Shown here piece after piece: positions 1 through 64,000 of a stretch of 64,000 nt of DNA. This stretch comes from Bacillota bacterium. Its GTDB lineage: Bacteria > Bacillota > DTU030 > DUMP01. Every line of letters starts with the position of its first letter. Within the stretch, counting starts at the first letter, position 1. Both the position numbers and the translations under genes were made by a program. The DNA lies in NCBI GenBank assembly GCA_030154105.1, contig JASKKP010000002.1:113667-177666 (forward strand), written 5' to 3'. Under the pieces are notes generated by a model. That model was not told the origin of the DNA and ran no database searches. It saw only the letters and a list, made by a program, of their open reading frames with translations.

Positions 1-1
1 T

Positions 2-403
2 ACCCGCTTCGTCTTGAGCGAAGAGTGCACCGTACACCCGCGGTACAAGGAAGCCCTTCTTAAGGCCCGCGACCGCTCCACTGTAGTTACCGGAGCGAGC
101 ACCGGACACCCGGTACGGGTTTTGGAGAACAAGTTGGCGCGCGAGTTCCTTCAGCGCGAGCGGGAGGGGGCCAGCAAAGAAGAATTGGAGAAACTCGGCA
201 CCGGCCGGCTGCGTGCCGCCGTACGCGACGGCGATGTGGAATACGGTTCGGTCATGGCCGGACAGATCGCCGGCTTTATCCAAGACGTCTTACCGGTACG
301 GGAAATCATCATTCGGACGGTGCGCGAAGCGGATGACATTCTGGCCGCCCTCGGGCGAAAGGCTGCTCAGAGCCGACGAGACGTAGGTATCCTGGAGGTG
401 TAA
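2..403 (+). CDS. fabK: Enoyl-ACP reductase II (FabK / nitronate monooxygenase family), C-terminal part, truncated by window start
   Basis: Reading frame open from base 2 ([19 protein letters not shown]...); 'TRF..S.E' and C-terminal '[17 protein letters not shown]' resemble FabK; followed directly by fabD. Confidence 0.8.
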
Positions 404-405
404 TC

Positions 406-1347
406 GTGCCGAAGATCGGTCTTTTGTTTCCCGGCCAGGGAGCCCAGTACGTGGGCATGGGTCAAGACCTGGCCCAGGAGTACCCGGCGGCGCGCCGGGT
501 GTTTTCCGCGGCCGATGAGGCTTTGGGTTTCCCCTTAAGCGAAATGTGCTTTAACGGGCCGGAAGATGAGCTCACCCTTACCGTAAACACCCAGCCGGCC
601 ATTTTGGCCACCAGCCTGGCCTGTTGGGAGGTGCTCAAAGGTTACGGTATTGAGCCGGCCGCAGCCGCCGGCCTCAGCCTCGGCGAATATTCGGCGCTGG
701 TCGTTGCCGGGACCTTTGAATTCGCCGAAGCCGTGCGCCTGGTGCGCAAGCGCGGCGAGTTCATGGAAAATGCCGTTCCGGCCGGCCGTGGCACCATGGC
801 GGCCGTGCTCGGTCTGGATCGAGGCGAGGTAGAAGAGATATGCCGGGCCGCATCGGCCAAAGGGGTGGTAGAGCCGGCCAACTACAACTGCCCCGGTCAG
901 ATCGTCATCGCCGGCGAGACGGAAGCCGTGGCCGAAGCCGGCCAGCTGGCCCTGGCCCGCGGGGCCAAGAAAGTCATTCCCCTCAAGGTGAGCGGGCCGT
1001 TTCACAGCCGCCTCCTCCTGCCGGCCGGAGAGCAGCTGGCCGGCGAGCTTGCGCGGGTGCGGCTGAGCGATCCTAACCTTCCGGTGGTGGCCAACGTTAC
1101 GGCCGACTACGTGCGCAGCAAGGAGGAGGTTAAGGACCTTTTGGTACAACAGGTCAGCCGCCCGGTACTGTGGGAAGATTCCATCCAGAGGATGCTGGCC
1201 GACGGCATTGATACATTCATAGAGATAGGGCCGGGCCGCGCCCTTTCGGGCTTTGTTAAGAAGATCGACCGTAAAGCGCGCTGCCTGCAGGTTAGCGATG
1301 TTGCGTCGCTTCAAAACACCCTTGCGGAGCTCGAGGGGGTTGGATAA
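406..1347 (+). CDS. fabD: Malonyl-CoA:ACP transacylase
   Basis: LFPGQGAQYVGMG, GLSLGEYSALV active-site motif, GPFHSRLL. Confidence 0.97.
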   Translation: MPKIGLLFPGQGAQYVGMGQDLAQEYPAARRVFSAADEALGFPLSEMCFNGPEDELTLTVNTQPAILATSLACWEVLKGYGIEPAAAAGLSLGEYSALVVAGTFEFAEAVRLVRKRGEFMENAVPAGRGTMAAVLGLDRGEVEEICRAASAKGVVEPANYNCPGQIVIAGETEAVAEAGQLALARGAKKVIPLKVSGPFHSRLLLPAGEQLAGELARVRLSDPNLPVVANVTADYVRSKEEVKDLLVQQVSRPVLWEDSIQRMLADGIDTFIEIGPGRALSGFVKKIDRKARCLQVSDVASLQNTLAELEGVG

Positions 1348-1348
1348 A

Positions 1349-2092
1349 ATGGTATTGATTCCAGGGACCGCCGTGGTTACCGGTGCCTCACGTGGCATCG
1401 GGCGGGCCATAGCTCTGGAGCTTGCCCGGCTGGGGGCGCCGGTGGCGGTAAACTACGCCGGCCGGCGAGAAGCGGCACAAGAGGTGGTAGACCTCATCAC
1501 CGCCCGAGGTGGAAGGGCGGTGGCAATTCAAGCCGATGTGGCCGAGCCGGCTGAGGCTCAGCGGCTGGTAGGCGAAGCCGAGGCCCTCTTGGGGCCGGTA
1601 GGGATTCTGGTCAATAACGCCGGTATTACCCGCGATAACCTTCTCTTGCGCATGAAAGAAGAGGACTGGGAGGATGTCCTAAAGACCAACCTGAGCGGTG
1701 TTTTCCACTGCACGCAGGCGGCTTTAAGGGGCATGCTGAAGAGGCGAAACGGGCGCATTATAAGCATTGCCTCTATCGTGGGTCTTACCGGCAACGCCGG
1801 GCAGGCAAATTATGCGGCGGCCAAAGCCGGTATCATCGGGTTTACCAAGTCCGTGGCCAAAGAAGTGGCCTCGCGCGGGATCACGGTCAATGCCGTGGCA
1901 CCCGGCTTCATCGCCACGGAGATGACGGGAAAGCTGCCGGTGGAGGTGCAGGAGGCTTACCGGAACCGTATCCCGCTGGGGCGCTTCGGCGAACCGGAGG
2001 ATGTTGCCCGCGCGGTGGCCTTTCTCGCCAGCGAAGAGGCTGCCTACATAACCGGTCAGGTGTTGGCCGTGGACGGCGGCCTTGCCCTGTAG
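1349..2092 (+). CDS. fabG: 3-oxoacyl-ACP reductase (SDR family)
   Basis: [46 protein letters not shown] at 1349 in the supplied frame. Confidence 0.96.
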
Positions 2093-2159
2093 GGCATACG
2101 CGGTGCCTTCGCGGTTTACCCTAAGGGTACTCGGGAGAACGCGAAAGGAGGTGAGGGCC

Positions 2160-2390
2160 GTGTCGATTTTCGACCGCGTCAAAGAGATCATCGTCGACCA
2201 GTTGGGGGTAGATGAGGAGGCGGTTACGCCCGAGGCATCATTTGTCGACGACTTGGGGGCCGACTCTCTGGATATCGTAGAACTGGTGATGGCGCTGGAA
2301 GAGGAATTCGGGATCGAAATTCCCGATGAAGATGCCGAGAAGATAACCACCGTCGGAGATGCGGTGGAATACATCAAGGCAAACACCTAG
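2160..2390 (+). CDS. acpP: Acyl carrier protein
   Basis: [35 protein letters not shown] with phosphopantetheine DSLD motif; GTG at 2160 after aaaggaggtg. Confidence 0.97.
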
Positions 2391-2403
2391 AATGGAGGAA
2401 GGT

Positions 2404-2431
2404 TCCCGTAGTTTTACGCTACGGGACTTTT
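2404..2431 (+). terminator. Hairpin after acpP, possible weak/partial terminator
   Basis: TCCCGTAG-ttttacg-CTACGGGA followed by cttttc. Confidence 0.5.
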
Positions 2432-2519
2432 CATAAAGGTCGTCTACCCGGTGGCCTTCATTTTTCCGATGGTGCCGCCTCGGCGGCAGCTATCCTCTGA
2501 AGTTAGGAGCGTGGAGTGA

Positions 2520-3764
2520 GTGCGCAAAAGGGCAGTCATAACGGGTATCGGTGCCCTTACCCCCATCGGGTGCGGTAAGGACGCCTTTTGGGAAGGGTTG
2601 CGCACGGCCAGAAATGGCATTCATCGCATCACCCGCTTCGATCCGACGCCCTTCGCCAGCCACATGGCGGGAGAAATTAACGACTTCGACCCTACAGCTT
2701 ACATGGACAAGAAGGAAAGTCGCCGCATGGACCGTTTCTGCCAGTTCGGCGTAGCGGCTGCCCGCCAGGCGGTGGCAGACGGCCGGCTCGACCTCAGCCG
2801 TGAAGATCCCACCCGCATAGGCATCGCCATAGGTTCGGGTATCGGCGGAATTGAGACGTTTGCGGAACAGGTCCAGGTTCTGGAAACCAAAGGGCCTGAC
2901 CGGGTTAGTCCCTTTTTCATCCCGATGATGATTCCCAACATGGCTGCCGGGCAGATATCGATTCTTCTTGGCCTTAAGGGGCCAAGCCTAACCACCGTTA
3001 GCGCCTGTGCCTCCAGCGCCGATGCCATAGGTCAGGCCCTGCGGCTTATTCAGCGGGGCGAAGCCGATGTGGTGTTGGCCGGCGGAACGGAAGCGCCCAT
3101 CGCGCCGATAAGCCTGGCCGGTTTCGGCAGCATGAAGGCCTTATCTACGCGAAACGACGACCCGGAGCATGCCTGCCGTCCCTTCGACCGCGACCGCGAT
3201 GGCTTTGTCATGGGCGAAGGCGCGGGGATGGTTCTGGTAGAGGAGCTGGAGCATGCCCGGGCCCGCGGGGCCCACATTTACGCCGAACTCATCGGCTACG
3301 GGGCCACGTCCGACGCTTATCACATAACGGCTCCGCCGCCGGGGGGAGAAGGTTCGGCACGGGCGATGGCTGCGGCTTTGGCCGATGCTGGGCTTCGCCC
3401 AGAGGATGTCGATTACATCAACGCCCACGGAACGTCGACCAGCTATAATGATCTTTACGAAACCCAGGCCATCAAAACTGTCTTCGGCGAACATGCCTAC
3501 CGGGTGCCGGTAAGCTCTACTAAGTCGATGACCGGCCACCTTCTGGGCGCTGCCGGGGCGGTAGAGTTAATCGCCTGCCTTTTTGCGCTCCAGGAAGGGC
3601 TCCTCCCCCCTACCATTAACTTAGAAAACCCCGACCCTGAATGCGACCTTGACTACGTCCCCAACACACCACGACCTGCCCAGGTGAACGTTGCCCTCAG
3701 CAACTCTTTCGGCTTCGGCGGCCATAACGTAACCCTCGTCTTAAGAAGGTATAGCGGTGATTAA
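2520..3764 (+). CDS. fabF: Beta-ketoacyl-ACP synthase II
   Basis: [14 protein letters not shown] catalytic Cys, [36 protein letters not shown]. Confidence 0.97.
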
Positions 3765-4458
3765 CGGACCGGCGCTGGAACAGCTGGCGGCCAAGCTGGC
3801 CGGCTGGCAGATTGCCGTACGACCGGAGCTCCTGGCGGAAGCCGTAACGCACGCTTCTTACGCCTACGAGCACAATACTGCCTCCAACGAACGCCTGGAG
3901 TTTCTCGGTGATGCCGTGTTGGAGCTCCTCGTCAGCGAGCGGCTGTATCAAGCTTTGCCTGAGGCGTCGGAGGGAACCTTAACGCGGCTTAGAGCTTCCA
4001 TGGTCTGCGAGCCCACCCTGGCCCGCTGGGCCGGCGAACTTGGTCTGGCCGAGGCACTTCGCCTGGGGCGGGGGGAAGAGGCCCAGGGGGGACGCGAGCG
4101 TCCCGCCCTCCTCGCCGATGCGGTGGAGGCCCTGCTGGGGGCCGTTTATCTGAGCGGCGGGCTGGAACCCGCCCGTGCCCTGGTGGCGAAGCTGGTGGAC
4201 CCTTTCCTCAGCGGCGCGCGTGCCGTGCCGAGCGACTACAAAACAGAACTCCAGGAACTATTACAACAAACTGGAGACGTGAACATCGAGTACCGGGTGC
4301 TGAAAAGCGAAGGCCCCGATCATGCTCGCACTTTCACGGTCGGCCTGTTCGTCAACGGCGAGGAAAGGGCCAGGGGTAAGGGCGGGAGCAAAAAAGAAGC
4401 AGAGCAAGAGGCTGCCTGCCGCCTTCTGCGCGCCCTCGCCGAGAAAAACAGGGATTAA
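3757..4458 (+). CDS. rnc: Ribonuclease III
   Basis: [18 protein letters not shown] signature plus C-terminal dsRBD ([12 protein letters not shown]). Confidence 0.97.
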
Positions 4459-4553
4459 CTTTCTTCTCCGCCGGGGAAAAGCAGGAATTTTTCGGCAGGA
4501 GGCGAATACAATTAATGAGCCCAAAGGTCGATGTAACTGAGGGAGGCAGAGAG

Positions 4554-4814
4554 GTGGAAGTACTTAAAGTATCAGCTCAATCCAACCCCAAGTCTGTGGC
4601 CGGAGCTCTGGCGGCTGTTCTCAGGGAACATGGTGCGGCGGAGGTGCAAGCGGTGGGCGCAGGCGCGGTGAACCAGGCGGTAAAGGCTGTGGCCATTGCG
4701 CGTGGTTTTGTCGCGCCCAACGGTATGGACCTGGTTTGCGTGCCTGCGTTCGCAGAGATCGAGATCGATGGCGAGGAGCGTACGGCTATTAAGCTGATCG
4801 TCGGGCCGCGCTGA
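4554..4814 (+). CDS. spoVS: Stage V sporulation protein S
   Basis: MEVLKVSAQSNPKSVAGALAAVLREHG...NQAVKAVAIARGFV; GTG at 4554 after gggaggcagag. Confidence 0.93.
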   Translation: MEVLKVSAQSNPKSVAGALAAVLREHGAAEVQAVGAGAVNQAVKAVAIARGFVAPNGMDLVCVPAFAEIEIDGEERTAIKLIVGPR

Positions 4815-4843
4815 AGAGCTCCGGCCTGAGCGACAACTTGTAC

Positions 4844-4871
4844 GGCCTGCCTGCAGAGGGCGGGCCTTTTT
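4844..4871 (+). terminator. Rho-independent terminator after spoVS
   Basis: GGCCTGCC-loop-GGCGGGCC followed by TTTTT. Confidence 0.85.
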
Positions 4872-4934
4872 GTTGCAGGGCTAGGCGGGCTCTCCTCACC
4901 TGTGATAAAATGGAAGAAGTGGGGAGGGGGCGCT

Positions 4935-7900
4935 ATGTACCTCGAACGCCTTACCATACAGGGTTTTAAATCCTTTGCCGAACGCCTCGAGCTCGTTTTC
5001 GAACCCGGCATTTCCGCCATTGTCGGACCTAACGGCAGCGGCAAAAGCAACATCGTCGATGCCATCCGTTGGGCTTTAGGAGAACAAAGCCTGCACGCTT
5101 TGCGCGGCGAGCGGCTGGAGGACATCATCTTTAGCGGCTCCGACCATCGCCGCGCCCATGGTTTGGCCGAGGTAACCCTTACTTTCGCCAACGCCGACGG
5201 CGGCCTACCGGTTCCGTATTCCGAGGTGGTCATAACCCGCCGGGCCTACCGGTCCGGTTCCAGCGAGTTTCTTCTAAACGGCGTGCCCTGCCGGCTGCGG
5301 GATATTCAGGAACTTTTTTGGGATACGGGGTTAGGCCGGGAAGGATATTCTTTTATCGGCCAGGGCCGTGTGGAGGAGGTGCTCAACCTTAAACCCGAGG
5401 AACGGCGAGTGTTTCTGGAACAGGCGGCAGGGGTGTGGAAGTACCGGCAGCGGAAAAAAGAGGCAACGGCCAAGCTGGCCGAGATCGACCAGGACCTTCT
5501 GAGACTCGGCGATCTCCTAGCCGAGCTGGAACGGCAGCGGGAGCCGCTGGCTGAGGAAGCGCGCCGGGCTGCAATTTACCAGGAGCGGGCGAGGCGCCTT
5601 CGCGAGCTTAAGGTCTTTCTCGGCCTCAGTGAGCTCCGAGACCTGGAGGGACAACTTAAGGAGGCAGAGGAAGAGCTTCAGGCGGCGAAGGCGGAGCTTG
5701 CGGCCTTGACCGGCCGGCGCAGCCAGATGGAGGCCAGGTTGGAAGAAGACAAGCTTAAGCTGGCCGAGAAAGAGGCCTGTTGGGAGGACCTGAGGAAATC
5801 GGCAAGGCGGCTGGAAGAAGAAATTACCCTGCTCACGAAAAGCCTCGACGAGCTCGCTGCGGCCGGGAGGGAAAGGGCGGCGCGCTTAGAAGCCCTTGCC
5901 CTCCGCAGGGCAGAGATGGAGGGGGAAAAAGCAGGCCTTCTTAACCTTGCCCTCAAGGAAAAGAAGGAACGGGAAGCGGTATGCGCCGACTTAAAGGAAA
6001 AGGGCGCCCTTCTTCACGAGCTCGAAAGAAAACTTACGGACATCGAGGCGGAACGGGCAGCAGCCGGCCGGGAACTGGCTGCCCGGCGCGAGAAAGCCAT
6101 CGCCCTGATGAGTGAGCGCGCTCTTCAGGCCAATGCCCTGAAGGCCTTTGAGCACGAAGAAGCCAGGCTGAACGAGCGCCGGGAGCGCGTACTGGCGACC
6201 GGACGGGCGGCCGCAGAGCGGTTGGCCGAGTTGGGACGGGCCAGGGAGGAGGAAATTGCGGCCTTGGCGGCGGCCGAAAAGGAACTTGCGTCCTTGGCGG
6301 CAAAACGGGAGGCCTGTGCTGAGGAGCTCGGCCGTGCCAGGGAGATGCTGGAAGCGGTTCGGAGCCGGCATACGGAGTCTTGGCGCAGTTTGGAGCGGCT
6401 CAAAATGGAGCTGGCTACCGAGAAGAAAATGGCGGAGAGCTACGAAGGTTACGGCCAGGGCCCACGCGCCGTGCTCAGCGCCCGGCTGCCGGGAATTCAC
6501 GGCGCGGTGGCCAACCTTCTGGAAGTGCCGGCCGGCCTGGAACTGGCTTTGGAGGCGGCTTTGGGGGCCGCCCAGGAGTATTTGGTCGCCGAGACGGATG
6601 AAGATGCTGCGGTGGCCATCGCCTGGCTGAAAGAGAAAAAGGTGGGCCGGGCCACCTTCCTTCCCCTCAATACGGTTCGGCCCGCTGAGCCGCGGCCGGA
6701 AGAAAGGCGTTTGGCCGGGCGGGCCGACGTAATAGGATGGGCGGCGGAGCTCGTAAGTTTTGCCCCCGAACACCGCCCTGTCGTCCAGCACCTTCTCGGG
6801 CGGGTACTGGTGGCCCGTACTTTGGACGCCGCGCGGGCCGTTGCCAGAGCGGCGGGATTTCGCCTGAAAATCGTTACCCTGGAAGGTGACCTTCTGAGCC
6901 CGGGAGGAAGCATGAGCGGCGGCAGCCGCAGGCGCGAACGGCATTCCCTCTTGGCCCGGGCGCGGCGCCTACGCGAGCTGGAAGAAGCGGTTGCGGCCGG
7001 GCAGGAGAAATTGGCCTGCAGCGAAGCCGCGCTCGAAGCGGCCCGTGCGCGCGTTGCCGGGCTTGAGGCGGACTTAGCCCGTTTGGCGGAAGAAATAAGA
7101 CAAAAAGAAGAAGCCGTAGCCGAAAGGCGTCGCCGGCTGGCCCACTACGAGGCCCAGCTCACCGAAACGCAACGGTCGCACGCGACCTGGGAAGAAGAGG
7201 CGACCGCTTTGGAGCAGGCCTTGATCGAGGTGGCCGGCAAACGCGCCAAGGCGGAAAACGAAAGGAAGCGGTTGGAGGCCGAAGTCGGGCGCTGGGAAGC
7301 AGAAACCCGGGCTTGGGAGGAAAAAGAAGCGGAGCTTGGGGCGGAGGCGGAAGCGCTCCGGGAACAGGTAACGCAGCTGCGCCTGGCAATAGCCGCAGCG
7401 GAAGAAAAAGCCAAACAGCTGGCCCGACGCGAGGAAGAACGGAAGGCGGCTCTCGACCGCTTGGAGCAGGAGCTGGAAGCCCAGCGCCAGCGCGCCCGCG
7501 AGCTGACCGAGCTGGAGGAGGCGGCAGCTTACGAGCGAAGGCGCCTCGAAGGGGAGAAGGCGGCCAAGCAAGAAGCCGGGGCCTTAGAGCAGGAGAAAGT
7601 GGCCCGGCTGGCGGCGGAGGTAGAGGAGCTCAAGGCGGCCCTTGGCGAGGGAGAAAAGGCTGTGCGCTCCCTGCGGCGGCAGGAGGAAGAGATGCGCCAA
7701 GAGGTCTACGAGCGCGAAGTTACCGCCCAGCGCCTTACGGCCCAGATCGAAGCAACCCAGAGGCGGCTTTTTGAAACCTTAGGCGTGCCGGTGGGCGCGC
7801 CGCTTCCGGAAGTTGGGGTGGATATACCGGCTGCCGAGGCCGAGGTGGAGCGGCTTGAGGGCGAGCTGGCATCTTTGGGCGAAGTGAATCTTCAGGCGCC

Positions 7901-8477
7901 CAAAGCTTTGGCCGAGCTCAAGGAACGCTACGACTTTCTTTCGCGGCAGGTCAGCGACTTGGAGGCGGCGCGTGCGTCCCTGGAACGGATGATGCGGGAG
8001 ATCGACCGGACCGTCTTAAACCGCCTGGAGGATACTTACGCCAAACTTAGGGCAAACTTCCAGGAGGTGTTTAAGCGCCTCTTCGGCGGCGGCCAGGCCG
8101 ACCTCGTCTTAACAGGCACGAAGGATCTCTTAACCGCCGGGGTGGATATTTGGGCCCAACTGCCGGGCAAGAAGATGCAGCCTCTCAGCCTCCTTTCCGG
8201 CGGCGAACGGGCGCTTACGGCAATTGCTTTTCTGTTTGCCCTCCTGCGCTCCAAGAGCACCTACCTGTGTGTGCTGGACGAAATCGACGCCGCTCTCGAC
8301 GAAGCCAACGCCGCCCGCTTCTTGAACTACTTGGAGGAGTTGGCGCAAGATACGCAGTTCATCATGATTACCCACCGCAAACAAGCTATGCTCCGCGCGC
8401 GTTCTCTTTACGGCCTGGCTATGGGTGCCAGTGGAGCATCGCGCCTGGTCTCCATACGACTGGAAGAAGCAGTATGA
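4935..8477 (+). CDS. smc: Chromosome segregation SMC ATPase
   Basis: MYLERLTIQGFKSFA, Walker A GPNGSGKSN, long coiled coils, central hinge, LSGGERALTAIAFLFALL, DEIDAALD. Confidence 0.98.
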   Translation: MYLERLTIQGFKSFAERLELVFEPGISAIVGPNGSGKSNIVDAIRWALGEQSLHALRGERLEDIIFSGSDHRRAHGLAEVTLTFANADGGLPVPYSEVVITRRAYRSGSSEFLLNGVPCRLRDIQELFWDTGLGREGYSFIGQGRVEEVLNLKPEERRVFLEQAAGVWKYRQRKKEATAKLAEIDQDLLRLGDLLAELERQREPLAEEARRAAIYQERARRLRELKVFLGLSELRDLEGQLKEAEEELQAAKAELAALTGRRSQMEARLEEDKLKLAEKEACWEDLRKSARRLEEEITLLTKSLDELAAAGRERAARLEALALRRAEMEGEKAGLLNLALKEKKEREAVCADLKEKGALLHELERKLTDIEAERAAAGRELAARREKAIALMSERALQANALKAFEHEEARLNERRERVLATGRAAAERLAELGRAREEEIAALAAAEKELASLAAKREACAEELGRAREMLEAVRSRHTESWRSLERLKMELATEKKMAESYEGYGQGPRAVLSARLPGIHGAVANLLEVPAGLELALEAALGAAQEYLVAETDEDAAVAIAWLKEKKVGRATFLPLNTVRPAEPRPEERRLAGRADVIGWAAELVSFAPEHRPVVQHLLGRVLVARTLDAARAVARAAGFRLKIVTLEGDLLSPGGSMSGGSRRRERHSLLARARRLRELEEAVAAGQEKLACSEAALEAARARVAGLEADLARLAEEIRQKEEAVAERRRRLAHYEAQLTETQRSHATWEEEATALEQALIEVAGKRAKAENERKRLEAEVGRWEAETRAWEEKEAELGAEAEALREQVTQLRLAIAAAEEKAKQLARREEERKAALDRLEQELEAQRQRARELTELEEAAAYERRRLEGEKAAKQEAGALEQEKVARLAAEVEELKAALGEGEKAVRSLRRQEEEMRQEVYEREVTAQRLTAQIEATQRRLFETLGVPVGAPLPEVGVDIPAAEAEVERLEGELASLGEVNLQAPKALAELKERYDFLSRQVSDLEAARASLERMMREIDRTVLNRLEDTYAKLRANFQEVFKRLFGGGQADLVLTGTKDLLTAGVDIWAQLPGKKMQPLSLLSGGERALTAIAFLFALLRSKSTYLCVLDEIDAALDEANAARFLNYLEELAQDTQFIMITHRKQAMLRARSLYGLAMGASGASRLVSIRLEEAV

Positions 8478-8494
8478 GCTAAGGAGGCAGTATC

Positions 8495-9418
8495 TTGGTT
8501 GGAATTTGGTCGCGCCTAAGCGCCGGGTTGGCCAAGACCCGTAGCGCTCTTACGGAGAAGCTTCAAGGGATTGTACCCCTGGGCGGGAAGCTTAAGGAGG
8601 AGACTCTAGAAGAGCTTGAGGAAATCTTGCTCGGCGCCGACGTAGGGGTAACGGTAACGGAAGACCTTTTGGATGCAGTTCGCCGGGAGCGGGTAAATTC
8701 CGCCGAGGGCCTAAAGGCAGCTTTAGCCAGAAGGCTGGGCGAAATCCTGGCGGAAGGGCATGCTGAGCTGGCTGCTTCTCAAGAGCCGCCCCTCGTCATT
8801 TTGGTCGTAGGGGTCAACGGTGCCGGAAAGACCACCAGCATTGCCAAGCTGGCGGCGCGCTACCGCCGAGAAGGGAAGAAGGTCATCCTGGCAGCTTGCG
8901 ACACCTTCCGGGCGGCGGCGGCGGAACAGCTGGAGGTGTGGGCGAAGCGGATAGGGGCGGATGTCGTCCGCCACCAGGAGGGGTCCGACCCGGCCGCCGT
9001 GGCTTACGATGCCCTGCAGGCCGCCCTCGCCCGCCGGGCCGACGTTTTGATCGTCGACACGGCCGGGCGGCTGCAGACGAAAAAGAACCTTATGGCCGAG
9101 CTGAACAAGATTTACCGGGTGCTTAACCGCACCCGCTCCGACCTCCCGCAGGAGGTGCTTTTGGTGCTGGACGCAACCAGCGGACAGAACGCCCTCAGTC
9201 AGGCGCGCCTCTTCAAAGAGACGGTACCTCTCACCGGCGTGGTGTTGGCCAAGCTGGACGGGACGGCTAAGGGCGGTATGGCCGTTGCCGTACAGCGGGA
9301 CCTGGGGGTGCCGATAAAACTGGTTGGGGTCGGCGAAGGCCTCGAAGACCTGGAAGATTTCGATCCCCATGCTTTCGTGGCTGCCCTTCTAGGGGAGGGC
9401 CGCGATGAACAGGCTTGA
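8495..9418 (+). CDS. ftsY: Signal recognition particle receptor FtsY
   Basis: GVNGAGKTTSIAKLA, DTAGRLQTKKNLM, TKLDGTAKGG-like motif. Confidence 0.97.
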   Translation: MVGIWSRLSAGLAKTRSALTEKLQGIVPLGGKLKEETLEELEEILLGADVGVTVTEDLLDAVRRERVNSAEGLKAALARRLGEILAEGHAELAASQEPPLVILVVGVNGAGKTTSIAKLAARYRREGKKVILAACDTFRAAAAEQLEVWAKRIGADVVRHQEGSDPAAVAYDALQAALARRADVLIVDTAGRLQTKKNLMAELNKIYRVLNRTRSDLPQEVLLVLDATSGQNALSQARLFKETVPLTGVVLAKLDGTAKGGMAVAVQRDLGVPIKLVGVGEGLEDLEDFDPHAFVAALLGEGRDEQA

Positions 9419-9443
9419 CAGAAGCCCGGCCTTTCCTTAGAAT
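9415..9443 (+). promoter_or_regulatory. Sigma-A-type promoter for ylxM-ffh-rpsP
   Basis: TTGACA-N17-TAGAAT overlapping the ftsY stop codon. Confidence 0.75.
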
Positions 9444-9489
9444 GTGAGCTGTGGGTGTAAAGTAGAAGTGCTTAACAGGGGCGGAGAAA

Positions 9490-9849
9490 ATGGATGCTCG
9501 CGTGCGCACCGGTCTCCTTTACGACTTCTACGGCCCCCTCCTTACCGAACGCCAGCGGCGCTTCGTGGAGCTTTACTTCGGCGAGGACCTCTCTCTGGGG
9601 GAGATTGCGGCCGAGTTCAGGGTCAGCCGCCAGGCGGTGCACGACATCCTGCACCGCTCAGAAATGGCCTTAGAGGCCTTTGAGGCCAAGCTTGGGCTGC
9701 TCAAGGCTTACCAGCGGCGGGAGGCACTGCGCGGGCGCCTTCTGGAGCTCCTGGAACGGTTAAAGGCAGAGGGACTGACTCCGGCACAGGAAGAAACGGT
9801 GAAAGAGATCACGGCCCTAGTGGAGGCCATGGGCCGAGAGGGTGATTAG
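9490..9849 (+). CDS. ylxM: YlxM/p13 family helix-turn-helix protein
   Basis: LTERQRRFVELYFGEDLSLGEIAAEFRVSRQAVHDILHR; located before ffh. Confidence 0.95.
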   Translation: MDARVRTGLLYDFYGPLLTERQRRFVELYFGEDLSLGEIAAEFRVSRQAVHDILHRSEMALEAFEAKLGLLKAYQRREALRGRLLELLERLKAEGLTPAQEETVKEITALVEAMGREGD

Positions 9850-11188
9850 AGTGCTGGAAAATCTAGCCGAAAAGATTCAAGGTGCGCTGCGCAAGCTCGG
9901 CGGCCGGGGACGGCTCACGGAAGGCGACGTCAAAGAGGCCCTGCGCGAGGTGCGGCTGGCCCTTCTGGAAGCCGATGTCAATTTTAAGGTGGTTAAGGAT
10001 TTCATAGAAAAGGTCCGTCAGGCTGCAGTGGGGCAAGAAGTTTTGTCCAGCCTCACGCCGGCCCAGCAGGTGGTGAAGGTTGTCCACGAGCAGCTGACCG
10101 CCCTTCTTGGCGGTGGTACCAGCCGCCTGACATTTGCCTCCGAACCGCCCACCGTCTTCATTCTTGTGGGTCTGCAGGGCGCCGGAAAGACCACTACGGC
10201 GGCCAAGCTGGCCAACTTTCTCGCTAAGCAGGGACGGCGGCCGCTCTTGGTGGCGGCGGACATATACCGGCCGGCGGCGATCAAGCAGCTCGAGGTTTTA
10301 GGGGCGAAACTGAAAATCCCTGTTTTCAGCCAGGGGGAGCTAAACCCGGTGCTTATTGCGCGGGCGGCGGTGGAAAAGGCGCGCCGCGAAGGCTTCGACA
10401 CCGTGGTTATAGACACGGCCGGGCGTCTGCACATCGACGACGAGATGATGGGCGAGCTCGCGCGGATTAAGGCAGAGGTCCGCCCGCAGGAAACCATCCT
10501 GGTGGTCGACGCCATGACCGGTCAAGATGCCGTAACGGCAGCCAGCGCCTTCCACCAGCAAATTGGCCTGGATGGGGTTATCCTGACGAAACTGGACGGC
10601 GATGCACGGGGCGGGGCGGCCTTGTCCGTGCGGGCGGTGACGGGGGTACCGATCAAGTTCATCGGCACAGGCGAGGGGATCGAAGCGCTGGAGGTATTCC
10701 ACCCGGACCGCCTGGCGGCGCGCATCCTGGGCATGGGCGATGTACTTAGCCTCATCGAAAAGGCTCAGGAGACGCTGAACGCGGAAACGGCGCGGAAACT
10801 GGAACAGAAGCTGAGGCGTGAGGAGTTTACCCTGGAAGATTTTCGTACACAGCTTAGGGAAGTGCGCAAACTCGGCCCTCTCGACCAGCTCCTGAGCTAC
10901 CTACCTGGCTGGTCCCAGATGAAGAAACTTTCGGCCATGGAAGTGGATGAAAAGGAACTGGTGCGTGTGGAAGCCATCATCAACTCCATGACGCCGGAGG
11001 AGCGGGCCCATCCGGAGATCATTGACGCCAGCCGCAAACGGCGTATCGCCAGAGGAAGCGGCACCACGGTTCAGGACGTGAACCGGCTGCTGAAACAGTT
11101 TACCGATATGAAGAAGCTCCTCAAACAGCTCGGCCGCGCGGGTAAACCCGGAAAGGCTCCTTTCGCCTTCGGGCCCTTTACCCGCTAG
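9842..11188 (+). CDS. ffh: Signal recognition particle protein Ffh
   Basis: [30 protein letters not shown]-domain with [25 protein letters not shown]. Confidence 0.98.
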
Positions 11189-11220
11189 CGGCAAGCGGCT
11201 CAACGAAAGGAGGTGAAAAT

Positions 11221-11511
11221 ATGGCAGTTAGGATTCGGCTGCGCCGCATGGGCGCCAAAAAGGCTCCGTTTTACCGCTTGGTAGTGGCGGACTCGCGCAT
11301 GCCGCGCGACGGGCGGTTTGTGGAGAGCATCGGTTACTACAACCCCACTAGAGAGCCGGCGGTGATCGAAGTAGACGAAGAGAAGGCCCTAACCTGGCTG
11401 TCCCGTGGGGCCCAGCCTTCCGAGACGGCACTTAAGCTCTTGAAGAAGGTTGGGATTTGGGAAAAATTTACCGAAAAGAAGGCGAAGGGCCAGGAGGTTA
11501 CCCAGGGCTAA
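11221..11511 (+). CDS. rpsP: 30S ribosomal protein S16
   Basis: [35 protein letters not shown]. Confidence 0.98.
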
Positions 11512-11526
11512 GGGGGGCGAGACCAG

Positions 11527-11763
11527 GTGCGGGAACTTCTAGAGGTTGTGGCGAAGGCATTGGTAAGCAACCCCGATGCTGTGGCCGTGAATGAGGTACA
11601 GGGAGAAACTTCGCTGATCCTGGAGCTCAAGGTAGGCCCCGAAGACATGGGCAAAGTAATCGGCAAGCAGGGGCGCGTTGCCAAAGCCATCCGCACGGTA
11701 ATGCGAGCTGCCGCTGCCCGGGACGGCCGACGGGTGACGGTGGAGATTGTCGAGCACTCCTGA
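11527..11763 (+). CDS. khpA: KH-domain RNA-binding protein (YlqC/KhpA)
   Basis: KVGPEDMGKVIGKQGRVAKAIRTVMRAAA KH motif; between rpsP and ylqD/rimM. Confidence 0.93.
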   Translation: MRELLEVVAKALVSNPDAVAVNEVQGETSLILELKVGPEDMGKVIGKQGRVAKAIRTVMRAAAARDGRRVTVEIVEHS

Positions 11764-11826
11764 GGAGGCAAAAAAGTTCTGCTCGAAAGCCGAAGGCGCA
11801 GGCGGAGCAGGTGGGGGGTGCGATAG

Positions 11827-12228
11827 ATGCTGGTTAAGCGGACGATCACATTGAAGGCGGTAGTTACCCCCGAGTTCCAACAGGAAATGCTCCGCGATCT
11901 CGCTAACACCCTGCAGAGGTTGGAGTTGGAACTGCAGCAGATAGAATTTCAGGGGAAACGGTTGCTCCTGGAAGCCGAGAAGCAGGGGCACCAGCAGGTG
12001 CTGGCCGCCAAGCAACAGATTGAGCAGGAAAAGGAGAAGCGCTTAGAAATGCGCGGGCGCCTGCGGCAGAAAATGGAAGAAGTAAAAAATTGGGAGATCG
12101 GGAGCGAGGTAGTCCAGGGGATGCTAGAAGGCTGGGTAGAGATAAAAACCGGCGACAGCATCGCCCGCCTGTTGGGGGCAGAGATCGTGACAGCCAATGG
12201 CAAGGTCGTAGAATTGCGCCATGAATAG
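11827..12228 (+). CDS. ylqD: YlqD family protein
   Basis: Coiled-coil protein at the conserved ylqD position between khpA and rimM. Confidence 0.8.
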   Translation: MLVKRTITLKAVVTPEFQQEMLRDLANTLQRLELELQQIEFQGKRLLLEAEKQGHQQVLAAKQQIEQEKEKRLEMRGRLRQKMEEVKNWEIGSEVVQGMLEGWVEIKTGDSIARLLGAEIVTANGKVVELRHE

Positions 12229-12736
12229 GGATGAGCTGGTTACCATCGGTCAGGTGACCTCGGCGCACGGCGTGCGGGGCGAGATGAACCTAGCCCTCCT
12301 TACGGATTTTCCCGAGCGTGTCCGGCGCTTAAAACGGGTCTACCTGGTCTCGGGGGAGGAAGTGCGCGGACCGTACGCGGTAACGCGGGCACGCCTCGCG
12401 GGACCTAAGGCCATCATCAAACTCGAAGGTATCGATACCCGGGAAGCGGCAAAGGCGCTGAGTAGATGGGAAGTGGCCGTGACCAAAGACGATGTGGTGG
12501 AGCTTCCACCTGGCCATTACTACTACTTTCAACTCGTCGGCCTGCCCGTGTACACGACCGAGGGCGAATACCTGGGTAAGGTCAGCGAGATCATCGACCT
12601 TCCCAGCAACGACGTCTATGTGGTCAGAAATGACGCCGGGCAGGAGGTCCTACTGCCGGCCACGCGCGAGGTGGTCAAGGAGATCAACCTGGAGGAGAAG
12701 TACCTCAAGGTATACCTGATCCCTGGACTACGCTAA
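12221..12736 (+). CDS. rimM: 16S rRNA processing protein RimM
   Basis: IGQVTSAHGVRGEMNLALLTDFPER; PRC-barrel; before trmD. Confidence 0.96.
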   Translation: MNRDELVTIGQVTSAHGVRGEMNLALLTDFPERVRRLKRVYLVSGEEVRGPYAVTRARLAGPKAIIKLEGIDTREAAKALSRWEVAVTKDDVVELPPGHYYYFQLVGLPVYTTEGEYLGKVSEIIDLPSNDVYVVRNDAGQEVLLPATREVVKEINLEEKYLKVYLIPGLR

Positions 12737-12748
12737 AGGAGGGAGGAT

Positions 12749-13492
12749 ATGCGCCTCGACATCCTTACCCTCTTTCCCCGCATGTTTGAAGGGCCGTTCG
12801 ATGAAAGCATCATCAAACGGGCACGGGAAAAAGGCTTGGTTGAACTCAGAGTGGTTAACATCCGGGACTTCAGTACGGATAAACATCGGGCGGTGGATGA
12901 CTACCCCTTCGGCGGCGGGGGCGGCATGGTGCTCCAGGTGGAGCCCATTGCCCGCGCAGTGCGCTCGCTTGACCGGGAAGGGAAGGCCCGGGTAATACTT
13001 ACCAGCCCGCAGGGACGGCTGTTTAACCAGGATCTGGCTTGGGAGCTCTCGCGGGAGGATCACATCATTATAATCTGTGGCCACTACGAGGGCGTTGACG
13101 AACGCGTGCGGGAGGCGCTGGTGACGGACGAGATTTCAGTAGGGGATTTCGTGCTCACCGGTGGCGAAATCCCGGCCCTCCTAATTGCCGACGCGGTGGT
13201 TCGCCTCCTACCTGGGGCCCTAGGTGCGGAAGAAGGGGCGGCAGAAGACTCCTTCAGCACCGGCCTCCTGGAGTACCCCCAGTATACGCGGCCGGAGGTC
13301 TGGGAGGGGCGGTGGGTTCCTCCGGTGCTCCTCTCGGGCAACCACGAAGAGATTCGCCTTTGGCGCCGGCGCGAGGCTTTGGCGCGCACGCTCGAACGTC
13401 GCCCGGACCTCCTCCGAACGGCCCGGCTTAGCGAGGAGGACTTACGGCTTTTGGCCGAGATTGAGCGGGAACGCGAGCGAGAGGGCGAATAG
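12749..13492 (+). CDS. trmD: tRNA (guanine-N1)-methyltransferase
   Basis: [45 protein letters not shown] trefoil-knot motif. Confidence 0.98.
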
Positions 13493-13521
13493 TTGTGTTA
13501 AGCTAGAGATCGTGATATAAT
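13493..13521 (+). promoter_or_regulatory. Sigma-A-type promoter for rplS
   Basis: TTGTGT-N17-TATAAT just after trmD. Confidence 0.8.
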
Positions 13522-13626
13522 AAGCCTTGTTCTCTGCCGAAGCGAAAAGTAGCGAAGGCACACGCCGGAAGGGCTGCGCGGCGAAAAGAACGAAAACAAC
13601 AAACGTACGGGAAAGGAGGCGCGAAC

Positions 13627-13983
13627 GTGGATCTTCTGCAGTCGGTCGAGCAGGGCGAGATGCGGACGGACATACCGGATTTTGCCCCCGGCGACACCGT
13701 GCGCGTGCACGTGAAGGTGGTCGAGGGCAACCGCGAGCGCATCCAGGTTTTTGAAGGAACGGTTATCGGACGCCGGGGTAAGGGCTCGCAGGAAACCTTC
13801 ACTGTGCGGCGGATTTCCTACGGGGTCGGAGTGGAAAGGATTTTCCCCGTCCATTCCCGGCGCATCGAAAAGATTGAAGTGGTGCGTAAGGGCGAAGTAC
13901 GCCGGGCCAAGCTGTACTACCTGAGAGACCTACAGGGTAAAGCGGCCAGGATTAAGGAAAAACGTAACCAAGCGAGGGACTGA
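13627..13983 (+). CDS. rplS: 50S ribosomal protein L19
   Basis: [35 protein letters not shown]; ends [18 protein letters not shown]. Confidence 0.97.
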
Positions 13984-14002
13984 AAAAGTCCCTGCTTTAT
14001 TA
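13975..14002 (+). terminator. Hairpin overlapping the rplS stop, weak terminator candidate
   Basis: AGGGACT-gaaaa-AGTCCCT followed by gctttatt. Confidence 0.45.
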
Positions 14003-14079
14003 TAGCGAGTCGGGCATTTAGTGCCTGAGGCCTAAGCGAGACCGGGCAGAGCCCGCACAGGGTTTGGGAGGGGTAACGC

Positions 14080-14613
14080 ATGGAGAAAGTGCGAAAGGTA
14101 CTGTGGGAGTACGTCCAGAGCATACTTCTGGCTTTTGCCTTGGCCCTGTTTATTATTACTTTTGTGGTCCAGTCTTTTATCGTTACCGGCCCCTCCATGG
14201 AGCCGACCCTGCGCAGTGGCGAGCGCCTACTGATCAACAAGTTCATCTATCGTTTTACCGAACCCAAACCGGGTGACATCGTCGTCTTCCACCCTGCAGC
14301 CCGCCCGCGCGATGACTACATCAAGCGGGTCATAGCGGTGGCCGGCCAGACGGTAGAAATACGGGACGGAAAGGTCTGGGTGGACGGGAAGGCGCAGGAT
14401 GAGCCATATCTGAGTGAACCCACCTACGGCCAGTTCGGCCCGGTGCGCATTCCTCAGGGGCGGATTTTCGTTTTAGGGGACAACCGCAATAATAGCCAAG
14501 ACAGCCGGTACCCGGAGGTCGGCCTTGTGCCGTTAAAGAGCGTCATCGGCAAGGCTGTCCTCCGCTATTGGCCCCTGAATCGCTTAGGGCTGGTGGGCCA
14601 AACCGGGAGGTGA
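14080..14613 (+). CDS. lepB: Signal peptidase I
   Basis: GPSMEPTLRSGERLL (Ser) and DDYIKRVIAVAG (Lys) catalytic dyad; GDNRNNSQDSR. Confidence 0.97.
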   Translation: MEKVRKVLWEYVQSILLAFALALFIITFVVQSFIVTGPSMEPTLRSGERLLINKFIYRFTEPKPGDIVVFHPAARPRDDYIKRVIAVAGQTVEIRDGKVWVDGKAQDEPYLSEPTYGQFGPVRIPQGRIFVLGDNRNNSQDSRYPEVGLVPLKSVIGKAVLRYWPLNRLGLVGQTGR

Positions 14614-14617
14614 GCGC

Positions 14618-15454
14618 TTGCCCATCCAATGGTTTCCAGGGCACATGGCCAAGGCGAAGCGGCAGCTCGCCCAACGCCTGCCGCTCGTCGACCTGGTATT
14701 GGAAGTGGCTGATGCCAGAGTTCCCGCGGCAAGCCGCAATCCGGACCTGACCGCGTTGCTCAAGGACAAGAAGCACCTTTTGCTGCTCAACAAATCCGAC
14801 CTGGCGGACCCGGTCCACACCCAGGCCTGGCTGAAGGCACTGGGAGAGCAAGGCCTTGTTGTGCTTGATTTTTCTGCCCGTAGCGACGGGCGGGAAAAAC
14901 TTTTAAAGTACATAAGGAAGCTTGGAGCGCAGGCTGGTTGGCGGCGCAGCGGTGCCGTCCGCGTCTTGGTGGCCGGTATTCCTAATGTGGGGAAATCGGC
15001 GGTGATCAACCGCCTGGTGGGGCGGCGTAGTGCCAAGGTGGGGGCGCGGCCGGGTGTTACGCGCGGCCAGCAGTGGCTGCGCGTGTCGGCGGAGTTGGAA
15101 CTCCTTGACACCCCGGGGCTCCTACCGCCAAAGCTGGTTACGGAGGAGGTTGGTTTCAAGCTGGCGGCCGTGGGGGCCATCCGACCGGAGGTGTTGCCGG
15201 TCGAGGAGGTGGCTCTGTGGCTGGTGGAGAAGATTCTTAAGTTTAAACCGGAGAGCCTGGTCGAGACGTATGCCGCGTCTACCCGCGAACCGCTGGAAGT
15301 AATCGGCTGTGTGGCCAGGCGGCGCGGGCTTTACCTTCCGGGAGGGCGGCCTGACCTGGAGCGTGCGGCGGCCGTCCTTCTGCATGAATTCCAGGAAGGG
15401 AAGCTCGGGCGGATCACGCTCGAGGTGCCGGATGAGAAGGGGGCTAAGGAGTGA
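14618..15454 (+). CDS. rbgA: Ribosome biogenesis GTPase (circularly permuted G motifs)
   Basis: IQWFPGHMAKAKRQ, NKSDLAD before GIPNVGKSAVINRL. Confidence 0.96.
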   Translation: MPIQWFPGHMAKAKRQLAQRLPLVDLVLEVADARVPAASRNPDLTALLKDKKHLLLLNKSDLADPVHTQAWLKALGEQGLVVLDFSARSDGREKLLKYIRKLGAQAGWRRSGAVRVLVAGIPNVGKSAVINRLVGRRSAKVGARPGVTRGQQWLRVSAELELLDTPGLLPPKLVTEEVGFKLAAVGAIRPEVLPVEEVALWLVEKILKFKPESLVETYAASTREPLEVIGCVARRRGLYLPGGRPDLERAAAVLLHEFQEGKLGRITLEVPDEKGAKE

Positions 15455-16092
15455 AGAAGGATCACGCTCGCGCGCTATGGAACTGGGAAAGGCGGCTGTG
15501 GGCGGCCGGATACTCCTATGTAGCCGGAATCGATGAAGCGGGACGCGGCCCTTTAGCCGGACCGGTGGTAGCCGCAGCGGTGATCTTGCCGCCGGGCGTC
15601 CACCTGCCGAACCTTAACGATTCTAAACAGCTTACCCCCCGGGAGCGAGAGGAGCTTTACCCCCTTATTGTCGGGCAGGCGGTTGCCGTCGGCGTAGGGA
15701 TTGCCGATGTTTACTACATAGAAAGATACAACATTCTTCGGGCGACGAAACGGGCCATGCTGCTGGCGGTCCGAAACCTCCCCGTGCGGCCGGACTACCT
15801 GATCATCGACGCCCTTTCTCTTGAAGAAATTGAAATTCCGCAGGAAAGCATCATCAAAGGCGACACGTTGAGCGCGAGCATTGCCGCCGCTTCCATCGTC
15901 GCCAAAGTTCGACGGGACCGAATCATGGCGGCCTGGGAGAAAGTGTACCCGGGGTACGGCTTTGCCCGGCATAAAGGCTATGCCACCCGCGAACACATTA
16001 TGGCGCTAAAGCGGCTTGGGCCATGTCCCCTTCACCGCCTGAGCTTCCGGCCCGTGCGCGCCGGCGGGGAGGTTAAGCTCCATGAACCATAA
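15451..16092 (+). CDS. rnhB: Ribonuclease HII
   Basis: AGIDEAGRGPLAGPVVAAAVIL, DSKQLTPRERE, GDTLSASIAAASIVAKV. Confidence 0.97.
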   Translation: MKKDHARALWNWERRLWAAGYSYVAGIDEAGRGPLAGPVVAAAVILPPGVHLPNLNDSKQLTPREREELYPLIVGQAVAVGVGIADVYYIERYNILRATKRAMLLAVRNLPVRPDYLIIDALSLEEIEIPQESIIKGDTLSASIAAASIVAKVRRDRIMAAWEKVYPGYGFARHKGYATREHIMALKRLGPCPLHRLSFRPVRAGGEVKLHEP

Positions 16093-16435
16093 GGTTTTAG
16101 GAGCCGAGGGGGAAAAGATGGCGGTGGCCTACCTTGCCACACGCGGGTACCGCATCCGGGAGCGCAACTTCCGCTGCCGGTTGGGGGAAATCGACGTTAT
16201 TGCCGAGGAAGGGGGGACGCTTGTTTTTATCGAGGTAAAAACCCGCCGGAGCCGGCGCTTCGGCCTTCCTCAGGAGGCAGTTACGCCGGCCAAACAGGCG
16301 CGCCTAAGAAGGCTCGCCGAGTATTACTTTCTCACGCACGGCGGCGCCGACCGCCCCTGCCGCTTCGACGTGCTGGGCATAACAATCGGCCCCGACGGGA
16401 AAGCCCGGATGGACCTAATCAGGGGAGCCTTTTAA
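16082..16435 (+). CDS. UPF0102/YraN family putative endonuclease
   Basis: GAEGEKMAVAYLATRGYRIRERNFRCRLGEIDVIAEEGGTLVFIEVKTR. Confidence 0.94.
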   Translation: MNHKVLGAEGEKMAVAYLATRGYRIRERNFRCRLGEIDVIAEEGGTLVFIEVKTRRSRRFGLPQEAVTPAKQARLRRLAEYYFLTHGGADRPCRFDVLGITIGPDGKARMDLIRGAF

Positions 16436-16588
16436 CGGGACCTGCGGTGAGTTTTCCGGCGTCATGGCCCTTAATCGGACATGGCTTTTAAACGAAGCGC
16501 AATCGTTTTGTCATCCGCTCTTAACATGGGTCTGCTACCTTATAACCAAGCTATCCTATACCCCCTTCTTCACATACATTATTTCTCC

Positions 16589-16615
16589 GCCCGGTTCGCC
16601 CGGGCCATTTTTTTT
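16589..16615 (+). terminator. Rho-independent terminator
   Basis: GCCCGG-ttcgc-CCGGGC then ca + T8. Confidence 0.85.
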
Positions 16616-16719
16616 GGCCTCGTGCAGCCCGCCGTTGGGAGAGCCGGTGCGGCGCCCGCGCGTTTTGGCGTAAGGCATGTAGCGGGCGAGCGCTCGAGGG
16701 AGAGGTTTTCCTCCCGGAG

Positions 16720-17334
16720 GTGGGAAAGTGCGCCGTTTACCCGTATCCGCACCCTGAAACTATAACGCTCCCCAAGTATGTAAAAGGGGTAAAGAGGGTA
16801 ACCAATTTGGGGACTGTTTTACCCCAGGCTTACGCCGAGCTTATCAAGACCATGGTTAAGCTGGGGATCGTTGAGAATGAACCGATCGACGTAAACGGCA
16901 CGCCGGTTTCACCCCGGGAATTCACTATTTCCTACGTGCTCAAACAAAGGCGCAGGTTGCTGGATGAAGCGGGACTCAAAGAGCCGGTGGGCTGTTTGAG
17001 GCTGGTTGTCAGCGGAACGCAAGAGGGAGAGAAAATTACGTATGCAATTAATCTGAGCTCGCGTGGGCGCGGGATGGGCGATGCTACAGGTATACCTGCA
17101 GCCATGGGAGCCATCCTCATGCAGCGCGGAAAGCTCCGCGGTACCGGGGCGCTGCCTCCAGAAGCGTGTGTAGATCCTCTGGACGTATTTGCTTTGGCCC
17201 GCGAGGTCCTGGCGCCGGAAAAGATGGCGGGACTGCCGGTGACCATCGAGAAGATGACCGAAGAGGGCCGGGTCTTCCGGGTGTTCAGCCTCATGGAGGC
17301 AGTGGAAATGGCTAGGGCGCAGAAGGGCAAATAA
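16720..17334 (+). CDS. Saccharopine dehydrogenase-like C-terminal domain fragment; Rossmann N-terminal domain missing (possible pseudogene)
   Basis: YPHPETITLPKYVKGVKRVTNLG and GMGDATGIPAAMGAILMQRGK...GALPPEACVDP resemble the C-terminal half of saccharopine dehydrogenase-like oxidoreductases; no GxGxxG domain upstream. Confidence 0.6.
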   Translation: MGKCAVYPYPHPETITLPKYVKGVKRVTNLGTVLPQAYAELIKTMVKLGIVENEPIDVNGTPVSPREFTISYVLKQRRRLLDEAGLKEPVGCLRLVVSGTQEGEKITYAINLSSRGRGMGDATGIPAAMGAILMQRGKLRGTGALPPEACVDPLDVFALAREVLAPEKMAGLPVTIEKMTEEGRVFRVFSLMEAVEMARAQKGK

Positions 17335-17356
17335 CTTTTCCTCCCGGGGGACGCAC

Positions 17357-18922
17357 ATGAAAGAATATATATTAGCCCATGATGTGGGTACCGGTGGGTG
17401 CAAATCTGTGCTGGTGAGGCCGGACGGGAGGGCGGAAAGCAAAGTCTTTGTCCCCTATGCCACCTACTACCCGGCACCCGGATGGGCCGAACAAGACCCG
17501 CAGGACTGGTGGGTTGCCGTTTCGAAGGGGACCAGGATGTTGATCGAACGCACGGGTATTTCTCCTGCCGCGATCCTGTGTGTCACTTTTAGCACTCAGC
17601 AGCTCGGCATTGTGCCGATGGGGTCCTCCGGGGAGCCCCTCCGTCGGGCGATTATTTGGATGGACAACCGCGCAGAGGTAGAAGCGCGCCGTGCGATGAA
17701 GCGCTTTGGAGGCCCGGTGATATTTGCCGCCATTGCCGGCACGCCGCTGTCCGGTAAAGACGGCATACCCAAGCTCCTCTGGCTCAAGCGAAGGGAGCCA
17801 GAGACCTACGCCAAAATGGTCTGCTTCCTCGATGTGGGGGGCTACCTCTTATACCGAACGACCGGGCAGATGGCAATGGAGCTCAGCGGTGCTGCGGTAT
17901 TCGGCCTGGACCTAAAAAGGAAGACGTGGCTTACGGGGATCATGTCGTACGTGGGCCTCGATCCCAAGAAACTGCCTCCGCTGGTGAGGTCCACGGACAT
18001 CGTGGGGAAGCTAGGGCGGGTTGCGGCGTCGGAATGCGGGCTACTGGAAGGGACGCCGGTGGTGGCGGGAGCCGGCGATGCGCCCGCAGCTGCCGTAGGG
18101 GCCGGTGCCGTAGAGGACGGCGACGGTCACGTATACCTCGGTACATCGGCCTGGGTATCTTTCACCACAAACCGGACGTTTACCGGCAGGTACGGGGCAG
18201 TAGTCATTCAGGCTGCCGACCCGGAAAAGAACTTCCTACATGCCCAGATGGAGAACGCTGGCGGCTGCGTGCGATGGTTTACTGAACAGTTTTACCGGGA
18301 TTTACCGGGCGTGCACTCTTCTGACGATCTCTATTCCCTGTTTGACGAGGACGTGGGAAAATCTCCCGCCGGCGCCAAGGGACTCCTTTTCACCCCGTGG
18401 ATATTTGGGGAAAGGGTTCCCTTTACTGATACTTTTGTCCGCGGCGCGTTTCTGAACCTGAGCGCGCAACATTCCCGGCCGGATCTCGCGAGAGCCATCC
18501 TGGAAGGGGTGGCATACAACCTGGCCTGGACGTTGGAATCTGTAGAACGGGCATTTGGGTTTTTCCTTCCAAGGCTGAGGGTAGCCGGAGGAGGGGCGCT
18601 GAGTTCAGCCTGGATGCAGATCTTGGCCAACGTCACCGGCAGACCAGTTGATGTTCTAGCGGATCCGCAAGAGGTCAGCGCCGTGGGTGCGGCTTTAACG
18701 GCGGCTGTAGGTTTAGGGCGATATCCGAACTTTGCGTCGCTCAAAAAGCTTCCGAGGATCGTTCAAAGCTTTGAACCGCAGGGCGGCATGGGGGAGACGT
18801 ACGCGCACCTGCTGCGCGAGTACCGGGTCGTGTACCGCCGTTTGCGCCCGGTGTACCGCCGGCTAAATAGAGAAGGGGAGGTCAAACCTCCCGCCGAACC
18901 TGAGATGTCGAGCGTGCCCTAA
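17357..18922 (+). CDS. FGGY-family carbohydrate kinase (xylulokinase-like)
   Basis: AHDVGTGGCKSVLV N-terminal phosphate loop, GAGDAPAAAVGAGAV, VAGGGALSSAWMQILANVTGRPV. Confidence 0.93.
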   Translation: MKEYILAHDVGTGGCKSVLVRPDGRAESKVFVPYATYYPAPGWAEQDPQDWWVAVSKGTRMLIERTGISPAAILCVTFSTQQLGIVPMGSSGEPLRRAIIWMDNRAEVEARRAMKRFGGPVIFAAIAGTPLSGKDGIPKLLWLKRREPETYAKMVCFLDVGGYLLYRTTGQMAMELSGAAVFGLDLKRKTWLTGIMSYVGLDPKKLPPLVRSTDIVGKLGRVAASECGLLEGTPVVAGAGDAPAAAVGAGAVEDGDGHVYLGTSAWVSFTTNRTFTGRYGAVVIQAADPEKNFLHAQMENAGGCVRWFTEQFYRDLPGVHSSDDLYSLFDEDVGKSPAGAKGLLFTPWIFGERVPFTDTFVRGAFLNLSAQHSRPDLARAILEGVAYNLAWTLESVERAFGFFLPRLRVAGGGALSSAWMQILANVTGRPVDVLADPQEVSAVGAALTAAVGLGRYPNFASLKKLPRIVQSFEPQGGMGETYAHLLREYRVVYRRLRPVYRRLNREGEVKPPAEPEMSSVP

Positions 18923-19000
18923 AATCCAGGAGCCAGTAGACTCTGACGTATATGTGTGCAGATTTTCTCTAAGGTAGTTTGCGGTACAGAACCAACTCGT

Positions 19001-19021
19001 ACGGCCGAAGGGCCGTTTTTT
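19001..19021 (+). terminator. Rho-independent terminator after the FGGY kinase
   Basis: ACGGCC-gaag-GGCCGT followed by T6. Confidence 0.88.
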
Positions 19022-19026
19022 GTTGC

Positions 19027-19545
19027 CTAATCCCGGCCGATCTCCAGGGCGGCTCTTCGGAGGGCGTTTTCGGCATAAAAGCGAATCAAAGCAGCGAGGA
19101 TGGCCTCAGCACTGCCGGCGCTTTCATCTTGGTTCCGGGGATAAATTGGCGCCGTAGTTTCTTCGGGTGTGTCCCGCCGGACATCAGCAGGAGTGCTGTC
19201 CGGGCCGCTCTGGCCCACGCTTTCTTCGCCGCCTTCATGCATGTACTTGAGCACCCGGCTTACATAGGCCCTGGTTTCTGCGTACGGAGGTACCCCGCCG
19301 AAGCGAGATACCGCCCCGGGGCCGGCATTATAAGCCGCTAGGGCCAGGGTCAAGTTCCCGTGAAACTGATCCAGAAGATGTCGCAAGTAGCGGGCTGCCC
19401 CCTCCTCGCTTTGAACCGGGTCCAGCAGGTTGGAGACACCTAAGCTCTTGGCCGTAGCCGGCATAAGCTGCATTAGCCCCAGGGCACCGGCCGCAGATAC
19501 TGCTGCGGGATTAAACCCGGATTCCACCGCGGCTACGGCTTTCAC
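19027..19545 (-). CDS. Lytic transglycosylase (SLT domain), apparently N-terminally truncated
   Basis: [37 protein letters not shown]; no signal peptide; in-frame stop a few codons upstream ([16 protein letters not shown]). Confidence 0.8.
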
Positions 19546-19615
19546 CAGCCCTCGCGGCAGCCCGTAGCGTCGCTTGTTTTTTCACCGCGCTACTGGTTGC
19601 CGGAGGACATTGGGC

Positions 19616-20335
19616 TCACGGCAGATCGCAGGTCAGAATGGTCTCTGATGCTTCGTCCGCCAGGGCCACCAGCGCGCCTTCCGGATCGGCAATTAAGCTG
19701 TTTCCTAGGCTGATGAGGCCGATATGGCTGCCTACCGCGTTGGCCAAAAGGACGTGGAAATGGTTTTCCACCGCTCTGGCTATGGGGAGGGCGCGATTTT
19801 TCTCTATTTTCCACCGCGCTTCCCGGGGTGGATAATAATGCGCCGACAGGATAAATAGCGCACTGACCTTTTGGGAAGCAATGTCGCGGGCGAGCTCCGG
19901 GAAGTTCTGATCGCGGCAGATGATGACGCCGAACTTGCGCCCCTGGAACTCGAACACGGCAGGGGCTTTGCCGGCGGCGAAATACCTTTCCTCTGCCGAA
20001 GTGAGGTGAATCTTATGATACGTCACTTCCCTTCCGTCGGGTAAGATGGCGGTGGCGGCGTTAAACAAAAGTTCGCCCGCCAGATCGGCCCTGCCGACGA
20101 TGAGGCCCATGTTGCACTCCTTAGCCTTGTCCCGGAGTTCGGCCATGGCGCGGTCCAAATCTTCCTTAAAACTGGAACTTCCCAGCACCTCGGGATTATA
20201 GCCGGTAAGGCTCATTTCCGGGAAGGCCAGGAGGGTAATGCCGCGCCGGCTGGCTTCCTCCGTCAGCTGGAGAATTGTGGACGTGTTCTCCTCGATGCTG
20301 TCCGCTATGTACATTTGGGCCACACCTAGCCGCAT
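19616..20335 (-). CDS. Carbon-nitrogen (nitrilase-family) hydrolase
   Basis: Glu-Lys-Cys triad: LAFPEMSLTGYNP, VTYHKIHL, GVIICRDQNFPE. Confidence 0.92.
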   Translation of the reverse strand: MRLGVAQMYIADSIEENTSTILQLTEEASRRGITLLAFPEMSLTGYNPEVLGSSSFKEDLDRAMAELRDKAKECNMGLIVGRADLAGELLFNAATAILPDGREVTYHKIHLTSAEERYFAAGKAPAVFEFQGRKFGVIICRDQNFPELARDIASQKVSALFILSAHYYPPREARWKIEKNRALPIARAVENHFHVLLANAVGSHIGLISLGNSLIADPEGALVALADEASETILTCDLP

Positions 20336-20465
20336 AGGAACTCACCTCCAACGAACGTTGAGGGACGAAAGAGTATTTGGGAGCCGGCATTAGCCAGGAA
20401 ACGCCTCTTATTACATTAAGGAAACTACCGATTTAAGATTTTGCTACGCGTTGCCGAAGCGATTC

Positions 20466-21995
20466 TTAAGCTTCGAGCGGCCGGTCCAGGGCGCGGTACT
20501 GGAGGGCCTCGGCGACGTGGGCGGCTTCAATGCGCTCGGAGGCTGCAAGGTCGGCTATGGTCCGGGCCACTTTCAGTATACGGGCATGGGCCCGGGCGGA
20601 AAGGCCGAGGCGGTTATAGGCGGCCCGAAGCAGCGCCTGGCCTTCTTTATCCAGCCGGCAGAAACGCGTAAGCTCGGCCGGGGTCATGTCGGCGTTGGTG
20701 CGCGTAGGCGTACCGCGGAAGCGCTCGCGCTGAATGTTTCTGGCCGCTTCCACCCGAGCGCGGATGGCGGCGGAGGATTCGGCGGCGGCGTCGGAAGCGG
20801 CCAGGTCTTCGTAAGGAACGCGCGGAACTTCTACGTGGAGGTCCAGCCGGTCGAGGATGGGCCCCGAGACCCGTGCCCGGTAGCGCTGAATGGCATAGGG
20901 GGTGCAGGTACATTCGCGGGTCGGATCGCCGTACCAGCCGCAGGGACAGGGATTGCTGGCGGCCACAATGAGTGGCCGGGCAGGGTAGGTGTAGCTGGCC
21001 TGGGCGCGGGAGATGGTGACTACGCCGTCTTCCAACGGCTGGCGCAGGGCTTCTAATATCGAGCGGGAGAACTCGGGAAATTCGTCGAGGAAGAGCACGC
21101 CCAGATGGGCCAGGGTAATCTCGCCTGGGCGCGGCAGGCGGCCGCCGCCTACGAGCCCGGCGGCAGAGATCGTATGGTGGGGAGCGCGGAACGGCCGCTG
21201 GGTGATGAGCGACTGGGCATCGCTGAGCAGGCCGGCCGCGCTGTAAATCTGGCTGAGCTCTAGTGCTTCCTCGAAGGTAAGGGTGGGAAGAATACCGGGA
21301 AGGCGCCGGGCCAACATGGTCTTGCCGGAACCTGGCGGGCCGATGAGGTAAACATTATGGCCGCCGGCGGCGGCGATCTCTAGAGCCCGCTTGGCATGTT
21401 CCTGGCCGCGTACTTCGGCAAAGTCGGGGTAGGGCTGGCCTCGTCCTGGATCAAACCGCGCCGTGGGAACGGGCAGGGCTTCGCGCTCGCCGCGCAGGAG
21501 CTCCACGACCTGGGCCAGGGAGGCCAGGGGGTAGACCTCTACCCCTTCGACCCAGGCGGCTTCGGCGGCGTTGGCCGGGGGGACGATAAAGCGCCTAAAG
21601 CCGTGGCCGCGGAGGGAAGAAACCAGGGGGAGAACTCCGTCGACGCGCCTGAGCGATCCATCGAGGGAAAGCTCCCCTAAAAACACCGCCTCTTGCCAAT
21701 CCCCGAGCGTTGCCGTACCGGACGCCGCCAGGATACCTACCGCCAGCGCCAAATCGAAGGCCGGCCCTTCTTTAGGCAAGTCGGCAGGAGCCAAGTTCAC
21801 GGTTATCCTTCCCTCGGGAAACTCAAAGCCGGCGTGTTTTACGGCCGAACGAACCCTCTCCCGCGCTTCGCGCAATGCGGCGTCGGGGAGACCGACGATT
21901 GTAAACTGAGGCAGCCCTCCGCTAATATCCACTTCCACGGCGACCGGTATTCCGGTCAGGCCGTGGAGGGCAGCTGCGTTTACCTGCGCGAGCAA
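20466..21995 (-). CDS. comM: YifB/ComM family Mg-chelatase-like AAA+ ATPase
   Basis: GLPDAALREARERVRSA, GPPGSGKTMLARRLPGILP, RPFRAPHHTISAAGLVGGG, FLDEFPEF, NPCPCGWYG; TTG start. Confidence 0.96.
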   Translation of the reverse strand: MLAQVNAAALHGLTGIPVAVEVDISGGLPQFTIVGLPDAALREARERVRSAVKHAGFEFPEGRITVNLAPADLPKEGPAFDLALAVGILAASGTATLGDWQEAVFLGELSLDGSLRRVDGVLPLVSSLRGHGFRRFIVPPANAAEAAWVEGVEVYPLASLAQVVELLRGEREALPVPTARFDPGRGQPYPDFAEVRGQEHAKRALEIAAAGGHNVYLIGPPGSGKTMLARRLPGILPTLTFEEALELSQIYSAAGLLSDAQSLITQRPFRAPHHTISAAGLVGGGRLPRPGEITLAHLGVLFLDEFPEFSRSILEALRQPLEDGVVTISRAQASYTYPARPLIVAASNPCPCGWYGDPTRECTCTPYAIQRYRARVSGPILDRLDLHVEVPRVPYEDLAASDAAAESSAAIRARVEAARNIQRERFRGTPTRTNADMTPAELTRFCRLDKEGQALLRAAYNRLGLSARAHARILKVARTIADLAASERIEAAHVAEALQYRALDRPLEA

Positions 21996-22003
21996 GGAAA
22001 AAA

Positions 22004-22040
22004 CCTCCTTCCCCCGGCGAATATTCGCTTCGGGGGGAAG
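22004..22040. promoter_or_regulatory. Inverted repeat in the yifB-ku divergent region overlapping the yifB Shine-Dalgarno
   Basis: CTTCCCCC(22008-22015)/GGGGGAAG(22033-22040) around palindrome GCGAATATTCGC(22017-22028). Confidence 0.7.
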
Positions 22041-22110
22041 CTTTTCCTGCCGAAAATGGCTGTATGAAGCCTGGGCCGCAAAGTTATGCTAAAAGCGAGG
22101 AGGGAAGGCC

Positions 22111-22926
22111 ATGCGCTCTTTATGGCGCGGCTCGGTGAGCTTTGGCTTGGTGAACATCCCGGTGCGCCTTTACGCGGCGACGGAAAAGCAGGACATTAAG
22201 TTCCGCTACCTGCACAAAGAATGCCTGACCCCCATCGAATACGAAAAGCGCTGTCCCACCTGTCGGCGCGAGGTGGCCGGCGACGAAATTGTTTGGGGCT
22301 ACGAGTACGAAAAAGGGCGGTTCGTCGTGCTTAACGAGGAGGACTTCCAGCGCTTACCTTTACACACCACCAAGACCATTGACATTTTGGACTTTGTGGC
22401 CCTGAAAGAGGTAGACCCGGCCCTTTTCGAGCGCACCTACTTCCTCGAGCCGGCGGAAGGGGGAGCTAAGGCCTACCAGCTACTTCTCAAGGCCATGGAG
22501 AAAACCGACCGCGTCGCCATCGCCAAGGTGACGCTCAGGTCCAAAGAATCCCTGGCCGCCGTTAGAACGCGGGAAGGGGCGCTCGTGCTCTCGACCATGT
22601 TTTACGCCAACGAACTCCGTTCTCCGCAGAGTTTGAATCTGGGGGCCGAGACGGTGGAGATAAGCGACAAGGAACTCGAGTTGGCCGTCCGGTTGGTGGA
22701 AGAGCTTACCACCAAATTTACCCCGGAAAAGTATACCAGCGAATATCGCGCGGCCCTCTCCGAGCTTATTCAGGCCAAGATTGCCGGTAACGAACTCAAG
22801 GAAGTTGAGCCGGGGCCGCGCACCGAGGTGGTGGACCTCATGGAGGCACTCCGGGCGAGCCTGAGCGAGGCGCGTAAAGAACGCAAACCCAAAACCAAAA
22901 GGACCCGGGCGAGGACGGCGGTCTGA
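22111..22926 (+). CDS. ku: Ku protein, non-homologous end joining
   Basis: MRSLWRGSVSFGLVNIPVRLYAATE...FRYLHKEC; basic C-terminal tail KERKPKTKRTRARTAV. Confidence 0.97.
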   Translation: MRSLWRGSVSFGLVNIPVRLYAATEKQDIKFRYLHKECLTPIEYEKRCPTCRREVAGDEIVWGYEYEKGRFVVLNEEDFQRLPLHTTKTIDILDFVALKEVDPALFERTYFLEPAEGGAKAYQLLLKAMEKTDRVAIAKVTLRSKESLAAVRTREGALVLSTMFYANELRSPQSLNLGAETVEISDKELELAVRLVEELTTKFTPEKYTSEYRAALSELIQAKIAGNELKEVEPGPRTEVVDLMEALRASLSEARKERKPKTKRTRARTAV

Positions 22927-23864
22927 TGCTGCCGGAAACCATTGTGCCTATGGAACCTACCCTGGTACGCACTCCTTTTGACGACCCTGAGTTTTTCTTC
23001 CAGGTAAAGTGGGACGGCATCCGCCTCCTAAGCTTTATTGAGAACGGCGAGCTGCGCCTTCAAAATCGCCGCCTCCGTCGGCGCGACGGTTTCTACCCTG
23101 AGTTGGACGCCCTCCCCGACCTACTCGGGCGCGACGGGGTGGTGTTGGACGGCGAGGCGGTAGCCTTTAAGGAAGGTAAGCCTTCTTTTCCCCTCATCCT
23201 GCGACGGGAACAGGTTACGTCACCCAGCCGCGCCCGCGAGATGGCCCGCCGTGTGCCAGTCGTCTACCTGGTGTTCGATATCCTTTACTTGGAGGGCGAA
23301 CCCCTTCTCGGCCGGCCGCTTGCGGAGAGGCAGGAACGGCTGCAAGAGGTGCTTAGGCCTGCGGCTGAAACCCTGGCGCTCGTCGAAAATTTTCCTTCCG
23401 GCACGGCGCTTTTCCGGGCGGTTCAGGCTAAGGGGCTGGAAGGCATAGTGGCCAAACGCCGAAATAGCCTTTACGTGCCGGGAAAGTCGCGGGACTGGCT
23501 TAAAGTCAAGGTACGCCGCCGCCAACTGTGCCTGGTGGGCGGTTACAGCGCCGAAGGAAAGCGCCTTAAGTCTCTTTTGGTTGGGGCGTGGCATGGAGAT
23601 AAACTCGTTTACCTCGGACGGGTCGGCACAGGGCTGACGGCCCACGAATGGGACCGGCTGGCCCCGGTGCTTGAAGACCTGGCCTCGCCAATTTGCCCCT
23701 TTGCCGCCTGCCCGCGCGGGCGAGACTACCGGTGGGTGAGGCCTGTGCTCCCGGTTTGGGTCGAGTACAGCGAATGGACGGAGGACCTTAAGCTCAGGGC
23801 ACCGAGCATCGCCGGCTTTGCCCGCGCCAAGCCGGAAAAGTGCCGCTTAGAGGGCGCCACCTGA
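22926..23864 (+). CDS. ATP-dependent DNA ligase (LigD ligase domain, stand-alone)
   Basis: Motif I VKWDGIRLL; LDGEAVA; EGIVAKRRNSLYVPGKSRDWLKVKV. Confidence 0.95.
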   Translation: MLPETIVPMEPTLVRTPFDDPEFFFQVKWDGIRLLSFIENGELRLQNRRLRRRDGFYPELDALPDLLGRDGVVLDGEAVAFKEGKPSFPLILRREQVTSPSRAREMARRVPVVYLVFDILYLEGEPLLGRPLAERQERLQEVLRPAAETLALVENFPSGTALFRAVQAKGLEGIVAKRRNSLYVPGKSRDWLKVKVRRRQLCLVGGYSAEGKRLKSLLVGAWHGDKLVYLGRVGTGLTAHEWDRLAPVLEDLASPICPFAACPRGRDYRWVRPVLPVWVEYSEWTEDLKLRAPSIAGFARAKPEKCRLEGAT

Positions 23865-23880
23865 AAAAGGAGGAAAGGTG

Positions 23881-24792
23881 ATGCGGCGGGTGGAGAAACG
23901 CGTGCGCATTGAGGGGCGTGAGCTCGTACTTACCAACCTGGATAAGGTCTTTTGGCCCGCCGAAGGTTACACGAAAGCCGACGTTCTGGCCTACTATGTA
24001 GACATATATCCCTATCTCGGCCCCCACCTGAAAGACCGCCCGTTGGTGGTTACCCGCTACCCGAATGGGATCCAGGGGAAGTTTTTTTACCAGAAAAACC
24101 TGCCCGAGTACGCACCGCCTTGGATTCAAAGCTGCCCGCTCCCTGTAGAAAACGGGAAGCGCCTCGTCAAGTTCGTCCTCTGCCAGGACCTGCCCACGCT
24201 GGTATGGTTGGTCAACCAGGGGGCCATCGAGCTTCATCCCTGGCTTTCCCGGTATGACAAGCCGGACTACCCCGACTTCGCGGTGTTTGACCTGGACCCG
24301 GACCCGCCCAGCGGCCTGGCTGAGGTGCGCGAAGTGGCCCTGGTGCTCGGGCGCCTTCTCAGCGACCTCGGCCTTAAGGTTTTTCCTAAGACATCCGGGG
24401 CGACGGGGCTGCACCTTTATGTTCCCTTGGCCCGCCGGGAGACGTACGAGGAGGTCAGAGAATTTTGCGGCGCCGTAGCGCGGGCAGTAGCCCGGCGGCT
24501 GCCGGAGCTCGTCACGGTGGAGCGCCGGGTACGTGCCCGGCAGGGAAAGGTGTACATCGATTGGTTACAGAACATCCGCGGCCAGACCATCTGCGCTCCG
24601 TACAGCCTCCGCCCCCTGCCGGGCGCACCCGTCTCCGCCCCGCTCTTATGGGAGGAAGTGCCTGCGCTCGCTACGGGGTTCACGCTGAAAACTATCGGAC
24701 GGCGCGTGGCAGAGCACGGCGATTTATTTGCTCCGGCACTGGGTACGGGTACGGCTTTGCGCATGGCGCTTCGGGAGCTTCTACACCAATGA
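23881..24792 (+). CDS. LigD-type polymerase/primase (stand-alone)
   Basis: LTNLDKVFWPAEGYTKADVLAYY; FDLDPDPP metal motif; KTSGATGLHLYVPL. Confidence 0.95.
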   Translation: MRRVEKRVRIEGRELVLTNLDKVFWPAEGYTKADVLAYYVDIYPYLGPHLKDRPLVVTRYPNGIQGKFFYQKNLPEYAPPWIQSCPLPVENGKRLVKFVLCQDLPTLVWLVNQGAIELHPWLSRYDKPDYPDFAVFDLDPDPPSGLAEVREVALVLGRLLSDLGLKVFPKTSGATGLHLYVPLARRETYEEVREFCGAVARAVARRLPELVTVERRVRARQGKVYIDWLQNIRGQTICAPYSLRPLPGAPVSAPLLWEEVPALATGFTLKTIGRRVAEHGDLFAPALGTGTALRMALRELLHQ

Positions 24793-24870
24793 GGACCGGC
24801 GGCCGGAAGGAATCGGCAAGGCGAGTGGCTAAGTACCCCTTCAGGTATTACGGGGGAGGGGAAGGCGACG

Positions 24871-25959
24871 ATGAAGTTAAGCGAACGCGACCTGTGGCTG
24901 GCCGTTTCTGGGACACCGGGCATCGGTCCCCGCTCTTTTTATCAGCTCCTCGACTTTTTTGGCCGTTTGGAACATTTTTGGTCTGCCTCCGAGACGGAGG
25001 TGCGCGAGCGGGCTGCACCGCTTGGGGCGAGGCGCCTGCAGGCTTTGCTTCGGACGCGGCAGACTTTTAACCTCGAGGCGACTTTGGAGCGCCTGGCTCG
25101 GGCCAAGGCTAAGTACGTTACGCTGCTCGATGCTGATTATCCTGAGAACCTCAAGACCATATTCGACCCGCCGCCCGTTTTATACTACCGGGGAGAGCTT
25201 AAGGCAGAAGATGCTTTGGCGGTCGCCGTCGTTGGTTCCCGGCGCGCCACTCCTTACGGGAGGGAGGCGGCCACGCGCCTGGCCCGCGAGCTGGCCCGAG
25301 CAGGAGTAACTGTCGTGAGCGGTTTGGCCCGGGGCATTGACAGCTGCGCCCACCGCGGAGCTTTGGCGGGCGGGGGGCGCACGTTGGCCGTCCTGGGCTC
25401 CGGCTTGGATGTCATCTACCCGCCCGAAAACGCCCGGCTCTACGCCGAGATTGCCGAAAACGGAGCCGTCATCAGCGAGTTTCCCCTGGGAGCTCGGCCC
25501 GAGCCCGGGCACTTTCCGCTGCGCAACCGGGTAATCAGCGGACTGAGCCGCGCCGTGGTCGTGGTAGAGGCAGCGCGGACCAGCGGTTCGCTCATCACCG
25601 CCGACTGCGCCTTAGAACAAGGGCGCGAGGTGTTGGCCGTGCCCGGGCCGATCACCAGTCCTCTGAGCTGGGGGACGAACAACCTCATCAAACAAGGGGC
25701 CAAGCTCCTTCAGGAGGCGGCCGACGTCCTAGCCGCCCTGGGTGTGCCTTCCCCGGGGGCGGAGGAGGCCACTAGGCCTGACTTGACTTCCCAGGAAGAG
25801 AAGGTGTATTCTTTCTTTTCGGAGCGCGCCCTGCACATTGATGAGTTGGTGCGCCTTTCTGGGTTGACAGTGCAGGAAGTCACTGCCATACTAATGATGC
25901 TGGAGCTTAAAGGCCTGGTGCGGCAATTACCTGGGAAGATGTTTTGCCGGCTGTATTAA
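24871..25959 (+). CDS. dprA: DNA processing protein DprA
   Basis: VVGSRRATPYGREAA, SGLARGIDSCAHRGAL, AVPGPITSPLSWGTNNLIKQGAKLL. Confidence 0.97.
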   Translation: MKLSERDLWLAVSGTPGIGPRSFYQLLDFFGRLEHFWSASETEVRERAAPLGARRLQALLRTRQTFNLEATLERLARAKAKYVTLLDADYPENLKTIFDPPPVLYYRGELKAEDALAVAVVGSRRATPYGREAATRLARELARAGVTVVSGLARGIDSCAHRGALAGGGRTLAVLGSGLDVIYPPENARLYAEIAENGAVISEFPLGARPEPGHFPLRNRVISGLSRAVVVVEAARTSGSLITADCALEQGREVLAVPGPITSPLSWGTNNLIKQGAKLLQEAADVLAALGVPSPGAEEATRPDLTSQEEKVYSFFSERALHIDELVRLSGLTVQEVTAILMMLELKGLVRQLPGKMFCRLY

Positions 25960-26029
25960 AAGAAAATGAAGCGTAGGAACGGAACAAACATCGGACAAAC
26001 TCCGTCCTTAAGGCGGTGGGGGTGTCAGG

Positions 26030-28159
26030 ATGGGCAACTGTGTTCTAATAGTTGAGTCGCCGGCAAAGGCGAAGACTATCGAGAAGTTCCTGGGAAAAGG
26101 CTACTCCGTGGAAGCTTCCATGGGGCATGTGCGCGACCTGCCGCGCAGCCAGTTCGGTGTGGACGTGGAGGATAATTTTACGCCCAAATATATAACCATT
26201 CGCGGGAAAGGAGAGGTCCTGAAGAGACTCCGCGAAGCCGTAAAAAAGGCCGACAAGGTGTACCTGGCGGCCGACCCGGACCGGGAAGGCGAGGCCATCG
26301 CCTGGCATTTGGCCTACCTTTTGGGCTTGAACCCATCTTCGCCCTGCCGCGTGGAGTTCAACGAAATCACGAAGCAGGCAGTGCGCGAGTCGCTCAAACA
26401 CCCGCGCCCCATCGATCAAAATCGGGTGGACGCCCAGCAGGCGCGCCGGGTGTTGGACCGGCTGGTGGGGTACAACCTGAGCCCACTCCTTTGGGACAAG
26501 GTTAAGCGCGGGCTTTCGGCCGGACGCGTGCAGTCGGTCGCGGTGAAGCTCATCTGCGACCGGCAACGCGAAATTGACGCCTTTAAGCCGGAGGAATATT
26601 GGACGGTCACGGTGCACTTGGCGAAGGAGACGAAAGAAGAGTTTCCCGCGCGCCTGGTGGCCCGGGGCACCGACAAGCTGGAGATCAAAGATGAAGCATC
26701 GGCTCAGGCCTTAGTGGCTGAGCTGAAAAAACAGGAAATAATCGTGCTGGATGTGACGCGCCGCGAGCGGCGCAAAAACCCTCATCCGCCCTTTACTACC
26801 AGTACCCTCCAGCAGGAAGCCGCGCGCAAGCTGGGTTTTACCGTGAAGAAAACCATGTCTCTCGCCCAGCAACTTTACGAAGGGCTGGAGGTGGGTAAGG
26901 AGGGCCGCGTCGGGCTCATTACTTACATGCGCACCGACTCGACGCGCATTTCTCCCGTAGCGCGGCAAGAAGCTTTGGAGTACATTGAGCGGACATACGG
27001 TCCCGAATACAAGGGGGCGGGAACCTTTGCGGCCACGCGCGGCAAGATCCAGGATGCCCACGAAGGCATTCGGCCCACCCAAGTGAATCGCCTGCCTCAG
27101 GATGTGGCCCCGTACCTCACCAGGGATCAGCTGCGCCTCTACACCCTGATTTGGGAGCGTTTCGTGGCCAGCCAGATGGCCCCGGCCGTTTACGACCACA
27201 TAACCGTCGACATTGCGGCCGGCGAGCTCAGGCTTAAGGCCACCGGCTCGCAAATCAAATTCCGCGGATACACCGCGGTATATGAAGAAAGCCGGGAAAC
27301 CGAAGACGAAGATAAAGAGCTGGTCCTACCGCCTCTTCAACCGGGAGAAAAATTGACTCTGGTGAAGACGGTGCCCGAGCAGCACTTTACCCAGCCGCCG
27401 CCGGCGTACACGGAAGCTTCCTTGGTGAAAACCTTGGAAGAGAAGGGCATCGGCCGGCCGAGCACGTACGCGCCTACGGTAGAGACGATACTTAAGCGCG
27501 GTTATGTGAAGCGGGAGCAGAAAAAACTTAAGCCTACCGAGCTCGGTTATCTCGTTACCGACCTCCTCAGGGAATACTTTCCGGAAATCATCGACGAAAA
27601 GTTCACCGCCGAGATGGAAGATAAATTGGACCAGATCGAGGAAGGCAAAGCCAAGTGGCGTCAGGTCGTGGGCGAGTTTTATCCCGGATTCGCCAGCCAG
27701 GTTAAGCAGGCCAGAGAAAAAATGCAGGAAGTGCGCGTGGCGGAAGAGGTGAGCGACGAAGTCTGTGAGCTTTGCGGGCGACGCATGGTGGTTAAAGAGG
27801 GGCGGTTTGGGAAATTCCTGGCCTGCCCCGGCTTTCCCGATTGCCGGAACACCAAGCCGCTCCGCGAGGGCACGGGGGTAAAGTGTCCTCTTTGCGGCGG
27901 CGAGATCCTGGTGAAGACCTCGCGGCGGGGGCGGCGCTTTTACGGCTGCGAAAACTACCCCACGTGCCGGTTTGTCACCTGGGACCCGCCGACGGACAAG
28001 CGGTGTCCTCGGTGTGCATCGCTCCTCGTCCGCAAAGAAAGTAAGCGGCACGAACCGTACCTAGCCTGCAGCAACAAGGAGTGCGGCTACACCGAAAGCA
28101 CCAAGAAGAATAACGCCGGGCCGGGTGAAGAGGAACGGCAGGAGAAGGTGGGCTTATGA
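26030..28159 (+). CDS. topA: DNA topoisomerase I with C-terminal zinc ribbons
   Basis: [43 protein letters not shown] active Tyr; three Cys-rich repeats at the C-terminus. Confidence 0.98.
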
Positions 28160-29469
28160 ACGCGCAAGAGGTAACGGTTGTCGGGGCCGGCCTGGCCGGG
28201 AGCGAAGCCGCCTGGCAGCTCGCCAAGCGAGGCCTAAAAGTGCGCCTGGTGGAGATGCGCCCGGTGAAGTTTACGCCGGCCCACCATACGGACAAGTTTG
28301 CCGAGCTGGTTTGCAGCAACTCGCTTAGGGCGGCTTCTCTGGAAAACGCTGTGGGCCTGCTTAAAGAAGAAATGCGGCGTTTGGATTCGCTCATCATGCG
28401 CGCTGCCGATGTGAACCGCGTCCCCGCGGGCGGGGCCCTGGCTGTGGACCGGGAGGGGTTTGCCGATTTTATAACCCGAACCTTGACCGAGCACCCCAAC
28501 GTTACCGTTGAGCGGCGGGAAGTAACGGAGATCCCCGAAGGGATTGTGATCATCGCCAGCGGCCCGCTTACCTCCGATGCTCTGGCGGCGCGCCTGGGAG
28601 AGCTTACCGGTGCCGAGCAACTGTACTTTTACGATGCTGTTGCGCCAATCGTCACCCTGGAATCGGTAGACACAAGCCGCTGCTTTTGGGGTTCGCGCTA
28701 CGGCAAAGGAGAAGAAGCATATCTTAACTGCCCTTTGACCAAGGAAGAGTACGAACGTTTTTGGGAAGAGCTGGTACGTGCGGAGCGGCATCCGCTTAAG
28801 GAATTTGAAGAGCTGAAGGTGTTTGAGGGCTGCATGCCCATCGAACAGATGGCCCTTAGGGGGCGGGAAACGCTGCGTTACGGACCGCTCAAACCCGTGG
28901 GCCTAATCGACCCGCGCACGGGCAAACAGCCCTACGCCGTAGTGCAACTTAGGCAGGACAATCGGGAAGGGACGCTGTACAACCTGGTCGGCTTTCAGAC
29001 CCAGCTTAAGTGGAGCGAACAAAAGCGCGTCTTCGGCCTGATCCCGGGGCTAGAAAACGCCGAATTTGTCCGCTACGGCGTGATGCACCGCAACACCTTC
29101 ATCGCCTCGCCCAAGGTCTTGGCTCCTACCTGGCAGCTCAAGGCGAATGAGCGGCTTTTCTTTGCCGGGCAGGTGACGGGGGTGGAAGGGTACGTAGAAT
29201 CAGCAGCCTCGGGCCTGATGGCCGGCATCAACGCCGCGCGGCTGGCGCAGGGACGCGAGCCCTTGGTGCTGCCCCCCATAACTGCCTGCGGTGCCCTCGC
29301 CCACTACGTGACCACGGCCAGCCTCGGAAACTTCCAGCCCATGAACGTTAACTTCGGCCTTTTCCCGCCGCTCGAACGGAAAATCCGCGGTCGCCGCGAA
29401 CGCAACCTGGCGCTGGCCGAGCGGTCATTGGCATGGTTTGACAATAATTGGAAACATTTCGAATTATAG
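28156..29469 (+). CDS. trmFO: Folate/FAD-dependent tRNA(U54) methyltransferase
   Basis: [60 protein letters not shown]. Confidence 0.98.
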
Positions 29470-29471
29470 TG

Positions 29472-29500
29472 TTGCCTAAATTATCATTTTGTGCTAGTAT
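29472..29500 (+). promoter_or_regulatory. Sigma-A-type promoter for xerC-hslV-hslU-codY
   Basis: TTGCCT-N17-TAGTAT in the trmFO-xerC gap. Confidence 0.78.
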
Positions 29501-29539
29501 AGGGCCGTATCGAATCCTCATTAAGCTGAGGATGAGGAG

Positions 29540-30442
29540 GTGGCCCCGGTGGACTGGGATGATTGGCAAGATGAGTACTTGGGGTATCTGGCCCAAGATC
29601 GGGGGTATTCCCAGCACACAGTAGCCAGTTACCAGGACGACCTCCAAGACTACGCCGCCTTCTGCCGGGAACAGGGTGTGAACCCTGTTTCGCCCCCGCA
29701 GGGCTTCCTCCGGGCCTATTTGGCGAATCTGAACGAGCGGGGCTACGCCCGCCGCACCATTGCCCGGCGCCTCGCCGCCCTGCGCTCCTTTTTCCGTTTT
29801 CTTGAGCAGGCAACCGGAAAGAGCGAGAACCAGGCGCAGCAGATCCGTAGCCCGAAGCTCGGCCGTACCCTTCCTATCTTTTTGTCGGAAGATCAGGTAG
29901 AAGCGCTGCTTCAGGCCCCAGACACCAGGACTCCGCTGGGGCTACGGGACGCGGCCCTGCTCGAGGTGCTTTATGCCACCGGTGCCCGAGTAGGGGAGCT
30001 GGTTGCGCTAAACTTAGAGGACGTCAACCTGGCTGTAGGGTGCGCCCGGGTGCTGGGCAAAGGGCGGCGCGAGCGGATCGTACTTCTCGGCGGGCGCGCC
30101 GTGGATTTACTTAAACGCTACCTCAGCGCCGGGCGCCCCGAGCTGGCCAAAAACGGCGCGCCGGAACCGGCCCTCTTTTTGAGCCGCCTGGGGCGGCGCC
30201 TAACGGTAAGACAAGTGCGGCGACTGGTGGCCAAGTACTCCGAAGCGGCGGCTTTAAACTTGCACGTGAGCCCCCATACCCTGCGCCACACTTTTGCCAC
30301 CCATCTCCTGGAACACGGAGCCGACCTGCGCAGCGTGCAGGAGCTGCTCGGCCACGCCAGCCTCTCTACCACCCAAATTTACACCCACGTCACCCGGAGG
30401 CGTCTTTACAGCGAATACCGAGCAGCGCATCCGCGGGCGTAG
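29540..30442 (+). CDS. xerC: Tyrosine recombinase XerC (CodV-like)
   Basis: ATGARVGELVAL, HTLRHTFATHLLEHGADLRSVQELLGHASLSTTQIYTHV (R-HxxR-H-Y); upstream of hslVU-codY. Confidence 0.96.
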   Translation: MAPVDWDDWQDEYLGYLAQDRGYSQHTVASYQDDLQDYAAFCREQGVNPVSPPQGFLRAYLANLNERGYARRTIARRLAALRSFFRFLEQATGKSENQAQQIRSPKLGRTLPIFLSEDQVEALLQAPDTRTPLGLRDAALLEVLYATGARVGELVALNLEDVNLAVGCARVLGKGRRERIVLLGGRAVDLLKRYLSAGRPELAKNGAPEPALFLSRLGRRLTVRQVRRLVAKYSEAAALNLHVSPHTLRHTFATHLLEHGADLRSVQELLGHASLSTTQIYTHVTRRRLYSEYRAAHPRA

Positions 30443-30466
30443 GGAGGGAAGAAGGAGGGGAAAACC

Positions 30467-30997
30467 GTGTTTCACGGCACAACCATCGTCGCCGTCCGGC
30501 GGGGCGGTCATGTGGCGATGGCCGGCGACGGGCAGGTAACCTTCGGCAACAATACCATCATGAAGCAGGGGGCGCGCAAAGTACGGCGCCTCCACGGCGG
30601 GAGTGTGGTGGCCGGGTTTGCCGGCTCGGTGGCCGATGCCATGACCCTTTTTGAGAAGTTCGAGACGAAGCTTGAGGAGTACCATGGTAATCTGCAGCGG
30701 GCGGCCGTGGAGCTGGCCAAGGAATGGCGCCTTGACCGCATGTTAAGGCGGCTGGAGGCCCTCCTCATTGTGGCGGACAGCGAACGCCTGCTCATCATCT
30801 CCGGGAGCGGCGAGGTCATCGAGCCGGACGATGAGGTGGCGGCCGTGGGCTCAGGGGGGCCCTACGCTTTGGCGGCGGCCCGGGCCCTCATTAGGCATAC
30901 CCAGCTCAGCGCCCGCGAGGTCGCTGAGGAGGCCTTGCGTATTGCGTCGGGTATCTGCGTCTACACCAACGACCAGATCACCGTAGAGGAGCTGTAG
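30467..30997 (+). CDS. hslV: ATP-dependent protease subunit HslV
   Basis: [24 protein letters not shown]. Confidence 0.97.
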
Positions 30998-31001
30998 CGT
31001 C

Positions 31002-32402
31002 ATGATTGAGGAGCTGCGTCCCCGCGCCATTGTCGAAGAGCTCGACAAGTATATTGTCGGACAGGCGGAAGCTAAGCGCACGGTGGCCATTGCCCTGCGC
31101 AACCGCTACCGGCGGGCGAAGCTGCCGCCTGAGCTCAGGGATGAGATCATACCGAAGAACATCCTCATGATTGGCCCTACCGGTGTCGGGAAGACGGAGA
31201 TAGCCAGGCGCCTGGCCAAGCTGGTGAACGCCCCTCTAGTGAAGGTGGAGGCCACCAAATTTACCGAGGTGGGTTATGTCGGCCGGGACGTGGACGCCAT
31301 GATTCGCGACCTGGTGGAAACGGCAATCCGCATGGTTAAGGCCGAGCGGATGGCCCAGGTGCAGGCTAAAGCGGCGGAGCTGGCCGAAGAGAAACTACTG
31401 GATCTTCTGGCGCCGCTTCCAGAGCGGTCTAGAGGCGGGGTCAATCCCCTGGGTCTCTTGTTTGGGGTAAAAGAAGAGGTGCGCCCGGAGGAGGAGAACT
31501 ACAGCGCCCGCCTTTCGGAGGCGAAGGCCCGGCGCCTTCGCTTAAAAGAGCAACTGGCGGCAGGCGAGTTGGAGGATCAGCTGGTAGAGGTGGAGGTTGA
31601 GGACAACACCCCGCCTATGTTGGAGATCTTCTCCGGCGCCGGTGTGGAGGAGATGGGGATCAATCTTCAGGAAGTCTTGGGGAACATCTTTCCGAAGCGG
31701 CGCAAGAGACGGCGCGTTACCGTAGAAAACGCCCGGCGCATCCTCACCCAGGAAGAAGCCCAGAAGCTTATCGATATGGATGAAGTCATAGCGACGGCCA
31801 TCGAGCGAGCTGAACAGTCCGGCATCGTCTTCATTGACGAGATCGACAAGATCGCCGGGCGGGAGGGCGGCGTCGGCCCGGATGTGTCCCGCGAGGGAGT
31901 CCAGCGGGATATACTGCCTATTATCGAAGGCTGTACCGTAATGACTAAATACGGGCCGGTAAAAACGGACCATATACTTTTTATCGCCGCCGGTGCTTTC
32001 CATGTGGCCAAGCCATCGGACCTCATCCCCGAGCTTCAAGGGCGTTTTCCTCTGCGCGTTGAACTTAAGCCCCTGACGGAAGAGGACTTCCGCAGGATCC
32101 TCACCCAGCCGGAAAACGCCCTGATCAAACAATATACCGCGCTTCTGGAAACAGAAGGTATAAAAGTCAAATTCAGTGACGATGCTATAGAGGAAATTGC
32201 GAAAACAGCAACGCTCGTAAATGAGCAGACCGAGAACATTGGGGCCCGCCGCCTGCACACTATCTTGGAAAAGGTCTTAGAGGACATTTCCTTTACTGCC
32301 GGCGAAAACGGTCCTGAGGAAGTGGTGATCGACGCCCGTTACGTACGGCGCCAGTTGGAAAACATCGTCAAGAACCGGGATCTCAGCCGGTATATCCTGT
32401 AA
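31002..32402 (+). CDS. hslU: ATP-dependent protease ATPase subunit HslU
   Basis: [41 protein letters not shown]. Confidence 0.98.
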
Positions 32403-32426
32403 GTGTGAAAAAGGAGGATTCAAACG

Positions 32427-33200
32427 GTGAACCTACTGGAGAAAACCCGTACTCTCAATCGCCTGTTGCAAAAGTCGGCGGGGCACCCTGTCGACTTTGA
32501 CGAGATTTGTCACATCTTAAGCGAGCTTATCCAGGCCAACGTCTATGTGGTTAGCCGCCGCGGCAAAATCTTGGGCCATGCCCTAAAAGAGGGTTATCGG
32601 TGCGACGTGATGGAGGCCGACGTCCTTAAGGCCGAAAAGCTGCCGGGCGACTTCAATGACCGGTTGCTTCGGGTGCTCGATACGACCACGATGAAACAAG
32701 ATCCTGGGCACTGCGTTTTCGATGCCGAAGTAAGTTGCCTCTTACCTTCCCAGGAAGTGACCATCGTACCGATCAACGGCGCCGGCGAGCGGCTGGGCAC
32801 CTTGCTGGTGGCCAAGTTCGAGCTGCCTTTCACCGAAGAGGACCTCATCCTGGCCGAGTACGGGGCCACGGTGGTAGGCATGGAAATTCTCCGGGCGAAG
32901 AGCGAAGAGATAGAAGAAGAAGCACGCAAGAAGGCCGCCGTGCAGATCGCCCTCGGGACTCTGTCTTATTCCGAGCTGGAGGCGGTGGTGCACATCTTCG
33001 AAGAGCTGAACGGGCCGGAAGGGCTTTTGGTGGCGAGCAAGGTGGCCGACAGGGTTGGCATTACCCGTTCGGTTATTGTTAATGCCTTGCGTAAATTCGA
33101 AAGCGCTGGCGTCATCGAATCTCGTTCCTTGGGCATGAAGGGCACCTACATCAAGGTGCTAAACGACCGGCTTCTGGACGAGCTGAAGAAGATAAAGTAG
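32427..33200 (+). CDS. codY: GTP-sensing transcriptional repressor CodY
   Basis: N-terminal GAF-like region; C-terminal w[51 protein letters not shown]. Confidence 0.97.
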
Positions 33201-33217
33201 AGTTTTTGCCGGTGCCA

Positions 33218-33248
33218 GAGCCTCCTTCGTCTGGGAGGCTCTTTTTTT
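33218..33248 (+). terminator. Rho-independent terminator after codY
   Basis: GAGCCTCC-loop-GGAGGCTC followed by T7. Confidence 0.92.
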
Positions 33249-33272
33249 GTCCCCTGGTGCACTCTTAATTTC

Positions 33273-33281
33273 TGGTAAAAT
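33273..33281 (+). promoter_or_regulatory. Candidate extended -10 promoter for the flagellar operon
   Basis: TGGTAAAAT, no convincing -35; ~100 nt upstream of the GEMM aptamer. Confidence 0.4.
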
Positions 33282-33384
33282 CATACTGGCCAGCAGGAGT
33301 TTGGCTAAAGATGCCGAAAAAGGAAACTTAAGGGCGAGGAAAAGAGACAAGGCAACGGTCGAGCCTCATTCTGGCGGAACGAGC

Positions 33385-33477
33385 TGACAGCGAAAAAGGG
33401 CAAACCTGGCGAAAGCCAGGGACGCAAAGCCACGGGCCTGTAGCCTTAAGCCATGGCAGCCGGGCTGCCGCGCGTCT
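33385..33477 (+). ncRNA. Cyclic di-GMP-I (GEMM-I) riboswitch aptamer
   Basis: GGGCAAACC-tGGCGAAAGCCa-GGGACGCAAAGCCACGGGCCT...CCATGGCAGCCGGGCTGCC matches the GEMM-I consensus by eye; upstream of flgB. Confidence 0.93.
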
Positions 33478-33485
33478 GGCCGGAA

Positions 33486-33525
33486 ACCTCAAGTGGTCCT
33501 GCCAGCTGAGGTATTTTGTTATTTG
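33486..33525 (+). terminator. Possible riboswitch expression-platform terminator
   Basis: ACCTCA..GTGGtcctgCCAg..TGAGGT followed by aTTTTgTTaTTT, before the flgB RBS. Confidence 0.55.
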
Positions 33526-33541
33526 GCAAGGAGGTGGGAGC

Positions 33542-33952
33542 ATGCCTTTCGCCGTGTTTGCCGACGGACTGCTCGACAAGATTAGCCTCGGACTAGACTG
33601 GGCGGCCCTACGCCAGCGGGCTATAGCCAATAACCTGGCGAATGAGGATACGCCCGGCTATAAACGCCAGGATGTCTCCTTCCCCGAGGTTCTCCGCCAG
33701 GCCGAAGAAAGTGAGGCTCCGCATTTGCCTTTGGCCGTTACCGCCCCAGGGCACCTGGTGCCCAACGCACAACCAACTCTGATGGTTTATCGGGATGCCA
33801 GCACCAGCTATCGCAACGATGGCAACAATGTGGACATCGACGTGGAATCAGCTGAGCTGGCCAAGAACGCCCTTTATTATAATGCCCTTATCACTCAGGC
33901 AGCTCTATATCTGGCCAACCTGCGGCTGGTGATTAGCGAAGGGAGGCGCTGA
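33542..33952 (+). CDS. flgB: Flagellar basal-body rod protein FlgB
   Basis: ALRQRAIANNLANEDTPGYKRQDVSF. Confidence 0.96.
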   Translation: MPFAVFADGLLDKISLGLDWAALRQRAIANNLANEDTPGYKRQDVSFPEVLRQAEESEAPHLPLAVTAPGHLVPNAQPTLMVYRDASTSYRNDGNNVDIDVESAELAKNALYYNALITQAALYLANLRLVISEGRR

Positions 33953-33954
33953 CG

Positions 33955-34392
33955 ATGTTCGCCAGTCTTGATATTGCTGCTTCCGGCCTTACGGCTCAGA
34001 GACTCAGGCTGGACGTAATCGCCAACAACCTGGCCAATGCCGAGACGACGCGCACTGCGGCCGGCGGGCCGTATGTGCGTCAGCTCGTAATCTTTGCTCC
34101 GCGGGAAGTGCCGCCTTTCAGCCACTTTCTCAGCGCGGCCGCGGCATCTCAGGTGCCGGGCTATGGCGTGCGGGTGGTGGGGATTGTGCTCGATCAAAGC
34201 CCGCCGCGCCGAGTTTACCAGCCGGGACATCCGGATGCCGATGCAGCGGGATACGTCGCCTACCCCAACGTCGACGTAGTGAGAGAAATGGTGGACATGA
34301 TCTCGGCCAGCCGGGCCTATGAAGCTAATGCCGCAGCCTTTAACGCCGCAAAAGGCATGGCCCTCAAGGCCCTGGAGCTGGGAAGGAGGTAG
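33955..34392 (+). CDS. flgC: Flagellar basal-body rod protein FlgC
   Basis: LDIAASGLTAQRLRLDVIANNLANAETT; C-terminal MVDMISASRAYEANAAAFNAAK. Confidence 0.97.
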   Translation: MFASLDIAASGLTAQRLRLDVIANNLANAETTRTAAGGPYVRQLVIFAPREVPPFSHFLSAAAASQVPGYGVRVVGIVLDQSPPRRVYQPGHPDADAAGYVAYPNVDVVREMVDMISASRAYEANAAAFNAAKGMALKALELGRR

Positions 34393-34400
34393 GCTAGACG

Positions 34401-34697
34401 ATGAACGGTGTGACGGCGGCGCGTGCTACCACCTTCACGAGCGCGCCTTCCCGTCCTGCGGAACAGGGCACGGCGGGGACGAGCTTTGGCGCAGTTTTGG
34501 GACGGTACCTTGAAGAGGTCAACCAACTTCAGTTGGATGCCGAGGCCAAGACGCGCCAGTTCCTCGCCGGCCAAGACATTGAGCTCCACCAGGTGATCTT
34601 GGCAACCGAAAAGGCGGCTTTAGCTCTGGAGCTTACCCAGACACTGCGCAACAAGGTTATCGAGGCCTACCAGGAAATCATGCGCATGCAGGTCTAA
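34401..34697 (+). CDS. fliE: Flagellar hook-basal body complex protein FliE
   Basis: DIELHQVILATEKAALALELTQTLRNKVIEAYQEIMRMQV. Confidence 0.95.
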   Translation: MNGVTAARATTFTSAPSRPAEQGTAGTSFGAVLGRYLEEVNQLQLDAEAKTRQFLAGQDIELHQVILATEKAALALELTQTLRNKVIEAYQEIMRMQV

Positions 34698-34715
34698 AGG
34701 CGCGAGGTGGTAGGC

Positions 34716-36230
34716 ATGGAGCTCGGTATTAAAGAGCTTTGGTCCAGGGCGCGCGCTTTCTGGCAGAACGCCAGCCCCGGTCTCAAGCTGCGGCTTTTGG
34801 CCGGCGTTTTGTTGGGCTTGGGTCTGGTCGGGGCGGTGGTTTTTTTCTCCCACCCCAGTTACGACGTGCTTTTTGCCAACCTCGCGCCGGCCGACGCCGG
34901 GGAGATTACCCAGCGTTTGGAAGAGCTCAAGGTCCCCTACCGGCTGGGCGGTGATGGAAGGAGCATCCTGGTTCCGCGCGACAAAGTTTACGACCTGCGC
35001 AACCGCCTGGCCATGGAGGGCTTGCCTAAAGGCAACGCCGTAGGCTTTGAGATTTTCGACCAGACGAAGCTCGGCGTCACTGATTTTGAGCGGCGCGTGC
35101 AGTACATTCGGGCCCTCCAAGGAGAACTCACGCGTACTATTCAGCAGATGGAGGGAATTCGTTCTGCATCGGTGCAGATCGTCCTCCCGGAAGAGAGGCT
35201 CTATCAAAAAGATTCACGCCCTCCTACCGCGTCCGTCCTGGTGGATACGGTAGGCGAGATTGGGCCGGAGAAAGTGCGTGCCATTATCCACCTGGTCTCG
35301 CACAGCGTGGAAGGATTGACGCCGGACAACATCACCGTGGTGGACACGAGTGGCCAGGTGCTCTCGGACCTGGTGCAGACGGAAAACACGCCGACCGGGC
35401 TTACCAGCAGCCAACTGGAACTGACGCGTTCGGTGGAGCGCCAGATCGAGCGAAGCATCCAGACCATGTTGGAGGCGGTCTTGGGGTCGGGCAATGTGGT
35501 GAGCAGAGTCAAAGCCGAACTCAATTTCGATAAGCGCGAGGTTACCAACGAGTTTTTCCAGCCGGTGGCAAATGACGAAGGTATTCTGCGCAGCATTCAG
35601 GAGCTGCAAAAGACGTTCGACGGACAGGGCGGTCCGCAGGGTGCCCCAGGTACGCCGACTAACGTTCCTCCTACATACCAGGCCGGGACCGGTGGGCCGA
35701 GCCACTACGACGAGCGGCAAGTTACCCGCAACTACGAGATTAATCAGACCAAAGAGCACTTGGTCGTAGCTCCGGGCAGCGTCCGGCGCCTGAGTGTGGC
35801 CGTGATGGTGAACGGGAACCTGACTCCCGAACAGCAACAGGCCATCCAGGCGGCGGTCAGCAACGCCGTAGGTTTGCAGCCCAACCGAGGAGACCAGATC
35901 AGCGTGGTTTCCTTCCCCTTCCAAGCGCCGTCGCCGGCCCAGCTCTTGGCGCAGCAGGCGGCCGCCGAGCAGGCGGCGCGGAACAGGCGCCTCGTAGTCT
36001 TAGCCGTGGGCGGTGCGGCGTTGCTTCTCCTGGCGGGGCTTGTCGTCTGGCGGCTCAGACGGCGGGCGCCGGCTGAAGTTATCCCCATGCCGGTTCAGGC
36101 TGCGGCGGAAGAAGCGGCGCCGGCCGGCGAGGAGAGCGAACAAGAGCGCATTCGCAAAGAAGTGGAGCGCCTTGCGCGGCAGCGTCCGCAGGAGGTGGCG
36201 CAGGTACTTGCCACCTGGCTCAGCGAATAG
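34716..36230 (+). CDS. fliF: Flagellar M-ring protein FliF
   Basis: YDVLFANLAPADAGEITQRLEELKVPYRL; two TM segments; start 34716 or GTG 34707. Confidence 0.97.
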   Translation: MELGIKELWSRARAFWQNASPGLKLRLLAGVLLGLGLVGAVVFFSHPSYDVLFANLAPADAGEITQRLEELKVPYRLGGDGRSILVPRDKVYDLRNRLAMEGLPKGNAVGFEIFDQTKLGVTDFERRVQYIRALQGELTRTIQQMEGIRSASVQIVLPEERLYQKDSRPPTASVLVDTVGEIGPEKVRAIIHLVSHSVEGLTPDNITVVDTSGQVLSDLVQTENTPTGLTSSQLELTRSVERQIERSIQTMLEAVLGSGNVVSRVKAELNFDKREVTNEFFQPVANDEGILRSIQELQKTFDGQGGPQGAPGTPTNVPPTYQAGTGGPSHYDERQVTRNYEINQTKEHLVVAPGSVRRLSVAVMVNGNLTPEQQQAIQAAVSNAVGLQPNRGDQISVVSFPFQAPSPAQLLAQQAAAEQAARNRRLVVLAVGGAALLLLAGLVVWRLRRRAPAEVIPMPVQAAAEEAAPAGEESEQERIRKEVERLARQRPQEVAQVLATWLSE

Positions 36231-36244
36231 AGGGGGAATGAACG

Positions 36245-37252
36245 GTGCGACAGGCACTGGCTGGCAAAGAGAAAGCTGCCATCCTCTTGATTTCTCTGGG
36301 TCCGGAGCTATCGGCCCAGGTCCTGAAGCACTTGCGGGAGGACCAAATTGAGGAGCTTACTTTGGAGATTGCCAGCATGCGGCGCATCGACCCGGAGGTG
36401 CGCGACCGGGTAATGGAAGAATTCCACCAGCTCTGCTTGGCCCGCGAGTACATTGCCCAGGGCGGAATTGAGTACGCGCGGGAGGTCTTAGAACAGGCCC
36501 TCGGAACTCAGCGCGCCCTCGATATAATCAACCGCCTGACGGCTTCGCTTCAGGTGCGGCCGTTCGACTTCGCCCGCAAGACGGACGCGGCCCAGCTTCT
36601 TAATTTTATCCAGAACGAACACCCGCAGACGATCGCGCTGGTGACCGCCTATCTTCAACCCGAGCAGGCTGCGGCCATTCTATCGGCGTTGCCGCCGGAA
36701 AAACAGATCGATGTGGCCAAGCGCATGGCCCTCATGGACAGCACTTCACCGGAGATCATCCAGCAGGTGGAGCAGGTGTTGGAGCGTAAACTCTCCACCT
36801 TGACGAACCAGGAGTACGCCCGGGCGGGCGGCGTAGAGACGGTCGTTAAAGTGCTGAACCAGGTAGACCGCGGTACCGAAAAGACCATCCTAGAAGCCCT
36901 CGAGCGGGAGGAACCACAGCTCGCGGAAGAGATCAAGCGGCGCCTATTTACCTTCGAGGACATCGTCCAGTTGGACGACCGCGCCGTTATGCGCGTGCTG
37001 CGCGAGGTGGACTTAAACCGCGACCTGCCGCTCGCTTTGAAGGTGGCCAGCGAAGAAGTACGGCGCAAGATCTTCAAGAACATGTCCAAGCGGGCAGTGG
37101 AGACTCTACAGGAGGAAATGAGCTACCTGGGACCCGTGCGGCTTAGGGACGTGGAGGAAGCACAACAGAAGATCGTCAACATCGTGCGTAAACTCGAGGA
37201 GAGCGGGGAAATCGTGATTGCGCGCGGCGGGGAGGATGAACTCATTGTCTAG
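36245..37252 (+). CDS. fliG: Flagellar motor switch protein FliG
   Basis: KAAILLISLGPELSAQVLKHL; NEHPQTIALVTAYLQPEQAAAILSALP. Confidence 0.97.
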   Translation: MRQALAGKEKAAILLISLGPELSAQVLKHLREDQIEELTLEIASMRRIDPEVRDRVMEEFHQLCLAREYIAQGGIEYAREVLEQALGTQRALDIINRLTASLQVRPFDFARKTDAAQLLNFIQNEHPQTIALVTAYLQPEQAAAILSALPPEKQIDVAKRMALMDSTSPEIIQQVEQVLERKLSTLTNQEYARAGGVETVVKVLNQVDRGTEKTILEALEREEPQLAEEIKRRLFTFEDIVQLDDRAVMRVLREVDLNRDLPLALKVASEEVRRKIFKNMSKRAVETLQEEMSYLGPVRLRDVEEAQQKIVNIVRKLEESGEIVIARGGEDELIV

Positions 37253-38006
37253 CATTTGGAAGCGTCCTGCCTTAAGCCAACCGGTGATCCTGGCGGCAAG
37301 CCTCGCGGCTGCACAGGAGAAAGAAGAAGCGGACGGCGTTTCGGCTGCCTGCAGTGAGTGCCGGGCCCAGCTTATGGCCGTGCTGGAGTCCAACCTCCTC
37401 GCCGCCGCCCGGCTCCGGGCGGCGGCATTGGAAAAAGAAGCCGCCCAAAGGGCCGAGGCTCTGCTCAACGAGGCACGCCGGCAGGCGGAAGAGATCAAGG
37501 CTGCCGCTAAGGCCGCGGGGCATAAAGAAGGTTACCAGGCCGGCTACGCGGAGGGCCGGGCGGCCGCCGAGAAGCTCATCAGGGAAGCCCAAGCCTGCCG
37601 GGAGGAGGCCGAAAAAGAACGGCAGGCCCTTTGGGCGGCCCTCGAACCGCAGGCCGTCGAACTCGCTTTTACCCTCGCCCGCCTTATCCTGCGCCGTGAG
37701 GTAAGGCGCGCACCGGAGGATGTGGAGGAATTACTGGCTGCGGCGGCGGGCAAACTCCCCGCCGGTACGCCCGTTACCGTTGAGGTTGCCCCGGGGGAAC
37801 GCCCGGCCTGGGAGGCGGCACGCGCCCGGGTAGAAACGGCCCTCGGCGACCGGCCGTATGTGTTGGTGGAAAATGCCAATGTTCCTCCCGGCCAGTTCCA
37901 GCTTACCAGCGAAATGGGCACGGTGGACGCCCGGTTCGAAAGCCAGCTCGCCGCCTGTGCGAAAGAAGTCCAAGCGATTGGGGAGACGGGCCATGCGGCC
38001 AAATAA
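37236..38006 (+). CDS. fliH: Flagellar assembly protein FliH
   Basis: Coiled-coil plus C-terminal FliH/V-ATPase E-like domain between fliG and fliI. Confidence 0.88.
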   Translation: MNSLSSIWKRPALSQPVILAASLAAAQEKEEADGVSAACSECRAQLMAVLESNLLAAARLRAAALEKEAAQRAEALLNEARRQAEEIKAAAKAAGHKEGYQAGYAEGRAAAEKLIREAQACREEAEKERQALWAALEPQAVELAFTLARLILRREVRRAPEDVEELLAAAAGKLPAGTPVTVEVAPGERPAWEAARARVETALGDRPYVLVENANVPPGQFQLTSEMGTVDARFESQLAACAKEVQAIGETGHAAK

Positions 38007-39330
38007 GGGAGACCTCGGCCCCTACCTGGCGCGCCTCAAAGGCTTTGACCCTCTCCCTGTTTTTGGCCGGGTTACCCGCCTGGTGGGCCTTACGGTGGAA
38101 TCTCAAGGGCCGCCGGCCGAATTTGGCGAACTATGCTACATCGAAGGCTGCGGCGGGCGGACCATTGCGGCGGAGGTGGTGGGCTTTCGCGACCGGCAGC
38201 TCATCCTTATGCCCATCGGAGATCTTACCGGTGTGGCTCCGGGAACCAGCGTTTATGCTGCAGGACATCCGCTAACGGTGGCCGTCGGCCCCGGGCTCAA
38301 GGGCAGGGTGCTGGACGGCCTCGGCCAGCCGCTCGACGGCCTCGGCCCCCTTCGGGCGGCCGAGTTCTATCCCTTACGGGCCCAGGCTCCCCATCCGCTA
38401 AAGCGCCGGCGCATTACAGAACCGCTTCCACTAGGCGTCAAGGTTGTGGATGGCCTCCTCACCTGTGGAAAAGGGCAGAGGCTCGGCATCTTTGCCGGAA
38501 GCGGTGTGGGGAAAAGCACCCTCCTGGGGATGATGGCCCGCAACACCTCCGCCGACATTAACGTGGTGGCGCTCATCGGCGAGCGCGGCCGAGAGGTGCG
38601 CGAGTTTATCGACAAGTCCTTGGGACCGGAGGGGCTGGCCCGGTCGGTCGTGGTGGTGGCCACCGCCGACCAACCGCCTTTAGTGCGCGTAAAAGGGGCC
38701 CTCGTAGCCATGAGCATTGCCGAGTATTTTCGCGACCAGGGCCTAGACGTGCTCTTTATGATGGATTCGGTGACCCGTTTTGCCATGGCCCAGCGCGAAA
38801 TCGGTCTGGCCAGCGGCGAACCACCGACCACCAAAGGTTACACCCCCTCGGTATTTGCCATGCTTCCCCAGCTTCTAGAGCGGGCAGGGGCTGCGGAGAG
38901 CGGGACCATCACCGGGCTGTTTACCGTGCTGGTCGACGGAGACGACCTGATGGACCCCATTGCCGACGCGGCGCGGAGCATTTTGGACGGGCACATCGTG
39001 CTCACCCGTTCGCTGGCCAGCCGCAACCATTACCCGGCTGTAGATGTGCTCCAGAGCGTGAGCCGGGTGATGCCAGATGTGGTTCAGCCGGCCCACCTTA
39101 GGTTGGCCCAAAAGGCGCGGGAGGTTTTGGCCGTGTACCGCGAAGCGGAAGATTTAATCAACGTGGGAGCCTACGTGGCCGGGAGCAACCCGGCTATCGA
39201 CCGGGCACGGAGCCTCATCGGCCCGCTGGAAGAGTTCCTTAAGCAGGATGTGAAGGAGAGCTTTTCCCTTGCCGAAACACAGTGGCTCCTGGCAGAGGCA
39301 GTGGGCGAGCGCTGGGAGGAATCCGCATGA
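37993..39330 (+). CDS. fliI: Flagellar export ATPase FliI
   Basis: GIFAGSGVGKSTLLGMMARN; VVVATADQPPLVRVKGA; ATG at 37993. Confidence 0.97.
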   Translation: MRPNKGDLGPYLARLKGFDPLPVFGRVTRLVGLTVESQGPPAEFGELCYIEGCGGRTIAAEVVGFRDRQLILMPIGDLTGVAPGTSVYAAGHPLTVAVGPGLKGRVLDGLGQPLDGLGPLRAAEFYPLRAQAPHPLKRRRITEPLPLGVKVVDGLLTCGKGQRLGIFAGSGVGKSTLLGMMARNTSADINVVALIGERGREVREFIDKSLGPEGLARSVVVVATADQPPLVRVKGALVAMSIAEYFRDQGLDVLFMMDSVTRFAMAQREIGLASGEPPTTKGYTPSVFAMLPQLLERAGAAESGTITGLFTVLVDGDDLMDPIADAARSILDGHIVLTRSLASRNHYPAVDVLQSVSRVMPDVVQPAHLRLAQKAREVLAVYREAEDLINVGAYVAGSNPAIDRARSLIGPLEEFLKQDVKESFSLAETQWLLAEAVGERWEESA

Positions 39331-39770
39331 AGTTCCGCTTCCGCCTGTCACGTGTTCTAAGCGTAAGGCAAATCAGGGAGAACCAGGCCAAACTCACCTT
39401 GGCGGTACGCGCTGCCGCGCGGCACGAAGAGGAACGCCGTCTTGAGGTGCGGGCAGCCTCCTTGGATGCGGCGTGGGAGCGGCTCACGGCGGAGGGACTC
39501 TACAGCGCCCGCCATTTAACCCTGGGTGCCGCCGACCTTAAGGCAGCGGAACGGCTCTATGCGGAGCAAGAGGAGCGGGTGAAAGGGGCCATGGCCGCCT
39601 GGGAAGAGGCACGGCAGCAGTTTTTGCGCCGGCGCGCCGAACGCCAGGTGCTCAGCCGGCTTAAAGAGCGGGCTAGGGAGGAGTACATGACGGTTTCCCG
39701 GCGCGCCGAGAACAAGGAACTCGACCAGGTGGCGGCCGTAGCCTATGTACGACGAAAGGGGAATGGGTAA
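39327..39770 (+). CDS. fliJ: Flagellar export protein FliJ
   Basis: Coiled-coil KFRFRLSRVLSVRQIRENQAKL directly after fliI. Confidence 0.88.
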   Translation: MKFRFRLSRVLSVRQIRENQAKLTLAVRAAARHEEERRLEVRAASLDAAWERLTAEGLYSARHLTLGAADLKAAERLYAEQEERVKGAMAAWEEARQQFLRRRAERQVLSRLKERAREEYMTVSRRAENKELDQVAAVAYVRRKGNG

Positions 39771-40335
39771 GGTGGCACGCGCAGCTCCTCTGCCGCAACA
39801 TCAGCCGCGGCGGCCCATCTTGCTGAGCGTACTTTTAGTGCTACTCATCCTTGTCTTGGTGGGAGGCTTAACGGCCCTCCTCCTCAACTTTCTCGGCGTG
39901 TTCTCCTTCTCCTCGCTGAAGGCCGTCTGGCCGGGAGCGAAGCCTGCCGCTCCCCAGACCGATGCCCTCGCCGCCGAAGTCGCGGCCCTGAAGACGGAGA
40001 AGGCGGCCTTAGAGGCAGAACGAAACCAGCTTAAGGCCCAACTGCGAGAGAGCGAGACTAAGATTCAGGAGTTGACCGCCCAGGTGGCCAAGCTGAAAGC
40101 CGATCTGACGGCGGCCCAAAAAAAGAGCGCGGACCAGAAAAACCTAGCAGCTGTTTACGGGAGCATGGCGCCCAAAGATGCGGCGCGCATCCTGGCCGAA
40201 CTGCCGGATGACCAGGTGGTAAGCATCCTACTGCAACTGAGAAGAGACCAACAGGCGGCCATACTGGCGGCTTTAGACAGCCGCCGGGCCGCGCGCTTGA
40301 CGCAGATGATGGCCGGCCAATCGCTGGCCGGCTAG
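39745..40335 (+). CDS. MotE-family / MgtE-N-domain flagellar protein
   Basis: TM segment, coiled coil, then YGSMAPKDAARILAELPDDQVVSILLQLRRDQQAAILAALD. Confidence 0.85.
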   Translation: MYDERGMGKVARAAPLPQHQPRRPILLSVLLVLLILVLVGGLTALLLNFLGVFSFSSLKAVWPGAKPAAPQTDALAAEVAALKTEKAALEAERNQLKAQLRESETKIQELTAQVAKLKADLTAAQKKSADQKNLAAVYGSMAPKDAARILAELPDDQVVSILLQLRRDQQAAILAALDSRRAARLTQMMAGQSLAG

Positions 40336-40363
40336 AAAGACGGCCGTGAAAGGAGGTGAAAAG

Positions 40364-41641
40364 ATGGTATCTGGCTTTGAGGCGGTACCTTCGGTGAGCC
40401 TCGTTCCCGGAAGCCCGTTATGCCTGCCGGGGAGCCAACCGAAGGCCGGCCCTGCGGCTGAGGGCAGATTTGCCGATCTCCTGGCCGTTCTCTTGGGCTT
40501 GAACCTTGCCGCCACGCCCGCGCCGTTCCTCGATGGCGGATCGACGGCCGGCGGCGAAGGGAAAGCTGCCGACCGGCTGCCGTGGATCGGCGGCAAGGGC
40601 GCCGGGGCGGAATTACTTCTTCCTTTGCCGGGAGGGCAAATCGCGCAGGCGACCCAGGGCGAAAGAAACCAGCCTTCGCCCCTTGGTTTGTTGCCGGGTG
40701 GCGAGGGGGCCGTTGCGGCGGTAGCTGCCGGGCCTGAGGGCGCGGCGGCCGAAAGCGGGCCGAAGAACCGGCAGGTGATTTTTACCCTGACCCCGAAAGC
40801 TGGCGAGCTACGAGTGCCTGCGGTAAAAGAAGGCCAAGAGCCAGCCGAAAAGTTTACCCTGATTGCGGGAAACAAAGAACCGAAGCTTACGGGGGCGCCG
40901 GAGCGGCCCGAGCAAACGGCCGGTGAAGGCCCGCTGGCTGCTAAAGCGGCGGTGCGCCCGAGCGAAACGGCGAACGATGCCGTTCCGGACCAGGGGATGC
41001 CCAAACCGGGGAAGGAGGAGCAAGAGCCTCCGCTTCGCTTTGAGCGCCTTTCCGGGAGCGATGAAGCTTACTTCGCAGCCAAAAGTTCCGGGCAGATGCA
41101 GCGTCCGGGCGGAAAGGACGAGGCGCCCGGGCAGGAGTTCCCCGCAGTGCACCTTGGGGCTGGCAGCGGAGGGGGAACGCGCCAGAGCGAGGTTCCGGCC
41201 GTAGCGGTGAAGGAAGTTCCGGCCGTTTTCCGGCGCCTGGTGCAAGAGGCGCACCTGGTGGAAGGGCACGGGCGGCAAGAGATAATGCTGCAGCTCGAGC
41301 CGGAAAAGCTCGGGCGGGTGCACCTTACCATTCTTCATCAGGGCGGAACGGTCAGCGCGCGCTTTGAAGTGGAAAATGCCCTGGCGCGCGACGCGCTGCA
41401 GGCCGGGCTCGTCGAACTTAGGCAGGACCTGGCGGCGCACGGCCTGCGGGTGGAAGAACTTCAAGTCCTGGTGGGGCAAAACGGCACCGGCGGAGGTGCC
41501 GGAATGGGCGGCCAGGACGCGGCCTGGTCGTTCGGGCGACCGAGTGGCGGCCGAGCAGCTGTCCTGCAGGAAGTCCCGCAGGGTCAAGAGGCCGGCGCGG
41601 CAATGATCAGGAGAGCCAACGGCCTTGATTTGCGCGTATAG
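40364..41641 (+). CDS. fliK: Flagellar hook-length control protein FliK
   Basis: C-terminal RQEIMLQLEPEKLGRVHLTILHQGGTVSARFEVENALARDALQAGLVELRQDLAAHGLRVEELQV. Confidence 0.92.
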   Translation: MVSGFEAVPSVSLVPGSPLCLPGSQPKAGPAAEGRFADLLAVLLGLNLAATPAPFLDGGSTAGGEGKAADRLPWIGGKGAGAELLLPLPGGQIAQATQGERNQPSPLGLLPGGEGAVAAVAAGPEGAAAESGPKNRQVIFTLTPKAGELRVPAVKEGQEPAEKFTLIAGNKEPKLTGAPERPEQTAGEGPLAAKAAVRPSETANDAVPDQGMPKPGKEEQEPPLRFERLSGSDEAYFAAKSSGQMQRPGGKDEAPGQEFPAVHLGAGSGGGTRQSEVPAVAVKEVPAVFRRLVQEAHLVEGHGRQEIMLQLEPEKLGRVHLTILHQGGTVSARFEVENALARDALQAGLVELRQDLAAHGLRVEELQVLVGQNGTGGGAGMGGQDAAWSFGRPSGGRAAVLQEVPQGQEAGAAMIRRANGLDLRV

Positions 41642-41652
41642 GAGGTGGGTGC

Positions 41653-42099
41653 ATGAACGTCAGCTCAGTGGGCGGCGCCGGCTCAGGGACGGGCTCCCTT
41701 CTCAGGCCACAGGAGTTGGGAAACGGGGATTTCCTGCAACTTCTCGTTACTCAGCTCCGCCTGCAAGACCCGCTCGAGCCGGTGAAAGAACAGGACTTTA
41801 TCGCCCAGCTTGCCCAGTTTGGCACTTTGGAAGGGGTGAACAACCTCGCCGCCGAGGTAAGAAAACTCAACGACCTTGTTTCGACCCAGCTTCTGCAGAG
41901 CGCCGGATGGCAGGCCGTAGGGCTTATCGGTCGCCGGGTGACGGTCGTCCTGGAAAACACACAGGTGACTGGTGTGGTGACCGGTGTGCGTTGGGCGGAC
42001 GGCCGACCGAAGCTTTTGATCGGCAAAGAGGCCTACGACCTGGCCCAGCTTAAGGAGGTACAGGCAGAATCTCCGGCTTTGACCGAGGAGGGAAGCTAG
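41653..42099 (+). CDS. flgD: Flagellar hook assembly protein FlgD
   Basis: LGNGDFLQLLVTQLRLQDPLEPVKEQDFIAQLAQFGTLEGVNNL. Confidence 0.95.
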   Translation: MNVSSVGGAGSGTGSLLRPQELGNGDFLQLLVTQLRLQDPLEPVKEQDFIAQLAQFGTLEGVNNLAAEVRKLNDLVSTQLLQSAGWQAVGLIGRRVTVVLENTQVTGVVTGVRWADGRPKLLIGKEAYDLAQLKEVQAESPALTEEGS

Positions 42100-42105
42100 T
42101 GAGCA

Positions 42106-42483
42106 ATGCCGGATAAGGTGTTTCTCCCACCGCCCATTCTAAGCCCGGTAGGACGCCCGGCGGCGGTGCCCCAACCGCAAAAGGCGGGGGCGGCGGAAAA
42201 GGAATTCTCTGAGTACCTAGCGGAAGCCACAGGGCTTCGCCTTTCCCACCACGCCCAGGAGCGCCTGGCCCAGCGGCGAATTCCGCTAACGGGTGACACC
42301 TGGCAACGGGTACTGGCGGCGGTGGCCAAAGTGGCGGAAAAGGGAGGCCGAGACTCGCTCGTCCTCGTAGACGACCTGGCCCTGGTGGTGAATGTGCCCA
42401 ACCGGACTGTGGTTACCGCGGTAAACGGAGAAAGCCTGAAAGAACGGGTTTTTACCCAGATCGATAGTGCCGTAATCGCATAG
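42106..42483 (+). CDS. TIGR02530-family flagellar operon protein
   Basis: LRLSHHAQERLAQRRIPLTGDTWQRV between flgD and flgE. Confidence 0.9.
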   Translation: MPDKVFLPPPILSPVGRPAAVPQPQKAGAAEKEFSEYLAEATGLRLSHHAQERLAQRRIPLTGDTWQRVLAAVAKVAEKGGRDSLVLVDDLALVVNVPNRTVVTAVNGESLKERVFTQIDSAVIA

Positions 42484-42506
42484 GGCTGGACCTTTCCGGG
42501 GGCCCT

Positions 42507-42532
42507 GCGCTGCCGACCGACGGAAGCAGCGC
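42507..42532 (+). other. Hairpin in the flgE 5' leader
   Basis: GCGCTGC-N12-GCAGCGC. Confidence 0.6.
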
Positions 42533-42555
42533 TAAGGCGAAAGGAGGAAAGTGTC

Positions 42556-43845
42556 ATGATGCGTTCCATGTACGCGGCCGTCTCCGGCCTGCGCAATCAC
42601 CAGATCCGTATGGACGTCATCGGCAACAACATTGCTAACGTGAATACCATTGGGTTTAAGAAGAGCCGCGTCACCTTCCAGGATGCCTTCACCCAGATCC
42701 TGCGCGGCGCCAGCCGACCGCAAGGCGGGGTAGGAGGAACAAACCCCATGCAGGTGGGCCTGGGAATGGTGCTGGGCTCCATCGATACCATCCATACCAA
42801 AGGAAACACCCAGACCACTGGTAATATGACCGACCTGGCCATTGACGGCGAGGGGTACTTCATCCTGAACAGCGGCAGCGGTTCCCGGGTCTACACCCGG
42901 GCCGGGGCGTTCCGCTTCGACAGCGAAGGCAACTTCGTGAACCCCGACGGCCTCAAGGTGCAGGGCTGGTACCTGGATGAAACGGGCCAGCGGCTGTCCG
43001 GGCCCGGCGGCGCCGTTGATCCCAGCGCCGCTCCTACCGACCTGATTCTCCTCCCCAGCCTCACCAAAAGCCCGCCTAAGGCTACCGCCAAGGTGGTCCT
43101 GAACGGGAATCTAGACGCGGGAACCGCAGAAGGCGGGACCTTTACGCGCAGCTTTACGGTGTACGATAAACTGGGGAATCCATATACGGTGAGCATTAAG
43201 TTCACGAAGCTCGGCCCCACTACGACTCCGCCAGCCAACAATCCTAACGAATGGCAATGGGAAGCATTGCCTGCGGGGCAAACTGCAGCAGCTAAGGGTG
43301 TTCTTACCTTCAGCTCTGACGGCAAACTTACCACGGTACCTTCGACAGTGAACGTGACCTTCGACCCTGACGGTACGGCAAATAGCGGCGACGAATGCTC
43401 CCAGACCTTCGACTTCTCCGGCATTACCCAGTACGCCGACCCGCGGGGTGAGTCGACGATCAGCGTGACCCAGGACGGGTACGCCAAAGGAGATCTTGAA
43501 GAGATTACGGTGGACGCGGCCGGCGTGGTCTCCGGCAGCTACTCGAACGGCGTAAGCCGCCCGCTCTTTAAGGTGGCGGTGGCGACCTTCGCCAACCCAG
43601 GGGGGCTGATCAGCAAGGGCGGATCGCTCTTTGCCGTCTCTAATAACTCCGGCGAACCGGAAATTAGCGAGCCGGGAACCGGCAGAGCCGGGGCCATCTC
43701 TCCGAGTTCGTTGGAGATGTCCAACGTGGACCTTTCGGAAGAGTTTACGGACATGATTGTGACCCAGCGCGGTTTTCAGGCCAATTCCCGCGTGATCACC
43801 GTTTCCGACGAGATGCTGCAGGAGCTCGTTAACCTCAAGCGCTAA
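42556..43845 (+). CDS. flgE: Flagellar hook protein FlgE
   Basis: MYAAVSGLRNHQIRMDVIGNNIANVNTIGFKKSRVTFQDAF; C-terminal FTDMIVTQRGFQANSRVITVSDEMLQELVNLKR. Confidence 0.97.
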   Translation: MMRSMYAAVSGLRNHQIRMDVIGNNIANVNTIGFKKSRVTFQDAFTQILRGASRPQGGVGGTNPMQVGLGMVLGSIDTIHTKGNTQTTGNMTDLAIDGEGYFILNSGSGSRVYTRAGAFRFDSEGNFVNPDGLKVQGWYLDETGQRLSGPGGAVDPSAAPTDLILLPSLTKSPPKATAKVVLNGNLDAGTAEGGTFTRSFTVYDKLGNPYTVSIKFTKLGPTTTPPANNPNEWQWEALPAGQTAAAKGVLTFSSDGKLTTVPSTVNVTFDPDGTANSGDECSQTFDFSGITQYADPRGESTISVTQDGYAKGDLEEITVDAAGVVSGSYSNGVSRPLFKVAVATFANPGGLISKGGSLFAVSNNSGEPEISEPGTGRAGAISPSSLEMSNVDLSEEFTDMIVTQRGFQANSRVITVSDEMLQELVNLKR

Positions 43846-43860
43846 AGCGCTGGCTTGCGG

Positions 43861-43894
43861 CCGGGTGGAGCGCCCGCCCGGGTCCTCCACCTGG
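43861..43894 (+). other. Strong hairpin between flgE and motA
   Basis: CCGGGTGGAG-N14-CTCCACCTGG (one G-U), no T-tract. Confidence 0.65.
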
Positions 43895-43912
43895 CCTGAT
43901 GGAGGTATAAAG

Positions 43913-44701
43913 ATGGACGTTGCGACAATGCTGGGGATAGTTTTCGGTGTGGCTTTCATCCTGATCGGGATTTTCCAAACGGGGACACTTCAGACCTACT
44001 GGGACCTCCCCTCGTTGATGATTACCTTTGGCGGCACCATTGCCGGTACTCTCATAGCTTACCCTATCAGCCAGATTATTGGCGTCCTCAAAGTGGTGCG
44101 CAACGTGTTCCAGCGCCGTCTTCCATCCCCAGAGAGCGTGATTCAGCAACTCGTGCATTTCGTGGAGAAGGCCCGCCGGGAAGGTATCCTCGCTTTGGAG
44201 GACGAGGTTGAGGCCCTTGATGACGAATTTCTGAAAAAGGGACTCCAGCTTGTGGTCGACGGAAGCGACCCGGAACTGGTGCGGAACATCTTAGAAACGG
44301 AACTGGCCTTCGTGGAGGAACGCCACAAAGCAGGGCAAAGCATCTTCATTACCATGGCCACCTTGGCACCGGCTTTCGGCATGATCGGAACCTTAATCGG
44401 CCTTATCAACATGTTAAAAAACCTGGACAACCCAAGCGTCATCGGGCCGAACATGGCAACTGCCCTAATCACCACGTTCTATGGGGCAATTTACGCCAAC
44501 CTGATCTGCATTCCCATCGCCACTAAGCTGAATGTCCGTTCGGGGGAGGAGATTCTTCTTAAGGAGCTGGTGATTGAAGGCGTGTTGTCGCTGCAGGCCG
44601 GGGAGAACCCGCGGCTGGTAGAAGAAAAACTCAAGGCCTTCCTGCCTCCGAAGGCGCGGAATTCCTTTAGCGCCCGTACCGGCGCCCAAGTGGGGGGCTA
44701 A
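43913..44701 (+). CDS. motA: Flagellar motor stator protein MotA
   Basis: PSLMITFGGTIAGTLIAYP; LAPAFGMIGTLIGLINML; ATG at 43913. Confidence 0.96.
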   Translation: MDVATMLGIVFGVAFILIGIFQTGTLQTYWDLPSLMITFGGTIAGTLIAYPISQIIGVLKVVRNVFQRRLPSPESVIQQLVHFVEKARREGILALEDEVEALDDEFLKKGLQLVVDGSDPELVRNILETELAFVEERHKAGQSIFITMATLAPAFGMIGTLIGLINMLKNLDNPSVIGPNMATALITTFYGAIYANLICIPIATKLNVRSGEEILLKELVIEGVLSLQAGENPRLVEEKLKAFLPPKARNSFSARTGAQVGG

Positions 44702-44703
44702 GC

Positions 44704-45480
44704 ATGGCCAGGAGTAAAAGGCGTGAGAGCGGCCTGGAGTTGCCTTCGGCTCCAGGCTGGATGACCACCTACGGCGATATGATGACACTTGTCCTCTGCT
44801 TTTTTGTGCTCCTTTTCTCCTTTTCGCAGATTGATCTCGCCCGTTTCCAGGATGTGATCATTTCTGTTCAGGGGGCGCTAGGGATACTCGAAGGCGGAAG
44901 TTCCCTTACGCCAGAACCTATGCCAGGGGGGGCGGCCGATGAAGCTGCGCTTAGGTGGCAGGCCGAGCAGCGGCGTCTCGAAGAAATCCTGGGCAAGGTA
45001 AATGAATACGTGCGCGAGAAAAACCTGCAGGGCAAGGTTCATGCTTCCTTGGACGAGCGGGGGCTGACCATCCGCTTTTTGGACACAGCCCTCTTCGATT
45101 TGGGAAGGGCAGATCTGAAGCCTGAGGCCCGGGTCATCCTGGATAACGTGGCGCGTCTGCTTAAAGCGATTCCCAATCCGATTCGGGTGGAGGGGCACAC
45201 GGACAACCTCCCGATAAATACTTACCGCTTTCCTTCCAACTGGGAGCTTTCTACGGCGCGGGCTACCACGGTGGTACGCTACCTGGCAGAGAAGCACGGC
45301 ATCCCTCCTGAGCGGCTTTCCGCGGCCGGTTACGGCGAATGGCGACCAGTGGTGCCTAACGATACTCCCGAACACCGTGCCCAGAATCGACGTGTGGATA
45401 TTGTGGTCCTGCGTACCGACCTAGCGAAGCAAGAACCCCCCGGCGGGTCGTTGCCGAAAGGGGGTGGAGAAGGGAAATGA
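44704..45480 (+). CDS. motB: Flagellar motor stator protein MotB
   Basis: PGWMTTYGDMMTLVLCFFVLLFSFSQID; OmpA-like VEGHTDNLPI. Confidence 0.96.
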   Translation: MARSKRRESGLELPSAPGWMTTYGDMMTLVLCFFVLLFSFSQIDLARFQDVIISVQGALGILEGGSSLTPEPMPGGAADEAALRWQAEQRRLEEILGKVNEYVREKNLQGKVHASLDERGLTIRFLDTALFDLGRADLKPEARVILDNVARLLKAIPNPIRVEGHTDNLPINTYRFPSNWELSTARATTVVRYLAEKHGIPPERLSAAGYGEWRPVVPNDTPEHRAQNRRVDIVVLRTDLAKQEPPGGSLPKGGGEGK

Positions 45481-45935
45481 GCGAAGGCAAACAAGCTTGG
45501 AGCCCCGGCCGGATTATCATCTTGGTAGTGGTTTTGTTCGCCCTGTTTGCCGTGAGCACCTTGGCCTTTGTTCAGTACCTGCTCACCCGAGAAACGGCGC
45601 CCACAGCGAGAAAGCCGGCTCAGACGGGAATGGGGCCGACCTATTCCCTCGATAGCTTTAACGTAAACCTGGCCGATCAAGACAGCCGCCACTTCCTTAA
45701 GACCACCATAACCCTAGAGCTGGGAACGCCTGGCGTGGCCAAAGAACTGGAGAAGCGCCAAGCCCAGGTGCGCGATATAATCATTTCTATCTTGCGCGAG
45801 AAAACAGCGGAGGAACTAAAGGACGGTAACGCTACAGTCCAGAAATTAAAAGATGAAATCAAGAGCCGGCTAAACAACGTGCTAAGTAGCGGTCAGGTGA
45901 CGGCCGTCTACTTTACCGAGTTTATAGTGCAGTAG
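45477..45935 (+). CDS. fliL: Flagellar basal-body protein FliL
   Basis: Single TM; FNVNLADQDSRHFLKTTITLEL. Confidence 0.93.
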   Translation: MSEGKQAWSPGRIIILVVVLFALFAVSTLAFVQYLLTRETAPTARKPAQTGMGPTYSLDSFNVNLADQDSRHFLKTTITLELGTPGVAKELEKRQAQVRDIIISILREKTAEELKDGNATVQKLKDEIKSRLNNVLSSGQVTAVYFTEFIVQ

Positions 45936-45950
45936 GAAGAAGGTGAAGCT

Positions 45951-46943
45951 GTGGCGGAGGTTCTTTCGCAGGCAGAGATCGACGCCCTGCTCGCCGCCCT
46001 ATCAAGTGGTAGTATAAGCGTTGAACACATCAAAGAGGAAGAAGAGCAGAAGCGGGTCCGCGTCTACGACTTTAAACGCCCCAATCGCTTTTCTAAGGAG
46101 CAGATTCGCACACTCTACATGCTGCACGATAATTTCGCCCGTCTCCTAAGTACCTTCCTCGTTACTCAACTCAGGGCGCCGGCCCAAGTGAACCTCATGT
46201 CGGTGCAGGAGATGACTTTCGATGAGTTCATGCGTTCCATGCCCAACCCTACGCTTATGGCCTTGACGCGGCTTACCGAATTTACCGGACAGATTGTGGT
46301 GGAGATGAATCTCTCCCTGGCTTTTGCCCTGGTCGAGAGGCTTTTTGGCGGCAAGGCCCTGGCTTCTACCGCGGTCAGACCGCCGACGGATATTGAGCTT
46401 GCGGTGCTGCAGCGCATTCTAAGACGCATGCTCGAAGTTCTGGATGAAGCCTGGTCCCGCGTCTCACCGCTTAAGCCGGAGCTTGACCGGATCGAGATCA
46501 ACCCCCAGTTTGTTCAGATCATCTCGCCTTCGGAGATGGTGGCGCTCGTTTCTCTAAAGGTACAGGTAGATGCCGCCGAAGGGCTCCTTAACCTGTGTTT
46601 CCCCTATATCATTCTTAAGCCCGTCGTGGCTAAGCTTAGCGCGCGCCACTGGTTTTCCACGCTCGAGCAAGGCGTAGCGTCGCCGGGACAAGGGCTTCTT
46701 AAGCAACGCCTGACGCGGGCGGAGGTGCCTTTGGTCGCGCTCCTCGGCCGGGCCAGTATTACCGTGCGCGACCTCCTCAACCTCCAGGTGGGCGATGTGA
46801 TTGAACTTGACGCGCGGGCAAGCGAGGCCATTAAAGTTCTGGTGGGCAACCGTCCCAAGTTTCTAGCACGTCCCGGCCAAGTCGGCCGTCACCTGGGTGT
46901 GCAGATTACCGCCCGCTACAAAGGAGATGAGAATGATGGATGA
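45951..46943 (+). CDS. fliM: Flagellar motor switch protein FliM
   Basis: LSQAEIDALLAALSSG; YDFKRPNRFSKEQIRTLYMLHDNFARLLSTFL. Confidence 0.97.
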   Translation: MAEVLSQAEIDALLAALSSGSISVEHIKEEEEQKRVRVYDFKRPNRFSKEQIRTLYMLHDNFARLLSTFLVTQLRAPAQVNLMSVQEMTFDEFMRSMPNPTLMALTRLTEFTGQIVVEMNLSLAFALVERLFGGKALASTAVRPPTDIELAVLQRILRRMLEVLDEAWSRVSPLKPELDRIEINPQFVQIISPSEMVALVSLKVQVDAAEGLLNLCFPYIILKPVVAKLSARHWFSTLEQGVASPGQGLLKQRLTRAEVPLVALLGRASITVRDLLNLQVGDVIELDARASEAIKVLVGNRPKFLARPGQVGRHLGVQITARYKGDENDG

Positions 46944-48042
46944 TAGGCTCCTGTCGCAAGAAGAGATCGATGCCCTGCTCAAAGGCGGCCAGGCCGGGGT
47001 AAACCGCGAACTGGACCCCATCGAAAGCGATGCCCTGGGCGAAATTGGGAACATCTCCATGGGAACCGCGGCCACGACCCTGTCCATGCTTCTCGGCCAG
47101 GAGGTTAAGATTACCACCCCACGGGTATCGGTGACCACGGAAGAAGAACTGCGGCGCGAGTATCCGTATCCTTACGTTCTCTTAGAGGTCCGCTTCGTCC
47201 AGGGCTTGGAAGGCAGCAACCTTTTGGTGGTGCAGGAAAAGGATGCCCTCCTCATTTCCGAACTCATGATGGGAGGAAGCGGAACGCCCAGCGTGGAAAA
47301 GCTTGATGAAATGCGCCTTTCGGCCGTTGGGGAAGCCATGAACCAAATGATGGGCTCGGCGGCCACGGCCATATCCTCGGTTTTTCAAAAGAAGGTCAAC
47401 ATCTCCCCGCCCAAGGTCCACTACGTAAACCTGGCGGAGAAAAGTCTGGACCTGGTAAGCCAAGGAGAGTACCTGGTCAAGATTTCCTTTCGGATGACTA
47501 TCGGCACCCTCGCCGATACCGAAATCATGCAGATTCTGCCCCTGGACTTCGCCAAGCACATGGTGGCTACCTTGATGGGCTCCTTCGGCCAGAGCACGGC
47601 CGAACCCCAAGAGCCTGCAGCGCCTGCAGCTCCGCCCCAACCATCCCAAGAACATAAGGCGCCTGCGGCCGCGGAGCCGGCGGCACCCAGCGCGGGGCGA
47701 AGGGGCGAACAAGAGGTGGGGGATAAGACGGTACAACCGGTCTATTTTGCTCCTCTCACTCCGGCGGAGCCGGCGGCTGGAAGCAGCAACCTAGACCTTC
47801 TCCTCGATATTCCCCTGGAGGTTACGGTGGAGCTGGGTCGGACTAAACGTTTGATCAAAGACGTTCTGGAACTCGGCGTCGGTTCCGTAATTGAGCTGGA
47901 CAAACTGGCCGGCGAGCCGGTCGACGTGCTGGTAAACGGAAAACTGGTGGCTAAGGGCGAAGTGGTCGTTATCGACGAAAACTTTGGAGTGCGCATTACC
48001 GAGATAATCACACCGGCCGAGCGCGTGAAACAACTGCAATAA
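46933..48042 (+). CDS. fliY: Flagellar motor switch phosphatase FliY (CheC-like + FliN-like)
   Basis: LLSQEEIDALLKGG; two ExxN phosphatase motifs (LGEIGNISMGTA, VGEAMNQMMGSA); C-terminal SpoA/FliN domain. Confidence 0.95.
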   Translation: MMDDRLLSQEEIDALLKGGQAGVNRELDPIESDALGEIGNISMGTAATTLSMLLGQEVKITTPRVSVTTEEELRREYPYPYVLLEVRFVQGLEGSNLLVVQEKDALLISELMMGGSGTPSVEKLDEMRLSAVGEAMNQMMGSAATAISSVFQKKVNISPPKVHYVNLAEKSLDLVSQGEYLVKISFRMTIGTLADTEIMQILPLDFAKHMVATLMGSFGQSTAEPQEPAAPAAPPQPSQEHKAPAAAEPAAPSAGRRGEQEVGDKTVQPVYFAPLTPAEPAAGSSNLDLLLDIPLEVTVELGRTKRLIKDVLELGVGSVIELDKLAGEPVDVLVNGKLVAKGEVVVIDENFGVRITEIITPAERVKQLQ

Positions 48043-48060
48043 CAAGCGGGAGGGGACAGC

Positions 48061-48423
48061 ATGGCAGGACGAATTCTAATTGTGGATGATGCAGCTTTTA
48101 TGCGCATGATGCTCCGCGACATCTTGACCAAAAATGGATATGAAGTGGCCGGCGAAGCGGCGAATGGGGCCATCGCCGTGGAGAAGTACAAGGAGATCCG
48201 CCCGGACCTGGTGACCATGGATATCACCATGCCGGAGATGGACGGCATCACGGCGGTAAAGGAGATACGCAAACTCGACCCCCAGGCCAAGATAATTATG
48301 TGCAGCGCCATGGGCCAGCAGGCCATGGTCATCGAGGCCATTCAGGCCGGAGCCCGCGACTTCATTGTTAAGCCTTTTCAACCGGAGCGCGTGCTGGAAG
48401 CCGTGCGCAAGAACCTGGGCTGA
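48061..48423 (+). CDS. cheY: Chemotaxis response regulator CheY
   Basis: RILIVDDAAFMRMMLRDIL; VTMDITMPEMDGI; KPFQPERV. Confidence 0.96.
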   Translation: MAGRILIVDDAAFMRMMLRDILTKNGYEVAGEAANGAIAVEKYKEIRPDLVTMDITMPEMDGITAVKEIRKLDPQAKIIMCSAMGQQAMVIEAIQAGARDFIVKPFQPERVLEAVRKNLG

Positions 48424-48429
48424 GGTGGT

Positions 48430-49038
48430 ATGCCTATGCCCGGCACACTGGGGCGTACCCTCGCCCTCATCCTCGTTTTGACTATGATTTGGGCTAGCGG
48501 TAACGTGGCTCTGGCTGTATCTCCGCCCGCCGCTTCAGACAAGGCGGCTGCGGCGCCCACGCCCGACAACCCCGGGTACCTGGCTGCCCAGCCGGAAGAT
48601 GGGCCGCCGGCCTTTAACCCTACGGTCCTCGTTCTCAGGATGCTTGCCGGACTCGTACTGGTGCTCTTGCTGCTTTACCTCGCCACTCGGTTTATCACCC
48701 AGCGCTTGGGGCTGCCGCGTGGCGCCGGGCGGCATCTGGCCGTGCTCGATACGCTGCCGCTCGGACCGGGGAAGGGAATCCTCCTCGTGCGCGCCGGCAA
48801 ACGGCAGCTCCTCATCGGGGTGAGTGGCGATCGGATTGCGCTCTTGGGTGAGTTGAACGAAGGCGACCTAGCCTCCAGCCAGGAGGTTGTAGACTTCCAA
48901 GCAGCGCTCAGCCAGGCCGCGCAAAAAGGCCTGCGCCTTATGCCGGAAAGCCTGTGGCGGGAAGCGGCGGCCGCGATTCGCCAGCAGGTGGGACGCCTGC
49001 ACGGCCACAGGCAGGATTCGGGGGGAGAAAGTTTATGA
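48430..49038 (+). CDS. fliO: Flagellar biosynthetic protein FliO
   Basis: Signal/TM segment; RHLAVLDTLPLGPGKGILLVRAGKRQLLIGVS; before fliP. Confidence 0.88.
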   Translation: MPMPGTLGRTLALILVLTMIWASGNVALAVSPPAASDKAAAAPTPDNPGYLAAQPEDGPPAFNPTVLVLRMLAGLVLVLLLLYLATRFITQRLGLPRGAGRHLAVLDTLPLGPGKGILLVRAGKRQLLIGVSGDRIALLGELNEGDLASSQEVVDFQAALSQAAQKGLRLMPESLWREAAAAIRQQVGRLHGHRQDSGGESL

Positions 49039-49787
49039 GGCGCTGGGGTTTCATTTGGTGGCTGATAGCGTTGCAGCTTCTCTTGGGGGCAGCGCGCCCT
49101 GCCGTGGCCGCACCGGTTCTTCCACGCGTGGAGCTGGGGCTAAGCCCGGCCGGAAAGCCCGAAGATGTAGCCGTGAGCCTCCAGATTCTCTTTCTCTTGA
49201 CTGTCCTTTCGCTGGCGCCGGCTATTCTCATCCTTACAACTTCCTTCACCCGAATCGTGGTCGTGCTCTCCTTTGTAAGGAGCGGTCTGGCCACCCAGCA
49301 GGTACCGCCGAACCAGGTGATCATCGGCCTGGCTCTTTTCCTTACCTTTTTTGTCATGGCCCCTTATTGGCAAGAGGTCAATCAGGCTGCCCTGCAGCCG
49401 TATTTGGCCGGGCAGATACCTGCCACCACCGCCTTCGAGCGCGGTGTTCAGCCCATCCGTAACTTTATGTTCAAAGAAACGCGGGAAAAAGACCTGGCGC
49501 TTTTCGTCCGGCTGGCCAACTTGCCGCAGCCGCGGGGCCCCGAAGATATCCCTACGCACGTGCTCATTCCCGCCTTTGTCATTAGCGAGCTGAAGACGGC
49601 CTTTGAAATAGGGTTTCTCATCTACATACCTTTTTTGATCATTGATATGGTGGTAGCCAGCACCCTTATGTCCATGGGCATGCTCATGTTGCCGCCGGTC
49701 ATGATTTCCCTGCCGTTTAAGCTTCTCCTGTTCGTGCTGGTGGACGGCTGGCACCTGGTGGTTCAGGCCTTAATCCAGAGCTTTTGA
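49035..49787 (+). CDS. fliP: Flagellar biosynthetic protein FliP
   Basis: LAPAILILTTSFTRIVVVLSFVRSGLATQQVPPNQVIIGLALFLTFFVM; ATG at 49035. Confidence 0.97.
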   Translation: MRRWGFIWWLIALQLLLGAARPAVAAPVLPRVELGLSPAGKPEDVAVSLQILFLLTVLSLAPAILILTTSFTRIVVVLSFVRSGLATQQVPPNQVIIGLALFLTFFVMAPYWQEVNQAALQPYLAGQIPATTAFERGVQPIRNFMFKETREKDLALFVRLANLPQPRGPEDIPTHVLIPAFVISELKTAFEIGFLIYIPFLIIDMVVASTLMSMGMLMLPPVMISLPFKLLLFVLVDGWHLVVQALIQSF

Positions 49788-49807
49788 GCCTAAGAGGGGG
49801 GAGCAGA

Positions 49808-50077
49808 GTGAGCGAAGAGCTGGTGATCAGTCTAGGGCGCGATGCGCTCCTTACAACGTTACTGGTAGTGGGGCCACTTCTCGGGCTCAGCCTGGTGGTG
49901 GGCCTGGTTGTCAGCATATTTCAGGCCACCACGCAGATTCAAGATCAGACCCTCGCTTTTGTGCCCAAGATTCTGGCCGTTCTCATTGGCCTGGTGGTTT
50001 TCGGCCCCTGGATGTTGCAAGTGCTCACCCAGTTCACCCTGCACTTGTTTGCTGCACTCCCGCGGTATTTGAGGTGA
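49808..50077 (+). CDS. fliQ: Flagellar biosynthetic protein FliQ
   Basis: ALLTTLLVVGPLLGLSLVVGLVVSIFQATTQIQDQTLAFVPKILAV; GTG start at 49808. Confidence 0.96.
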   Translation: MSEELVISLGRDALLTTLLVVGPLLGLSLVVGLVVSIFQATTQIQDQTLAFVPKILAVLIGLVVFGPWMLQVLTQFTLHLFAALPRYLR

Positions 50078-50081
50078 GCGC

Positions 50082-50867
50082 ATGCCGGACCTGGAGTACT
50101 TATCCAAAGCGTACTTTCTGCTGCTCCTCCTCGTCGCCCGTTTAGGCGGTTTCTTGACCATGGCTCCTTTTTTCGGCAGCCGCAACATTCAGCCAAGCCT
50201 GCGCTTTTTTCTCGCGTTTCTCTTTGGCCTTACCTTCCTACCCCTTTTTCCCGCTGCGGCCTACCCCGAGCCCGGGACGCTGGTGCAGGCTGCTTGGCTG
50301 CTTTTAAAAGAGGTGCTTCTAGGCATCGTGCTAGGCTTTGCGGCAGGCGTGTTCTTTTCCGCTTTTGCCGTGGCGGGGCAGATTCTGGACCTTCAGATTG
50401 GCTTCGGCATCGTCAACGTCTTCGACCCACAGAGCGGGGTGCAGGTGCCTCTTTTAGGTAACCTCCTCTACCTGATGGCTCTAATCATTCTACTCAGCAC
50501 CGACGGCCACTATTTACTGCTCCATGCCCTGTGGAGGAGCTTCGAAGCCGTACCGCCGGGCGGGAACTGGGGCGGGCCGGGCCTGGTAGAGGAAGTCGTA
50601 CGGGCTACGGCGGTGATGTTTGTGGCCGGAATCGAAATTGCCGCTCCGGTATTGGGAGCTCTTTTCCTGGCCGATTTGGCGCTGGCCATCATGGCGCGTA
50701 CCATGCCGCAGCTAAATGTTTTTGTGGTGGGTCTACCCCTTAAGGCGGCTCTGGGCCTGGGGCTGCTTGCCGTCTCTTTGCCCGCTTACGGCCTTTTGCT
50801 CAAGGCTCTTTTGAAGGAGGTGGAGAACAGCCTTGAAGCCATTCTCCTGCTCCTACCTCCGGGCTGA
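50082..50867 (+). CDS. fliR: Flagellar biosynthetic protein FliR
   Basis: Multi-TM; LARLGGFLTMAPFFGSRNIQPSLRFFLAF; order fliQ-fliR-flhB. Confidence 0.95.
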   Translation: MPDLEYLSKAYFLLLLLVARLGGFLTMAPFFGSRNIQPSLRFFLAFLFGLTFLPLFPAAAYPEPGTLVQAAWLLLKEVLLGIVLGFAAGVFFSAFAVAGQILDLQIGFGIVNVFDPQSGVQVPLLGNLLYLMALIILLSTDGHYLLLHALWRSFEAVPPGGNWGGPGLVEEVVRATAVMFVAGIEIAAPVLGALFLADLALAIMARTMPQLNVFVVGLPLKAALGLGLLAVSLPAYGLLLKALLKEVENSLEAILLLLPPG

Positions 50868-51951
50868 AGCCGGGATCAGGCCCTTTAACCTACAGCTTTT
50901 CGCCGGAGAGGAAAAAACTGAACCGGCTACGCCTCACAGGCGACGGGAAGCGCGCCGGAAAGGGCAAGTTTTTCACAGCTTGGAGTTGAATGCCGCCGCC
51001 GTGCTCCTAACTTGCGGCCTAACGGTGTTTTTCCTCCTGCCCCTTTGGCAGGCGGAACTTGTAGCCTTTACCAAGGAGACGTTTCTTACCCCGGCTGCTG
51101 ATTGGGAGGTGGCCGACGCTTATCGCCTGCTCCTCTACTTCCTGCTGCGTTTTGCCTACCTGGCGGTGCCCGTGCTCCTGGCAGGCTTGACCGCTGCTCT
51201 GTTGGTAAGTTACCTGCAGGTTGGGTTCGTCTTTAGCCTTGAGCCGGTGGCTTTTCGCCTGGACCGCCTGAATCCTGTGGCCGGCCTGGGCCGCCTCTTT
51301 TCCCGCCGTTCCTTGGTTACGCTGGTGCGGAACCTGGTGAAGCTTGTCATCGTCGGTTGGGTGGCGGTAAGCAGCATCAGGGGCGAGTACGCGCTCATTC
51401 CACGCCTACCGCTTGTCGGTATAGAAGGCTTTCTCGCCTTTCTTAAAAGACTCAGCTGGCGTCTCGTCTGGCAGAGCGGGCTGGCGGCGCTTGTCCTTGC
51501 CGTCTTCGACTTCCTCTACCAGCGCTGGGAGTACGAGCAGAGCCTGCGTATGTCACAGCAGGAGATCAAAGAGGAGTTGAAGGAAACGGAAGGAAGGCCG
51601 GAAACTCGGGTCCGCGTGCGCGAAAGGCAGCGCCAGTTGGCGCGTGCGCGGATGCTCCACCGCGTGCCGGAGGCGGATGTGGTGATCACGAACCCTACGC
51701 ATTACGCAGTGGCCCTCAAGTACGATGCCGCGCGCATGGCTGCTCCCGAGGTGATTGCCAAGGGGGCAGGGCTCATTGCCGAGCGTATTAAGCAGCTGGC
51801 CCGCGAGCACGGCGTAAGCATCGTGGAAAATAAACCTTTAGCCCAGGCGCTTTATCGCACGGTGGAAGTGGGAGAGAGCATTCCTGCAACTTTTTACCGA
51901 GCCGTGGCCGAGGTATTGGCCTACGTGTACCGGCAAAAGGGTTTGATTTAG
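50833..51951 (+). CDS. flhB: Flagellar biosynthetic protein FlhB
   Basis: EKTEPATPHRRREARRKGQV; autocleavage motif DVVITNPTHYAVALKYD. Confidence 0.97.
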   Translation: MKPFSCSYLRAEAGIRPFNLQLFAGEEKTEPATPHRRREARRKGQVFHSLELNAAAVLLTCGLTVFFLLPLWQAELVAFTKETFLTPAADWEVADAYRLLLYFLLRFAYLAVPVLLAGLTAALLVSYLQVGFVFSLEPVAFRLDRLNPVAGLGRLFSRRSLVTLVRNLVKLVIVGWVAVSSIRGEYALIPRLPLVGIEGFLAFLKRLSWRLVWQSGLAALVLAVFDFLYQRWEYEQSLRMSQQEIKEELKETEGRPETRVRVRERQRQLARARMLHRVPEADVVITNPTHYAVALKYDAARMAAPEVIAKGAGLIAERIKQLAREHGVSIVENKPLAQALYRTVEVGESIPATFYRAVAEVLAYVYRQKGLI

Positions 51952-51969
51952 GGCAGGGGGGAGGAGAAA

Positions 51970-54033
51970 GTGGAACAGCTTCCGAGCGCAGCTTCTGCCC
52001 GCAGTATCAAGTACGGTGATCTGTGGGTTACGGTGGCCGTGGTGGCCGTGGTAGGTATGATGATCATCCCGCTGCCCACCTGGCTCCTTGACCTCTTACT
52101 TACGTTCAACATTACCTTTAGCTTGACGGTACTCTTGGTCACCATGTACGTGCATCAACCGCTGGAGATTTCCGTGTTTCCCTCGCTGCTCCTCATTGCT
52201 ACCCTCTTTCGTTTGGCCCTCAATGTTTCCTCCACGCGGCTCATCTTAAGCCAGGGCGACGCCGGCCGGGTCATTGCCGCCTTCGGCCAGTTTGTCGTCG
52301 GCGGGAATCCGGTGGTGGGCTTCATCGTTTTCCTTATTCTGGTGGTTATCCAGTTCATCGTCATCACCCGCGGCGCCGAACGCGTGGCCGAAGTGGCCGC
52401 CCGCTTCACGCTGGATGCGATGCCCGGCAAACAGATGAGCATTGATGCCGACCTCAATGCCGGGATCATAACCGAAGAAGAAGCCCGGGCCAGGCGCCGG
52501 GAAGTGCGGCGGGAAGCCGATTTCTACGGAGCTATGGACGGTGCCAGTAAGTTCGTGAAGGGGGACGCCATCGCCGGCCTCATCATAACCGTGGTAAATA
52601 TTCTCGGCGGTTTCATCATCGGGGCCCTACAGGGGAACATGTCGCTGCCAGAAGTGCTGGCCCATTACACGCTCTTGACCGTGGGAGACGGGCTGGTAAG
52701 TCAGCTCCCTGCGCTCCTCATTTCTACCGCCACGGGCATCATCGTGACCCGGGCCGCTTCCGAAGGGAACCTGGGCGAGGACCTGACCCAGCAGATCTTT
52801 ACCGAACCCAGGGTGCTCTGGGTGGCGGCTGCGCTCCTTACGGTGCTGGGCCTGGTTCCAGGCCTGCCGCACCTTGCCTTCCTTTCCCTGGCGGCGCTCT
52901 TTGCCTTTCTGGCCTGGCGGCTGAGGCCGGAGGCGGGCCCTGCTGTGCCGGAGAAAACTCCTGCCCGCGCTAAAGAACTGGAAGATATGCGGCGCCCAGA
53001 AGCCGTGGCCGCCCTCCTTCCGGTGGACACCCTGGAGGTGGACCTAGGTTACGGTCTCATCGGCCTAGCCGACGCTGAGCAGGGCGGCGATCTCCTCGAC
53101 CGGGTGGTACTCCTCCGGCGCCAGTTGGCTTTGGAGCTTGGCCTCATCGTACCCACCGTGCGCATCCGCGACAACATTACCCTTGCTCCCAACACCTACG
53201 TGATTCTTTTGAAAGGAGTAGAAGTGGCTCGAGGCGAAGTGCTGCCCGGCTATTACCTGGCTATGGGCGAGCTAAAAGAGGGGCCGGCGCCGGGGCTTCC
53301 TACTCGCGAACCGGCTTTCGGTCTTCCGGCCTGGTGGGTCAGCGCCGCCGACAAAGAGAAGGCCGAGCGCGCGGGCTTTACGGTGGTAGACCCGGCTACG
53401 GTCATCGCCACCCACCTTACCGAGGTAATCAAGGCCCACGCCGACGAGATCCTCGGGCGGCGGGAGCTCGAGCTCATGCTGGATACCCTGCGCAAAGACA
53501 ATGCCGTCCTGGTGAATGAGGTGATTCCCGGCGTGGTGTCGGCCTTGGATCTCAAAAAAATCCTGGGCAATCTTCTGCATGAAGGCGTGTCCATCCGCGA
53601 CCTGGGCACTATTCTCGAGACCCTGGGCAATTTCGGGCGCCTGACCAAGGATACGGACATGCTCACAGAATACGTTCGCCAGGCGCTGGGGCGGCAGATT
53701 TCGCGGCAGCTTGCGCCTGAGAAAGGCCCCCTTATCGCCTTAACCTTGGATCGCGAGGTGGAGGAGGCCATAGATAAAAGCCTGCAGCGCACCGAACAAG
53801 GAACGTATCTGGCGCTCGACCCCGCACAGGCTGAGCGCATCCTGGCTAACCTTAAGGCACAACTTCAGCGCCTGCAGCCGGGGGAGCAGCCCGTAGTCCT
53901 TTGTTCGCCTTTAGTGCGTTTCTATTTCAAACGGTTGACGGAACGAGTTTTTCCGCGCCTGGCCGTGATTTCTTATAACGAGCTGGACCCCAGTCTGCAG
54001 GTGGAAGTGGTTGGAAGGGTGGGTCTTAAATGA
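51970..54033 (+). CDS. flhA: Flagellar biosynthesis protein FlhA
   Basis: TFNITFSLTVLLVTMYVHQPLEISVFPSLLLIATLFRLALNVSSTRLIL. Confidence 0.98.
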   Translation: MEQLPSAASARSIKYGDLWVTVAVVAVVGMMIIPLPTWLLDLLLTFNITFSLTVLLVTMYVHQPLEISVFPSLLLIATLFRLALNVSSTRLILSQGDAGRVIAAFGQFVVGGNPVVGFIVFLILVVIQFIVITRGAERVAEVAARFTLDAMPGKQMSIDADLNAGIITEEEARARRREVRREADFYGAMDGASKFVKGDAIAGLIITVVNILGGFIIGALQGNMSLPEVLAHYTLLTVGDGLVSQLPALLISTATGIIVTRAASEGNLGEDLTQQIFTEPRVLWVAAALLTVLGLVPGLPHLAFLSLAALFAFLAWRLRPEAGPAVPEKTPARAKELEDMRRPEAVAALLPVDTLEVDLGYGLIGLADAEQGGDLLDRVVLLRRQLALELGLIVPTVRIRDNITLAPNTYVILLKGVEVARGEVLPGYYLAMGELKEGPAPGLPTREPAFGLPAWWVSAADKEKAERAGFTVVDPATVIATHLTEVIKAHADEILGRRELELMLDTLRKDNAVLVNEVIPGVVSALDLKKILGNLLHEGVSIRDLGTILETLGNFGRLTKDTDMLTEYVRQALGRQISRQLAPEKGPLIALTLDREVEEAIDKSLQRTEQGTYLALDPAQAERILANLKAQLQRLQPGEQPVVLCSPLVRFYFKRLTERVFPRLAVISYNELDPSLQVEVVGRVGLK

Positions 54034-55130
54034 GAATTCGGCGTTACGTGGCCGCTTCGCTGCCGGCGGCGGTGGCCCAGGTGAAAAAGGATTTAGGCCC
54101 GGAAGCCGTTATCTTGGAGGTAAGGCGTGTGCGCGCGCCCGGGCTAATCGGCTGGTTTCGGCCGCGCCGGGTGGAGGTGACGGCGGCGGGGGGCGAACCT
54201 TACCCGCGGACGGAGGCCACATCGTGCCCGTCCCCCAAGGCTTCCACCCCGGCGGGCCCCGCGCCCCCTCCCGCAGCTACTTGGGCCGTGGGTGCCACGG
54301 CATTACTTCCGACCGAGCTTCTTCCCGAGCGTCTCCGCCGGCCTTACGCGTTGGCCCGGGAACAGGTGAGTAAATTGGTGCAGCGCGGCGTACGTCTCGA
54401 ACTTGCCCAGGAATTGGTGGAGCGGGCGCTGGCCAACGTCCCGGAAGATAGACTGGCCGACGGTGCCGCCCTTACCGAAAGCCTGCGCCGGGAGATGCTC
54501 AGGCTCTTTCCGAGCAGCCCGCCCGAGCCGCTTTCCGGCCGTGTGTTTGCCTTTATCGGCCCTACGGGAGTGGGCAAGACCACTACCATTGCCAAGCTGG
54601 CGGCCATCTATAGCCTGCAGAAAGAAAAACGGGTGGCCATCCTGACTCAGGATACGTACCGCATCGCCGCTGTAGAGCAACTCAAGCGTTACGCCGAGAT
54701 TCTGCGGCTGCCGCTGGAGGTGCTGTTTACCCCGGACGACCTGCCCGCAGCGTTAGAGCGGCAAGGCCAGGCCGACCTTATCCTCCTCGACACGGCCGGA
54801 CGCAGCCCAAAGCAGGGGATGCACCTGGCGGAACTCCGCACCTTTCTCGGCCGCTGCCCGGAAATACAGAACGTCCTGGTGCTAAGCGCCACCACCAAAC
54901 CGGATGACCTGGAGCACGTCTTCGAGCGGTTCCAGCCGCTTCATCCCAGCCAACTGTTATTTACGAAACTGGACGAAACAACAAGCGTAGGCTCCATCCT
55001 TAATCTTATGGCCCGGGCCAAGATGCCCGTTGGCTACGTAACCAACGGGCAAAATGTGCCCGACGATGTGGAAGTGGCATCGCCGGAGCGGCTGGTTGAT
55101 ATGGTTTTGGGAGGAACGCCCGATGCCTGA
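54030..55130 (+). CDS. flhF: SRP-like GTPase FlhF
   Basis: [56 protein letters not shown]. Confidence 0.96.
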   Translation: MRIRRYVAASLPAAVAQVKKDLGPEAVILEVRRVRAPGLIGWFRPRRVEVTAAGGEPYPRTEATSCPSPKASTPAGPAPPPAATWAVGATALLPTELLPERLRRPYALAREQVSKLVQRGVRLELAQELVERALANVPEDRLADGAALTESLRREMLRLFPSSPPEPLSGRVFAFIGPTGVGKTTTIAKLAAIYSLQKEKRVAILTQDTYRIAAVEQLKRYAEILRLPLEVLFTPDDLPAALERQGQADLILLDTAGRSPKQGMHLAELRTFLGRCPEIQNVLVLSATTKPDDLEHVFERFQPLHPSQLLFTKLDETTSVGSILNLMARAKMPVGYVTNGQNVPDDVEVASPERLVDMVLGGTPDA

Positions 55131-55980
55131 CCAAGCCGAACGCCTGCGCGAGCTCGCTAGAGAATGGGGAAGAAAGCAGCTGAAACCGGCCGGGCGCGTC
55201 ATCGCTGTGGCCAGCGGCAAAGGAGGGGTAGGCAAGACCAACTTTGCAGTTAACTTGGGCCTGGCGCTTCGGGAACTGGGTAAGACCGTTACCATCCTGG
55301 ATGCGGATTTGGGCCTAGCCAATGTGGACGTGGTTCTGGGGATCACTCCTACTTACACCCTGGCCCATGTGGCGCGGCGGGAGAAAAGCCTGCCGGAAGT
55401 CGTTTGCCTGAGCCACGGTCTTAAGGTGGTAGCCGGGTGCAGCGGGTTTGAAGAGTTGGTGGACCTGCCGGATCATGAACTGGGACGGTTAGTTAAGGAG
55501 GCGGCCGAGCTCGAAAGCGATTTCTTTCTCATTGATACGGGAGCCGGCATTGCGCGCCCGGTTATCAGCCTGGCGTTGGCGGCGCAGGAGGTCGTGGTTA
55601 TTACCACACCCGAACCGACGTCCTTAACCGACGCTTACGCCCTTATCAAAGTCCTTTTCCGCCGCAACCCGCACATTACCCTGCACCTGGTGGTAAACCG
55701 GGTGGCCAGCTTGGCCGAGGGGGAGCGCGTGGCCGAAAACCTTAAACGCGTGGCTGAGGAATTCTTGGACGCCAAGCTCAACCACCTGGGCAGCATACCC
55801 GAGGACAGCGCAGTCCGCTCTTGCGTGGCCAGACAGGAACCTCTCATGTGTTCATGTCCGGGGGCACCGGCGGCCCGCGAATTTCGCCAGATTGCCGCGG
55901 CCCTTTCCGGCTGCGCTGTGCTGCCGGCAAAAGGTGGCCTGCCCGGTTTTCTCGGTCGCCTGCGCTTTTTGGTCCGTTAG
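55123..55980 (+). CDS. flhG: MinD-like ATPase FlhG/YlxH
   Basis: VASGKGGVGKTNFAVNLGLALRELGKTVTILDADLGLANVDVVLGI. Confidence 0.96.
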   Translation: MPDQAERLRELAREWGRKQLKPAGRVIAVASGKGGVGKTNFAVNLGLALRELGKTVTILDADLGLANVDVVLGITPTYTLAHVARREKSLPEVVCLSHGLKVVAGCSGFEELVDLPDHELGRLVKEAAELESDFFLIDTGAGIARPVISLALAAQEVVVITTPEPTSLTDAYALIKVLFRRNPHITLHLVVNRVASLAEGERVAENLKRVAEEFLDAKLNHLGSIPEDSAVRSCVARQEPLMCSCPGAPAAREFRQIAAALSGCAVLPAKGGLPGFLGRLRFLVR

Positions 55981-55991
55981 GAGGCGGTGCA

Positions 55992-56636
55992 ATGTCGAGT
56001 GAGCTGCGCCTCAACCAAAAGGTCGAAATTGAAAAGATCAAGGACGACGGGCGGGAAATTTACCCTTCTTACATTGTGGCCATAGATGATAATACCATCA
56101 GCTTGGCCGCGCCGCTTTCAGGCGGGTACGTCGTTTTTTTCGCCGTCGGCGAGCCGGTGCGGGTTTACGCCGGGAGGATAGCTTTTTCCAGCGAGGTGGT
56201 GGCGCGAAAGTTTTTTCCCGACCCCCTCCTCATTGTAAGCAGGCCGGAGGTGTTGGAAAAGGTACAGCGTCGCAGCTTTGTCCGTTTGGAGGCCAGCCTT
56301 CCGGCCGTGGTGCGCGTATACGAGGCAACGGCCGGGGGACCGGGCCAGGCCATGGAGGAAGTTAAGACTTACACGCTGGACGTCAGCGGTGGAGGAGCCC
56401 TTTTAGCCTTTCCCCACGCTTTACCGCCGGAGACGCCGCTGGAACTTACCATTTCGCTGCCGGACGAAAAGATCTCCTGCCAGGCCAAAGTAAAGCGCGT
56501 TGAGGAAGGGACGGCTTCAGACCGCCCGGCGCGCCTGGGAGTGGAGTTTACGGCCATCAGCCCGCGGGACCAGGATAAAATCGTCAAGTTCATTTTCGAG
56601 CGGCAGCGAGAACTGCGCCAAAAAGGCCTCCTATGA
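55992..56636 (+). CDS. PilZ-domain flagellar brake protein (YcgR/YpfA-like)
   Basis: YcgR-N-like domain then RRSFVRLEASLPAVV and LDVSGGGALLAFP (RxxxR and D/NxSxxG c-di-GMP motifs). Confidence 0.92.
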   Translation: MSSELRLNQKVEIEKIKDDGREIYPSYIVAIDDNTISLAAPLSGGYVVFFAVGEPVRVYAGRIAFSSEVVARKFFPDPLLIVSRPEVLEKVQRRSFVRLEASLPAVVRVYEATAGGPGQAMEEVKTYTLDVSGGGALLAFPHALPPETPLELTISLPDEKISCQAKVKRVEEGTASDRPARLGVEFTAISPRDQDKIVKFIFERQRELRQKGLL

Positions 56637-57214
56637 AGATTGTAGGTGTAGCTGCTTCAACAGGGGGACCGCGGGCCCTCATCCATCTCTTCCAGTTACT
56701 GGCACCAGATCTCCCGGCGGCCTTTCTTGTGGTTCAACATCTTCCCCCCGAATTTGTTTCCCCCTTTGCCGAGCGCCTGGCGGCCATGACGGGCTGGCCG
56801 GCACATGTGGCCAAAGACGGCGAGGAGCTCTCCCCCGGGGCGCTCCTGGTTGCACCAGGAGATACCCATCTCCTAGTCGAAGGTTTCGGTTCGCCTCCGG
56901 AGCGCTGGTTGGCCCGATTAAGCTTAGCGCCCCCGGTGGGTGGGCATCGCCCGTCGGCCGAGCCCCTCTTCGCTTCGATGGCAACGGCTTGCGGGCGCCT
57001 GGGAATAGGGGTGGTTCTCACCGGAATGGGAAGTGACGGCGCGCAGGGTCTCCTTAAACTCAAGGCGGCCGGCGGCCTTACCTTGGGCGAAGCGGAGGCC
57101 ACGTGCGTGGTCTTCGGGATGCCGCGGGCAGCTTGGGAAAAAGGCGCTTTGGCCGAACTTCTCCCCCTTCCCCATTTAGCCCGCGCCATCGAAGCTGCCG
57201 TGCGCGCACCTTGA
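56633..57214 (+). CDS. cheB: CheB methylesterase domain protein lacking the receiver domain
   Basis: VAASTGGPRAL, VQHLPPEFV, LTGMGSDGAQGL (Ser-His-Asp); ~190 aa, no REC domain. Confidence 0.9.
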   Translation: MKIVGVAASTGGPRALIHLFQLLAPDLPAAFLVVQHLPPEFVSPFAERLAAMTGWPAHVAKDGEELSPGALLVAPGDTHLLVEGFGSPPERWLARLSLAPPVGGHRPSAEPLFASMATACGRLGIGVVLTGMGSDGAQGLLKLKAAGGLTLGEAEATCVVFGMPRAAWEKGALAELLPLPHLARAIEAAVRAP

Positions 57215-57292
57215 AGGTTTTTGGCCCAGGAGGCTTCCGCCTCCCGGTTGTACTTACTTGGCAACTAAGCACCTAAGACGATATTTTGCGAG

Positions 57293-59311
57293 GTGAGGCA
57301 CGTGATGAATGATTCCGCCCGCTACCGCGAGGTATTCTTTGCAGAAGCCGAGGAACATCTGCAGGAACTTAACGAAGGGCTTCTCACCTTAGAGAAAGAC
57401 CCTGCCGCCAAAGACGCCGTCAACACGGTTTTCCGGGCGGCCCACACCATTAAGGGCATGGCGGCAACTATGGGATTTCAAACCATCACCACCCTAACGC
57501 ATCGGCTGGAGGACGTTTTGGACCGCGTCCGCAGCGGCACTCTCTCGGTAACACCTGAACTTTCCGACCTCTTATTTAGGGCGGTGGATAGGCTGGAGGA
57601 ATTGCTCGGCGCAGCGCAGGCCGGGAACGAGCCGCCTGCCGCCTCCCTGGAAGATATTCTTCCTGAACTTTCCCGCTGGGCAGGAATGAGCGAGGCGCCG
57701 AAACTACCTCAGACGAACGAGGCATCCTCGGCTGCGACCGATCTAAGCGCCTATGAAGCGCGCGTAATTCAGGAAGCCGGGCCTCAGGGCTTTCAGGCGT
57801 TCTTTCTTACCGTCTACCTGGCTCCGGACTGCATCATGAAAGGTGTGCGGGCCTTTCTCGTCTTTAAAAAGCTGGAGGGGAAAGGGGAGGTCCTACGCGC
57901 GGAACCGCCCGTGGAAGACCTGGAAGAAGAGAAGTTTGGCACGAGCTTCCGGCTCCTCTTTCTCACGCGTGAAACTCCTGCTGCCCTAGAGGCCCTTTTG
58001 AACGGCGTGAGCGACGTAACCAAGGTGGAAGTACGTCCTGTCGTGCTGAAGACGCCTGAGGAAGCCAGAACGCCTGATGTAGCACCTTCCCGGCGAGAAA
58101 ACCGGGAGGAGAAACAGCGACACCTCAGTACGCAAACCGTTCGCATTGACATCCACCGCCTCGATAGCCTCATGAACCTGGTAGGCGAACTGGTAATCAC
58201 GAAAACCAGGCTTGAGCAGCTTCTTTCCGGATCTTCTCCTGAGGTAGAAGAGACGCTAAAAGCGCTCACGCGTGTGGCGGGCGGGCTGCAGGATGCGGTG
58301 ATGAAGGCGCGCATGGTACCCCTGGCCCAGGTGTTCAGCCGTTTTCCGCGCATGGTGCGCGACCTGGCCCGCGAGCTAGGACGCCAAGTGGAGTTCGTCA
58401 TCGAAGGCGAAGACACCGAGCTCGACCGCAGCGTCATCGACGAAATCGGCGACCCGCTGGTCCATCTCTTGCGCAATGCGGTGGACCACGGCATTGAACC
58501 GCCCGCGGAAAGGGAACGGCGCGGCAAAGAGCCCACGGGCCACGTACGCCTGTCGGCTTGTTATGAAGGCAATCACGTCCTCATCGCCGTTGAGGACGAC
58601 GGTGAAGGGATCGATTGTCAGGCCGTTCTGGCCAAGGCCGAGGAGCGCGGCCTCATTACGGCTCAGGAAGCGAAAACGATGTCCGAAAAGGAGATTTACC
58701 GCCTCCTCTTCCTGCCCGGTTTTTCTACGGCCGCGCGCATTACCGACGTCTCCGGCCGCGGCGTGGGGCTGGACGTGGTGCAGAACAAGATTGAATCCTT
58801 AGGGGGCAGCGTGGAGGTAACAAGCCGGCCCGGGCAAGGCACCAGGTTTGCCATTCGGCTGCCGCTCACCCTGGCCATCATCCAGGCCTTGCTCGTAAAG
58901 AGCGGCACCGAGACATATGCCCTGCCGCTGGAGAACGTGGAAGAGATTCAAGTGGTCCGCACCGCCGACCTCAAGAAGGTGCGCGGGCGCGACGTGCTCC
59001 TCCTGCGCGGGGAGGTGGTACCCTTGGTCAACCTGCGGGCTCTGCTGGGAGGAGAAACTGCGGGCGAGGGTGAAGAGGAAGAAGTCCCGGTGGTGGTGAT
59101 TCGCAGTGGAGAGCGGGCCGGTCTGGTGGTAGACGGGCTTGTAGGTCAGCGGGAGATTGTCATCAAATCGCTGGGGCGGTTCCTGGGGAATGTACCCGGC
59201 ATCGGTGGGGCAACCATCCTCGGCGACGGGCGCGTGGTCCTCATCCTGGACACGGGCGGGGTCCTGGCCCTGGCGGAAGGCCGGATGGACAGGCGGCGAA
59301 TGGCTTCTTAG
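57293..59311 (+). CDS. cheA: Chemotaxis histidine kinase CheA
   Basis: Hpt AAHTIKGMAATMGF; LRNAVDHGIE N-box; DVSGRGVGLDVV; C-terminal CheW-like domain. Confidence 0.97.
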   Translation: MRHVMNDSARYREVFFAEAEEHLQELNEGLLTLEKDPAAKDAVNTVFRAAHTIKGMAATMGFQTITTLTHRLEDVLDRVRSGTLSVTPELSDLLFRAVDRLEELLGAAQAGNEPPAASLEDILPELSRWAGMSEAPKLPQTNEASSAATDLSAYEARVIQEAGPQGFQAFFLTVYLAPDCIMKGVRAFLVFKKLEGKGEVLRAEPPVEDLEEEKFGTSFRLLFLTRETPAALEALLNGVSDVTKVEVRPVVLKTPEEARTPDVAPSRRENREEKQRHLSTQTVRIDIHRLDSLMNLVGELVITKTRLEQLLSGSSPEVEETLKALTRVAGGLQDAVMKARMVPLAQVFSRFPRMVRDLARELGRQVEFVIEGEDTELDRSVIDEIGDPLVHLLRNAVDHGIEPPAERERRGKEPTGHVRLSACYEGNHVLIAVEDDGEGIDCQAVLAKAEERGLITAQEAKTMSEKEIYRLLFLPGFSTAARITDVSGRGVGLDVVQNKIESLGGSVEVTSRPGQGTRFAIRLPLTLAIIQALLVKSGTETYALPLENVEEIQVVRTADLKKVRGRDVLLLRGEVVPLVNLRALLGGETAGEGEEEEVPVVVIRSGERAGLVVDGLVGQREIVIKSLGRFLGNVPGIGGATILGDGRVVLILDTGGVLALAEGRMDRRRMAS

Positions 59312-59338
59312 CAAAACAGAGGAAAGGGAGGAGAAACC

Positions 59339-59827
59339 ATGCAGCGCAAAGAACGGCAACTGGTTGTCTTTACCTTAGGGAAGGAGGAATATGGCGTAGA
59401 TATCTTGCAGGTGCAAGAGATCAAACGTCTGACGGAGATTACCCGCGTGCCTAACGCGCCGCCTTTTGTCGAGGGGGTAATCAACCTGCGCGGCAACATA
59501 ATTCCCGTGATCGATTTGCACAAGCGCTTTGGCTTGGGGGCCTTCGAGCCGGGTCCCGAAAGCCGGATTGTTATCGTCACCGTACGCGACATTACCCTGG
59601 GGATCATGGTGGATTCTGTTTCCGAGGTACTTACCCTGGAAGAGGCCGCCATCGCTCCGCCGCCGCCATTGGTAGCGGGAATTGAGGCTAGCTTTCTTGA
59701 GGGAATCGGGCGGCTGGACGATCGCCTGCTGATACTCCTCAACATGGATCGCATCCTCGGCCTTGAGGAAGTGGCCGCTGCCCAGGAGTTTCAGAACAAG
59801 GCTGCGGAGGCAGGTGCCGGCCGGTGA
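59339..59827 (+). CDS. cheW: Chemotaxis coupling protein CheW
   Basis: QLVVFTLGKEEYGVDILQVQEIKRLTEITRVPNAPPFVEGVINLRGNIIPVIDL. Confidence 0.97.
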   Translation: MQRKERQLVVFTLGKEEYGVDILQVQEIKRLTEITRVPNAPPFVEGVINLRGNIIPVIDLHKRFGLGAFEPGPESRIVIVTVRDITLGIMVDSVSEVLTLEEAAIAPPPPLVAGIEASFLEGIGRLDDRLLILLNMDRILGLEEVAAAQEFQNKAAEAGAGR

Positions 59828-60432
59828 ATGAGGGCTTATCCGAATTCCATTATGATGTGCTTCGGGAAGTGGGCAATATCGGTGCCGGCAATGCGGCGAC
59901 CGCCCTGGCGCAGCTTGTCGGACGCCCCATTCATATGGAGGTTCCCGCCGTTCTCTGGGTTCCGCTAGACGAGGTTGCCGCACACTTGGGCGGGCCAGAG
60001 AAACCGGTTGCCGGGATCCTGTTCAGAGTTGAAGGCGAGGCGCCGGCGACCATTCTCTTTGCCCTTCCGTTAACCCAGGCTTATACGCTGCTCGATATCA
60101 TCCTAGGGCGTCCCTTGGGAGCAACTGCCACTTTGGGCGAACTCGAGCAGTCTGCCCTGCAGGAGACCGGCAACATCCTAACCGGCGCGTATCTCAATTC
60201 CCTCAATACCTTTACCCATTTAGGTTTTCGCCCCACCGTACCTGCCCTAGCCGTGGACATGGCCGGCGCGGTGCTGGATTACGTGCTGGCGGAATTTGGG
60301 CAAATGGCGGATCAGGTCCTACTCATCGAAACCGAATTCCAGGCGGAAGGTCAGGAGATAACCGGCTACTTCTTTCTGGTCCCTGAGCCTCCCTCCCTGA
60401 ATGTTATCTTCCGAGCCCTGGGGGTGGGGTAA
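59824..60432 (+). CDS. cheC: CheY-P phosphatase CheC
   Basis: REVGNIGAGNAATALAQLVGRPI and QETGNILTGAYLNSL ExxN motifs. Confidence 0.95.
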   Translation: MNEGLSEFHYDVLREVGNIGAGNAATALAQLVGRPIHMEVPAVLWVPLDEVAAHLGGPEKPVAGILFRVEGEAPATILFALPLTQAYTLLDIILGRPLGATATLGELEQSALQETGNILTGAYLNSLNTFTHLGFRPTVPALAVDMAGAVLDYVLAEFGQMADQVLLIETEFQAEGQEITGYFFLVPEPPSLNVIFRALGVG

Positions 60433-60915
60433 GTGGGCGAAGTGCGCCGGGTAGGGATGGCCGATCTGGCGGCAGGCCGGGATCCGGTGGTGCTGGTGAC
60501 CATCGGCTTGGGCTCGTGCGTTGGGGTGGCTCTTTACGATGACCAGGCTAAGGTGGGTGGATTGGCGCACATCATGCTGCCTCAGGCGAACGGGCTGCCG
60601 GTAACCAATCCGGCTAAATTTGCCGACACTGCCCTTCCCCTGTTGGTGAAAAAGATGGAGGAGTTGGGAGCTGATCCGCGGCGGCTTACGGCCAAAATTG
60701 CGGGCGGGGCGCAGATGTTTCAACTGGCCCAGCCTACAGAGATGATGCGCATCGGAGAGCGCAACACGGAGGCGGTACTCAGCTGGCTCCGGGTGGCTGG
60801 TATCCGGGTGGTGGCCCAGGACACCGGCGGCAGCTGGGGGCGGACGATTGAACTAGATACCAGCACGGGCGAACTTAGGGTAAAGACCATTGCCCACGGG
60901 GAAAAGCGGCTGTAA
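60433..60915 (+). CDS. cheD: Chemoreceptor glutamine deamidase CheD
   Basis: VTIGLGSCVGVALYD (Cys), GGLAHIMLPQ (His), KIAGGAQMF. Confidence 0.96.
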   Translation: MGEVRRVGMADLAAGRDPVVLVTIGLGSCVGVALYDDQAKVGGLAHIMLPQANGLPVTNPAKFADTALPLLVKKMEELGADPRRLTAKIAGGAQMFQLAQPTEMMRIGERNTEAVLSWLRVAGIRVVAQDTGGSWGRTIELDTSTGELRVKTIAHGEKRL

Positions 60916-60936
60916 GGAGGTTCCTTAGAGAAAGGA

Positions 60937-61737
60937 GTGACGCTGGTGGACGAAGGCGACCTCTGGCGGCGATACCGGGAGAACCAGGACCAGGCGGCCT
61001 GGGAGAAGCTGGTTGAGCTGTATGCACCGCTGGTTAAACATGTGGCAGCGCGGTTGCGCCTTGTCTTGCCGGCGCATGTGGAGTTCGAAGATTTGGTTAG
61101 TAGTGGCGTCTTCGGGCTGCTCGCCGCTATCGAACGCTTTCAGCCAGAACGGGGGATCAAGTTCGAGACCTTTGCGACGCCCCGGATCCGGGGGGCAATC
61201 CTCGACAGCCTGCGGGCGGCCGATTGGGCACCGCGTTCACTCCGCCAGCAGGAGCGCCGCTTATCCCAGGCTTATGGCAGGCTTGAGCGCAGGCTAGGGC
61301 GGCCGGCCACGGCGCGGGAAGTATGCGAGGAGCTGGGGGTAACTTTACAGGAGCTCAGGGCTCTGGAGCGCGAGGTGAGCCAGGCGGTACTTCTTTCCCT
61401 TGATGCTGCCCTCAAGGGGCCGGAAGAAGGAGAAGAGATTACGCTAGGAGCCAGGATTGCTTCGGAGTATGGGGATCCCGTCTTGGCTCTAGAGCAGGAA
61501 GAAAAGAAGCGTCTTCTGGCCGCAGCCATCCGCGAGCTTCCCGAAAAAGAAAAGCTCGTCATTGCGCTTTATTACTATGAAGACCTTAATATTAAAGAGA
61601 TTGCCCAGGTGCTTAAGGTAACGGAGTCGCGCGTGTCGCAACTACATACCCGGGCGCTTCTTCGGCTTCGCGGCAAGCTTGGCCGTTACCAGGAGGAGCT
61701 CGAGCTGGCTGAACGTACCCAGAACACCGGACTTTAG
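60937..61737 (+). CDS. sigD: Flagellar sigma factor SigD/FliA
   Basis: FEDLVSSGVFGLLAAIERFQPERGIKFETFATPRIRGAILDSLRAADWAPRSLR; YYYEDLNIKEIAQVLKVTESRVSQLHTRAL. Confidence 0.97.
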   Translation: MTLVDEGDLWRRYRENQDQAAWEKLVELYAPLVKHVAARLRLVLPAHVEFEDLVSSGVFGLLAAIERFQPERGIKFETFATPRIRGAILDSLRAADWAPRSLRQQERRLSQAYGRLERRLGRPATAREVCEELGVTLQELRALEREVSQAVLLSLDAALKGPEEGEEITLGARIASEYGDPVLALEQEEKKRLLAAAIRELPEKEKLVIALYYYEDLNIKEIAQVLKVTESRVSQLHTRALLRLRGKLGRYQEELELAERTQNTGL

Positions 61738-61776
61738 GCGCCCCATAAGAGTAGAGAGGAGGGTGAGGAAAGTGGG

Positions 61777-62085
61777 GTGAGGGGCGTAGATCTACAGGTA
61801 ATGGTCCCGCGGCTTGAGGATGTCAGCCGCGTACAACGCCGGGGCGATGAAGGACCGGCCCAAGAACGCTTTGCCGCCCAGTTCACCCAACAGTTAGAAG
61901 AACGGCGGCAGGCCGTGGCCGAAACACCGAAGCCGGCAGAGCAGAGGGTGGACCACCTGTTGCAAGAAAATAGGCAACCTAATGCGCAAAACCGCCAGGA
62001 AAGGCGCCGTCAACGGCGGGAGAAAAGGGAGATTCCGGCCGGTCCTGAGAGCGAGCCTGGGCGGCGCTTGGATGTGCGCACTTAA
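61777..62085 (+). CDS. Hypothetical small charged protein downstream of sigD
   Basis: Tight packing and same strand; Gln/Arg/Glu-rich, RRQRREKREI. Confidence 0.65.
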   Translation: MRGVDLQVMVPRLEDVSRVQRRGDEGPAQERFAAQFTQQLEERRQAVAETPKPAEQRVDHLLQENRQPNAQNRQERRRQRREKREIPAGPESEPGRRLDVRT

Positions 62086-62134
62086 TCGTTATCTTAGCCC
62101 TGTGCGCAGTGTAGGTTAAAAGGAGGCGAGAGCG

Positions 62135-62572
62135 ATGCCTATGGCCGTTCTGGCGCTGCTGGCTTTTGCGGCCGGCTATGCCGGCGGCTTCCTGGCCTGG
62201 CGCCAGGCTAGAAAGAAGGACGTGGAAGAGTTCAGGAGCGCTGCGGAAGCCCTTCTTTCCGAGCTCACCCAGGCTGCAGCCGAGGCCACCGACGCGGTGG
62301 CCAAGGAGCGGCTACGCTTGGAAAAGCTGCTGGCAGAAGGCCACAAAGAAATTTTGCCTCCGACTTCGGACCAGGGCGGGAGTATTCCTGGCCAGGCCTC
62401 AACCCCAGATGAGCGCCGGCCTTCGCCTATAGAGGAAGCCGAAAAAAAGGTTCTGGCCCTGGCCGGCGCCGGCAAAGACGTTGCAGCGATAGCCCAAAGC
62501 CTCGGCTTGGGTCGGGGAGAGGTGGAGCTGATACTGAACCTCAGGCCGGAGGCCAGACGGTGCCAGGCGTAA
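62135..62572 (+). CDS. Membrane-anchored coiled-coil/HTH protein, SwrB-position (DUF6115-like)
   Basis: N-terminal TM, coiled coil, C-terminal GKDVAAIAQSLGLGRGEVELILNL; between sigD and rpsB. Confidence 0.8.
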   Translation: MPMAVLALLAFAAGYAGGFLAWRQARKKDVEEFRSAAEALLSELTQAAAEATDAVAKERLRLEKLLAEGHKEILPPTSDQGGSIPGQASTPDERRPSPIEEAEKKVLALAGAGKDVAAIAQSLGLGRGEVELILNLRPEARRCQA

Positions 62573-62617
62573 TAATACCCGCCCCGGCAGGCATAATATA
62601 CCAGGAGGTGGTGTGGC

Positions 62618-63148
62618 GTGCCGGGGTGCGGGGCGAAGAGGGCCCAAGGGGTTTTTTACCGCGGAGTTATTTTCGGCCTGGGGTTGGGGGTTGGCTTGTC
62701 CTTAGTCGTTTTAGGGATCGTTTTTTTGCACGGCGTAACCGTGCACATTCCAGGGTCTTACTTGGCCCAAACGCTCAGTAACCAGGCCCAGAACGAACTG
62801 AGGGAAAACCTGCCATCCATCTTGGGCCAAGCACGCAGGATGGTGCCGGATCTGGTGCGCCCAGAACTCCGGCGGCGTCTCGGAGCTGCCAAAATGGAAT
62901 TCTACGGGGTGAGCATTACGGTACCGCCGGAGTCCCTCGTCGGCCTCGAAACGTACCTGATAGGGGTTGTAGAGGAAACGGTGGGCCGAGTGCTCAGCGG
63001 AATGGCAGCCCAACTTGTTTCTCCGGCCGGGAAAGCTCCACTGGACAACGCTTTCGAACGGGCCTTGCGCCGGGACCTGAACGGCAGAACACTGCGGCTA
63101 GGTTTGTTTGGCCCGTTTACCGTGCCGGTCAAGGTGGTTATGCAGTAG
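62618..63148 (+). CDS. Hypothetical single-TM protein
   Basis: GVIFGLGLGVGLSLVVLGIVFL TM segment; upstream aggaggtg RBS. Confidence 0.72.
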   Translation: MPGCGAKRAQGVFYRGVIFGLGLGVGLSLVVLGIVFLHGVTVHIPGSYLAQTLSNQAQNELRENLPSILGQARRMVPDLVRPELRRRLGAAKMEFYGVSITVPPESLVGLETYLIGVVEETVGRVLSGMAAQLVSPAGKAPLDNAFERALRRDLNGRTLRLGLFGPFTVPVKVVMQ

Positions 63149-63163
63149 ATGACTTAAGCGATA

Positions 63164-63192
63164 TTGCTATGCCCGGCAAGGTATGGTATACT
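63164..63192 (+). promoter_or_regulatory. Sigma-A-type promoter for rpsB
   Basis: TTGCTA-N17-TATACT. Confidence 0.78.
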
Positions 63193-63291
63193 ACTGCCGG
63201 CTAACTACACACGCTCCTCGACTCGGTCAGCGGTGCCGGATGGTTCTGGCCGGGAAAGAAAGGAGCGGAGGAAAAACTGGGAGGTTAAAGA

Positions 63292-63999
63292 ATGGCAGTA
63301 ATTACCATGAAGCAGCTTCTGGAGTCAGGGGTTCACTTTGGGCACCAGACGCGGCGTTGGAACCCCAAGATGGCGGAGTACATCTTTACCGAACGCAACG
63401 GCATCTACATCATCGACCTGCAAAAAACCGTAAAGAAGGTTGAGGAAGCGTACAACTTTGTACGCGACCTGGCGGCGCAGGGCGGCTCCATCCTCTTCGT
63501 CGGCACGAAGAAACAAGCCCAGGAGTCGATTAAAGAGGAAGCCGAGCGGTGCGGGATGTACTATGTGAACGTGCGCTGGTTGGGCGGTATGCTGACTAAC
63601 TACCAAACCATCAAGCGGCGCATAGCCCGCCTGGGAGAGCTGGAGAAGATGGAAGCAGAAGGCGTGTTCAACGTGCTGCCTAAAAAAGAGGTTATGCAGC
63701 TTAAAGCGGAGAAAGAGCGCCTTAACAAATATCTGGGCGGGATCAAGAACATGCCTGGCTTACCCCAGGCGCTTTACGTGGTAGATCCGCGCAAAGAGCA
63801 CATCGCGGTGTCCGAGGCTCGGAAACTGGGTATTCCGATTGTGGCGATTGTAGACACGAATTGTGACCCGGATGAAGTGGACTATGTTATTCCGGGCAAC
63901 GACGACGCCATCCGGGCGGTAAAGCTTTTGACCTCCAAAATAGCTGATGCCGTCCTTGAAGGCAAGCAGGGCGAGCAAGTAGCTGCCGAGGCTGAGTAA
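63292..63999 (+). CDS. rpsB: 30S ribosomal protein S2
   Basis: [41 protein letters not shown]. Confidence 0.98.
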
Positions 64000-64000
64000 A

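Follow-up and report, generated by a model that had tools for sequence, protein, structure and literature searches.

The leader of the flagellar operon in the window (the whole stretch of 64,000 nucleotides that was analysed) is best explained as a class I c-di-GMP riboswitch that probably acts as an OFF switch by transcription attenuation, in the manner of Cd1 of Clostridioides difficile. A sequence-only reading of this leader had proposed a c-di-GMP-controlled terminator before flgB, which is supported and likely, but its assignment of a 5′ CCTCA/CTGGC strand as an anti-terminator helix enclosing the aptamer is not supported, and that pairing is probably incidental. All letters and coordinates quoted in that reading were found to be correct.

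The codY–flgB gap and its aptamer

In the window, codY (32427-33200) is followed by a strong terminator (33217-33242) and then by flgB, flgC, fliE, fliF and fliG. flgB, the first gene of the flagellar operon, occupies 33542-33952 on the plus strand, as do all leader features given below, and is preceded by the Shine-Dalgarno sequence GGAGGU (33530-33535). A c-di-GMP-I aptamer sits in the codY–flgB gap, with only 68 nt between its end and the flgB ATG.

A homologue search across 399 genomes from the phylum, using 167 bases of the locus as query, gave a full-length match in three genomes only, the other genomes listed matching in the aptamer part alone. The same expression platform was present in only two other genomes, both of the genus, here termed G002 (L033, JASKLG010000033.1) and G001 (L005); it was not found in a pattern scan of viral contigs. 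GGDEF genes were present in all three congeners.

A promoter scan returned no plus-strand sigma-70 promoter, and the sole promoter-like candidate seen by eye upstream was the extended −10-like TGGTAAAAT at 33273-33281. Upstream of the aptamer, a stretch of about 78 bp (33265-33342) is nearly invariant across the three congeners, with conservation at about the level of the aptamer; no convincing promoter or regulator site was recognised in this block, TGGTAAAAT being an extended −10 resemblance.

The GEMM-I aptamer, previously read at about 33385-33477, was confirmed at 33389-33473, where the covariance models RF01051 (c-di-GMP-I) and RF03167 (c-di-GMP-I-GGC variant) score 79.6 bits and 72.3 bits, respectively, both above their cut-offs (gathering cut-off 35 for RF01051; 59 for RF03167). 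Ligand-contacting positions were read by eye from the RF03167 alignment and the sequence, in GGCAAACC, CGCAAAGCC and CUGCC. The contacts, which we take to be G20, A47 and C92 in Vc2 numbering, are G, A and C in the window aptamer, all canonical, so that by its contact bases it would be an ordinary c-di-GMP-I aptamer, with c-di-GMP binding predicted as in that class. The RF03167 consensus reads CGCGAA, and its variant base (CGCgAA) is presumably the one that names the GGC class; the window stretch is CGCAAA, with A as the variant base. RF03167 was set aside as a ligand-variant label and the aptamer was filed under the ordinary class because the window has CGCAAA instead of the RF03167 consensus; RF01051 also gives more bits. 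On these bases, the ‘GGC’ label should not be taken as a changed ligand specificity.

The terminator-like hairpin and its conservation

A terminator-like hairpin of 10 bp (−12.7 kcal/mol; 33486-33512) starts 12 nt past the aptamer. It comprises a helix of 33486-33491 with 33507-33512 and an inner UGGU/GCCA helix of 33494-33497 with 33501-33504, followed by ATTTTGTTATTT as tail, with the U-rich tail AUUUUGUUAUUU at 33513-33524. The CCTCA (33487-33491)/TGAGG (33507-33511) hairpin with T-rich run of the sequence-only reading is thus borne out, its stem extending to 33486:33512. The classical terminator score of the hairpin is low (d about −22 to −30, reflecting a weak stem and tail) compared with +25 for the codY terminator, and the hairpin was not listed by a consensus terminator scan; hairpins after other GEMM aptamers range from d −29 to +25 on the same score.

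The three-genome alignment is nearly invariant over the aptamer and its flanks (GAGCUGACAGCG, GCGCGUCUGGC), over the hairpin and over the Shine-Dalgarno sequence, and 29 of the 30 pair cells of the hairpin are kept. The hairpin pair 33489:33509 is changed on both sides, being U-A in the window and C-G in both relatives. This two-sided change is only suggestive of a maintained hairpin, the covariation being not statistical (with three sequences, 174 of 500 shuffles equal it).

Two strands next to the aptamer could compete with this hairpin. On the 5′ side, the P1 strand with its extension (ACGAGCUGACAGC onward; 33379-33391) is invariant in the three congeners, and in G001 it is an alternative partner of the hairpin 3′ half. 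On the other side, the 3′ flank of P1 (GUCUGGCCGG; 33474-33483) carries, directly 3′ of P1, a third copy of CUGGC (33476-33480) that had been missed in the sequence-only reading. It can pair with GCCAG (33501-33505) and is a candidate anti-terminator strand; CUGGC/GCCAG is invariant in the three congeners, with no covariation.

At least 12 more distant genomes also have a GEMM aptamer before flgB, most of them with a terminator-like hairpin after it. Complementarity was compared for 40 GEMM loci with a terminator-like hairpin, taking the sequence from the aptamer 3′ end to the hairpin as the 3′ side and 60 nt as the leader. The hairpin was complementary to the 3′ side at p<0.05 in 12 of the 40 loci and to the leader in one (about 2 expected each); an initial set of 35 loci, which overlaps with these 40, had given 11 and 1. 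The stronger partner was the 3′ side in 36 of the 40 loci and the leader in four, including the window and G002. For the window's own 3′ flank, complementarity to the hairpin was not above that of shuffles (p 0.61). The 3′-side complementarity across GEMM loci is the Cd1 arrangement, of which the window is no clean example. The expression platform turns over, and aptamer and target stay.

Other GEMM loci were noted in the same survey. Among flgB GEMM aptamers, L082:2726-2900 and L108:2696 onward, one of them from a Thermincola MAG, have a long P3-arm insertion, with terminator and anti-terminator strands kept. GEMM-I aptamers also precede small HD_5 (HD-GYP-like) proteins, at 17-44 nt, in this genome and relatives (L002:821-1483, minus strand; L015:767-1456, minus strand; L016:1624-2295, plus strand) without a clear terminator, and translational feedback on c-di-GMP turnover is possible there. 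At L003:1501-1586, L012, L018 and L019, GEMM-I is directly followed by a hairpin and a T-rich tail before chemotaxis-receptor-like genes (that of L003 is an MCP by Pfam); therefore, the same signal may attenuate flagella and chemoreceptors alike. Tandem c-di-GMP aptamers, with two to three GEMM-like matches on the same strand at spacings of about 110-230 nt, occur at G196:C41:14308-14740, G143:C1:1929420-1929614 and G220:C12:4401-4595.

Proposed switching and its alternatives

In the ligand-bound state, P1 would stay closed together with both its flanks (33379-33392 with the stretch up to 33481), the hairpin 33486-33512 would form, and RNA polymerase would stop near 33513-33524, in the U-rich tail. 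In the unbound state, CUGGC 33476-33480 or the 5′ GAGCUG just upstream of the aptamer would pair with GCCAGC (33501-33506) in the hairpin 3′ half, and this P1-flank pairing would delay or prevent the hairpin, so that the operon is read.

The folding outcome for the window RNA depends on the assumed 5′ end of the transcript. For starts at 33289 and 33334, the hairpin had a probability of about 0.9 without an aptamer constraint and 0.8-0.9 with it, the enclosing helix reaching at most 0.09; the CUGGC/GCCAG pairing stayed below 1% at equilibrium. Because the hairpin reaches 0.8-0.9 at equilibrium whether or not the aptamer is held, any switching would need to be kinetic; none emerges for the window RNA from the folding model by itself. 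This indifference of the hairpin to the aptamer, together with the weak terminator score, would also suit a constitutive weak attenuator or pause site to which the aptamer is poorly coupled. We consider this unlikely, given that the three species conserve the aptamer and the platform jointly, with 12 nt between aptamer and hairpin, and that Cd1 provides a precedent for coupling.

A shift of the OFF sign was seen in folds of the full G001 leader, where the hairpin rose from 0.24 to 0.79 once the aptamer was held; this sign is not robust because the apo hairpin was already dominant in a transcript with a different start and an earlier 3′ end. For some starts, the G001 hairpin strand found its alternative partner in the 5′ flank strand of P1 (CGAGCUGAC) or in the beginning of the leader.

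According to the enclosing-helix proposal, the 5′ segment GCCUCAuuCUGGCGG (33363-33377) clamps 33499-33512 around the folded aptamer and blocks the terminator, giving an ON switch or higher basal read-through. The complementarity of this 5′ copy to the hairpin 3′ half is real and better than the two 5-bp helices first claimed, since GCCUCA/UGAGGU and CUGGCGG/CUGCCAG together make 13 bp (−21.7 kcal/mol); it is compatible with P1 and part of the minimum-energy fold of 33361-33525. By itself, the folding z-score of the whole region (−0.93) lends no support to a designed switch. An equal or better match arose by chance in 1.9% of 2000 dinucleotide shuffles and 3.5% of real window 90-mers for 90-nt leaders (roughly 2-3.5%), and in 0.6% of shuffled and 1.2% of real sequences for 39-nt segments. 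The match is mildly unusual but not compelling, and these figures are weak evidence because it was noticed after the fact.

In constrained folds of the two alternatives, the enclosing helix wins over the hairpin only for starts no more than about 10 nt from the 5′ segment. With the aptamer held, its probability was 0.007, 0.09, 0.74 and 0.93 for starts at 33289, 33334, 33355 and 33361, respectively, making it negligible unless transcription begins near 33355 or later. From 33361, where the coordinates of the sequence-only reading begin and which is the start most favourable to this model, it was dominant both without (0.72) and with (0.93) the aptamer constraint. The start-dependent trend was similar at 55 degrees and weaker at 65 degrees. 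An upstream GAGG (33336-33339), if transcribed, competes for CCUC. A local hairpin, moreover, is quicker to fold than a helix that closes over about 120 nt.

In G002, the nearest relative, the 5′ strand is unchanged and a substitution in its partner turns a U-A pair into U-G; the helix is less probable there than in the window at every start tested. In G001, 5 of the 13 pairs are lost and the 5′ segment is unpairable, with everything else kept, and the leader holds a complement to the hairpin strand no better than chance (p 0.34). The enclosing helix shows no two-sided change in the three genomes, and the covariation of the 5′ CCTCA/CTGGC segment on which the sequence-only reading had staked its proposal is absent as far as three genomes show. 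As far as visible, selection tracks the hairpin rather than the enclosing helix, because only the hairpin has a two-sided change and the 5′ strand is lost in G001. The leader is the stronger partner in just four of the 40 loci, the window and G002 among them, but leaders across the set are not enriched for hairpin pairing (1 at p<0.05). Taken together, clamping by the 5′ segment is quite improbable. That the leader's second copy of the terminator 5′ strand encloses the aptamer and overrides termination specifically in the window species and its nearest relative, with an ON sign or one set by the start site, is very unlikely; a start-site-dependent enclosing helix, if true, would make the sign of a riboswitch depend on which promoter is used.

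Translational control, with the platform hiding or freeing the flgB Shine-Dalgarno GGAGGU (33530-33535), for instance via ACCUC (33486-33490), is quite improbable, and this sequestration was rejected. ACCUC is complementary to GAGGU, and class I switches of V. cholerae do not work through termination (PMC6366702). However, G002 has ACCCC and G001 has CCCCC in this strand, so that the pairing is broken in both relatives, no folded state of the window RNA pairs ACCUC with the Shine-Dalgarno sequence, and the hairpin strands do not sequester it.

Comparison with known c-di-GMP riboswitches

Attenuation of the Cd1 type, the reading we favour, would add one more lineage, an uncultured Firmicute, to those where flagellar synthesis is probably under RNA-level control by c-di-GMP via the flgB operon. 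Cd1 lies in the flgB 5′ UTR of C. difficile and is an OFF switch (PMC9262584; PMC6366702), in which ligand-bound aptamer and terminator coexist and a rival anti-terminator uses the strand after the aptamer (PMC9262584). The window has this layout, with GEMM-I upstream of flgB and a terminator-like hairpin between them. It shares with Cd1 (Cdi-1-3) the aptamer class, the flgB operon as target, a hairpin with U tail before flgB and, as a candidate, a competing strand beside the aptamer; platform sequence and length differ, the window U tract is weak, and a ligand response is predicted for the window.

The pilM GEMM-I of Geobacter metallireducens, an ON switch for c-GAMP, is alike in aptamer fold and in transcriptional control, which is putative in the window, but there aptamer and terminator are mutually exclusive, whereas the window aptamer and hairpin can coexist, as in Cd1. 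Bc1 of Bacillus thuringiensis resembles the window in its class I aptamer, terminator-type platform and Gram-positive host; its platform is long with two terminators, whereas in the window one hairpin precedes a flagellar operon. Read-through in the presence of ligand is cited for the class I switch ahead of the B. thuringiensis cap gene, in contrast to the OFF sign proposed for the window switch.
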